A DNA stretch of 35,165 bases. Origin: Ignavibacterium sp. (GTDB lineage Bacteria > Bacteroidota > Ignavibacteria > Ignavibacteriales > Ignavibacteriaceae). Position 1 is the stretch's first letter. Each line of letters begins with the position of its first letter. The position numbers were made by a program, and so were the translations under genes. The DNA lies in the NCBI GenBank assembly GCA_018059515.1, contig JAGOXU010000005.1:1-35165 (forward strand). Reading direction: 5' to 3'. The notes below the pieces were generated by a model that worked only from the letters and a program-made list of their open reading frames with translations, was not told the origin of the DNA and made no database searches. This document shows, piece after piece, positions 1-35,165 of this stretch.

Positions 1-2
1 CC

Positions 3-95
3 GCAGGATTTAAAAATGTTAAAATTATAACTGCAAGTATAGATGAAAAACCACACGGTAAATATCCTGTATTTTTACTAACGGGTAATAAGTAA
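3..95 (+). CDS. C-terminal fragment of an unidentified protein
   Basis: Only the last 30 codons are in the window. The frame is open from base 3 to a TAA at 93-95 and the other two forward frames are closed early. The peptide contains A-G-F-K-N-V-K-I near its start and P-V-F-L-L-T-G-N-K at its end. An AGF-x-N-V step followed by a P-x-F-L-L-T-G strand is what class I SAM-dependent methyltransferases often show at the C-terminus, so a methyltransferase is a reasonable but weak guess. The start and the bulk of the gene lie upstream. Confidence 0.45.
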   Translation, partial: AGFKNVKIITASIDEKPHGKYPVFLLTGNK

Positions 96-123
96 TTTAA
101 TCAAGCTGATCGCTTGTTATTAT

Positions 124-141
124 AAACCGTTTAAACGGTTT
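124..141. repeat. Perfect 18-bp palindrome, CCGTTTAAACGG family, copy 1
   Basis: AAACCGTTTAAACGGTTT is a perfect palindrome. As RNA it can fold as a 6-bp stem around a TTTAAA loop. The same 12-base core recurs at 214-225. It lies 29 bases after the stop of the upstream gene. Confidence 0.6.
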
Positions 142-160
142 GCAAATTTTACTTTTTCTG

Positions 161-190
161 ATTAATCCACTACTTAAGTCGTGGGTTAAT
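161..190. repeat. 30-bp imperfect palindrome, REP-like
   Basis: The two 15-base halves pair at 13 of 15 positions around a CTTAAG centre. The exceptions are a T-G wobble (166/185) and one mismatch (171/180). The arms carry CCAC and GTCGTGG, close to the CCACGACC/GGTCGTGG arms of the palindromes that flank the transposase gene at 27344-27766. This suggests a stray REP of a related family. Confidence 0.5.
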
Positions 191-211
191 AGAACGAAAG
201 CCAATTATAAT

Positions 212-231
212 AGCCGTTTAAACGGTTTTTT
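212..231 (+). repeat. CCGTTTAAACGG palindrome, copy 2, followed by a T run
   Basis: The core CCGTTTAAACGG at 214-225 is followed directly by seven T residues, so this copy looks like a weak rho-independent terminator for plus-strand transcripts entering from the left. With copy 1 at 124-141 it brackets the 161-190 palindrome, so the three may be one composite repeat. The rest of 232-388 shows only a possible promoter. Confidence 0.45.
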
Positions 232-309
232 TAATCCAGAATAATTTAAGGCATACTTAAATATAAAAATAGGAATAGGAATTATTAATGAAATAAGCAG
301 TGATTAATT

Positions 310-345
310 TTTGACAAATAAATTCGCCTAACTCCTTTATATTGC
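310..345 (+). promoter_or_regulatory. Possible mltG promoter
   Basis: A TTTTTGACA stretch (TTTG at 310-313) is followed after about 24 bases by TATATTGC at 338-345. This resembles the Bacteroidota pattern TTTG...TAnnTTTG but lacks one T and the spacing is long. It lies about 43 bases upstream of the first possible mltG start. Confidence 0.25.
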
Positions 346-388
346 AAGCCGTAAATAAAAACACTCATTAAAAAATCATTAATAGTAT

Positions 389-1420
389 TTGCCGGTCAGA
401 ACATTGAACATATTCAGTAAACTTCAGATAACTATAATCATAGCAGTATTTATTACAATAGTTTTAACTGGATATTTTACTTTTTTCACTCCAAATCATT
501 TTGAAAAGAAAGCCCCATTTACATTTGAGATCAAAGACGGTGAGTCATTTACAAGTGTAACAGAAAGACTTTACGAACAATCTATAATTCCGAGTAAGTT
601 TAATTTTAAAGTTGCAGCATTTATTTACGGTGCTGAAAGGAATATTAAAGCCGCACGTTTTTACATTCCTAATGATTTAAGTTATTTAGATTTATTGGAT
701 TTATTTGTTAATGGTCCCGCAGATTATTTAAAGCCATTCAAAATAAACGATGGTCAGACACTAAAGTGGCTTGGCGCAAAAGTAAAACGAGATGTTAAGA
801 TTGATTCTGCTGCATTTGTAAATCTTGCAACTGATAAAGAATTTATAAAATCTTTAGGATTAAATGTTTCAAGTTTAGAAGGATACTTGTTTAGCAAGAA
901 ATATAAAGTGTATGAAAAATCATCTCCCGAAGAAGCCATAAAAATATTTTATAAAGGTTTTACAGATTTTTTTAATGACTCTTTAAAACAACGTGCAAAA
1001 CAAATTGGATTAACAGTTCACCAAGTGATAACGCTTGCATCGATTATAAAAGGTGAAACAAATCTTGTTTCCGAAATGCCGACGATCTCAGCAGTTTATC
1101 ATAATCGTTTGAAAATTGGAATGAGACTTCAAGCTGATCCAACAATACAATTTTTATTTCCAGACGGATGGCGAAGAATAACTTATGATGATTTAAAGAT
1201 TGAATCAAAATACAACACGTATAAATATTCAGGTTTACCGCCGGGACCAATAAACAATCCGGGTGCTAATGCAATTATGGCAGCACTTTATCCGGATAAG
1301 AATAATTATTTGTATTTTGTAGCTAATGGAAAAGGCGGACATAATTTTGCCAAATCATATTCAGATCATTTAAAGAATGTTGCACAATATAGAAAATGGT
1401 TAAAAGAACAAAACAAGTGA
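389..1420 (+). CDS. mltG: Endolytic murein transglycosylase MltG (YceG-like)
   Basis: MltG is an inner-membrane lytic transglycosylase that cuts nascent glycan strands and releases their anchored ends. The protein has 343 residues, the usual family length, with one N-terminal membrane anchor (about residues 14-33), a LysM-like subdomain (about 45-110) and the YceG catalytic domain. Conserved family motifs are visible: A-S-I-I-K-G-E-T at 217-224, where E223 is the likely catalytic acid; M-R-L-Q-A-D-P-T near 246; and Y-K-Y-S-G-L-P-P-G-P-I-N-N-P-G near 279. E. coli has E-K-E-T where this protein has K-G-E-T. An in-frame TAG at 383-385 excludes an earlier start. The candidates are TTG at 389 or TTG at 404, neither with a clear ribosome binding site. 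The downstream lipoprotein gene overlaps its stop. Confidence 0.93.
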   Translation: MPVRTLNIFSKLQITIIIAVFITIVLTGYFTFFTPNHFEKKAPFTFEIKDGESFTSVTERLYEQSIIPSKFNFKVAAFIYGAERNIKAARFYIPNDLSYLDLLDLFVNGPADYLKPFKINDGQTLKWLGAKVKRDVKIDSAAFVNLATDKEFIKSLGLNVSSLEGYLFSKKYKVYEKSSPEEAIKIFYKGFTDFFNDSLKQRAKQIGLTVHQVITLASIIKGETNLVSEMPTISAVYHNRLKIGMRLQADPTIQFLFPDGWRRITYDDLKIESKYNTYKYSGLPPGPINNPGANAIMAALYPDKNNYLYFVANGKGGHNFAKSYSDHLKNVAQYRKWLKEQNK

Positions 1421-3240
1421 TTGAAAAAGTTTATAAAATTTATTTAAGTATCGATGAATGTCATTTCGACCGAAGGGAGAAATCTGTTTCTGTTTTTAGT
1501 TTAAGATTTCTCATCCCGAAGGCTTTCGGGATCCTTCGAAATGACAACTCAGAATCTAAAAACATTCTGATTGTTGCAAAAAATTATTTGATCCTACTCT
1601 TATTCTTATTTGCAATTTTAATTTTAGCTGGTTGTGCAAATCAGTTGCCACCGGGTGGAGGAGAGATTGATAAAATTCCACCTGAAATTATTTATTCCTA
1701 TCCGGAAAATGAAACAATAAATTTTAAAGATGATTATATAGAATTAGAATTTTCTGAATACGTTGATAAAAGATCATTTAAAGATGCATTATTTATTTCT
1801 CCTGCTATTGATGAACAGCTTGAAATTAGCTGGACTGGAAAATCTGTTGAGATTGTTTTTCCAAAAGGATTAAAGGATAGTTTAACTTATGTTGTTACAA
1901 TCGGAACAGATGTGGTTGATGTGAACAGTAAAAATAGGATGGAAAACGCTTATTCGTTTTCGTTTGCAACCGGAGATAAAATTGATAAACGAAGTATCAA
2001 TGGAAAAGTTTTCGGAAACTCTGTTGAAGGTACTTTAATTTTCGCATATAAGTTTACTGATGATACAACAAAATATCTTTCTAAAAAATCAGATTATGTT
2101 TCTCAGATTGGTAAAGATGGCAGTTACAAACTTAGCGGCTTAGCTGAATCAACTTACCGAGTATTTGCGGTTAAGGATCAGTTTAGAGATTTTTTGTATC
2201 AAGCAGATCAGGATTTGATTGGAATACCAAGTAAAGATATTCCATTGTTAGGAGTTGATTCATCTTATTCAGGTTTAGATTTTTTCTTGATGAAAGTTGA
2301 TACAATTAAACCACGCATGCTTACAACTGTAATGACGGATCAAAATCATTTTGTAGTTACTTTAAGTGAAGAGTGTGATTCGGCAACTTATCGAGCGGAT
2401 AATTTTCAAATAATTGATTCAACAACTAATCAAACTTTACCTATTGAATATCTTTATCATACAAAGGCAAAGAGAGAAGAATTTATACTCATAAATAAAA
2501 ATAAATTAAATCCGGAAAACAATTATTATTTGCTTGCAAAAATATTACACGATTTAGAAGGAAATATTTTTGAGAACGAGCTTAGCAGTTTTACTGTTTC
2601 TGATAAACAGGATACAACTGCACCAAAACTTTTAAGAACAAACCCAAATAGAAATGGTTCAATTGATTTTAAGAATCCCGATGTACAATTGTTTTTTGAT
2701 GATGCTATCGATAACAACGATTTAAAATCTGCAATTGAGTTTAATGATACTTCAAAAAATAATGTTGCATTTAATTTAATGCGAATTGATGATGCAACTA
2801 TATCTCTAAAGCCGGAAATAGATCTAAAACCTGAAAAGGATTATGAAATAAAAATCAATTTGAATTATTTTAATGATGCAGCAGGTAATAAAGTCGATTC
2901 AATTTTTACATTAAAGTTTCAGACAATTAGCGGCATTGAGTTTACAGGAATTTCCGGTAAAGTAACTTCATCAAAAAATAATATCGTTGTTGTACTTCAA
3001 GATTCAAAAGATCTTAAAACGTTTTATACTGCGGTACCGGATAAAACTTCGTTCTATTCTTTTGAGCGCATAAATTCCGGCACATATTCAATGTGGATAT
3101 ATTCTGATAGTGATAGCAGTAAAACTTTTGATTACGGTTATCCCGAACCATTTAGAAAATCTGAAGAGTTTTATGTTGTTCCCGATACAATAAAACTCCG
3201 CCCACGCTGGAGTGTAACTGATTATGATGTTGTGTTTTAG
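1417..3240 (+). CDS. Lipoprotein with Ig-like (Big_5/SbsA-type) domains
   Basis: This is a probable surface or periplasmic lipoprotein of unknown role. A hydrophobic stretch ends in the lipobox L-A-G-C (Cys codon 1633-1635), followed by a Gly-rich linker and Ig-like modules. Each module has a P-P/A-P-K-L...P-x-N opening and an F-x-F/K-F-Q-T closing strand, at about bases 1680-1970, 2300-2600 and 2620-2940. The frame opens with ATG at 1396, but GTG at 1417 overlaps the mltG stop as GTGA, the same coupling used at 13382, so I prefer it. Either start puts the lipobox Cys at residue 73-80, far too deep for a normal signal peptide. The extra N-terminal residues are encoded by a hairpin repeat (1459-1546). 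Later alternative starts would be CTG 1567 or TTG 1588. Function beyond the Ig-like fold is not visible. Confidence 0.85.
   Translation: MIEKVYKIYLSIDECHFDRREKSVSVFSLRFLIPKAFGILRNDNSESKNILIVAKNYLILLLFLFAILILAGCANQLPPGGGEIDKIPPEIIYSYPENETINFKDDYIELEFSEYVDKRSFKDALFISPAIDEQLEISWTGKSVEIVFPKGLKDSLTYVVTIGTDVVDVNSKNRMENAYSFSFATGDKIDKRSINGKVFGNSVEGTLIFAYKFTDDTTKYLSKKSDYVSQIGKDGSYKLSGLAESTYRVFAVKDQFRDFLYQADQDLIGIPSKDIPLLGVDSSYSGLDFFLMKVDTIKPRMLTTVMTDQNHFVVTLSEECDSATYRADNFQIIDSTTNQTLPIEYLYHTKAKREEFILINKNKLNPENNYYLLAKILHDLEGNIFENELSSFTVSDKQDTTAPKLLRTNPNRNGSIDFKNPDVQLFFDDAIDNNDLKSAIEFNDTSKNNVAFNLMRIDDATISLKPEIDLKPEKDYEIKINLNYFNDAAGNKVDSIFTLKFQTISGIEFTGISGKVTSSKNNIVVVLQDSKDLKTFYTAVPDKTSFYSFERINSGTYSMWIYSDSDSSKTFDYGYPEPFRKSEEFYVVPDTIKLRPRWSVTDYDVVF
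1459..1546. repeat. 88-bp cloverleaf-like inverted repeat inside a coding region
   Basis: The ends are perfect inverted repeats: TGTCATTTCGA at 1459-1469 and TCGAAATGACA at 1536-1546. A second pair lies inside: GAGAAATCT at 1477-1485 and AGATTTCTC at 1504-1512. A third hairpin, ATCCCGAA/TTCGGGAT with a 4-base loop, is at 1513-1532. The layout is that of a small non-autonomous palindromic element. Related repeats of this look are common between genes in Bacteroidota genomes. Here it is read through in frame as part of the lipoprotein N-terminus. Confidence 0.8.
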
Positions 3241-3305
3241 TAAGATGATTTTAAAAACATTGCTTATTTGATTTGTGGTGTTATGTCAAAAAACAAAAAT
3301 AATCT

Positions 3306-3435
3306 GCCACAAAAACACCAAATCACAAATTCCATAAATTAATATTTTTAGTTAGCGTATTCATTAAATAAAAACTGGATGTTAAAAATATGAATGAGTT
3401 TTTGGTGAGCTTTTGTGTCTTAGTGTTTTTGTGGC
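3306..3435. repeat. 130-bp MITE-like inverted repeat
   Basis: GCCACAAAAACAC at 3306-3318 has its reverse complement, GTGTTTTTGTGGC, at 3423-3435. The similarity continues inward for about 24 bases per arm with a few mismatches. The roughly 80 bases between the arms are AT-rich and have no open frame. The element lies in the gap between converging genes (lipoprotein and hutI) and its RNA could fold into a long stem that ends transcription from both sides. Confidence 0.6.
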
Positions 3436-3470
3436 AAAAATGTTTTAAATAATTACGAAGGTTCACAAAA

Positions 3471-4712
3471 TTATTTTTGAAAGACTATTTCACCACTTTT
3501 AATTGTGTGAGATAATAAATTTCTTCCAACATTGTAAATAATATCTGAATAATCTTCTGTATTAAAGACAGCAAAATCTGCGTTTTTACCAATCTCAATA
3601 CTTCCAACTATTAGTTCCCGATTAAGAGCCTTTGCTGAGTTGATTGTAACTGCGTTAATTATCTCTTCAATCTTCATCTTCATTTTTATTGCGGCAAGAC
3701 TCATAATTAAATGTAAATTTAAAATGTGTGCTGAACCGGGATTGTAGTCTGTTGCCAGAGCGATGATTGCATTATTCTCAATTAACTTTCTTGCAGGTGC
3801 AAATTGATAATCAAGAAAAAGAGAAACCCCAGGTAAAAGAACTGCAACAGTTTCAGTGGTAGAAAAATTTAAAAAATCTTTTTCAGATAAAACTTCTAAA
3901 TGATCCACGCTGGTTGCATTATGTTTTAAAGCAACATCCAATCCGCTGACATTATTAAATTGTTCTGTGTGTAATTTTAATTTTAATCCGGCATTTGCAG
4001 CAGCCGTAAAAATCCTATCAATTTGTTTGGATGTAAATGCAGTCGATTCACAAAATCCATCACAAAACTCTGCAAGATTATTTTTTGTGATATGCGGAAT
4101 CATCTTATTAATTAATAAATCTACATAAGCTGAATGATCCTCTTTAAACTCAACAGGAAAAGTATGTGCGCCCAGAAAAGTAGAAACAATATCAATCGGA
4201 AAAATTTCATTAATGATTTTTATAGCGTGCAGTAATTTAATTTCATTTTCAAAATCTAAACCGTAGCCGCTTTTAATTTCTAAAGTTGTAACACCCTGTG
4301 CAATAAATTCCTGAACTCTCGGCTTCATTAATTCAACAAGTTCAGTTAATGAAGAATTTCTAACAGCAGTAACAGTTGTATTTATTCCGCCGCCGCGTTT
4401 TGCAATTTCTTCGTAATGCACCCCAGCAATTTTTTCTCTAAACTCATTTGCACGTGAGCCTGCAAAGGCTGTATGAGTGTGGCAATCAATCAATCCTGGT
4501 AAAATCACTTTTCCGGATAAATTTATTTTCTTATCAATTTGAATTTTTGAAGTTGAGTAATATGGAAGTATATCTTTTATAATTCCATCTTCAACAAGGA
4601 TAGAATGGTTTTCTAAAACAAATATCTCAGATAAATCTTTACCACGTTTAAGATTTTTACCATTTGAATTGCAAGTAACAATCTGTGCGGCATTCGTAAA
4701 AAGTGTTTTCAT
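3471..4712 (-). CDS. hutI: Imidazolonepropionase
   Basis: HutI hydrolyses 4-imidazolone-5-propanoate to N-formimidoyl-L-glutamate in histidine degradation. The protein has about 413 residues, the normal length. It belongs to the metal-dependent amidohydrolases: D-C-H-T-H-T-A-F-A-G (His near 78 and 80) gives two metal ligands, H-T-E-Q-F-N supplies a later His, and T-D-Y-N-P-G-S supplies the Asp. K-S-G-Y-G-L is a HutI substrate-site signature. The start is ATG at 4710-4712, sharing one base with the TGA of the upstream SPOR gene (TGATG), which suggests translational coupling. A GTG one codon earlier is possible but less likely. No other hut gene is in the window, so the pathway must be completed elsewhere. 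Confidence 0.93.
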   Translation of the reverse strand: MKTLFTNAAQIVTCNSNGKNLKRGKDLSEIFVLENHSILVEDGIIKDILPYYSTSKIQIDKKINLSGKVILPGLIDCHTHTAFAGSRANEFREKIAGVHYEEIAKRGGGINTTVTAVRNSSLTELVELMKPRVQEFIAQGVTTLEIKSGYGLDFENEIKLLHAIKIINEIFPIDIVSTFLGAHTFPVEFKEDHSAYVDLLINKMIPHITKNNLAEFCDGFCESTAFTSKQIDRIFTAAANAGLKLKLHTEQFNNVSGLDVALKHNATSVDHLEVLSEKDFLNFSTTETVAVLLPGVSLFLDYQFAPARKLIENNAIIALATDYNPGSAHILNLHLIMSLAAIKMKMKIEEIINAVTINSAKALNRELIVGSIEIGKNADFAVFNTEDYSDIIYNVGRNLLSHTIKSGEIVFQK

Positions 4713-5269
4713 CACTTGTAAATATTTATTTTATCCTTAATCACTTTAGCTTCTTTATGACCGAGCTGATTCAATTTAAATCGTAAATCATCCGCAGATT
4801 TTTGCGAATCGAAATCTCCAGCTTTTACTTTATAAAACGGAGGTTCAAAATCAATATAGACTTCATAAAAAGTCTGGCTAAAATAAACATCGGCTTTAAC
4901 CTGATTTGCTTCTTCAATATTATCAGTTGTTAAAACTAAAACTCGATAACCATCCGCTGTACCAACAAGTGATTTTGTTTTTGTTTCAATTTCTGGCGAG
5001 CCATAATCAAACCAAACATTTTGATTGCCGCTTTTTGTGGATATTTTTTTTTCTGGAACTACTATTTTTGTTTTGTACGGAGTAATATCAAAATCTTCTT
5101 TGAGCGTTACAGGATTTGTTATCTCTTTAGTAATATCGGAATTATCTTTCGAGTTATCTTTTTCATTCTTATCATACCTGCTGCCGGTTGATGCGGAACA
5201 ACCGTCAAATATTAAAATAGATATGATCAGCAGGATTAAATTTTTTATCGTAAATAATAAATTTTGCAT
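4712..5269 (-). CDS. SPOR-domain lipoprotein
   Basis: The 185-residue protein has a hydrophobic N-terminus ending in I-F-D-G-C, a lipobox. A charged, Asp/Lys/Asn-rich low-complexity linker follows (about residues 26-60). A C-terminal SPOR-like domain (about 105-183) shows the typical G-Y-R-V-L-V start, a F-Y-K-V-K-A-G-D-F strand and the A-D-D-L-R-F-K-L helix. SPOR domains bind denuded glycan in septal peptidoglycan, so an outer-membrane lipoprotein gripping the wall is likely. It is the first gene of a two-gene unit with hutI, with which it has no obvious metabolic link. Confidence 0.82.
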   Translation of the reverse strand: MQNLLFTIKNLILLIISILIFDGCSASTGSRYDKNEKDNSKDNSDITKEITNPVTLKEDFDITPYKTKIVVPEKKISTKSGNQNVWFDYGSPEIETKTKSLVGTADGYRVLVLTTDNIEEANQVKADVYFSQTFYEVYIDFEPPFYKVKAGDFDSQKSADDLRFKLNQLGHKEAKVIKDKINIYK

Positions 5270-5295
5270 AACAATTCTCTCATTTTGAACTATCT

Positions 5296-5303
5296 CAAAT
5301 ATA
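5296..5303 (-). promoter_or_regulatory. Candidate -7 element for the SPOR-hutI unit
   Basis: Read on the minus strand this is TATATTTG, an exact match to the Bacteroidota -7 pattern TAnnTTTG, ending 26 bases before the ATG at 5269. No clear TTTG -33 element is seen about 20 bases further up. Confidence 0.35.
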
Positions 5304-5384
5304 ACCTTTTTTGATAAAGCTAAGAAATAAGATTAAATCACCTTAATCAGTTGCAATCATCTCGAATATTATATCGCTCATATT

Positions 5385-5416
5385 TTTGAGAACTAGCGCA
5401 ATTTTTCGTATTTTTG
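5385..5416 (+). promoter_or_regulatory. Candidate Bacteroidota-type promoter of glgA
   Basis: TTTG at 5385-5388 is followed after 20 bases by TATTTTTG at 5409-5416, fitting the TTTG-N(17-23)-TAnnTTTG layout of the Bacteroidota housekeeping sigma factor. It ends 28 bases before the glgA ATG. Confidence 0.45.
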
Positions 5417-5444
5417 CAACATCATAAAAAAAAGAATAATCAAA

Positions 5445-6941
5445 ATGGCTGCAAAAAAACTTAAAATATTATTTGTAACATCCGAAATAGTACCGTTTGT
5501 AAAAACTGGAGGTCTTGCCGATGTTTCATCTGCCTTACCACAAATGTTATCCGAATTAGGTCACGAAGTTAGAATAGTAATTCCAAAATACGGCGCTGTT
5601 GATGATAGAAAATTTAAAATTCACGAAATTGTTAGATTAAAAGATTTAGTTGTTAAGATAGGCGATAAAGATGTAATGTTCTCTCTCAAATCATGCTTCC
5701 TACCAGGTCCAAGAGTAAGAGTTCAAATTTACTTTTTGGATAATCAGGAATATTTTGGTAGCCGTAACGGTTTATATGTTGATCCAAAGACTGGTAAAGA
5801 CTATCCCGATAACGATGAGAGATTTATATTGCTAAGTCGTTCAGTTATGGAATTAATTATTAAGCTTGGCTGGATTCCGGATGTAATTCATCTTAATGAT
5901 TGGCAGTGTGGATTGATACCTGCATATATTAAAACTTTATATAAAGATCAGGAATCGTTTGATAAGTTTAAAACATTATTTACGATACACAACTTAGCAT
6001 ATCAAGGCGAGTTTCCTGCATCTACTTTTAAGAAAACAGAATTGCCAAAAGAATTGGAATCCGTTTCAAAAGGAATAATGCATAATGGCAAAGTTAATTT
6101 TATGAAAAGCGGTTTGATGTTTGCTGATGTTATAAATACAGTAAGTCAAACTTATGCAAATGAAATCAGAACTAAAGAAGAATTTGGCGAAGGGCTTAAA
6201 GATGTTCTTGCAAAAAGAAAAGACTCGCTTTACGGAATCGTAAACGGAATAGATAAAAATGTATGGAATCCTGAAAAAGATAAACAGATACCCAAAACAT
6301 TTTCTGCAAAAAACATTGAAGATAAATTAGTTAATAAAAAAGAACTTGCTGAAAGATTCGGATTAGCTTATGATGAAAAAATTCCGATCATTGGATTGAT
6401 ATCCAGACTTTTTGATTCAAAAGGATTTGACCTGATACAAAAAGCATTTAATGATTTAATGAAATTAAATGTTCAAATAATTTTACTTGGTACCGGCGAA
6501 CAAAAACATCATGCATTTTTTGATAAGATGTCAATGAAGTATCCCAAAAAATTTGCAAGCTATCTTGGCTTTAATGATGAACTTGCCCACCTAATAGAAG
6601 CCGGAGCTGATATGTTTCTAATGCCTTCAAAATATGAACCTTGCGGATTGAATCAGATGTACAGCCTTGTTTACGGAACAGTTCCTATCGTTAGAGAAAC
6701 AGGCGGATTAGCTGACACAGTGATAAAGTATAACGATAAAACTGAAGAAGGCAACGGATTTGTATTTAAAAAATACGATGCGGCTGAAATGCTTAAAGAA
6801 ATAAAAAGAGCAGTTAAGATTTTTGATGATAACAAAACCTGGCAAAAAATTATGCGCGCCGGTATGAAATCAGATTTTAGCTGGGATTCATCAGCTAAAA
6901 AATATATTGAACTTTACAAAACGCTTTTATCATCTGATTAA
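5445..6941 (+). CDS. glgA: Glycogen synthase (ADP-glucose type, GT5)
   Basis: The enzyme transfers glucose from ADP-glucose to the non-reducing end of alpha-1,4-glucan in the cytoplasm. The 498 residues match the usual length of bacterial GlgA. The N-terminal GT5 signature is clear: S-E-I-V-P-F-V-K-T-G-G-L-A-D-V near residues 12-26, where K-T-G-G-L binds the ADP-glucose phosphates. H-L-N-D-W-Q near 150 and T-I-H-N-L-A-Y-Q-G follow. The C-terminal GT-B half carries S-R-L-F-D-S-K-G-F-D and the catalytic P-S-K-Y-E-P-C-G-L-N-Q motif with T-G-G-L-A-D-T after it. ATG 5445 is preceded by a weak A-rich leader. It heads a probable operon with the gmhB-like gene, which begins three bases after its stop. 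Confidence 0.97.
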   Translation: MAAKKLKILFVTSEIVPFVKTGGLADVSSALPQMLSELGHEVRIVIPKYGAVDDRKFKIHEIVRLKDLVVKIGDKDVMFSLKSCFLPGPRVRVQIYFLDNQEYFGSRNGLYVDPKTGKDYPDNDERFILLSRSVMELIIKLGWIPDVIHLNDWQCGLIPAYIKTLYKDQESFDKFKTLFTIHNLAYQGEFPASTFKKTELPKELESVSKGIMHNGKVNFMKSGLMFADVINTVSQTYANEIRTKEEFGEGLKDVLAKRKDSLYGIVNGIDKNVWNPEKDKQIPKTFSAKNIEDKLVNKKELAERFGLAYDEKIPIIGLISRLFDSKGFDLIQKAFNDLMKLNVQIILLGTGEQKHHAFFDKMSMKYPKKFASYLGFNDELAHLIEAGADMFLMPSKYEPCGLNQMYSLVYGTVPIVRETGGLADTVIKYNDKTEEGNGFVFKKYDAAEMLKEIKRAVKIFDDNKTWQKIMRAGMKSDFSWDSSAKKYIELYKTLLSSD

Positions 6942-6944
6942 TTG

Positions 6945-7514
6945 ATGTTGAACAAAGCAGTATTTTTGGATCGTGATGGTACGCTGAACCATGATTCCGG
7001 GTACCTTGGCAATCCCAACGATTTAAAATTATTCCCTGACACTGGCAGAGTGCTTTCAGATCTTAAGAATAAATTTCATTTTAAACTTATTGTAATATCA
7101 AATCAATCCGGAATTGCAAGAGGATTGATAACAGAAGAACAAGTAAAATCCGTAAATGCAGAGTTGAACAAAAAGCTATTAAATTTTGATGTACAAATTG
7201 ATGCATTTTTTTATTGCCCTTTTCATCCCGATTTTAGCAGTGCAGATGAATGTAACTGCAGAAAACCATCACCAAAAATGATTTTAGATTCCGCAAAATT
7301 ATTTACTATCGATCCAACAAAATCATATTTTATTGGCGATTCTGTTTCGGATATTCAAGCGGGAATAGCAGCTAAACTTAAAACAATTTTAGTAAAGACT
7401 GGATATGGCGCAGAAAGCATTTCTATCTTGCAAAAACGCAATTATTTTCCAAGCTTTGTAGCCGAAAATTTAACTGACGCGTATAATTTTATAATTAATG
7501 ATTCTACGGAGTAA
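6945..7514 (+). CDS. gmhB: HAD-family D-glycero-D-manno-heptose-1,7-bisphosphate phosphatase
   Basis: The predicted reaction removes the 7-phosphate from heptose 1,7-bisphosphate on the way to ADP-heptose for lipopolysaccharide. The protein has 189 residues from ATG 6945 (a TTG lies one codon earlier). HAD motifs are intact: F-L-D-R-D-G-T-L-N (motif I, two Asp), V-I-S-N-Q-S-G-I-A-R-G (motif II), R-K-P-S-P-K-M (motif III Lys) and F-I-G-D-S-V-S-D-I-Q-A-G (motif IV). The C-P-F-H-P...C-N-C insert near residues 91-106 is the zinc loop that distinguishes GmhB from other short HAD phosphatases. It follows glgA without a gap. No other heptose gene is nearby. Confidence 0.85.
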   Translation: MLNKAVFLDRDGTLNHDSGYLGNPNDLKLFPDTGRVLSDLKNKFHFKLIVISNQSGIARGLITEEQVKSVNAELNKKLLNFDVQIDAFFYCPFHPDFSSADECNCRKPSPKMILDSAKLFTIDPTKSYFIGDSVSDIQAGIAAKLKTILVKTGYGAESISILQKRNYFPSFVAENLTDAYNFIINDSTE

Positions 7515-7520
7515 CACTTA

Positions 7521-8699
7521 GTGATAAATAAGATTTTTCTCTCATTCATTTCTGCTATTACAATTCTTTTATTAATTAGCTGTAATGATTCACCGACCGA
7601 TTTAGGTGTTGATTATTTAAAGCAGGATGGTATTGGGGTTTATAAAATAGATTCTTCTGTTGATTCAATTCCACAGCAATCAAACTACTTTAAACATGTT
7701 ATTAGTCTGGGTTCTTCAGATCAATTATTAATTGGTAGAGCAGAAAATGTAACCGCAAAAACACTTTTAAGATTTGGGTTGATAATTCCGGATTCTATAA
7801 AGACTGAGTTTGTTGCACAAAATTTAACTGTAATTGATGCTTATATCGAACTAACAAAAGAATATTCATTTGGTGATTCAAACGCTGTGTTTGATTACGA
7901 AGTTTATAAAATTAATAATAGCTGGTCTTCATCAACTTACACTGCGGATTCTTTATTGACTTTTGATCCTGTTGATTTAAGCTCGAACAAAACAATTGAA
8001 AATGATTCAATTTATACTTTCCATTTTACTACATCCCTTGCAACGAACTGGCTGCAAAATTTTGTTGATACAGCTACCGCTGCAAACAATGGAGTTTTAC
8101 TAAACCCAACAGCAAACACTCAAAAAGTTGTTGGTTTTACGGCATTTAATATAAATGGCATAAATGATCCACGACTTAGAATCGTTGTTCAAAAACCAGG
8201 CGCTTATACAGATACGCTAGTTGGAATTATTTCCGCAGATATTAGTGCAGTATTTGGCGATATAAAAAACACAGTAAGCGAAGATTTATACATTCAATCA
8301 AGTTTAACTTCAGAAGCAAAATTATATTTTGATTTATCGGTTCTACCACGGGATGCTGAAATCAGTTCTGCTAATCTTACGTTAACAATTGATACACTCG
8401 AGACTAAAACCGGCAGCAGCTTTGTTAATTCACTTAGAGTTTATATGCTTACAGATTCTGCAAAAAAAGAAGTTAGTAAAGATTATCTTTACACACTAAG
8501 TAGAAGCGGTAATACGTTTTCAGGTAGAGTAACTGAAATGTTCAGAGCCTATAGTAAAAATAGTAGTCTTAACCAGGGATTGCTAATTAAATCATCGGGT
8601 GAACTTAGAGGTGTTGAAATATTCGCGGTAAAGGGAAGTAATGCTGCAAATCTTTTGGAACGACCAAAATTAGAAATTGTTTATACAAGGAAGAAGTAA
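7521..8699 (+). CDS. Lipoprotein of unknown function, possibly DUF4270-like
   Basis: This is a 392-residue secreted lipoprotein. The signal peptide ends L-L-L-I-S-C, and the mature part begins with N-D-S-P-T-D-L-G-V-D-Y-L, similar to the opening of Bacteroidota DUF4270 lipoproteins. The rest is beta-rich with two similar halves. Each has a T-L-L-R-F or L-Y-F-D-L strand and a long serine/threonine-rich segment ending in a strand such as L-R-I-V-V or L-E-I-V-Y, as in repeated DNRLRE-like jelly-roll modules. The start is GTG at 7521. A GGAG at 7508-7511 overlaps the end of the preceding gene and is well spaced for it. Its neighbour is an outer-membrane barrel gene, so a cell-surface role is likely. 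I do not recognise a specific function. Confidence 0.8.
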   Translation: MINKIFLSFISAITILLLISCNDSPTDLGVDYLKQDGIGVYKIDSSVDSIPQQSNYFKHVISLGSSDQLLIGRAENVTAKTLLRFGLIIPDSIKTEFVAQNLTVIDAYIELTKEYSFGDSNAVFDYEVYKINNSWSSSTYTADSLLTFDPVDLSSNKTIENDSIYTFHFTTSLATNWLQNFVDTATAANNGVLLNPTANTQKVVGFTAFNINGINDPRLRIVVQKPGAYTDTLVGIISADISAVFGDIKNTVSEDLYIQSSLTSEAKLYFDLSVLPRDAEISSANLTLTIDTLETKTGSSFVNSLRVYMLTDSAKKEVSKDYLYTLSRSGNTFSGRVTEMFRAYSKNSSLNQGLLIKSSGELRGVEIFAVKGSNAANLLERPKLEIVYTRKK

Positions 8700-8706
8700 A
8701 TATTTA

Positions 8707-9957
8707 ATGAAAAATAATCTCTTATTAAGTTTAATTTTACTTTTTAGCGTTTATAATTTAAGTGCTCAGAGTAGTTCTGTTTATTCAAGATATGGTATTG
8801 GTGATCTTGAATTCGGTTACTCAGCTAAAATGTTAAGCATTGGTGAAATTGGAACTACGCAGCTTGACCCGGATCATTTAGTGGTTTCAAATCCCGCAAG
8901 CTGGTCTGCATTAAATAAAACCAGAATTGAATTTAGTTTTGGCTATAGAGGAGTTTTGATATCGGACGCAAATCAATCTAACTATACAAGTGAAACTGAT
9001 TTTAAAGGATTTACATTTGGTTTTCCAGTTAGCAGAGAGTACGGTGTTGGAGTTGTTACAGGTTTAGTACCTTATTCAAGAGTAAGCTACAAAGCTGTTG
9101 AAAATAATAAATCATCGGATGAATTGTTTCCATCTTATGATATTTTGTACGAGGGCAAAGGTGGATTATCCAAAATATTTCTTGGCTCATCAGTTAGTTT
9201 ACCACTTGGTTTTTCTGCAGGCGCAACTTTAGATTATTATTTTGGAAATCAAAATTATCTTTCAACAGTTATGTTTGAAAATTCAAAGTTAAATACCAAT
9301 ACGATTTATGAAAACAATAGAAGAACAACCGGCTTTGGAACAACAGTTGGTTTAATATCTTCAAACCTTGCAAATGATTTTAAGTTGGATGTTTTTAGTG
9401 ATTTAAGATTTGGTCTATCCTTTAATTACCTTGGAAACTTAAATACAGACAGTATTTATACATCAACTGCGCAGTTTATATTAGACACTATTTCAATTGC
9501 TGAGGCAGAAATGAAGATCCCTGCAAGATTAAACGCCGGCATAAGTTTTGCGTTTTCTGGAGAGTACAATGTTAGTTTTGATTATATGTTACAGCCGATG
9601 AGTAAATTTAGTTTTAATAATAAGCCTGATGAGAATTTAAGAGATGCAAATAAATTTAGTGCAGCATTTGAGTTTAAACCAATGCGAAAAATTGGAATGA
9701 CAAACTGGGAACAAATTGTTTGGCGTTTTGGTTTAAGCTATGAACAAACTCAATACATATTTAATGGACAGGGAATAAATCAGTATTCTATTTTTGGCGG
9801 ATTATCTTATCCGCTTGGTGTTGATAACTCAATAGATTTAGCGGTACAATATTTAACTAAGGGTACAACAGAAAATAATTTAATTAATGAAAATGCAATT
9901 AGGGTTTACTTAGGTGTTAGTTTTGGTGAACTCTGGTTTTTAAATTTTGAAAAATAG
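8707..9957 (+). CDS. Outer-membrane beta-barrel protein
   Basis: The open frame extends up to 8677, but ATG at 8707, just after the upstream stop at 8699, gives a proper signal peptide (M-K-N-N-L-L-L-S...L-S-A, cut before Q-S-S-S). The mature start S-S-V-Y-S-R-Y-G-I-G-D-L is typical of a widespread Bacteroidota outer-membrane family related to FadL-like channels, as is the later S-N-P-A-S-W-S-A-L. The body alternates short aromatic-rich strands and polar turns, and the last residue pattern is strand-like. Length from 8707 is 416 residues. The substrate cannot be read from the sequence. It sits between a lipoprotein and a TPR protein gene in the same orientation. Confidence 0.8.
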   Translation: MKNNLLLSLILLFSVYNLSAQSSSVYSRYGIGDLEFGYSAKMLSIGEIGTTQLDPDHLVVSNPASWSALNKTRIEFSFGYRGVLISDANQSNYTSETDFKGFTFGFPVSREYGVGVVTGLVPYSRVSYKAVENNKSSDELFPSYDILYEGKGGLSKIFLGSSVSLPLGFSAGATLDYYFGNQNYLSTVMFENSKLNTNTIYENNRRTTGFGTTVGLISSNLANDFKLDVFSDLRFGLSFNYLGNLNTDSIYTSTAQFILDTISIAEAEMKIPARLNAGISFAFSGEYNVSFDYMLQPMSKFSFNNKPDENLRDANKFSAAFEFKPMRKIGMTNWEQIVWRFGLSYEQTQYIFNGQGINQYSIFGGLSYPLGVDNSIDLAVQYLTKGTTENNLINENAIRVYLGVSFGELWFLNFEK

Positions 9958-9986
9958 TTCTCGATTAATTATTAAAGGTTAAAAAA

Positions 9987-11219
9987 GTGAAAACATTATT
10001 ACAAACAATTGTTATAGCGTTAGTTCTGTTTGCATCTTCAAACTTTGCTCAAACAGTCGATTCAATGAAAGTACTGACAGATTATAGTTTGTTTTCAGAA
10101 TATCATAAAAACAAAGACTTTGTAAGCGCTTTGCCTTATGGATGGAAAGTAATTGAAGCTCAGCCAGAAAGGTTTAGCAAATGGATTTACTACAAAATGG
10201 AAGAATGTTTTTGGTCGCTTCACGATTCTGCAAGTACTGCACCTGAAATGGTAAAATCTGTTGAAGATACAATTATTTATTTTTATGATCTTGCCATTAA
10301 ATATAGAGCAGAGGACAAAGGATATTTTGAAGCAAGAAAAGCTTATGTATCCGAGATCTGGTTAAGATTACCTGCAGATCAAACAATTCCTCTGTATGAG
10401 CAAGCAATAGCCTGGCAGCCGGAACTATCCTCATTCTATTACAATAGATTAGGTCAATTGTATATCAATAATGATGATGGAACTAATGGATTTAAAGATA
10501 AAGCTATCGAACTCTATACAGTTTTAGAAACACGTGAAACGGAAAATCCTGTTTGGGGTGAGATAATTACCAACTTGTTTGGAAATGTTGACGATCGATT
10601 GGCTTATTTAAAAGAAGCATGGGAAAAAGATCTTCAAAATGAAAAAAAGGCTAAGGCATTTGCTTTAACAGCAATTCAAGCCAGTGAATGGGCTCAATCA
10701 ATTGCACCTTTAGAATTTTTAATCAGTAAAGATCCTGAAAATGTTGGATACCTGACTCAACTTGGTAATGCTTATAACAAGTTAAATAATACAACAAAAT
10801 CTGAAGAAGTATTTTCAAGATTAATAAAATTAGAACCAGATAATAAAGATCATTACTTCTATTTTGGTAAAGCTTTGATGGAAGCAGGAAAATATTCTCA
10901 AGCAAGAACTCAATTTTTAAAAGCGAGTGATGTTGGCAATGGTTGGGCACTGCCGATATTTTATGAGGGATTCTTATACGAGCAATCTGCAGGAGGCTGT
11001 ACAGATTTTGACAGGAAGGTTGTTTATCTCTTAGCTCAAAATACCTATAGAAAAGCCTTGAGTATGGACTCAAATCTAAGTGAAGCAAGAGATAGAATTA
11101 ACGCGTTATCCGGTGCAGTTCCAACAAAAGAAGATTACTTTTTTAGAGGAATAAAATCTGGTCAATCAATGCCAATAACATGTGTTGGCTGGATAGGCAA
11201 AAGTGTTACTGCTCCTTAA
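9987..11219 (+). CDS. Periplasmic tetratricopeptide-repeat protein
   Basis: The 410-residue protein starts at GTG 9987 behind a plausible AAAGGTT ribosome site (9974-9980). A signal peptide ends in S-N-F-A-Q. The mature protein is helical with TPR units, clearest at residues 245-320: L-G-N-A-Y-N-K-L-N-N, then L-I-K-L-E-P-D-N-K-D-H-Y-F-Y-F-G-K-A-L. The C-terminus (P-T-K-E-D-Y-F-F-R-G-I...) resembles the tail of secreted TPR proteins common in Bacteroidota. TPRs usually scaffold protein complexes, so it could act with the outer-membrane protein encoded 29 bases upstream. It is the last gene before a terminator. Confidence 0.82.
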   Translation: MKTLLQTIVIALVLFASSNFAQTVDSMKVLTDYSLFSEYHKNKDFVSALPYGWKVIEAQPERFSKWIYYKMEECFWSLHDSASTAPEMVKSVEDTIIYFYDLAIKYRAEDKGYFEARKAYVSEIWLRLPADQTIPLYEQAIAWQPELSSFYYNRLGQLYINNDDGTNGFKDKAIELYTVLETRETENPVWGEIITNLFGNVDDRLAYLKEAWEKDLQNEKKAKAFALTAIQASEWAQSIAPLEFLISKDPENVGYLTQLGNAYNKLNNTTKSEEVFSRLIKLEPDNKDHYFYFGKALMEAGKYSQARTQFLKASDVGNGWALPIFYEGFLYEQSAGGCTDFDRKVVYLLAQNTYRKALSMDSNLSEARDRINALSGAVPTKEDYFFRGIKSGQSMPITCVGWIGKSVTAP

Positions 11220-11245
11220 CTCAAATTCATAATTTTTTAATTTGG

Positions 11246-11284
11246 AAAGGTTTCTTGAGATTTCAGGAAACCTTTTCTAATTTT
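11246..11284 (+). terminator. Rho-independent terminator after the TPR gene
   Basis: AAAGGTTTC at 11246-11254 pairs perfectly with GAAACCTTT at 11267-11275 around a 12-base loop and is followed by TTCTAATTTT. It closes the run that starts at glgA. Confidence 0.7.
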
Positions 11285-11316
11285 ACTTCATTCATTCACC
11301 AAAATAAGCGGTTAAT

Positions 11317-12615
11317 ATGGAATCATACCTAAAAAAAGATGCTGAAATTTTTAATGTACTTCAATCTGAAATTGGAAGACAAACAAATAAGTTAGAATTA
11401 ATTGCAAGTGAAAATTTTGTTAGTCCCGCTGTTTTAGAAGCAGCAGGAACAGTATTAACAAATAAATATGCAGAAGGTTATCCGGGCAAAAGATATTACG
11501 GCGGTTGCGAATTTGTAGATCAAGCCGAAAATATTGCTAGGGATAGACTTAAAAAATTATTCGGTGCTGAACATGTAAACGTACAGCCGCACAGTGGTTC
11601 ACAAGCTAATATGGCTGTATTAATGACTTTCTTAAAACCCGGTGATAAATTTTTAGGATTAAGTTTAGCGCACGGCGGACATTTAACTCACGGTTCACCT
11701 GTAAACTTTTCCGGTAAACTTTATGATGCAGTTGGATATGAATTAAACGAAGAAACAGGATTGCTTGATTACGATAAGATATCAGACCTTGCTAAAAAAG
11801 AACAGCCAAAATTAATTATTTCCGGCGCAAGTGCATATTCTCGTGATTGGGATTATAAAAAATTTAGAGAGATTGCTGATTCTGTTGGCGCATTTTTAAT
11901 GTGCGATATGGCGCATCCTGCCGGTTTGATTGCAAAAGGTTTGTTAAATAATCCACTTGAACATTGTGATATCGTTACATCAACTACACATAAAACTTTG
12001 CGCGGTCCACGCGGAGGAATTATTCTTATCGGAAAGGATAAAGAAAATCCGTGGGGATTAACAACTCCAAAAGGTGATCGTGTTAAAATGTTATCCGAAT
12101 TAATTGATAGTACGGTTATGCCAGGAATTCAAGGCGGACCTTTAATGCACATAATTATGGCAAAAGCTGTTGCGTTTGGCGAAAGTTTAACGGATTCATT
12201 TAAAGATTATGTTTTACAAGTTAGAACAAATGCTCAAACGCTTTCCGCAAAATTGATGGGGCACGGTTTTAATGTTGTTTCAGGCGGTACTGATAATCAT
12301 CTGATGTTAATAGACTTATCAAATAAAAACATAACGGGTAAACAAGCTGAAATCGCTTTAGAGCAAGCAGGAATAACTGTAAACAAAAATATGGTTCCGT
12401 TTGATAAACGCAGTCCGTTTGTTACAAGCGGAATTAGAATCGGAACATCAGCACTTACAACACGAGGAATGAAAGAAAAAGAAATGGAAACAATTGCGGA
12501 GATTATCAATAAAGCAATTAGGAACTTTGAAAATGAAAAAGTATTAAAAGATTTGTTAGAAGAAGTTAAAAAATTCACGGTTTCATTTCCTTTATTTGCA
12601 GGAAAGCAGTTGTAA
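11317..12615 (+). CDS. glyA: Serine hydroxymethyltransferase
   Basis: GlyA is a cytoplasmic PLP enzyme that interconverts serine and glycine while making 5,10-methylene-tetrahydrofolate. The protein has 432 residues with all the family landmarks: L-I-A-S-E-N-F near residue 27, [13 protein letters not shown] near 50, and Q-P-H-S-G-S-Q-A-N near 90. [13 protein letters not shown] follows, with the lysine (about residue 227) that binds PLP. ATG 11317 matches the usual N-terminus. It follows a terminator and leads a run with tatC (start 8 bases after its stop) and a prenyl synthase. Confidence 0.98.
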
Positions 12616-12623
12616 AAATTATC

Positions 12624-13385
12624 GTGGCTGAAGAAATTATAAAAGACAATTTAGATGACGATGGAATTGAACTTGAAAGAGAAATGACATTTCTCGAGCA
12701 TCTTGAGGAATTAAGATGGAGAATCATTTATTCAATTATCGGTATTGTTGTCGGAACAATTATCGCATGGATATTTATTGATTTTCTTGTTGACGTTGTT
12801 CTACTTAAACCCGCAAAAGATTCCGGTGCAGTACTTCAAAACTTACGACCTTTTGGACAGTTATTTCTTTTTATGCAGATTGCCATTATGGTAGGAATGA
12901 TTATTAGCATTCCAAATATATTTTATCAATTCTGGCAATTCATCTCTCCCGCGTTAAGAAAAAAAGAAAGACGATATATTTTTTGGATTGTTGTTTTTTC
13001 ATCAGTTTGTTTCTTAGGTGGAATTGCATTTGCCTATTTTGCAATGCTTCCTTTAACCTTACAGTTTGCTACTCAGTTTGGATCAGAATCTATTAAGAAT
13101 GAATTTGCAATTGATGAGTATATGTCAATCATAATAAGTGTTATGCTTGCAGCGGGATTGGTTTTTGAACTTCCAATGATTTCATTTTTCTTATCAAAAC
13201 TTGGTATTCTTAAACCAAGTTTTATGAAAAAATATAGAAGACACTCCATTGTAATAATTATGATTCTTGCTGCGTTTTTAACTCCTGGTGCTGATCCGGT
13301 TTCGCAACTCGTATTAGCTGTTCCTTTGGTGGTCCTGTATGAGATAAGTATTATAATTTCTAAAATATCACAGAAAAAATCGTGA
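12624..13385 (+). CDS. tatC: Sec-independent protein translocase subunit TatC
   Basis: TatC is the twin-arginine signal receptor in the inner membrane and exports folded proteins. The protein has 253 residues and six hydrophobic segments. The cytoplasmic N-terminus carries the diagnostic F-L-E-H-L-E-E-L-R-W-R. F-Y-Q-F-W-Q-F-I-S-P-A-L-R-K-K-E-R follows the second segment, and the conserved loop with F-L-T-P-G-A-D-P-V-S-Q lies near the end. The start is GTG 12624, eight bases after glyA and without an obvious ribosome site. No tatA or tatB gene is in the window. The next gene begins inside its stop codon (GTGA overlap). Confidence 0.96.
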   Translation: MAEEIIKDNLDDDGIELEREMTFLEHLEELRWRIIYSIIGIVVGTIIAWIFIDFLVDVVLLKPAKDSGAVLQNLRPFGQLFLFMQIAIMVGMIISIPNIFYQFWQFISPALRKKERRYIFWIVVFSSVCFLGGIAFAYFAMLPLTLQFATQFGSESIKNEFAIDEYMSIIISVMLAAGLVFELPMISFFLSKLGILKPSFMKKYRRHSIVIIMILAAFLTPGADPVSQLVLAVPLVVLYEISIIISKISQKKS

Positions 13386-14362
13386 GTAAACTTTCTCTAA
13401 AGGAAATAAGCAATCCAATTAAATCTGAACTTGAAAAGTTTGAAGATATATTTAAAGTTTCATTACGCTCGAATGTTGGATTAGTAGATCTTGTTGCACG
13501 ATATATAATTCGTCAAAAGGGAAAAAAGATTCGTCCGCTTTTAGTATTGCTATCTGCAAAAATATCTGGCGGAGTTACAGAAAGAACCTATCGCGGTGCT
13601 ACTTTAGTGGAACTTTTACACACCGCAACTTTAATTCACGATGATGTTGTTGATGATGCAGATAAACGAAGAGGAATGTGGTCTATCAACGCACTTTTTA
13701 AAAACAAAGTAGCTGTTTTAATGGGCGATTATTTACTGTCGCGCGGATTGATGATTTCTGTTGATGGAAAAGATTATGATTTTCTTGGTGTTACAACTAA
13801 TGCGGTAAAGCGTATGTCCGAAGGCGAACTTCTTCAAATCCAAAAAACAAGAAAGTTAGATATTGATGAAGAAACTTATTTTAAAGTTATTTCCGATAAA
13901 ACTGCTTCGCTTTTAGAAACTTGCTGCTCGATTGGTGCAATGAGTACAACTGATAACAAAGAACATATTGAAGCGCTGAAAAATTATGGACATTCACTCG
14001 GAATGTCTTTTCAAATTCGTGATGATATTCTGGATTATGAAGGCAAATCCAACCTTATTGGTAAACCAATTGGTGCTGATATAAAAGAAAAGAAAATTAC
14101 TTTGCCGCTTATTTATTCACTTAATAATGTTTCAAAAACTGAAGCTGCACGAATTAGAAAATTATTAAAGAATGGTAAAGACGATAAAAAAGTTAAAGAG
14201 GTAATGAAGTTTGTTAAAGATAATAATGGAATCGATTACGCTTTAAAAGTTGCACAAAAATTTTCTGATGAAGCTAAAGAATCACTAAATATTTTTCCGG
14301 ATTCACAAATCAAAAACTCAATGCTAGCTTTAGTTGATTTTGTTACTGATCGAAAAACTTAA
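13382..14362 (+). CDS. Trans-polyprenyl diphosphate synthase
   Basis: The protein extends allylic diphosphates with isopentenyl units to make the long isoprenoid tail of menaquinone, or a related carrier. The 326 residues match the octaprenyl/heptaprenyl synthase class. Both aspartate-rich motifs are intact: H-D-D-V-V-D-D-A-D-K-R-R-G (first, near residue 84) and I-R-D-D-I-L-D-Y-E-G (second, near 215). G-K-K-I-R-P-L-L near residue 48 binds the diphosphate. Product length cannot be fixed from the sequence. GTG 13382 overlaps the tatC stop by four bases, so the two are probably translationally coupled. Confidence 0.93.
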   Translation: MSKLSLKEISNPIKSELEKFEDIFKVSLRSNVGLVDLVARYIIRQKGKKIRPLLVLLSAKISGGVTERTYRGATLVELLHTATLIHDDVVDDADKRRGMWSINALFKNKVAVLMGDYLLSRGLMISVDGKDYDFLGVTTNAVKRMSEGELLQIQKTRKLDIDEETYFKVISDKTASLLETCCSIGAMSTTDNKEHIEALKNYGHSLGMSFQIRDDILDYEGKSNLIGKPIGADIKEKKITLPLIYSLNNVSKTEAARIRKLLKNGKDDKKVKEVMKFVKDNNGIDYALKVAQKFSDEAKESLNIFPDSQIKNSMLALVDFVTDRKT

Positions 14363-14375
14363 AAAATAAATAATA

Positions 14376-14416
14376 TTTGCTTTACATTTTCTATTTCATT
14401 ACTTACGTTTGTAATA
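14376..14416 (+). promoter_or_regulatory. Candidate promoter of the first T9SS cargo gene
   Basis: TACGTTTG at 14404-14411 is an exact TAnnTTTG -7 element, ending 22 bases before the ATG at 14434. A TTTG at 14376-14379 is 24 bases further up. The 13 bases TACGTTTGTAATA (14404-14416) recur exactly upstream of another T9SS cargo gene at 22882-22894. Confidence 0.5.
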
Positions 14417-14433
14417 GACAAAGGGAATAAAAA

Positions 14434-16884
14434 ATGAAAATATTTAGTTCACTTCTGTTTGCAGTTTTAATCTTCCACTCAATTTACCCACAAGAATTTA
14501 ATTCCCGAATAAATGATGATAGTATAGTTGTAAAACCAAACTACCACAGAAACGACAACACCTTCTTACATAGCTACAACCCTAACGACAAAGAAAAATA
14601 TTTCCCGCTAAATTCTTTTAACACAGGTACTGGAATTTGGACAGAACTAAACCCCAATGTTCCTAGGGTAGATTATATCGGAGTTGACTTTATAAATTCC
14701 GATACAGGTTGGGCTGTGGGATTATATGGAGCTGTTATAAAAACGACAAATGGTGGAATCAATTGGCAAACTATTGAATCGTCAACTGGTGAGATATTAT
14801 TAAAAGTACACAGCTTCAATGGACAGGTTGTTATAGCAGTAGGGCATAACGGAACAATAATCCGATCAACAGATGGAGGAGATAGTTTTACGTTATTAAC
14901 TGGAATAACAACACAGGAACTTTGGGGTGTTAAAATGTTAAACGATACACTTGGGTGGATTTGTGGAAGAAATCAAACTTTGCTCAAGACTACTGATGCA
15001 GGATTAACCTGGCAGCCGGTTACAACAGGATTTAATTATCATTACTGGTCGTTTGATTTTCTCGACAATAATCATTTTATGATAGCTTGCAGCCTAGGAA
15101 AGATTTTGAAAACAACTAATGGCGGAACAAGTTGGACATTATCTCAAGCAGGAAACACTGAAGATTTATATACAATAGATGTAATAGATACATTACATAT
15201 TGCGGCTGCAGGTAGTTTTGGAAAGAATGTTTACAGCAGTGATGGTGGAAATACCTGGACAGAAAATCAATACACATCTCTATCAATTAACTGGATACAA
15301 TATATTAACAAGGATACTGGATATATAACAATAGGTACAGTACATTTGCACAAAACAACAAATAGAGGGCAAAGCTGGTTTAATCCCGGATTTGGTGCAA
15401 CAGGGGAGTGGCAGTTTGAATTGCTTGATGAAAACCTTGGATATGGAGTAGGCGCCGGATTGACGGTTACAAAAACAGAAGATGGATTTTATACTGGTGA
15501 AAATCTTTTTCTTAACGATAATTGGAATGATGTTTTTTTTATAACAGAAACAACTGGTTTTGCATTGAGTGGTGCTTTTTATAAGACAATTGATGGTGGT
15601 ATAAATTGGGGGAAAATCAGTAATGTACCAGGTGGATATGATATTTTATTCTTAGATAGTTTAACAGGTTTCTTAGGTAGTAATTCAATTTACAAAACAA
15701 CTAATGGCGGCGAAATTTGGTATCAAACAATAGGAACTGGACAAACTAGCAAGATGTTCTTTACAAACACTTTACTCGGTTGGGCAGTTGGAGGAAGAAA
15801 TATATATAAGTCTACAGATGGTGGTGAAACTTGGGAAATAAAATTCACTCACGTTTCTTCAAGTTTTAATGGTATCAGCTTTTCTGACAGTCTTAATGGA
15901 TGGGTTTCGGGAGGAAGACCACAGAAAACTACTAATGGAGGTATTACTTGGATTGAACAAACAAATACATTATTGTGGAATTCAGATGATGTTTATTTTT
16001 CAAATCAAGATACTTGTTGGTTTGCAAAATATTCTACAATTAATAATTCTTTTTTTAAGACTACCGATAGCGGTTTGAATTGGATAGCAATTCCAGAAGT
16101 TATAGGTGCACGTAAGTTTTACTTTTTTCCTGACCCAGTTCATTGGGTTATTATCGGCTTTTCTCAATACTATATAACAAATGATTATGGTAATAATTGG
16201 TTTGAATTCACTGAAGATGTACCTACAGGTTTAATTAGTTTCTATGCACCAACTAATAATCTTGGCTACGCGGTTGGTAATAATGGCTTAATACTAAAGT
16301 ACGATGATACCACATATATCCCTGTGGAACTGATTTCGTTTGAAGGGAAATTAGGAAGTAATGAAATAATTTTATCATGGATAACAGTCAGCGAACTAAA
16401 TAATCAAGGCTATTACATTGAAAAGTCATTTGACAAAATAAATTGGCAAACCTTAACGTTTATTTATGGAAAAGGGACTACTACAGAAATTAATTACTAT
16501 AGTTTCAAGGATAACCAGCCTATAAATGGTAAAAACTACTATCGGCTTAAGCAAGTAGATTTTAATGGTACATTTTCGTATTCAGAAATTATTGCAGTTC
16601 GTTATGAAAATTTCCCATTAACTTTGGAGCTATTTCAAAACTATCCCAACCCTTTTAATCCAAATACAAGTATTAAATACTCAATCTCTAAAACAGAGTT
16701 TGTTAACATTTCTTTATACACAATTTTAGGTGATAAAGTAACTGAATTGATAAACGAAGAAAAACAACCTGGTAGTTATACAGTAACTTTAAATGCCAAC
16801 AATCTTTCGTCAGGAATTTATTTTTATAAAATGTTAACCAGCAGCGGTTTCACTGCTGTTAATAAACTAATAATTGTAAAATAA
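14434..16884 (+). CDS. T9SS-secreted protein with YCF48/BNR-like propeller repeats
   Basis: This is a secreted 816-residue protein. The signal peptide ends around H-S-I-Y-P-Q. Residues 80-620 hold about thirteen short repeats of the form T-T-N-G-G-x-x-W (variants S-T-D-G-G, T-T-D-A-G), each preceded by a G-W-x-V/C-G strand. This is the YCF48/BNR beta-propeller pattern. Residues 630-725 form a fibronectin-III-like module beginning P-V-E-L-I-S-F. From about 731, F-Q-N-Y-P-N-P-F-N-P-N-T opens a type A T9SS sorting domain that ends in K-L-I-I-V-K. The cargo should be exported through T9SS to the surface or medium. The ligand is unknown. The next gene starts 21 bases downstream. Confidence 0.9.
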   Translation: MKIFSSLLFAVLIFHSIYPQEFNSRINDDSIVVKPNYHRNDNTFLHSYNPNDKEKYFPLNSFNTGTGIWTELNPNVPRVDYIGVDFINSDTGWAVGLYGAVIKTTNGGINWQTIESSTGEILLKVHSFNGQVVIAVGHNGTIIRSTDGGDSFTLLTGITTQELWGVKMLNDTLGWICGRNQTLLKTTDAGLTWQPVTTGFNYHYWSFDFLDNNHFMIACSLGKILKTTNGGTSWTLSQAGNTEDLYTIDVIDTLHIAAAGSFGKNVYSSDGGNTWTENQYTSLSINWIQYINKDTGYITIGTVHLHKTTNRGQSWFNPGFGATGEWQFELLDENLGYGVGAGLTVTKTEDGFYTGENLFLNDNWNDVFFITETTGFALSGAFYKTIDGGINWGKISNVPGGYDILFLDSLTGFLGSNSIYKTTNGGEIWYQTIGTGQTSKMFFTNTLLGWAVGGRNIYKSTDGGETWEIKFTHVSSSFNGISFSDSLNGWVSGGRPQKTTNGGITWIEQTNTLLWNSDDVYFSNQDTCWFAKYSTINNSFFKTTDSGLNWIAIPEVIGARKFYFFPDPVHWVIIGFSQYYITNDYGNNWFEFTEDVPTGLISFYAPTNNLGYAVGNNGLILKYDDTTYIPVELISFEGKLGSNEIILSWITVSELNNQGYYIEKSFDKINWQTLTFIYGKGTTTEINYYSFKDNQPINGKNYYRLKQVDFNGTFSYSEIIAVRYENFPLTLELFQNYPNPFNPNTSIKYSISKTEFVNISLYTILGDKVTELINEEKQPGSYTVTLNANNLSSGIYFYKMLTSSGFTAVNKLIIVK

Positions 16885-16905
16885 ACCCATAGAAAGGGGA
16901 AACAT

Positions 16906-19900
16906 ATGAAAAATTTCTTTTTTTTATTATTATTATGCTTACTCCTCTGTTATAACTTAGTAGAAGCACAGCAAACACCAACTTTCGCTGACCCTCCAGG
17001 GCCCGAACACGTGCTCGTGGTTTATAATTCACTAGACCAAACTTCAATTGATATAAAAGATTATTATATCAATGCCAGAAATATTCCAGCCTATAATGTT
17101 GTTTATTTAGAAAGTCTGATAAATGATGATATTTACGATTCAATATCGAACACAACGCACAGAATCATATTAGACCAGCAAGGTGAAATTATACGAGATA
17201 GTATTAACCAGAATTCCTTAACTCCCACAATACATGCATGGCTCTACTTTAATGAAAAAATAGCAAAACCAATTGCAAACTATTTACAAACAACCAATGT
17301 AAACGGCACACCTCTGAAAGATATTATCAGGTTCGTCGTGCTCGTTAAAGGCGTTCCATTTAGAATTGATGCAAGGCAAGAAGACGCAGACAGCAGAGGA
17401 ACAAATGTTATTTGTGCCAATTTATTAACACATTTGAGTGAAACATTTGAAAATCCAGAAGCACTATTATTATATTATAATAACACACCTAGCATACCAA
17501 ATCCTTATTTCAATGCTGATGGTAATTTTACATCTGATTATCACTTTATCCCGAATCATTTTCAAACGAGTGCATTTGTCAATGGACAATTAAGAAATAT
17601 TCCACTCTCTTATTTGGTAACTCATCTTTCAGCACCAAGATATAGTGATGTTACCGGAATGATAGATCGATCTAAGAATGCTATTTATACTAAAAACTAT
17701 GTTTGGTTCACTGACCTAGACCCAACACCCTGTAGAAGTGTGCCTACAGGTAATCCCGAACCAGTTTTTAATAGTTTAAATATTCATAATTATTTTTTTG
17801 ATCATGATGAATATATCTATCATTCTTATCCTGACTCAATAATGTCATATTGTTCTAATGGGATATGGACAACTGACGGAAACCCTGATACGTGTTATGC
17901 TTGGGATTATTTTCCTGAAGATTATATTCAATCTCAATTAAGTTTTGATTATGCGTCAGGTGCTTTTTTCAGCAGTGTTGAAAGTCACAATGGTTTGAGT
18001 ATTGGAACAAATCCTGTTATTAGAACAAGAGGACAAGGTCTGATTGCTGACTTTACTCTTAAAGGTGGTACAGTCGCAGTCGGTCAAGCTTTTCATTCAA
18101 CTGGTTCACATGTTATTCAAAATAATATTTTCTTTCCGAGTTATGCAACAGGATATACTTTTATAGAAGCTGCTTATTTAGGGTTAGAAAAATTAGATGC
18201 AACAAATGTTGTTGTCGGTGATCCACTCACAAGAATAACCTATCCTTGTGAACCCATGATTCTTACGCATAATACATCAATTTCTTCTGAGGATATTGAT
18301 TGCGGTATTATTGTCCCTGAAGGAATAATATTAACAATAGAACAAGGTTCAGGTGTTAACCTTAACAGTAATACAAGCATAAAGGTTTATGGAAACCTGG
18401 TTATTAATAATCAAGCAATATTAAATCTGAATAATTATTCGGTTCTAAAAATATTTGAAGGAGGAACATTAACAGCAGAAACAGGCTCAAATTTAATTTT
18501 TAATAATAAATCGATTTTAGATAATCAAGGCATATTAATTATTAACCCAAACTCATCTTTAACATTAAATGATAATTCGCAATTTAATTCTGCAGGTAAA
18601 TTAAAATTATTAGCTGGAGCAAATATTTTGGATAATAGCACTGGTAGTATCAATATAACTGGCAGTATTATCGCTGAAGGTACTTTAAACAATCCAGTAA
18701 ATTTTAATTTTACAAATCAAACAGATCAATTAGCTTTTGCTTCCGGTGATAGTTTAAAATTAGACTATACCAATTTTAATAACGGCGGATTAAATATTTC
18801 AAGTAATACAAATGATACAAAGCTATTATTAATTGAGAACGGCATTTTTGCTAATTCTGTCAACGCTGTTTCTTTTGATATCGATGTGCAACTTGCGGAT
18901 AACGTGGATGCCAAACTTCATAATGTTCAATTCTTAAACTTTAACGGCGGCGGCATCGGTGCTAATGGTTTACGTAACTTTGAACTTAATGGATGTAATT
19001 TTACTTCTGGGTATCAAAATAGTAGTGGCATTGAAATAAAAGCTATCAAGAATTTAGTAGTTAATAATTCATACTTTTCCTGTTCGTATGGCGTAGTTAG
19101 AGGCAGTAGAACGGATGAAAATAATTTCTTAGTAAATTCTGAAAATATTAGAATTTATAATTGCATTTTTAACCTAAATACATTTTTTGAAACCGGTATT
19201 TCTACCGCCATTTCTGTTTTAAATAACGATAGATTAGAAAGTTTATCTGTTGAATCTTGCAGCATATCTGGATTTAACACTGCAATAAGTCTAAACAATT
19301 TAAATGATTTAGTACCGCTGATAATTACTAATACCATAACAAATTTTAAATCGTTTGGTATTTCTGCAACAAATGGTATCAGTATTAAATTATTCGATAA
19401 TAATATCAGCTCCTCTGATGCTATTTCATCAGAATATAAAACTGGTGTTTTTATTTCTAATATTTCCAATCCAATATTAATTAGAAATACAATTCATTTA
19501 TTATCAGCTAATATAGTTGAGGGTTCTGGTATTGTTCTTGTTTCTTCAAATGGCGAAATAAGAGCCAACAATATCAATGGATTTAAAAACGGCGTTGAAC
19601 TTGGCAGTTCTTCTCCTAACATCGGCTCCAACTCAATTATTAGCAATAAAAACTATGGTATTTATATTGGTCCAGATTCCTATCCGGATCTCTCAGCAAC
19701 GATAATTAGTGACGAAAGATATCCAGTTACAGGATTTAACACAATAAAAGAAAATGGATTATGCAGTTTTTATCCTGGTTATAGTGAAATCTATTTAAGC
19801 AGTTCTTATGCTTTGTTAAAAGGCGGTTGCAATATAATCGCAGATGACAGGTATGATCCTTCATTGCAGTGTAATCATAATTATTTAATAGATGGTGACC

Positions 19901-20913
19901 ATGTAGCTGAAACAATTAACGCTGGTGAAAATTATTGGGGCGAAATTAACAATCATAATCCAGAAGGAAGATTTGGGCAAAATATTTCCGTCGATTATGG
20001 AGGATATCTTATGAGCCCGTGCTTATTTGAAAGTGGTACTGAACTATTTATTTTTAAGGATTTAAAAGGTGATGTATATGATAGTCTTTATTCAACTGCC
20101 TCAACTCCAACTAATTTAACAGAAATTGAAATTAAGTATGCAGAAGGCAATGAATATTATTATTCAAATGATTTCATTCAGGCTAAACAAAAATTTTTAG
20201 AAATAATTCAACTGAGTGGGAATGACAGATTAAGTTTGCAGGCATATACAAAATTGTTCGAAATTGCCAATTCAAACACTTACACATCAGAACAATTTCT
20301 CCAATTAAAGGATTTTTATTTCCAAAAAGCAAATGCTCAGACAGATAGTTTAATCAGTAGTTCTCTACTTCATTTGGGTAATTTGTGTCTTGTATCCGCA
20401 AAAGAATATATTTCGGCGATAAATAGCTTTGAAGAAAGTGTTCAGCAAAATCCAAACACTGATTTAGCATTGTACAGACAGATAGACGCTTTAACAACTT
20501 CATCACTACTTACGTCAGATAGCACACTTGGCAAAATGGTTCCATCTAAATACAAAGTTGAGAATATTTTAGGCTACTCAAAAATGATAAGTGAATTGTT
20601 AAGGAGCAGAGGCAAAGAAGGATTGGCAATGGATAATCAAGTTATTCCTAAAGATTTTAAGTTGTATCAAAACTACCCCAATCCCTTCAATCCAACAACT
20701 ACAATAAAATTCGATCTACCAAAAGATGGTTTAGTTAACTTGGAGATATATGATATTCTTGGAAGAAGAATTGCAACACTAATAAATGAAAATAAAATTG
20801 CTGGAAGCTACGAACAAGTATTCAATTCCGCGTCTTTTGCAAGTGGTGTTTACATTTACAAAATTCAAGCAGGGGATTTTTTAAGTGCGAAAAAAATGAT
20901 CCTGCTCAAGTGA
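16906..20913 (+). CDS. Large T9SS cargo: TIGR03790-like domain, beta-helix, TPR, sorting domain
   Basis: The 1335-residue secreted protein starts with M-K-N-F-F-F-L-L and a signal peptide ending V-E-A-Q. ATG 16906 follows a good AAAGGGG site (16892-16898). Residues about 24-440 resemble the TIGR03790 family: P-E-H-V-L-V-V-Y-N-S, Y-Y-I-N-A-R-N-I-P, V-L-V-K-G-V-P and V-V-V-G-D-P near its end. Residues 450-1050 are Asn/Ser-rich short strands, first strongly repetitive and then N-C-x-F/N-x-I turns typical of a parallel beta-helix. About 1080-1210 is a helical TPR-like stretch. From 1252, Y-Q-N-Y-P-N-P-F-N-P-T-T begins a type A T9SS sorting domain. No catalytic residues can be assigned. It is probably cotranscribed with the propeller gene. 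Confidence 0.88.
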   Translation: MKNFFFLLLLCLLLCYNLVEAQQTPTFADPPGPEHVLVVYNSLDQTSIDIKDYYINARNIPAYNVVYLESLINDDIYDSISNTTHRIILDQQGEIIRDSINQNSLTPTIHAWLYFNEKIAKPIANYLQTTNVNGTPLKDIIRFVVLVKGVPFRIDARQEDADSRGTNVICANLLTHLSETFENPEALLLYYNNTPSIPNPYFNADGNFTSDYHFIPNHFQTSAFVNGQLRNIPLSYLVTHLSAPRYSDVTGMIDRSKNAIYTKNYVWFTDLDPTPCRSVPTGNPEPVFNSLNIHNYFFDHDEYIYHSYPDSIMSYCSNGIWTTDGNPDTCYAWDYFPEDYIQSQLSFDYASGAFFSSVESHNGLSIGTNPVIRTRGQGLIADFTLKGGTVAVGQAFHSTGSHVIQNNIFFPSYATGYTFIEAAYLGLEKLDATNVVVGDPLTRITYPCEPMILTHNTSISSEDIDCGIIVPEGIILTIEQGSGVNLNSNTSIKVYGNLVINNQAILNLNNYSVLKIFEGGTLTAETGSNLIFNNKSILDNQGILIINPNSSLTLNDNSQFNSAGKLKLLAGANILDNSTGSINITGSIIAEGTLNNPVNFNFTNQTDQLAFASGDSLKLDYTNFNNGGLNISSNTNDTKLLLIENGIFANSVNAVSFDIDVQLADNVDAKLHNVQFLNFNGGGIGANGLRNFELNGCNFTSGYQNSSGIEIKAIKNLVVNNSYFSCSYGVVRGSRTDENNFLVNSENIRIYNCIFNLNTFFETGISTAISVLNNDRLESLSVESCSISGFNTAISLNNLNDLVPLIITNTITNFKSFGISATNGISIKLFDNNISSSDAISSEYKTGVFISNISNPILIRNTIHLLSANIVEGSGIVLVSSNGEIRANNINGFKNGVELGSSSPNIGSNSIISNKNYGIYIGPDSYPDLSATIISDERYPVTGFNTIKENGLCSFYPGYSEIYLSSSYALLKGGCNIIADDRYDPSLQCNHNYLIDGDHVAETINAGENYWGEINNHNPEGRFGQNISVDYGGYLMSPCLFESGTELFIFKDLKGDVYDSLYSTASTPTNLTEIEIKYAEGNEYYYSNDFIQAKQKFLEIIQLSGNDRLSLQAYTKLFEIANSNTYTSEQFLQLKDFYFQKANAQTDSLISSSLLHLGNLCLVSAKEYISAINSFEESVQQNPNTDLALYRQIDALTTSSLLTSDSTLGKMVPSKYKVENILGYSKMISELLRSRGKEGLAMDNQVIPKDFKLYQNYPNPFNPTTTIKFDLPKDGLVNLEIYDILGRRIATLINENKIAGSYEQVFNSASFASGVYIYKIQAGDFLSAKKMILLK

Positions 20914-20930
20914 TGAAATAATTACATTAA

Positions 20931-20969
20931 AGATGACATTTCTATAAAAAGAAATGTCATCTTTTTTTA
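20931..20969 (+). terminator. Strong rho-independent terminator
   Basis: AGATGACATTTC at 20931-20942 and GAAATGTCATCT at 20951-20962 form a perfect 12-bp stem with an 8-base loop, followed by a T run. It ends the two-gene T9SS cargo unit and sits just before the converging stress gene. Confidence 0.88.
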
Positions 20970-20982
20970 TTTAAAACTTAAT

Positions 20983-21468
20983 CTAACTTTTTTTATTTCC
21001 TTCTTTATAATCAAACCCTTTTATTGGCTCACGTAAAGTTAGAACGGGGCAGGGAGCTTTTCTTACAACTTTTTCTGCAGTGCTTCCGAATAATATATAT
21101 TCAACTCCGCTGTGTCCGTGTGTTGCGATAATTATTAAATCAATATCTTCTTCCTTTGCTGTTTCAATAATCTCAGCAAATGGCTTACCCGTTTTAATTA
21201 TGGTTTTAACCTTGCCATTACTGGTTATTTCATTCTTTGCAAGTTTGTCTAACTCTTCTTTTGCACGAGTATCCCAATCGGTATTTATAGTGGGCATAGC
21301 AATTTGCCCCATACTAAAATCAGGCGGATAAATAATTGGCTCAACAACATAAATCAGTATTATTTCTGCATTAAAAGATCTTGCAAAACTAACTGCGTAC
21401 CTTAGTGCACTTTTGGAGTAATCAGAAAAATCAATAGGCACAAGCACTTTTTTAATTGTCGTTTCCAT
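20983..21468 (-). CDS. Universal stress protein (UspA family)
   Basis: The protein has 161 residues from ATG 21468, which sits behind a GAAAGGAAAA ribosome site. The open frame extends to 21522, but the added residues do not fit the family. The alpha/beta fold begins K-V-L-V-P-I-D-F-S-D-Y-S. The C-terminal nucleotide-binding signature is complete: A-T-H-G-H-S-G-V-E-Y-I-L-F-G-S-T-A-E-K-V, then A-P-C-P-V-L-T-L. It therefore probably binds ATP. It is last of three minus-strand genes, overlapping the cyclic-nucleotide gene by 17 bases, so both belong to one transcript. The start choice rests on family fit and the ribosome site. Confidence 0.92.
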   Translation of the reverse strand: METTIKKVLVPIDFSDYSKSALRYAVSFARSFNAEIILIYVVEPIIYPPDFSMGQIAMPTINTDWDTRAKEELDKLAKNEITSNGKVKTIIKTGKPFAEIIETAKEEDIDLIIIATHGHSGVEYILFGSTAEKVVRKAPCPVLTLREPIKGFDYKEGNKKS

Positions 21469-22009
21469 CTTGTTTTCCTTTCTCTTCTTGTAAATTGAAT
21501 TGAAGATTAAAAAAATCTTCATTTAATTGTCTTAATCGTAAAGCAATAATTGTTGATATACCTGTTAAAATTTTAATTCCTTTTCTGGGATATTTTTCTA
21601 TAAATTCATCAAGATCGGGTTTAAAGAAAACAGAAACCTTACACTCAGTTTTAGCAATTGCTGCGGCTGACCTTTTTTCTCCATCAACTAACGCAAGCTC
21701 ACCAAAAAAATCACCTTTAGAAAAAGTAGCTAAAACTTTTTTTTCTGTATGATCCAAACGTCTTTCTATTTCTACTTCGCCTTCTCTGATAATGTACAAT
21801 CCAATTCCCGGATCACCCTGACTAAAAATCATTTCTCCGGCAACAAAAGTTCGGTTATGAATGATTTTTATTAAAGAAGATAAATCTCTTTTGGTTAAAT
21901 CCTTAAAAAGTGGAATTGTTTTAAGTGAATTTTTCAAATCAGTTTCTTCAGTAGGAGAATTAAAAAAATTAACCCAAAAACTGCTATGTACAACTTTTTC
22001 ATTTTCCAT
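21452..22009 (-). CDS. Cyclic nucleotide-binding domain protein without DNA-binding domain
   Basis: The 185-residue protein carries one cNMP-binding domain (about residues 35-150). It shows P-L-F-K-D-L, F-S-Q-G-D-P-G-I-G-L-Y-I-I-R-E-G-E-V, and the phosphate-binding cassette F-G-E-L-A-L-V-D-G-E-K-R-S-A-A-A, with the Glu and Arg that contact the ribose and phosphate of cAMP. No helix-turn-helix follows, as one would in CRP/FNR regulators. The C-terminus is a helix and a charged tail, so it is probably a sensor or partner protein, not a transcription factor. It lies 8 bases after the hisA-like gene and overlaps the usp gene. Confidence 0.88.
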   Translation of the reverse strand: MENEKVVHSSFWVNFFNSPTEETDLKNSLKTIPLFKDLTKRDLSSLIKIIHNRTFVAGEMIFSQGDPGIGLYIIREGEVEIERRLDHTEKKVLATFSKGDFFGELALVDGEKRSAAAIAKTECKVSVFFKPDLDEFIEKYPRKGIKILTGISTIIALRLRQLNEDFFNLQFNLQEEKGKQDGNDN

Positions 22010-22017
22010 AAATTCCT

Positions 22018-22782
22018 CTAATTAAATAAACCTGATTCCGCAACTCGCCAAAGTTTTTGACAGGGGAATCTGTTTTCGTAAAATGCTCTGCCGATAATCA
22101 CAGAATCAACACCAATTGGAATTAAATTCTGCAAATCAAAAAGCTCATCTTTATTTCGCACTCCGCCGGAATGAGTTACTTTAATTTTACTTTGTTCAGC
22201 AATCTCCTTGGAAAGCGCTAAGTTAGGTCCCTTCATAACACCGTTGCGGCTAACATCGGTAACGATACATCTATCAACACCAATTTCTGCCATTTCTTTT
22301 ACATACAAAATATAATTCATATCAGATTTTTTTTGTCTGCCGCGAGTAACAAGTTTTCCATCAAGTATGTCAATCGAAAGTACAATTTTTGATGGACCAA
22401 ATTTTTCAAACAGTTTTATAAATTCCGAACGATTTTCTAAAGCCATTGTATTGATTGCAATTCTATAAACACCGAGATCAAAAGCTGCCTCAGCATCTTT
22501 AATACTTCGCACACCACCAGTAAACACAACTGGAATAATTACAGATGAGCAAATATTTTTTATAATATCAAAATTTTTTTGTGAATGATCAAAAGCACCG
22601 TCAAAATCTACAATGTGCAGCATCTTTGCGTTTTCTGCCCGCCAAATCATCGCCATTTCAACAGGATCATTACCGTATTCTTTACAATCAAGTTCCGGAA
22701 TTCCCTGCACAACGCGCACAGTTTTGCGGTTCTGAATATCAATTGATGGAATTACTAATAGATGCTTTTTTATCGGATTCAT
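22018..22782 (-). CDS. hisA: HisA-like phosphoribosyl isomerase (divergent)
   Basis: The 254-residue TIM barrel matches HisA (ProFAR isomerase of histidine synthesis) in length and motifs. It shows I-P-S-I-D-I near residue 11 (first catalytic Asp), V-R-V-V-Q-G, H-I-V-D-F-D-G-A-F, L-S-I-D-I-L-D-G-K near 131 (barrel Asp) and T-D-V-S-R-N-G-V-M-K-G-P-N near 170 (catalytic Asp). S-G-G-V-R lies near 206. Two usually constant spots differ. The G-G-G-I-R phosphate motif is T-G-G-V-R, and the G-W-Q of the active-site loop is G-R-Q. No other his gene is present, and its partners are stress-type genes, so either an isolated hisA or a recruited paralogue is possible. ATG 22782 is well placed. Confidence 0.8.
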   Translation of the reverse strand: MNPIKKHLLVIPSIDIQNRKTVRVVQGIPELDCKEYGNDPVEMAMIWRAENAKMLHIVDFDGAFDHSQKNFDIIKNICSSVIIPVVFTGGVRSIKDAEAAFDLGVYRIAINTMALENRSEFIKLFEKFGPSKIVLSIDILDGKLVTRGRQKKSDMNYILYVKEMAEIGVDRCIVTDVSRNGVMKGPNLALSKEIAEQSKIKVTHSGGVRNKDELFDLQNLIPIGVDSVIIGRAFYENRFPCQKLWRVAESGLFN

Positions 22783-22858
22783 AACATTAAAAATAAAGAT
22801 GTTTATTCCTCTTAAAAAATAACCAAATAGAGCGAGAAAGTAAAAGAGGAAATACTGC

Positions 22859-22894
22859 TTGAATTAACTTTTAGTTTTAGATACGTTTGTAATA
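22859..22894 (+). promoter_or_regulatory. Candidate promoter of the third T9SS cargo gene
   Basis: TTG at 22859-22861 is followed after 20 bases by TACGTTTG at 22882-22889, an exact Bacteroidota -7 element. Transcription would start near 22896, which favours translation from ATG 22913 over ATG 22901. Confidence 0.5.
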
Positions 22895-22912
22895 ACAATT
22901 ATGGAGTTCTTT

Positions 22913-25051
22913 ATGAGATTGGACCATACAAAACTTCAAAGACTAATTAAACTTTCATTTTTATTACTTTTATTTCAAACGATACTACTAGCTCAACATA
23001 ATAATTACGAAGTAGTTAAATCCTCATCTACTCTAGAGAAAGTAATACTGAACTTTAAAACAACAAAGCTATCTGATTCTACAAATATCCTTTTTGATAA
23101 TGGGCAACTTGTTAACCTTCCTTCAAACGGTTGTAATGGTCTAGATGCGAGTATTGTTGATCAAAATCTCGGTCTAAATATTTACGGTATTCGTGCACAA
23201 AGAGATTTGATTTCTATCGCGGATGATTTTTATTGTTATGCTGACTGGCATATTGATTCCATAAAGTTCTTTGTTTTTCAAACCATGGCTTCTGTTCCAA
23301 CAATTAATGGTGTTTTCGTACGAATTTATGATGGTGATCCAATTTATGGTGGAAATGTCATATATGGAGATTTATTAACGAACGTATTAGCAAGAATTGG
23401 ATTTACAGATATTTACAGGGCATTGAATACAACCCCCACAAATTGTGATAGAAGACTACAAGAAATTATTGTTAATTTCAATTTAGATTTATCCCCTGGA
23501 CATTATTGGATTGAATATACTTTTACTGGGGATACTAATTTAACAGGACCTTGGGTGCCACCCATAACTATAGATGGAGTTCAAACAACTGGGGATGCAA
23601 TATATTATACAAATGGTTATTGGTACTATTTTTCATCAGGGGCTTATCAACAAGGAATTCCTTTTATTATTTATGGATTGTCCGAAGATTGCAATATTCA
23701 AAATGCAGCTAATCCTTTTCCACCTGATGGGGCAACAAACATTTCAAAATATAATGTAACACTTAATTGGAGTAATAGCCAAGGGACTACTCTTGTTGAT
23801 GTTTATTTTGGATCTAATGGAGATTTATTCAATGTTTATAGCGGAGCAACAATCTCTCAATATTCAGCACCAATTTTAGATTATAACACTAATTATGTTT
23901 GGAAAGTTGTCTGCAGAAATGATTCTTGTATAAATTCGACAAGTGAAATCTGGCATTTTAAGACTGAACCAGATCCAACAATACAAGTGGACACAGTTTA
24001 TCCGAATTTTGCACAATATTGGACGGGTTATTCAGATGGAGTAACAAAAAATGATGGCGAGGTGAGGGGATATGGTAATGAAGATGGATGGATGATCTTC
24101 GATTTAAGTATGGTACCTTCCGAATTTCAATGTGTATATTCTGTAACTTTTGGAGGTTATGTTAATTCAACATATTGGCCATACTGGAGTATTACACCAT
24201 TACCAGACTTGAATCCCCTTATAGCAAACGCTTCTGATATTAAAGCAAGTATAGAATTTAATTCCGGCCAGTGGACTGCATATTTATATCAAACGGAAAG
24301 CTCAAACTTTTCAACAGGATGGAAGGAATATGAACTTGGAGGAAATATATTATCGGACATTCATGATGCTTTAGTGCAAGGTTGGATCGCTCTTGGGATA
24401 GATTCGAGGGACAATAACCAAAGTTTTTATATTAACTTTGATGGTTGGTCACAACAGAATCCACCATATCTTATTCTTGAATTTTGCTGGATCCCAGTAG
24501 AATTAACTTCTTTTACCTTCGAAGTGAACGATAATAGTGTAGTGCTAAATTGGACAACTGCAACTGAAACAAATAATCAAGGTTTTGAGATTGAAAGAAG
24601 AACATTAAACAGTGATTGGAAAAAAATAGGATTTGTGAATGGAGCCGGGACGACTACAGAACCTCATACTTATCAGTTTACGGAATTGAATTTAACGCCT
24701 GATAATTATCTTTTCCGATTGAAACAAATAGATTTTGATGGTTCTTTTAATTATTCAAAAGTTATTGAAGCTAATGTAAATCGATCTTTAAGCTTTTCTT
24801 TAACTCAAAATTTTCCAAATCCATTCAATCCTATTACCAAAATTGATTATGAAGTGCCCCAAGAGTGTTTACACTCATTAAAAGTATTTGATGTACTTGG
24901 AAATGTGGTTGCAAATTTGATTAGTGAATACAGAAGTGCAGGTAGTTATTCGATTGAATTTAATGCTTCAGAATTATCAAGTGGAATATATTATTATCAA
25001 TTAAAGGCAGGGGATTTTGTTGAAACAAAAAAAATGATCTTAATGAAATAA
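22913..25051 (+). CDS. T9SS-secreted protein with fibronectin-III-like modules
   Basis: This is a secreted protein of 712 residues from ATG 22913. An ATG at 22901 is in frame, but the GGAG at 22903-22906 is correctly spaced for 22913, and the predicted transcript start leaves almost no leader for 22901. The signal peptide ends I-L-L-A-Q. A beta-rich N-terminal part of unknown fold is followed by an Fn3-like module (P-F-P-P-D-G-A-T-N-I-S...W-K-V-V). A T-V-Y-P-N-F-A-Q-Y-W-T-G-Y-S-D-G segment with a jelly-roll look comes next, then a second Fn3-like module starting P-V-E-L-T-S-F. The type A sorting domain begins Q-N-F-P-N-P-F-N-P and ends K-K-M-I-L-M-K. Ligand or activity is not visible. Confidence 0.88.
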   Translation: MRLDHTKLQRLIKLSFLLLLFQTILLAQHNNYEVVKSSSTLEKVILNFKTTKLSDSTNILFDNGQLVNLPSNGCNGLDASIVDQNLGLNIYGIRAQRDLISIADDFYCYADWHIDSIKFFVFQTMASVPTINGVFVRIYDGDPIYGGNVIYGDLLTNVLARIGFTDIYRALNTTPTNCDRRLQEIIVNFNLDLSPGHYWIEYTFTGDTNLTGPWVPPITIDGVQTTGDAIYYTNGYWYYFSSGAYQQGIPFIIYGLSEDCNIQNAANPFPPDGATNISKYNVTLNWSNSQGTTLVDVYFGSNGDLFNVYSGATISQYSAPILDYNTNYVWKVVCRNDSCINSTSEIWHFKTEPDPTIQVDTVYPNFAQYWTGYSDGVTKNDGEVRGYGNEDGWMIFDLSMVPSEFQCVYSVTFGGYVNSTYWPYWSITPLPDLNPLIANASDIKASIEFNSGQWTAYLYQTESSNFSTGWKEYELGGNILSDIHDALVQGWIALGIDSRDNNQSFYINFDGWSQQNPPYLILEFCWIPVELTSFTFEVNDNSVVLNWTTATETNNQGFEIERRTLNSDWKKIGFVNGAGTTTEPHTYQFTELNLTPDNYLFRLKQIDFDGSFNYSKVIEANVNRSLSFSLTQNFPNPFNPITKIDYEVPQECLHSLKVFDVLGNVVANLISEYRSAGSYSIEFNASELSSGIYYYQLKAGDFVETKKMILMK

Positions 25052-25059
25052 TTTTGTAG

Positions 25060-25085
25060 CGCACGAATCCTTTCGTGCGTTTTTA
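25060..25085 (+). terminator. Hairpin terminator after the T9SS cargo gene
   Basis: CGCACGAA and TTCGTGCG form an 8-bp stem with loop TCCT (25060-25079), followed by TTTTTATTTT. It lies 8 bases after the stop codon. Confidence 0.75.
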
Positions 25086-25098
25086 TTTTAAATGCTGC

Positions 25099-25122
25099 TG
25101 TGCAGGAAAGGATTCCTGCACA
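25099..25122 (-). terminator. Hairpin serving the converging acyl-CoA dehydrogenase gene
   Basis: TGTGCAGGAA and TTCCTGCACA form a perfect 10-bp stem with loop AGGA, 9 bases beyond the stop of the minus-strand gene. Its loop and flanks (GAATCCTTTC on the minus strand) match those of the hairpin at 25060-25079, so both may be repeats of one family used as terminators. Confidence 0.5.
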
Positions 25123-25130
25123 AAATAATT

Positions 25131-26282
25131 TTACTCGTCCACCTTCCACTTGCCATTATCTTTTATTGCGTATCTGCCGATAATCATTTTTTGTATTTCG
25201 TTTGTTCCCTCAAATATTTTTAATATTCGTGCATCACGGTAATATCTTTCTAACGGCAATTCACGACTAAATCCCATTCCGCCGTGTATTTGTAAAGCTT
25301 TGTCTGCAATTTCTGCCATAGACTCAGAGCAGAACAGTTTAACAATTGCTGCTTCGTTTGCAATATCTTTTTTAAGATCATAATTATTCGCGGTGCGGTA
25401 AACAATGCTTTCCATGGGATAAATTTTTGCGGCAATTTCTGCAAGCATAAACTGTACAGCCTGAAACTTTGAAATTGATGATCCAAATTGTTTACGTTGT
25501 TTTGCATAAACTGTAGAAAGTTCAAACAATTCTTTTGAAGCACCAAGACACCCCGCACCAAGTCCAATTCTACCTGCATCAAGAGTTTGCATCGCAATTA
25601 AAAATCCTTTTCCATCCTGCCCGAGCAAGTTTTCTTTTGGTATCTCAACATCTTCAAAAGTTATTGTATTCGTTACACTACCTCTAATTCCGAGTTTTTT
25701 CTCTTTTGGTCCAACTGTAATTCCTGGTGTATCAGCATCAACAACAAAACCACTAATTCCTTTTTCAGTTCTTGCAAAAACTGAAAACACATTTGCAATG
25801 CCTGCGTTTGTAATCCAGACTTTATTGCCGTTTAAAATCCATTTATCGCCCTTAAGTTCAGCTTTGGTAGTAAGATTAAAAGTATCCGAACCTGCACCTG
25901 CTTCAGTTAAAGCAAATGCCGCTATTTTTTCACCCGAAGTAAGTTGAGGAAGATATTTTCTTTTTATTGATTCAGATCCGCCAAGATAAATTGCATTTGT
26001 TCCTATCGATTGATGTGCACCTATAAAAGTTGCAGTTGAATTGCAGGCTCTTGTCATTTCTTCCTGCAAAAGGCAATAACCAAATTCGCCAAAACCACCG
26101 CCGCCATATTCTTCAGGAAAAGCAACACCAAGAAAACCCATTTCTGCAATTTTTTTGATAAGAACTTTTGGAATTTCTTCATCCTCATCTATTTTTTGAG
26201 CTAACGGTCTTACTTCACCATCTACAAATTCCTTTACCAAACCACGCAGCATTTTCTGTTCATCCGTTAAATTGAAGTTCAT
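25131..26282 (-). CDS. Acyl-CoA dehydrogenase
   Basis: This flavoprotein oxidises acyl-CoA to enoyl-CoA and passes electrons to ETF. The 383 residues match short/medium-chain family members. Signatures are A-F-A-L-T-E-A-G-A-G-S-D near residue 124 (FAD and substrate contact) and W-I-T-N-A-G near 157. R-K-Q-F-G-S-S-I-S-K-F-Q follows near 262, then Q-I-H-G-G-M-G-F near 335. The catalytic Glu lies in I-F-E-G-T-N-E-I-Q near 360. ATG 26282 is a good start. Chain-length preference cannot be read reliably. A membrane FeS protein likely to accept ETF electrons is encoded nearby at 27838-29838. Confidence 0.95.
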   Translation of the reverse strand: MNFNLTDEQKMLRGLVKEFVDGEVRPLAQKIDEDEEIPKVLIKKIAEMGFLGVAFPEEYGGGGFGEFGYCLLQEEMTRACNSTATFIGAHQSIGTNAIYLGGSESIKRKYLPQLTSGEKIAAFALTEAGAGSDTFNLTTKAELKGDKWILNGNKVWITNAGIANVFSVFARTEKGISGFVVDADTPGITVGPKEKKLGIRGSVTNTITFEDVEIPKENLLGQDGKGFLIAMQTLDAGRIGLGAGCLGASKELFELSTVYAKQRKQFGSSISKFQAVQFMLAEIAAKIYPMESIVYRTANNYDLKKDIANEAAIVKLFCSESMAEIADKALQIHGGMGFSRELPLERYYRDARILKIFEGTNEIQKMIIGRYAIKDNGKWKVDE

Positions 26283-26433
26283 TTAAGCCTCTAAATTTGA
26301 ATTTTCTAATAAATTTTAATTGCTAAATGTGAAAATACGTTAAAAATCAAACAATATTTGGATTAAAATTATTTTTCTGCAAAATCTTCAAAAATATTGA
26401 CTTTTCTAACATAATTGCTCATATTTCAAACCA

Positions 26434-27270
26434 ATGAACAAAGAATTTAGGCTAAAAACCAAAGAAGGGGATTTTCTTAATATCACCGCCTATGGTTTTG
26501 AAAATATTGATTCAGCACCATGCTTAATATTTGTTCATGGTTTCAAAGGTTTTATGGATTGGGGCTTCTTTCCACACGCTGCAAAACACTTTGCAGACAA
26601 AGGTTATTTCGTTCTTTCATTTAATTTTTCGCATAATGGAATTGGTGAACTAAAAACTGAGTTTACTGAGTTAGATAAATTTGCTAAAAATACAGTTTCA
26701 TTAGAAATATCAGAGTTAGTGCAAGTTATTAACGCTTATCAAAATGGATTTTTTAATAAAAACATTTTTGGTAAGATTTGCTTGATAGGGCACAGTCGTG
26801 GCGGTGGAGTTGTGATTTTAAGCAGTTTGATTGAAAAGGTTGATGCTTATGTTATTTGGTCATCGGTTGCTAATTTTGATAGATACACAGAACATCAAAA
26901 AAACGAATGGCGGAAGATTGGATATTTTGAAGCGTTAAATTCTCGCACAAATCAAATGATGCGAATGAATGTTGAGGCGCTTGAAGATGTCGAGTCAAAT
27001 AAAAATAGCTCACTAAGTATTGAAAAAGCAGTTAAAGGATTAGATAAACCTTTGCTCATTGTTCATGGTGAGCAGGATTTAACCGTTCCGGTTGCTGAAG
27101 GCGAAAAGATTTTTGATTGGAGCGATAAAGTAATATCCAAATTTGAAATGATTCCTGCCGCAGGACATACATTTGATATTGTTCATCCGTTTGCCGGAAG
27201 TAATAAAAAGTTTGATTTAGTACTTTCAAAAACAGAAGATTTTTTAAATAAAGTATTATTGAAATTATAA
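26434..27270 (+). CDS. Alpha/beta hydrolase (serine esterase-like)
   Basis: The cytoplasmic 278-residue hydrolase has no signal peptide. The oxyanion-hole region is F-V-H-G-F-K-G-F-M-D-W-G near residue 32. The nucleophile elbow is G-H-S-R-G-G-G with Ser near 121. The acid lies in H-G-E-Q-D-L-T-V-P near 214 and the catalytic His in A-A-G-H-T-F-D near 243. Together these give a complete triad in the family order. The substrate is unknown; related proteins act as esterases or acyl-peptide-like hydrolases. It diverges from the acyl-CoA dehydrogenase gene across a 151-base AT-rich gap in which I see no convincing promoter. The left end of a transposase unit lies only four bases after its stop. Confidence 0.88.
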   Translation: MNKEFRLKTKEGDFLNITAYGFENIDSAPCLIFVHGFKGFMDWGFFPHAAKHFADKGYFVLSFNFSHNGIGELKTEFTELDKFAKNTVSLEISELVQVINAYQNGFFNKNIFGKICLIGHSRGGGVVILSSLIEKVDAYVIWSSVANFDRYTEHQKNEWRKIGYFEALNSRTNQMMRMNVEALEDVESNKNSSLSIEKAVKGLDKPLLIVHGEQDLTVPVAEGEKIFDWSDKVISKFEMIPAAGHTFDIVHPFAGSNKKFDLVLSKTEDFLNKVLLKL

Positions 27271-27281
27271 AGAAATAATTG

Positions 27282-27301
27282 CCACGACCTTTAGGTCGTG
27301 G
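27282..27301. repeat. Left outer REP-like palindrome
   Basis: A 9-bp perfect stem (CCACGACCT/AGGTCGTGG) encloses a 2-base centre. It is 12 bases downstream of the hydrolase stop and could also end its transcript. Confidence 0.8.
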
Positions 27302-27343
27302 AAAAAGGTAAAACAAAATACACGGCTTTAGCCAAAAGAAAAG

Positions 27344-27766
27344 ATGCCCTTTACTAAAATTTGGATACATGTAATCTGGTCTACTAAGAACAGAGAAAAG
27401 ATAATATCTCAAGAATTAAAACCATTACTTCTTGAACATATTGTTGAAAACGCAAAACATAAAGGGATATTTATCAAAGTCATAAATTGTATGAGTGATC
27501 ATATCCATTTATTGATTTCACTTGGGCGAGAGCAATCAATTAGTACAGTTGTTATGTTGATAAAAGGTGAATCTTCGCATTGGGTAAATAAGGAGAAATT
27601 GCTCAAGTGTAAATTTGAATGGCAAGATGAATATATTGCTATTTCTGTAAGTGAATCATTGGTTGAAAAAGTGTTCGATTATATTAAAAATCAGGACGAG
27701 CATCATAAAGTTAAAAGTTTTGAAGAAGAATATAATCTATTCGTAAAAAAGTATAATTTTGGCTAA
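27344..27766 (+). CDS. Y1 (HUH) transposase, REP-associated/IS200-like
   Basis: The 140-residue protein is a single Y1_Tnp domain that nicks and joins single-stranded DNA. The HUH metal motif is D-H-I-H-L-L-I-S near residue 53. The catalytic Tyr is in the C-terminal helix F-D-Y-I-K-N-Q-D-E-H-H near 113. The opening (F-T-K-I-W-I-H-V-I-W-S-T-K-N-R) and K-F-E-W-Q-D-E-Y are also usual. All key residues are present and the length is full, so it looks functional. ATG 27344 follows an inner palindrome, and the TAA stop is embedded in the matching palindrome at the other end. No TnpB/IscB-like partner gene is present. Confidence 0.92.
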   Translation: MPFTKIWIHVIWSTKNREKIISQELKPLLLEHIVENAKHKGIFIKVINCMSDHIHLLISLGREQSISTVVMLIKGESSHWVNKEKLLKCKFEWQDEYIAISVSESLVEKVFDYIKNQDEHHKVKSFEEEYNLFVKKYNFG

Positions 27767-27792
27767 AGCCAAGTATTGTTAATACTAATCAT

Positions 27793-27812
27793 CCACGACC
27801 TAAAGGTCGTGG
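27793..27812. repeat. Right outer REP-like palindrome
   Basis: This is the exact reverse complement of the left outer palindrome, ending 25 bases before the next gene. Transcripts of the downstream electron-transfer gene coming from the left would have to cross it. Confidence 0.8.
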
Positions 27813-27837
27813 CAATTATAAAATTAAATAGTTTTTT

Positions 27838-29838
27838 ATGGAATTAAAAAACATAATTTTTATCATAGTTTTTTTAGCTACGTTTGGATTTTTTGCTTAC
27901 AGTGTAAATAATCTGATTAAATATATTAAAGTTGCCAAAAAGAAGGATGATAGATTTGATAACATCCCAACAAGGTTAAAGAATGTTTGGAATATTGCAT
28001 TTGCACAAACCAAACTTTTACGAGAACCTGTTGCGGGTACGCTCCATCTTTTAATTTTTTGGGGATTTGTTCTTTTTATTTTTGCTGTTTTAGAAACTAT
28101 CATTCAAGGTTTTTATTCACCGTTTTCACTTTCAGCGCTTGGACCTGTTTATTCGCTTATAACGATTGTGCAGGATTTATTTGGTCTTTTGGTAATTATA
28201 TCAATTTTGATTTCTCTTTACAGAAGATTCATCCAAAAAGTGCCAAGATTGGATGTTGAGACACATGGTAAATTGGATGCAGCGTTTATTCTTTTATTGA
28301 TTTTGTTTATTGTTGTTGCGATGTACGGACAGAATGCAGCGGGTTTTGCAAATAACGGAATGGCTTATCATAAATATGAGTTGAGACCTGTTTCATCTTT
28401 TTTAAGCGGAATTTTATTTGCAGGACAAACATCAACAACAAATTTTCTGTATGAGTTTTTCTGGTGGATGCATATAATTTTGATATTTATATTCTTAAAT
28501 TATCTGCCGTATTCAAAACATTTGCATGTTTTAACATCGATTCTTAATGTTTACTTTGCAAATCTTGATCCGGTTAGAAACACTTTAAAAAAGTTAAATC
28601 TTGATGATGAAAATGCTGAAACTTTTGGGGCTGCAGATATCGACCAGTTATCCTGGAAGCAAATTTTAGATGGATATTCCTGCACAGAATGCGGAAGATG
28701 CACAGCCGCTTGTCCCGCAAACATTGTTGGAAAATCTTTATCGCCAAAAGAAATAATTGTTGATATTAGAAAACGCACGTTTGATAAAGCTCCATTAATT
28801 GTTGCAGGAGTAACTGAAGGTGAACTTTTTGAAAAAACACTTGTTCATAATTATGTAACAGATACTGCTCTTTGGGAATGTACAACTTGTATGGCTTGCG
28901 TTCAGGAATGTCCGATAATGATTGAACATTTAGATTCAATTGTTGATATGAGAAGAGATTTAGTTTTAACTGAATCTGAATTTCCGGCAGGTTTAAATCC
29001 TGTATTTAAGAGTTTGGAAACTAACTTTAGCCCTTGGGCTTTTAATCCTGCAGATAGAGCAGAATGGGCTGATGGAATGAATATCAAATCTTTGTCTGAA
29101 GATAAAGATGGTGAAGTTTTATTTTGGGTTGGTTGCGCTGGTTCATTTGATGACAGATACAAAAAAGTTTCAAAAGCATTTGCAACGATTATGCAAAAAG
29201 CAGGTGTTGATTTTAGAATTTTAGGCACTGAAGAAAAATGTAATGGCGATACGGCAAGAAGACTTGGTAATGAATATCTTGCTCAAATGATGATGCAGGA
29301 AAATGTGGAAACTTTAAATGGTTATGGTGTTAAAAAAATCGTAACTGCTTGTCCGCATTGTTTTCACTCATTAAAAAATGAGTATCCACAATTTGGCGGC
29401 AACTTTGAAGTAAAACATCATACACAATTTATTGAAGAATTGTTATCTGATGGAAAAATCCAACTGAACAAAGAATCTGAAAAACATAAAGTTACGTATC
29501 ACGATTCTTGTTATCTTGGCAGATACAACGATGTTTATGATGCACCAAGAAAATCTTTATCCGAAGTTGCAGGAATAGATTTAGTTGAGATGGAACGAAA
29601 TAAAAGTCGTGGATTTTGCTGTGGTGCAGGCGGCGGCAGAATGTTCCTTGAAGATGAAGAAGGCGGGCGAATAAATGAAGAACGCGCCAGAGAAGCTTTA
29701 AGTACAAATGCTGATACAATCGCTTCAGCCTGTCCGTTTTGCATGACAATGATGACAGACGGTGTAAAGCATCACGAAAAATCTGAAGTAGTAGTAGTAA
29801 AAGATATTGCAGAAATAATACTGGAAAACATTAATTAA
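27838..29838 (+). CDS. Membrane FeS oxidoreductase, ETF:menaquinone oxidoreductase-like (NarI + ferredoxin + CCG domains)
   Basis: This 666-residue fusion has several membrane segments in residues 1-235, resembling the cytochrome b/NarI gamma subunit with His residues for heme. Two [4Fe-4S] motifs follow: C-T-E-C-G-R-C-T-A-A-C-P from residue 282 and C-T-T-C-M-A-C-V-Q-E-C-P near 348. Two cysteine-rich CCG-type (DUF224/HdrD-like) modules come last, with C-A-G-S...C-N-G-D...C-P-H-C and H-D-S-C-Y-L-G...F-C-C-G-A-G-G-G...C-P-F-C. The first module has C-N-G in place of C-C-G. The family passes electrons between soluble donors and the quinone pool; proteins of this layout beside acyl-CoA dehydrogenases are proposed to oxidise reduced ETF. 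HdrD or DsrK-type roles are alternatives. Confidence 0.85.
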   Translation: MELKNIIFIIVFLATFGFFAYSVNNLIKYIKVAKKKDDRFDNIPTRLKNVWNIAFAQTKLLREPVAGTLHLLIFWGFVLFIFAVLETIIQGFYSPFSLSALGPVYSLITIVQDLFGLLVIISILISLYRRFIQKVPRLDVETHGKLDAAFILLLILFIVVAMYGQNAAGFANNGMAYHKYELRPVSSFLSGILFAGQTSTTNFLYEFFWWMHIILIFIFLNYLPYSKHLHVLTSILNVYFANLDPVRNTLKKLNLDDENAETFGAADIDQLSWKQILDGYSCTECGRCTAACPANIVGKSLSPKEIIVDIRKRTFDKAPLIVAGVTEGELFEKTLVHNYVTDTALWECTTCMACVQECPIMIEHLDSIVDMRRDLVLTESEFPAGLNPVFKSLETNFSPWAFNPADRAEWADGMNIKSLSEDKDGEVLFWVGCAGSFDDRYKKVSKAFATIMQKAGVDFRILGTEEKCNGDTARRLGNEYLAQMMMQENVETLNGYGVKKIVTACPHCFHSLKNEYPQFGGNFEVKHHTQFIEELLSDGKIQLNKESEKHKVTYHDSCYLGRYNDVYDAPRKSLSEVAGIDLVEMERNKSRGFCCGAGGGRMFLEDEEGGRINEERAREALSTNADTIASACPFCMTMMTDGVKHHEKSEVVVVKDIAEIILENIN

Positions 29839-29855
29839 TTCATTAACACAATCAT

Positions 29856-29862
29856 AGGAGGT
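29856..29862 (+). promoter_or_regulatory. Consensus Shine-Dalgarno of the H1-like gene
   Basis: AGGAGGT sits four bases before ATG 29867. Most genes in this window have weak or no such site, so strong translation of this small protein is implied. Confidence 0.75.
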
Positions 29863-29866
29863 TCTC

Positions 29867-30058
29867 ATGGAAAAATTCGATCAATTAGTACAGTTCGTTC
29901 AAAGTCTGGAAGTTGATTTCCAAAAATTTTATGTGAAAGAACAAGCTGCTGCAGGTACACGTGTGCGCAAAGGCTTAAGCGATCTCAGAAAATTATGTCA
30001 GGAAATCAGAAATAACGTTCAAGACGTTAAAGCTGAAAGAAAAGCTCCTAAAGTATAA
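29867..30058 (+). CDS. Histone H1-like small protein (Hc1 family)
   Basis: This small 63-residue protein is rich in Lys and Arg. It begins M-E-K-F-D-Q-L-V-Q-F-V-Q-S-L-E-V-D-F-Q-K-F-Y, followed by A-A-A-G-T-R-V-R-K-G-L-S-D-L and Q-E-I-R-N-N-V-Q-D-V-K. This matches the short Bacteroidota proteins annotated as histone H1/Hc1-like. They are thought to bind DNA as abundant nucleoid proteins; the family link is by sequence pattern, and binding is inferred. The gene starts 28 bases after the electron-transfer gene and ends before a terminator. A strong Shine-Dalgarno suggests high expression. Confidence 0.88.
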   Translation: MEKFDQLVQFVQSLEVDFQKFYVKEQAAAGTRVRKGLSDLRKLCQEIRNNVQDVKAERKAPKV

Positions 30059-30083
30059 GAGCATTCTTTAGCAAAACTTAATT

Positions 30084-30123
30084 AAGGCTGGGTTAGTAAT
30101 AATAGCTCAGCCTTCTTTTGTTT
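30084..30123 (+). terminator. Rho-independent terminator after the H1-like gene
   Basis: The arms 30084-30095 and 30103-30114 form a 12-bp stem with two G-U pairs and a 7-base loop, followed by CTTTTGTTTT. Confidence 0.8.
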
Positions 30124-30251
30124 TGGATAATTTTGTTGTCAAATAATTTTATTCAATTAAATTCTTTATTGTTAAAATAACTCGACAGAAAAAAAAGTCG
30201 TTTGCAAAAATAATTTGGTGAAATAAAAAACTTTGGCTAAGAAATAAAAAT

Positions 30252-30601
30252 GTCCCATTAGGGACAAAATGTTGTTAACAAAAGTATAAAGAAAACATAA
30301 AAGTCCCGTTAGGGACAAAATGTTGTTAACAAAAGTATAAAGAAAACATAAAAGTCCCGTTAGGGACGAAATGTTGTTAACAAAAAGTATAAAGAAAACC
30401 TAAAAGTCCCGTTAGGGACGAAATGTTGTTAACAAAAGTAGAGAGAAAACTTAGAAGTCCCGATAGGGACGAAATGTTGTTAACAAAAGTAGAGAGAAAA
30501 CTTAGAAGTCCCGTTAGGGATGAAATGTTGTTAACAAAAGTATAAAGAAAACATAAAAGTCCCGTTAGGGATGAAATGTTGTTAAAAGTCCCGTTAGGGA
30601 C
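30252..30601. repeat. Tandem array of 51-bp units, each with two dyads
   Basis: Eight hairpin cores of the form GTCCCGTTAGGGAC start at 30252, 30303, 30354, 30406, 30457, 30508, 30559 and 30588. The spacing is 51, 51, 52, 51, 51, 51 and finally 29, so the last unit is cut short. Between cores, units carry a second palindrome, TTGTTAACAA, and one of two A-rich linkers: a TATAAAG type after cores 1, 2, 3 and 6, and a GAGAGAA type after cores 4 and 5. Cores 1 and 5 differ in the loop, and cores 6 and 7 end GGGAT. The array fills most of the 579-base gene-free stretch 30059-30637. The AT-rich part 30126-30251 shows nothing else. Confidence 0.92.
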
Positions 30602-30637
30602 GAAATAAGAAGTTAGATTTTTCAATAAATCCAAAAT

Positions 30638-31804
30638 ATGAAAATCCTAATAATCACAATATCAATTCTATCATTCTTTGTTTTTAATTCTCCATCATCT
30701 TTTAGATTTGATGACGGTAACAGAACTATTCACTCGATAGATAGCTCTGTCACTATCAGCATTTCGGTTGTTGGCGATTTGATGTGTCATTCACCTCAAT
30801 TTCAATACGCACAAATTGCAAAGGATAGTTTTGATTTTTCACCTGTTTATCGCAATGTAAAAAAATATTTAGAATCTTCGGATTTTACATTTGGAAATTT
30901 AGAAACTGTAACTTCAGGTAAATCTGATGGCGGTTATACTGGTTATCCGTTCTTCAATACTCCTTCTTCATACATTACAGCTTTAAAAGATATTGGATTT
31001 GATTTACTTGTAACAGCAAATAATCATTCCTTAGATAGAAAAGAAAAAGGGATTCTAAAAACAATCGATGAAATTGAAAATAGAAATCTTAATTACGTTG
31101 GTACATATAAATCACAACGTGATAGAGATTCAATCCGTATTTTTGATGTTAAAGGGATTAAGATTGCATTCCTTGCTTATTCTTATGGAACAAACGGTAA
31201 TCCAATTCCGGATGGCAAGAATTTTTTAATCAACCTGATTGATTACGAACTGATTGAAAATGATATTCAATCGGCAAGAGAAAACAGTGCGGAATTAGTT
31301 TTGGTTCATTTTCATTTTGGTGAAGAGTATAAACGTGAACCTGTTCAATTTCAAAAAGATGTTGTTGATAAAACAATCGAGCTTGGTGCCGATATAATTA
31401 TTGGCGGACATCCACACGTTTTACAGCCTGTTAATTTTTTCAAAACAAATAATGCAACACTTGATTCTGGATTTGTAGCTTATTCAATGGGTAACTTTTT
31501 TTCAAATCAACAAGACAGATACAAAGATGCAGGGATGATTCTTACAATAGATATCACAAAAGATTTAATGAATAATAATATTGAGATAAAAGAAGTTAAC
31601 TACTTACCAACGTGGGTGTTTAAAGGAAACACTTCCAACGGAAAAGAATATGTAATTATGCCTGCTATCGCAATTTCCGATTCAACAATTACATTATCTA
31701 AAAAAGAAAGTGCAAAGATGAATCAGGCGTTTGATGATACACGTTTTATCATTAATAAATACACAAATAATTACAGATTGAAAGAACGCAGAGATAAGAA
31801 TTGA
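30638..31804 (+). CDS. CapA-family protein (metallophosphatase fold)
   Basis: The 388-residue protein has an N-terminal hydrophobic segment (residues 2-18), so it is secreted or membrane-anchored. It has the CapA/PgsA-type calcineurin-like core: S-V-V-G-D-L-M-C-H near residue 48, G-N-L-E-T near 87, V-T-A-N-N-H-S-L-D near 126, H-F-H-F-G-E-E-Y near 226, I-I-G-G-H-P-H-V-L-Q near 250 and Y-S-M-G-N-F near 283. The family takes part in poly-gamma-glutamate or capsule assembly, but no ligase genes (CapB/CapC) are here, so the true role is open. The ATG lies 36 bases after the last palindrome of the 51-bp array. The MFS gene overlaps its stop. Confidence 0.9.
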   Translation: MKILIITISILSFFVFNSPSSFRFDDGNRTIHSIDSSVTISISVVGDLMCHSPQFQYAQIAKDSFDFSPVYRNVKKYLESSDFTFGNLETVTSGKSDGGYTGYPFFNTPSSYITALKDIGFDLLVTANNHSLDRKEKGILKTIDEIENRNLNYVGTYKSQRDRDSIRIFDVKGIKIAFLAYSYGTNGNPIPDGKNFLINLIDYELIENDIQSARENSAELVLVHFHFGEEYKREPVQFQKDVVDKTIELGADIIIGGHPHVLQPVNFFKTNNATLDSGFVAYSMGNFFSNQQDRYKDAGMILTIDITKDLMNNNIEIKEVNYLPTWVFKGNTSNGKEYVIMPAIAISDSTITLSKKESAKMNQAFDDTRFIINKYTNNYRLKERRDKN

Positions 31805-32994
31805 AGAACAGATCCGCTTTAAGTTTAATTTTTTTAACTGTGTTTATTGATTTACTTGGCTTTGGAATTCTCATCCCGATACTTCCATCTTTTTCAGTAA
31901 AAGAGCTTGGAATTGATGAAGCAGCTATTGGAATTGCAATAGCAATTTATTCATTTATCCAGTTTTTATTTAACCCTATTCTCGGAAAAATATCAGACAA
32001 GCACGGCAGAAAACCTGTAATTGTAGTTTGTCTTTTACTTAACGCTTTGGGATATATTGTTTTTTCGTTTACACATTCATACATAATGCTTTTAGCATCA
32101 AGAATTATTGCCGGAGTTGGCGGCAGCAGTATCGGTGTTGCCCAAGCTTACATTGCCGATGTTACAACACGAAAAGATAGATCAAAAGGTATGGGTTTGA
32201 TTGGCGCAGCTTTCGGGCTTGGATTTGTATTTGGTCCGCTTATGGGCGGATTGTTATCGCCATTGGGATACGCTGTAACAGGTTATGTTGCGGCTGGATT
32301 TTCTTTTATGGCTTTTCTTTCAACAATCTTTTTTCTGCCTGAATCTTTAAAGAAAGATGCAATGATCGAAGCTGCAGCTTCATCAAAAAAAATAAAATTA
32401 TTTGATTTTGCTGCCATGAAAAAAATACTGCAAAAACATGATCTTGCTGTATTAATTCTTTTGTTTTTTATTCTCACTTTTTCTTTTGCAAATATTTACG
32501 GCACTTTTGCTTTGCTTGGATTAAAAGTTTATGGATTTACAGATATGCAAAACGGTTATATGTTTGGTATTATCGGATTAACATCTGCGATTATCCAAGG
32601 TGGATTTATAGGGTACATAAATAAAATGATGTCAAAAAAGAAAATTCTCATTGTCGCATCTTTTATTATAATGATTTCACTTGCGCTTATTCCTTATGCA
32701 GGTTCTTTTTTAGGATTAGCAATTGTGTCTATCGTTTTATCTTATGGTACCGGAACTTTTCAACCGACAGTGCTCAGTTTGATTTCCGAGGTAACAACTG
32801 AAGCAGAGCAGGGAATTACATTAGGATTAAATCAATCGCTCGCATCGTTTGCAAGAGTTTTAGGTCCGCTTTGGGGTGGATTTGCTTTTGAATATTTAGG
32901 TTATCCTTTTCCGTTTTTAACAGGTTCAGCATTTACACTTATCATATTTTTATTAGCAGTTTTTTATTTACCAAAAAAGATTAAGTTGGATTAA
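31801..32994 (+). CDS. MFS transporter, TetA-like drug:proton antiporter family
   Basis: The 397-residue inner-membrane protein has twelve hydrophobic segments. The first holds V-F-I-D-L-L-G-F-G-I-L-I-P-I-L-P, typical of TetA-like exporters. The loop between segments 2 and 3 has the MFS signature G-K-I-S-D-K-H-G-R-K-P. G-V-G-G-S-S-I-G-V-A-Q-A-Y-I-A-D-V and the antiporter-type G-x(8)-G-P-x-x-G-G pattern follow in segment 5. The TTG start at 31801 overlaps the TGA of the capA-like gene by four bases, implying coupling. The exported compound cannot be named; general efflux is likely. Confidence 0.92.
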   Translation: MKNRSALSLIFLTVFIDLLGFGILIPILPSFSVKELGIDEAAIGIAIAIYSFIQFLFNPILGKISDKHGRKPVIVVCLLLNALGYIVFSFTHSYIMLLASRIIAGVGGSSIGVAQAYIADVTTRKDRSKGMGLIGAAFGLGFVFGPLMGGLLSPLGYAVTGYVAAGFSFMAFLSTIFFLPESLKKDAMIEAAASSKKIKLFDFAAMKKILQKHDLAVLILLFFILTFSFANIYGTFALLGLKVYGFTDMQNGYMFGIIGLTSAIIQGGFIGYINKMMSKKKILIVASFIIMISLALIPYAGSFLGLAIVSIVLSYGTGTFQPTVLSLISEVTTEAEQGITLGLNQSLASFARVLGPLWGGFAFEYLGYPFPFLTGSAFTLIIFLLAVFYLPKKIKLD

Positions 32995-33064
32995 ATATTT
33001 ATTGGATATTTCTATTTGAATAAAACAGATTACTATAGAATTTGAAAATCTTATAAGTGCAAAT

Positions 33065-35035
33065 ATGTTTAATTATCCAAATGTCCTACTAAGTATTTAT
33101 ATTATATTAATCTCTAACGTGATTTTTGCACAATCTTTAGTAAAGGGTTATGTTATTGATGACAAATCAGATGAAAAAATTCCAAATGCCGTTTTAGTAA
33201 TCAATAATTCTAAAAATTACTTATCAGACTCAACAGGATTCTTTTCGTTTAATCTTCCGGATGGAAAGTACGATATTCAGATAAATGCTTTAGGATTTCA
33301 TTCTAGCAAATTACAATTAGAAATGGTAGATAGTTCTGCGAAAGAACTTTTTGTAAGATTAATTCCTGCACCGATATTGATAGAGGGTGTAACAATAACT
33401 GGAGAGCGATTTACAAAAGAAATAAATTCCTATACTTATGAGTTAAAACCAGGTGACTTAAGTAAAATTCCTCAAGTTGCTGAACCAGATGTAATGCGAA
33501 GCATTCAAGCTTTACCAGGCGTTACAGCAATAAATGATTTGAGTTCACTGATATTCCTTCGCGGAGGAAATTTTGATGAAACTCTAATCTCATTAGATAA
33601 TGTACCAATATATAACCCGTATCATTTGGGAGAAATGTTTAGCAGCATCAATCCAGATATAATTCAATTACAAAGACTTTACACTTCAAATCATCCAAGC
33701 AATTATGGCGATTATCTATCAGGTATTTTGGATTTAAAATCGAAAAGCAATAATAAGTTAAGTGGTTCAGTCTCATTAAGTTTAATATCTTCAAAAATAT
33801 CTACAAGTGTTCCAATATCCAGCGGAGTATTAACTTTAGCCGGAAGAAGAACTTATTTCGATTTAATCGGAGCATTATCTGGAATAAATTTCCCATACTA
33901 TTTTTATGATCTGTACGGAAAGTACGAGATACCACTTGATAAAAACAATTTATTAGAAGCCAGTGCTTTTTACACCAGAGATACTTATGACATTTTTTCT
34001 GATGAAGAATATGAAAAAACAAGTGGAAGCAAAAATCCATCTTGGGGTAATTTTTTATTGAGCACCAAATTCACACACTATTTCGATAAAGATGAATATT
34101 TCAATTTTAATATTTTCTCATCAATTTCAACACTAAACGCTGATGCTGAAGCAAAAGTTAATCAGCTTTATAATTTGGATGAATTTAATCCTGACTCAAC
34201 AAATAGCATGTTTATTGATAATGCAATAATTGAAAATGGAATATTATCTGCGTTGAGTTTTGGATTAGAAGGACAAAAAATATCTATTGGAGCAGAGTTA
34301 AAGCTAATTAAACTTAAAAGTGATTGGAATATAAGAGAGAATGATTTATCTGGAATTATAAAATATCCATTTCAAGAAGTGTTTTTTGATTTTGCACCAA
34401 ATCCATATTCTTCGAATGATAAATTTTATAAATACTCTTTTTATTTGTTAGACAATATCCAACTAACAAAAGATGTTGAGCTAATTGCGGGTATTAGATC
34501 AACATATATTTCGGAATTGAAGAAAATTTTCTTCACTCCTTATTTTCTTTCTATTTACAAATTAAATGAAAATCTACAACTCAAATTATCTTTTGGTTCT
34601 TATTACCAGTATTTATACACAATAAAGGATCAGCAACACGAGGAATTATATGCGCCGTTTTCATCTTACTTTATTGCAAAGAATAAAGATCAAGTCAGTC
34701 ATTCAAATCACTACACGATTGGAATCGAATTTAAAGAATTGATTGGGGATATTAATTTAAATGTTGAAGCTTATTATAAAACCAGAGAAAATCTGGCTTC
34801 ATCTTACAAACTAGATAGATCAATCACTTTTGAAGATGGATCTGCAAAAGGTTTCGAAATACTTTTAAAGAAAGTTACAGGTTTTTATAATGGTTGGATT
34901 TCTTACTCTTTGTCTCGTTCTGTAAAGGAAAATAATGACTATACATATTTTTCAAATTATGATCGAACTCATTCATTAAAAATATTAGTAACTCACCTTA
35001 CGCAAAGAGATAGAAAGTTATTAAATTTCTGGTGA
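33065..35035 (+). CDS. TonB-dependent receptor, apparently truncated at its C-terminus
   Basis: This is an outer-membrane receptor. A signal peptide (cut after I-F-A) is followed by a carboxypeptidase-regulatory-like domain (about residues 25-105: V-K-G-Y-V-I-D-D...L-P-D-G-K-Y-D-I-Q-I-N-A-L-G-F). A plug domain follows (about 130-230), with S-I-Q-A-L-P-G-V, F-L-R-G-G-N-F-D-E-T-L-I-S-L-D-N-V-P and Y-L-S-G-I-L-D-L. Barrel strands begin near 235. Normal reading lasts to Y-D-R-T-H-S-L-K-I-L-V (about 645). The last dozen residues are charged, and a TGA comes just before an IS transposase. The last barrel strands and the C-terminal aromatic are missing, so the gene is probably interrupted and the product non-functional. 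Confidence 0.85.
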   Translation: MFNYPNVLLSIYIILISNVIFAQSLVKGYVIDDKSDEKIPNAVLVINNSKNYLSDSTGFFSFNLPDGKYDIQINALGFHSSKLQLEMVDSSAKELFVRLIPAPILIEGVTITGERFTKEINSYTYELKPGDLSKIPQVAEPDVMRSIQALPGVTAINDLSSLIFLRGGNFDETLISLDNVPIYNPYHLGEMFSSINPDIIQLQRLYTSNHPSNYGDYLSGILDLKSKSNNKLSGSVSLSLISSKISTSVPISSGVLTLAGRRTYFDLIGALSGINFPYYFYDLYGKYEIPLDKNNLLEASAFYTRDTYDIFSDEEYEKTSGSKNPSWGNFLLSTKFTHYFDKDEYFNFNIFSSISTLNADAEAKVNQLYNLDEFNPDSTNSMFIDNAIIENGILSALSFGLEGQKISIGAELKLIKLKSDWNIRENDLSGIIKYPFQEVFFDFAPNPYSSNDKFYKYSFYLLDNIQLTKDVELIAGIRSTYISELKKIFFTPYFLSIYKLNENLQLKLSFGSYYQYLYTIKDQQHEELYAPFSSYFIAKNKDQVSHSNHYTIGIEFKELIGDINLNVEAYYKTRENLASSYKLDRSITFEDGSAKGFEILLKKVTGFYNGWISYSLSRSVKENNDYTYFSNYDRTHSLKILVTHLTQRDRKLLNFW

Positions 35036-35165
35036 CAGAAATCAGAGGTATTAGATGCAAAAAGGACTCTTAGAACTTTACACAGATTATTTATTGAGTT
35101 CATTTTCATATACGACCGCCACGGGTCTATCGGTAATGTCAGAAGGGAAAATCAGTCACGATAAA
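34990..35165 (+). mobile_element. Left part of an insertion sequence interrupting the TonB receptor
   Basis: The receptor frame loses its family look after about 34985 and stops at 35033-35035, and a transposase frame starts 20 bases later. The exact end and terminal repeat cannot be set without the other side of the element. Confidence 0.5.
35055..35165 (+). CDS. N-terminal fragment of an IS transposase (DDE, IS4/IS701-like)
   Basis: ATG 35055 opens a frame that runs unbroken to the window edge (37 codons): M-Q-K-G-L-L-E-L-Y-T-D-Y-L-L-S-S-F, then T-A-T-G-L-S-V-M and I-S-H-D-K. The pattern L-Y-T-D-Y-L-x-S-S-F...T-A-T-G-L-S...x-S-H-D-K is a familiar opening of DDE transposases of the IS4/IS701 type. 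The catalytic core and the right end of the element lie outside the window. Its left end should be between about 34990 and 35050, inside the receptor gene. Confidence 0.75.
   Translation, partial: MQKGLLELYTDYLLSSFSYTTATGLSVMSEGKISHDK

Follow-up and report, generated by a model that had tools for sequence, protein, structure and literature searches.

Y1/HUH transposases of the IS608 and ISDra2 type work as dimers on single-stranded DNA and recognize hairpins. A counterpart of this recognition of hairpins and single-stranded DNA has been described for TnpAREP (PMC8266576). Among the TnpA-Y1 transposases, subclass 1.2 is defined by the signature Y---Q--HH and has been described, in a survey of 2018, as generally lacking the typical IS200 terminal structures (PMC6006769). 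The CGTC-tagged class of REPs, whose reported hosts include Chlorobi and Bacteroidetes, has an unpaired CGTC tag and stems of 8–9 bp that start with two A/T positions; its dimers are mostly inverted (HH), and it is not associated with a transposase (PMC3733652).

The hairpin array analyzed here lies in a window of 35,165 nucleotides (the whole stretch of DNA that was analyzed), which is one contig of a draft Ignavibacterium sp. genome (3.42 Mb, 85.6 per cent complete, 358 contigs). Very probably, the array is one end of a Y1/HUH single-strand transposase element of the TnpA subclass 1.2 type, an end that is non-autonomous and has been amplified in tandem.

Units and layout of the array

Between positions 30252 and 30601, eight hairpins of the form GTCCC-N4-GGGAY start at 30252, 30303, 30354, 30406, 30457, 30508, 30559, and 30588, with successive spacings of 51, 51, 52, 51, 51, 51, and 29 bases. 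All eight are oriented head to tail. In terms of the two hairpin types of the family (outer, A; inner, B), the array consists of seven A units followed by one B unit; the tail of units 1–7 is RAAATGTTGTTAA(CAAAAG...), and that of unit 8 is GAAATAAG.

30252..30265, + strand: hairpin unit 1, A type, GTCCCATTAGGGAC
30266..30282, + strand: A tail of unit 1, AAAATGTTGTTAACAAA; recurs in units 2–6, truncated in unit 7
30303..30316, + strand: hairpin unit 2, A type
30354..30367, + strand: hairpin unit 3, A type
30406..30419, + strand: hairpin unit 4, A type
30457..30470, + strand: hairpin unit 5, A type, loop GATA
30508..30521, + strand: hairpin unit 6, A type, GGGAT
30559..30572, + strand: hairpin unit 7, A type, GGGAT; 3' linker shortened, next hairpin starts at +29 bp
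30588..30606, + strand: hairpin unit 8 plus GAAAT, terminal B type; tail without the A tail, like the last unit of the C103 and C351 arrays

Dinucleotide shuffles of the window contain on average 0.14 such hairpins and never reach eight, and Tandem Repeats Finder reports a repeat at 30248–30585 with a period of 51, 6.6 copies, and 94 per cent matches. Together with the hairpin positions, these results confirm the near-strict 51-base period (with one interval of 52 and a last one of 29) noted in a preliminary description of this DNA. Direct reading of the sequence also bears out its order of two inner linker types (A, A, A, B, B, A, letters unrelated to the hairpin types), and the two units with GGGAT retain a G-T/G-U pair, as it had proposed. 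A small deletion within unit 7 apparently accounts for the 29-base last interval. Measured against the CRISPR criterion, the array has no unique spacers, as the sequence separating the hairpins is part of the repeat.

The array folds far more stably than its shuffles, both as DNA (z = -10.4) and as RNA (z = -11.5), and on the minus strand four of its hairpins are terminator-like. Side effects on transcription are therefore possible. An Rfam search of the window gave no match at the gathering threshold.

Insertion site and other copies in the genome

Three congeners that keep the neighboring genes lack the array at the orthologous site, and the array therefore sits on a species-specific insertion of approximately 0.5 kb. 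In two of these genomes (G001 and G004), the site is empty, with the PGA_cap start codon almost directly after the terminator.

30115..30633, no strand: species-specific insertion holding the array, from the upstream terminator to the PGA_cap start codon; boundaries approximate

Upstream of the insertion lie a gene for a small basic Hc1-like protein (29867–30058) and a clear terminator (30084–30114), both conserved in the congeners. In congener G003 (L096), the gap between the Hc1-like gene and PGA_cap holds a different short insertion, GTCATTCCGAACTTGTTTCGGAATCTC..., which suggests that this gap tolerates insertions. An inverted repeat, TTTTGGAT / ATCCAAAA, is present near both insertion ends (30122–30129 and 30627–30634) and may be due to chance in A/T-rich DNA. 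No target-site signature was established at the array.

Elsewhere in the source genome, the array hairpin recurs in small numbers, including other short arrays. The array on contig C103 has four units spaced 51, 51, and approximately 50 bp apart, and in two of the four the stem is GTCCT/AGGAC, which is a paired change; covariation among the units of this species alone is weak, with 33 of 500 shuffles scoring equally high. The C351 array has spacings of 100, 100, and 53, and single copies of the hairpin are found on C141 and C238. Each of the three arrays (window, C103, and C351) closes with a unit of the B type that lacks the A tail and ends GAAATA-RG. Separately, the stretch after each hairpin of the C103 array (L001, 1070–1190) can form a second hairpin, ATTGCT...AGCAAT or ATTGTT...AACAAT, with one apparent paired change.

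The location of the array directly before the PGA_cap start, the folding as RNA, and the terminator-like minus-strand hairpins would fit a transcribed leader whose stacked RNA hairpins regulate PGA_cap downstream or prevent antisense transcription. We nevertheless regard this explanation as unlikely, given that congeners do not conserve the array at this locus, that Rfam has no counterpart, and that the same units occur in other contexts. An effect on the leader could also be a secondary result of the insertion, and as such it is compatible with the array being an amplified transposase end.

The window's own Y1_Tnp gene

Neither a tnpA gene nor a mirrored partner end was found beside the window array. 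We assessed a Y1_Tnp gene located 2.4 kb upstream as a potential partner of the array and discounted it, as it belongs to another clade and has a different hairpin.

27282..27333, + strand: left mirrored hairpin pair of the Y1_Tnp gene, CCACGACCTTTAGGTCGTGG then GGCTTTAGCC, centers 37 bp apart
27344..27766, + strand: Y1_Tnp (PF01797) gene, same broad family, other clade, with its own hairpins
27761..27812, + strand: right mirrored hairpin pair of the Y1_Tnp gene, GGCTAAAGCC then CCACGACCTAAAGGTCGTGG, centers 37 bp apart

The two pairs are exact mirror images of each other, and their hairpins are of a second type within this broad family. This gene is probably not the cognate transposase of the array. 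No member of the TnpA clade that is associated with GTCCC hairpins (see below) was found in the assembled source genome, which is incomplete at the level given above.

Paired hairpins at the ends of tnpA genes in relatives

Y1_Tnp genes (PF01797) are present in 53 of the 59 genomes of relatives, and we inspected the flanks of 89 of them. In relatives, the hairpin flanks IS200-like Y1 tnpA genes on both sides, in mirrored A-B pairs. Read inward, an element end consists of the outer hairpin A (tail ATATTTRTAG), approximately 51 bp, the inner hairpin B (tail GAWATA), and then tnpA.

Hairpins with the GTCCC stem of the window array occur at tnpA ends in two congeners (G003 and G004) and three further relatives (G019, G033, and G038). 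Locus L132 of G033 holds a full element, in the order A, B, tnpA, B', A'. Its left end has a GTCCC hairpin with the tail GATATGTTTATAGAA, 53 bp, a GTCCC hairpin with the tail GAAATAG, and the tnpA start, and its right end has the same two hairpins mirrored, with approximately 51 bp between their centers. In congener G004 (L069), A and B are 51 bp apart beside tnpA, and tandem 195-bp repeats that each contain the A and B hairpins adjoin the gene (positions 1985–2440 of the locus). The A tail in congener G003 (L067), AAAATATTGTTAGATAAA, is intermediate between the family tail and the window's TTGTTAAC. Gene-less mirrored copies of approximately 200 bp are found in G035 (L293 and L294). A dispersed element of approximately 45 bp, GTCCCTTTAGGGACGAAATAAAAAATATATTGGACAGATATG, was also observed at about nine places in G051 (L031, L037, L040, L042, L044, L046, and L049–L051), with similar ends in G032 and G021.

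Under a strict GTCCC filter, eight TnpA loci remained, of which six fall into one eight-row clade (SH-aLRT support of 98). The solved homologs of this clade are IS200/IS605 transposases (best match 2xm3/2xma, E = 3e-11; ISHp608 2a6m, 1.3e-5). The stems are not strictly clade-specific, and GTCCC is also found beside other TnpA clades.

Generality of the pairs and of their spacing

In a scan of 395 genomes of the phylum for two GTCCC hairpins, with 34–64 bp allowed between them, pairs were found exclusively at 51–54 bp, in six genomes, with zero control matches. When the stem was not fixed, 170 tnpA flanks had 1.62 hairpins per 200 bp, compared to 0.06 in shuffled sequence, and 39 of their 119 pairs were 50–54 bp apart, compared to 7.9 expected from cross-locus pairs. 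The analysis was replicated on 80 named loci from the genome collection (Ignavibacteria, Melioribacteraceae, Flavobacterium, Bacteroidales, Chitinophagaceae, Latescibacterota, and others), with 1.59 hairpins per flank, compared to 0.08 in shuffled sequence and 0.17 in distal control stretches. At these loci, 63 of 107 pairs were 50–54 bp apart, a count scored on perfect hairpins and over loci of which related ones are not independent. An A-B pair is present on at least one side in 56 of the 80 loci and on both sides in 21. The stems vary (GTCCC, ATCCC, GCTCC, ACTCC, GTTCC, and GTGCC), with A often unlike B; because spacing was scored on perfect hairpins, this variety is no independent test of covariation. 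When the left and right flanks of tnpA loci were compared, mirrored 11-mers or longer were common to both in 48 per cent of loci, compared to 5.4 per cent of mismatched pairs. Chains of at least three hairpins at steps of approximately 50 bp occur in 14 of 322 flanks (approximately 4 per cent; for example, L158 and L227), and amplification beside tnpA is therefore recurrent.

The A tail has the consensus NAAATATTTRTAGAA across loci, and the unit 1 tail is a diverged version of it. That tail includes TTGTTAACAA, which the preliminary description took for a second palindrome. The palindrome is present in units 1–6 but is not conserved as such in the family: a perfect 10-bp palindrome is found in only 2 of 133 A tails, with ATATTTRTAGAA as the consensus. 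The supposed second dyad is merely the version of the conserved A tail in this species.

The regular period, together with the Hc1-like gene just upstream, could point to a protein-binding platform, for example for a nucleoid protein, with the dyads on one face of the duplex. The dyads had indeed been thought to face nearly the same side of the helix. However, 51 bp corresponds to 4.86 turns at 10.5 bp per turn, so that each dyad is rotated by approximately 51 degrees from the previous one and the eight do not share a face. Across loci, the spacing of hairpin centers peaks at 48–55 bp, a range wider than half a turn, which makes a fixed helical face unlikely. Since tnpA ends also carry the hairpins and congeners do not conserve the array at this site, we consider a binding platform very unlikely.

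A random short palindrome multiplied by replication slippage, unrelated to any system, would likewise be absent from the orthologous site of congeners, and the arrangement of the two linker types in blocks fits slippage or recombination. According to the preliminary description, a unit absent from relatives and without a constant period elsewhere would be such a chance local expansion. The array is absent at the congeners' locus, but the hairpin and its period of approximately 51 bp are widespread elsewhere, which contradicts chance expansion. The same hairpin, tail grammar, and spacing recur beside tnpA across phyla and in the other arrays of the source genome, and this independent recurrence of the module largely refutes a chance origin, which we deem exceedingly improbable. 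Slippage may explain the growth in copy number but not the origin of the unit. Of the three readings offered originally (protein platform, folded RNA, and REP-type amplification), the last is supported, in the form of a Y1/IS200-like end repeat amplified head to tail.

A model of the array as an amplified transposase end

Our reading rests on how the ends are built, on their occurrence with tnpA, on the spacing and the amplification observed, and on the empty site in congeners. Because the array reads as seven A units and then B, it corresponds to a transposase end with an amplified A unit and no gene beside it. In the intact elements, tnpA lies between two mirrored ends, each made of two direct hairpins, A (with a stem such as GTCCC) and B. 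At the array, no tnpA is left, and the seven A units with their terminal B unit probably form a solo end that was inserted after the terminator and before the PGA_cap gene. A TnpA, most likely a dimer, may recognize the A-B pair on single-stranded DNA, and the spacing of approximately 51 nt may reflect the span that the enzyme can bridge. The element would have been mobile and would have arrived through the activity of such a TnpA. The A unit may then have been multiplied by slippage or recombination, which would suffice, or possibly by TnpA-driven joining.

Beyond this locus, paired hairpins approximately 51 bases apart are a widespread feature of the Y1 TnpA family in Bacteroidota and related bacteria, and one that is apparently undescribed. 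We found no description of A-B hairpin pairs in the literature searched, for which the exact hairpin strings were also used (subscription papers and ISfinder were outside its scope). We lean, by a small degree, toward the view that subclass 1.2 Y1 transposases constitute a distinct REPtron-like system of Bacteroidota and neighboring phyla, in which two direct hairpins spaced by approximately 51 nt, with a conserved TATTTRTAG tail, serve as the recognition unit. On this view, the enzyme would hold on to both hairpins, and the unit would readily be amplified head to tail, yielding arrays such as that of the window. Subclass 1.2 TnpAs are widespread in Bacteroidota, and their DNA partner is not described in the literature searched; following the array revealed for them a simple end structure whose spacing is fixed. 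This structure also provides an origin for short, regularly spaced hairpin arrays in such genomes, which might otherwise be read as regulatory RNAs, as CRISPR-like arrays, or as nucleoid sites.

Comparison with known systems

Like the REPs, REPtrons, and REPINs of class 2 TnpAREP, the hairpins described here are short and intergenic, flank a Y1 transposase gene, and have dispersed copies and gene-less mirrored derivatives. Unlike those REPs, they form direct A-B pairs approximately 51 bp apart at each end, and they lack GT[AG]G 5' of the hairpin foot, where the sequence is A/T-rich, with TRTAG instead located 3' of hairpin A. The strict pattern has 0–26 copies per genome, whereas class 2 REPs usually exceed 100. 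REPINs and BIMEs are inverted REP pairs, in contrast to the uniform orientation of the window units, although mirrored gene-less copies do exist in G035.

As in CGTC-tagged REPs such as dRS3 (PMC3733652), the palindrome reads CGTCCC on one strand. The comparable size of the intergenic palindromes, the association with a Y1 transposase, and a reverse complement that begins with CGTC would speak for a classical GTAG or CGTC REP family or a BIME. Yet there is no GTAG at the hairpin foot, the CGTC lies partly inside the 5-bp GTCCC stem rather than in an unpaired tag, the units are not inverted pairs, the copy number is low, and the TnpA motif is Y---Q--HH, not the Y---NP of class 2 TnpAREP (PMC3733652, PMC6006769). 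We therefore give assignment to a classical family almost no credence and retain the reading as an amplified transposase end.

With IS200/IS605 elements (IS608 and ISDra2), the system shares a homologous TnpA and subterminal hairpins; it differs in having two hairpins per end, tandem amplification, and solo ends, and no intact element is present at the array. Another close match is TnpA-Y1 subclass 1.2 (PMC6006769): the associated TnpAs are short, occur mainly in Bacteroidota, and carry HUH and the Y---Q--HH signature (79 of 89 TnpAs in relatives and 78 of 80 at the named loci). In contrast to the published description of the subclass, an A-B pair accompanies one or both flanks in approximately half to 70 per cent of the loci examined here. 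The window array differs from a subclass 1.2 element in having no adjoining cognate tnpA, and it conforms to the end structure found here, with A-type units 1–7, a B-type unit 8, and a spacing of 51 that shortens to 29 at the last interval.
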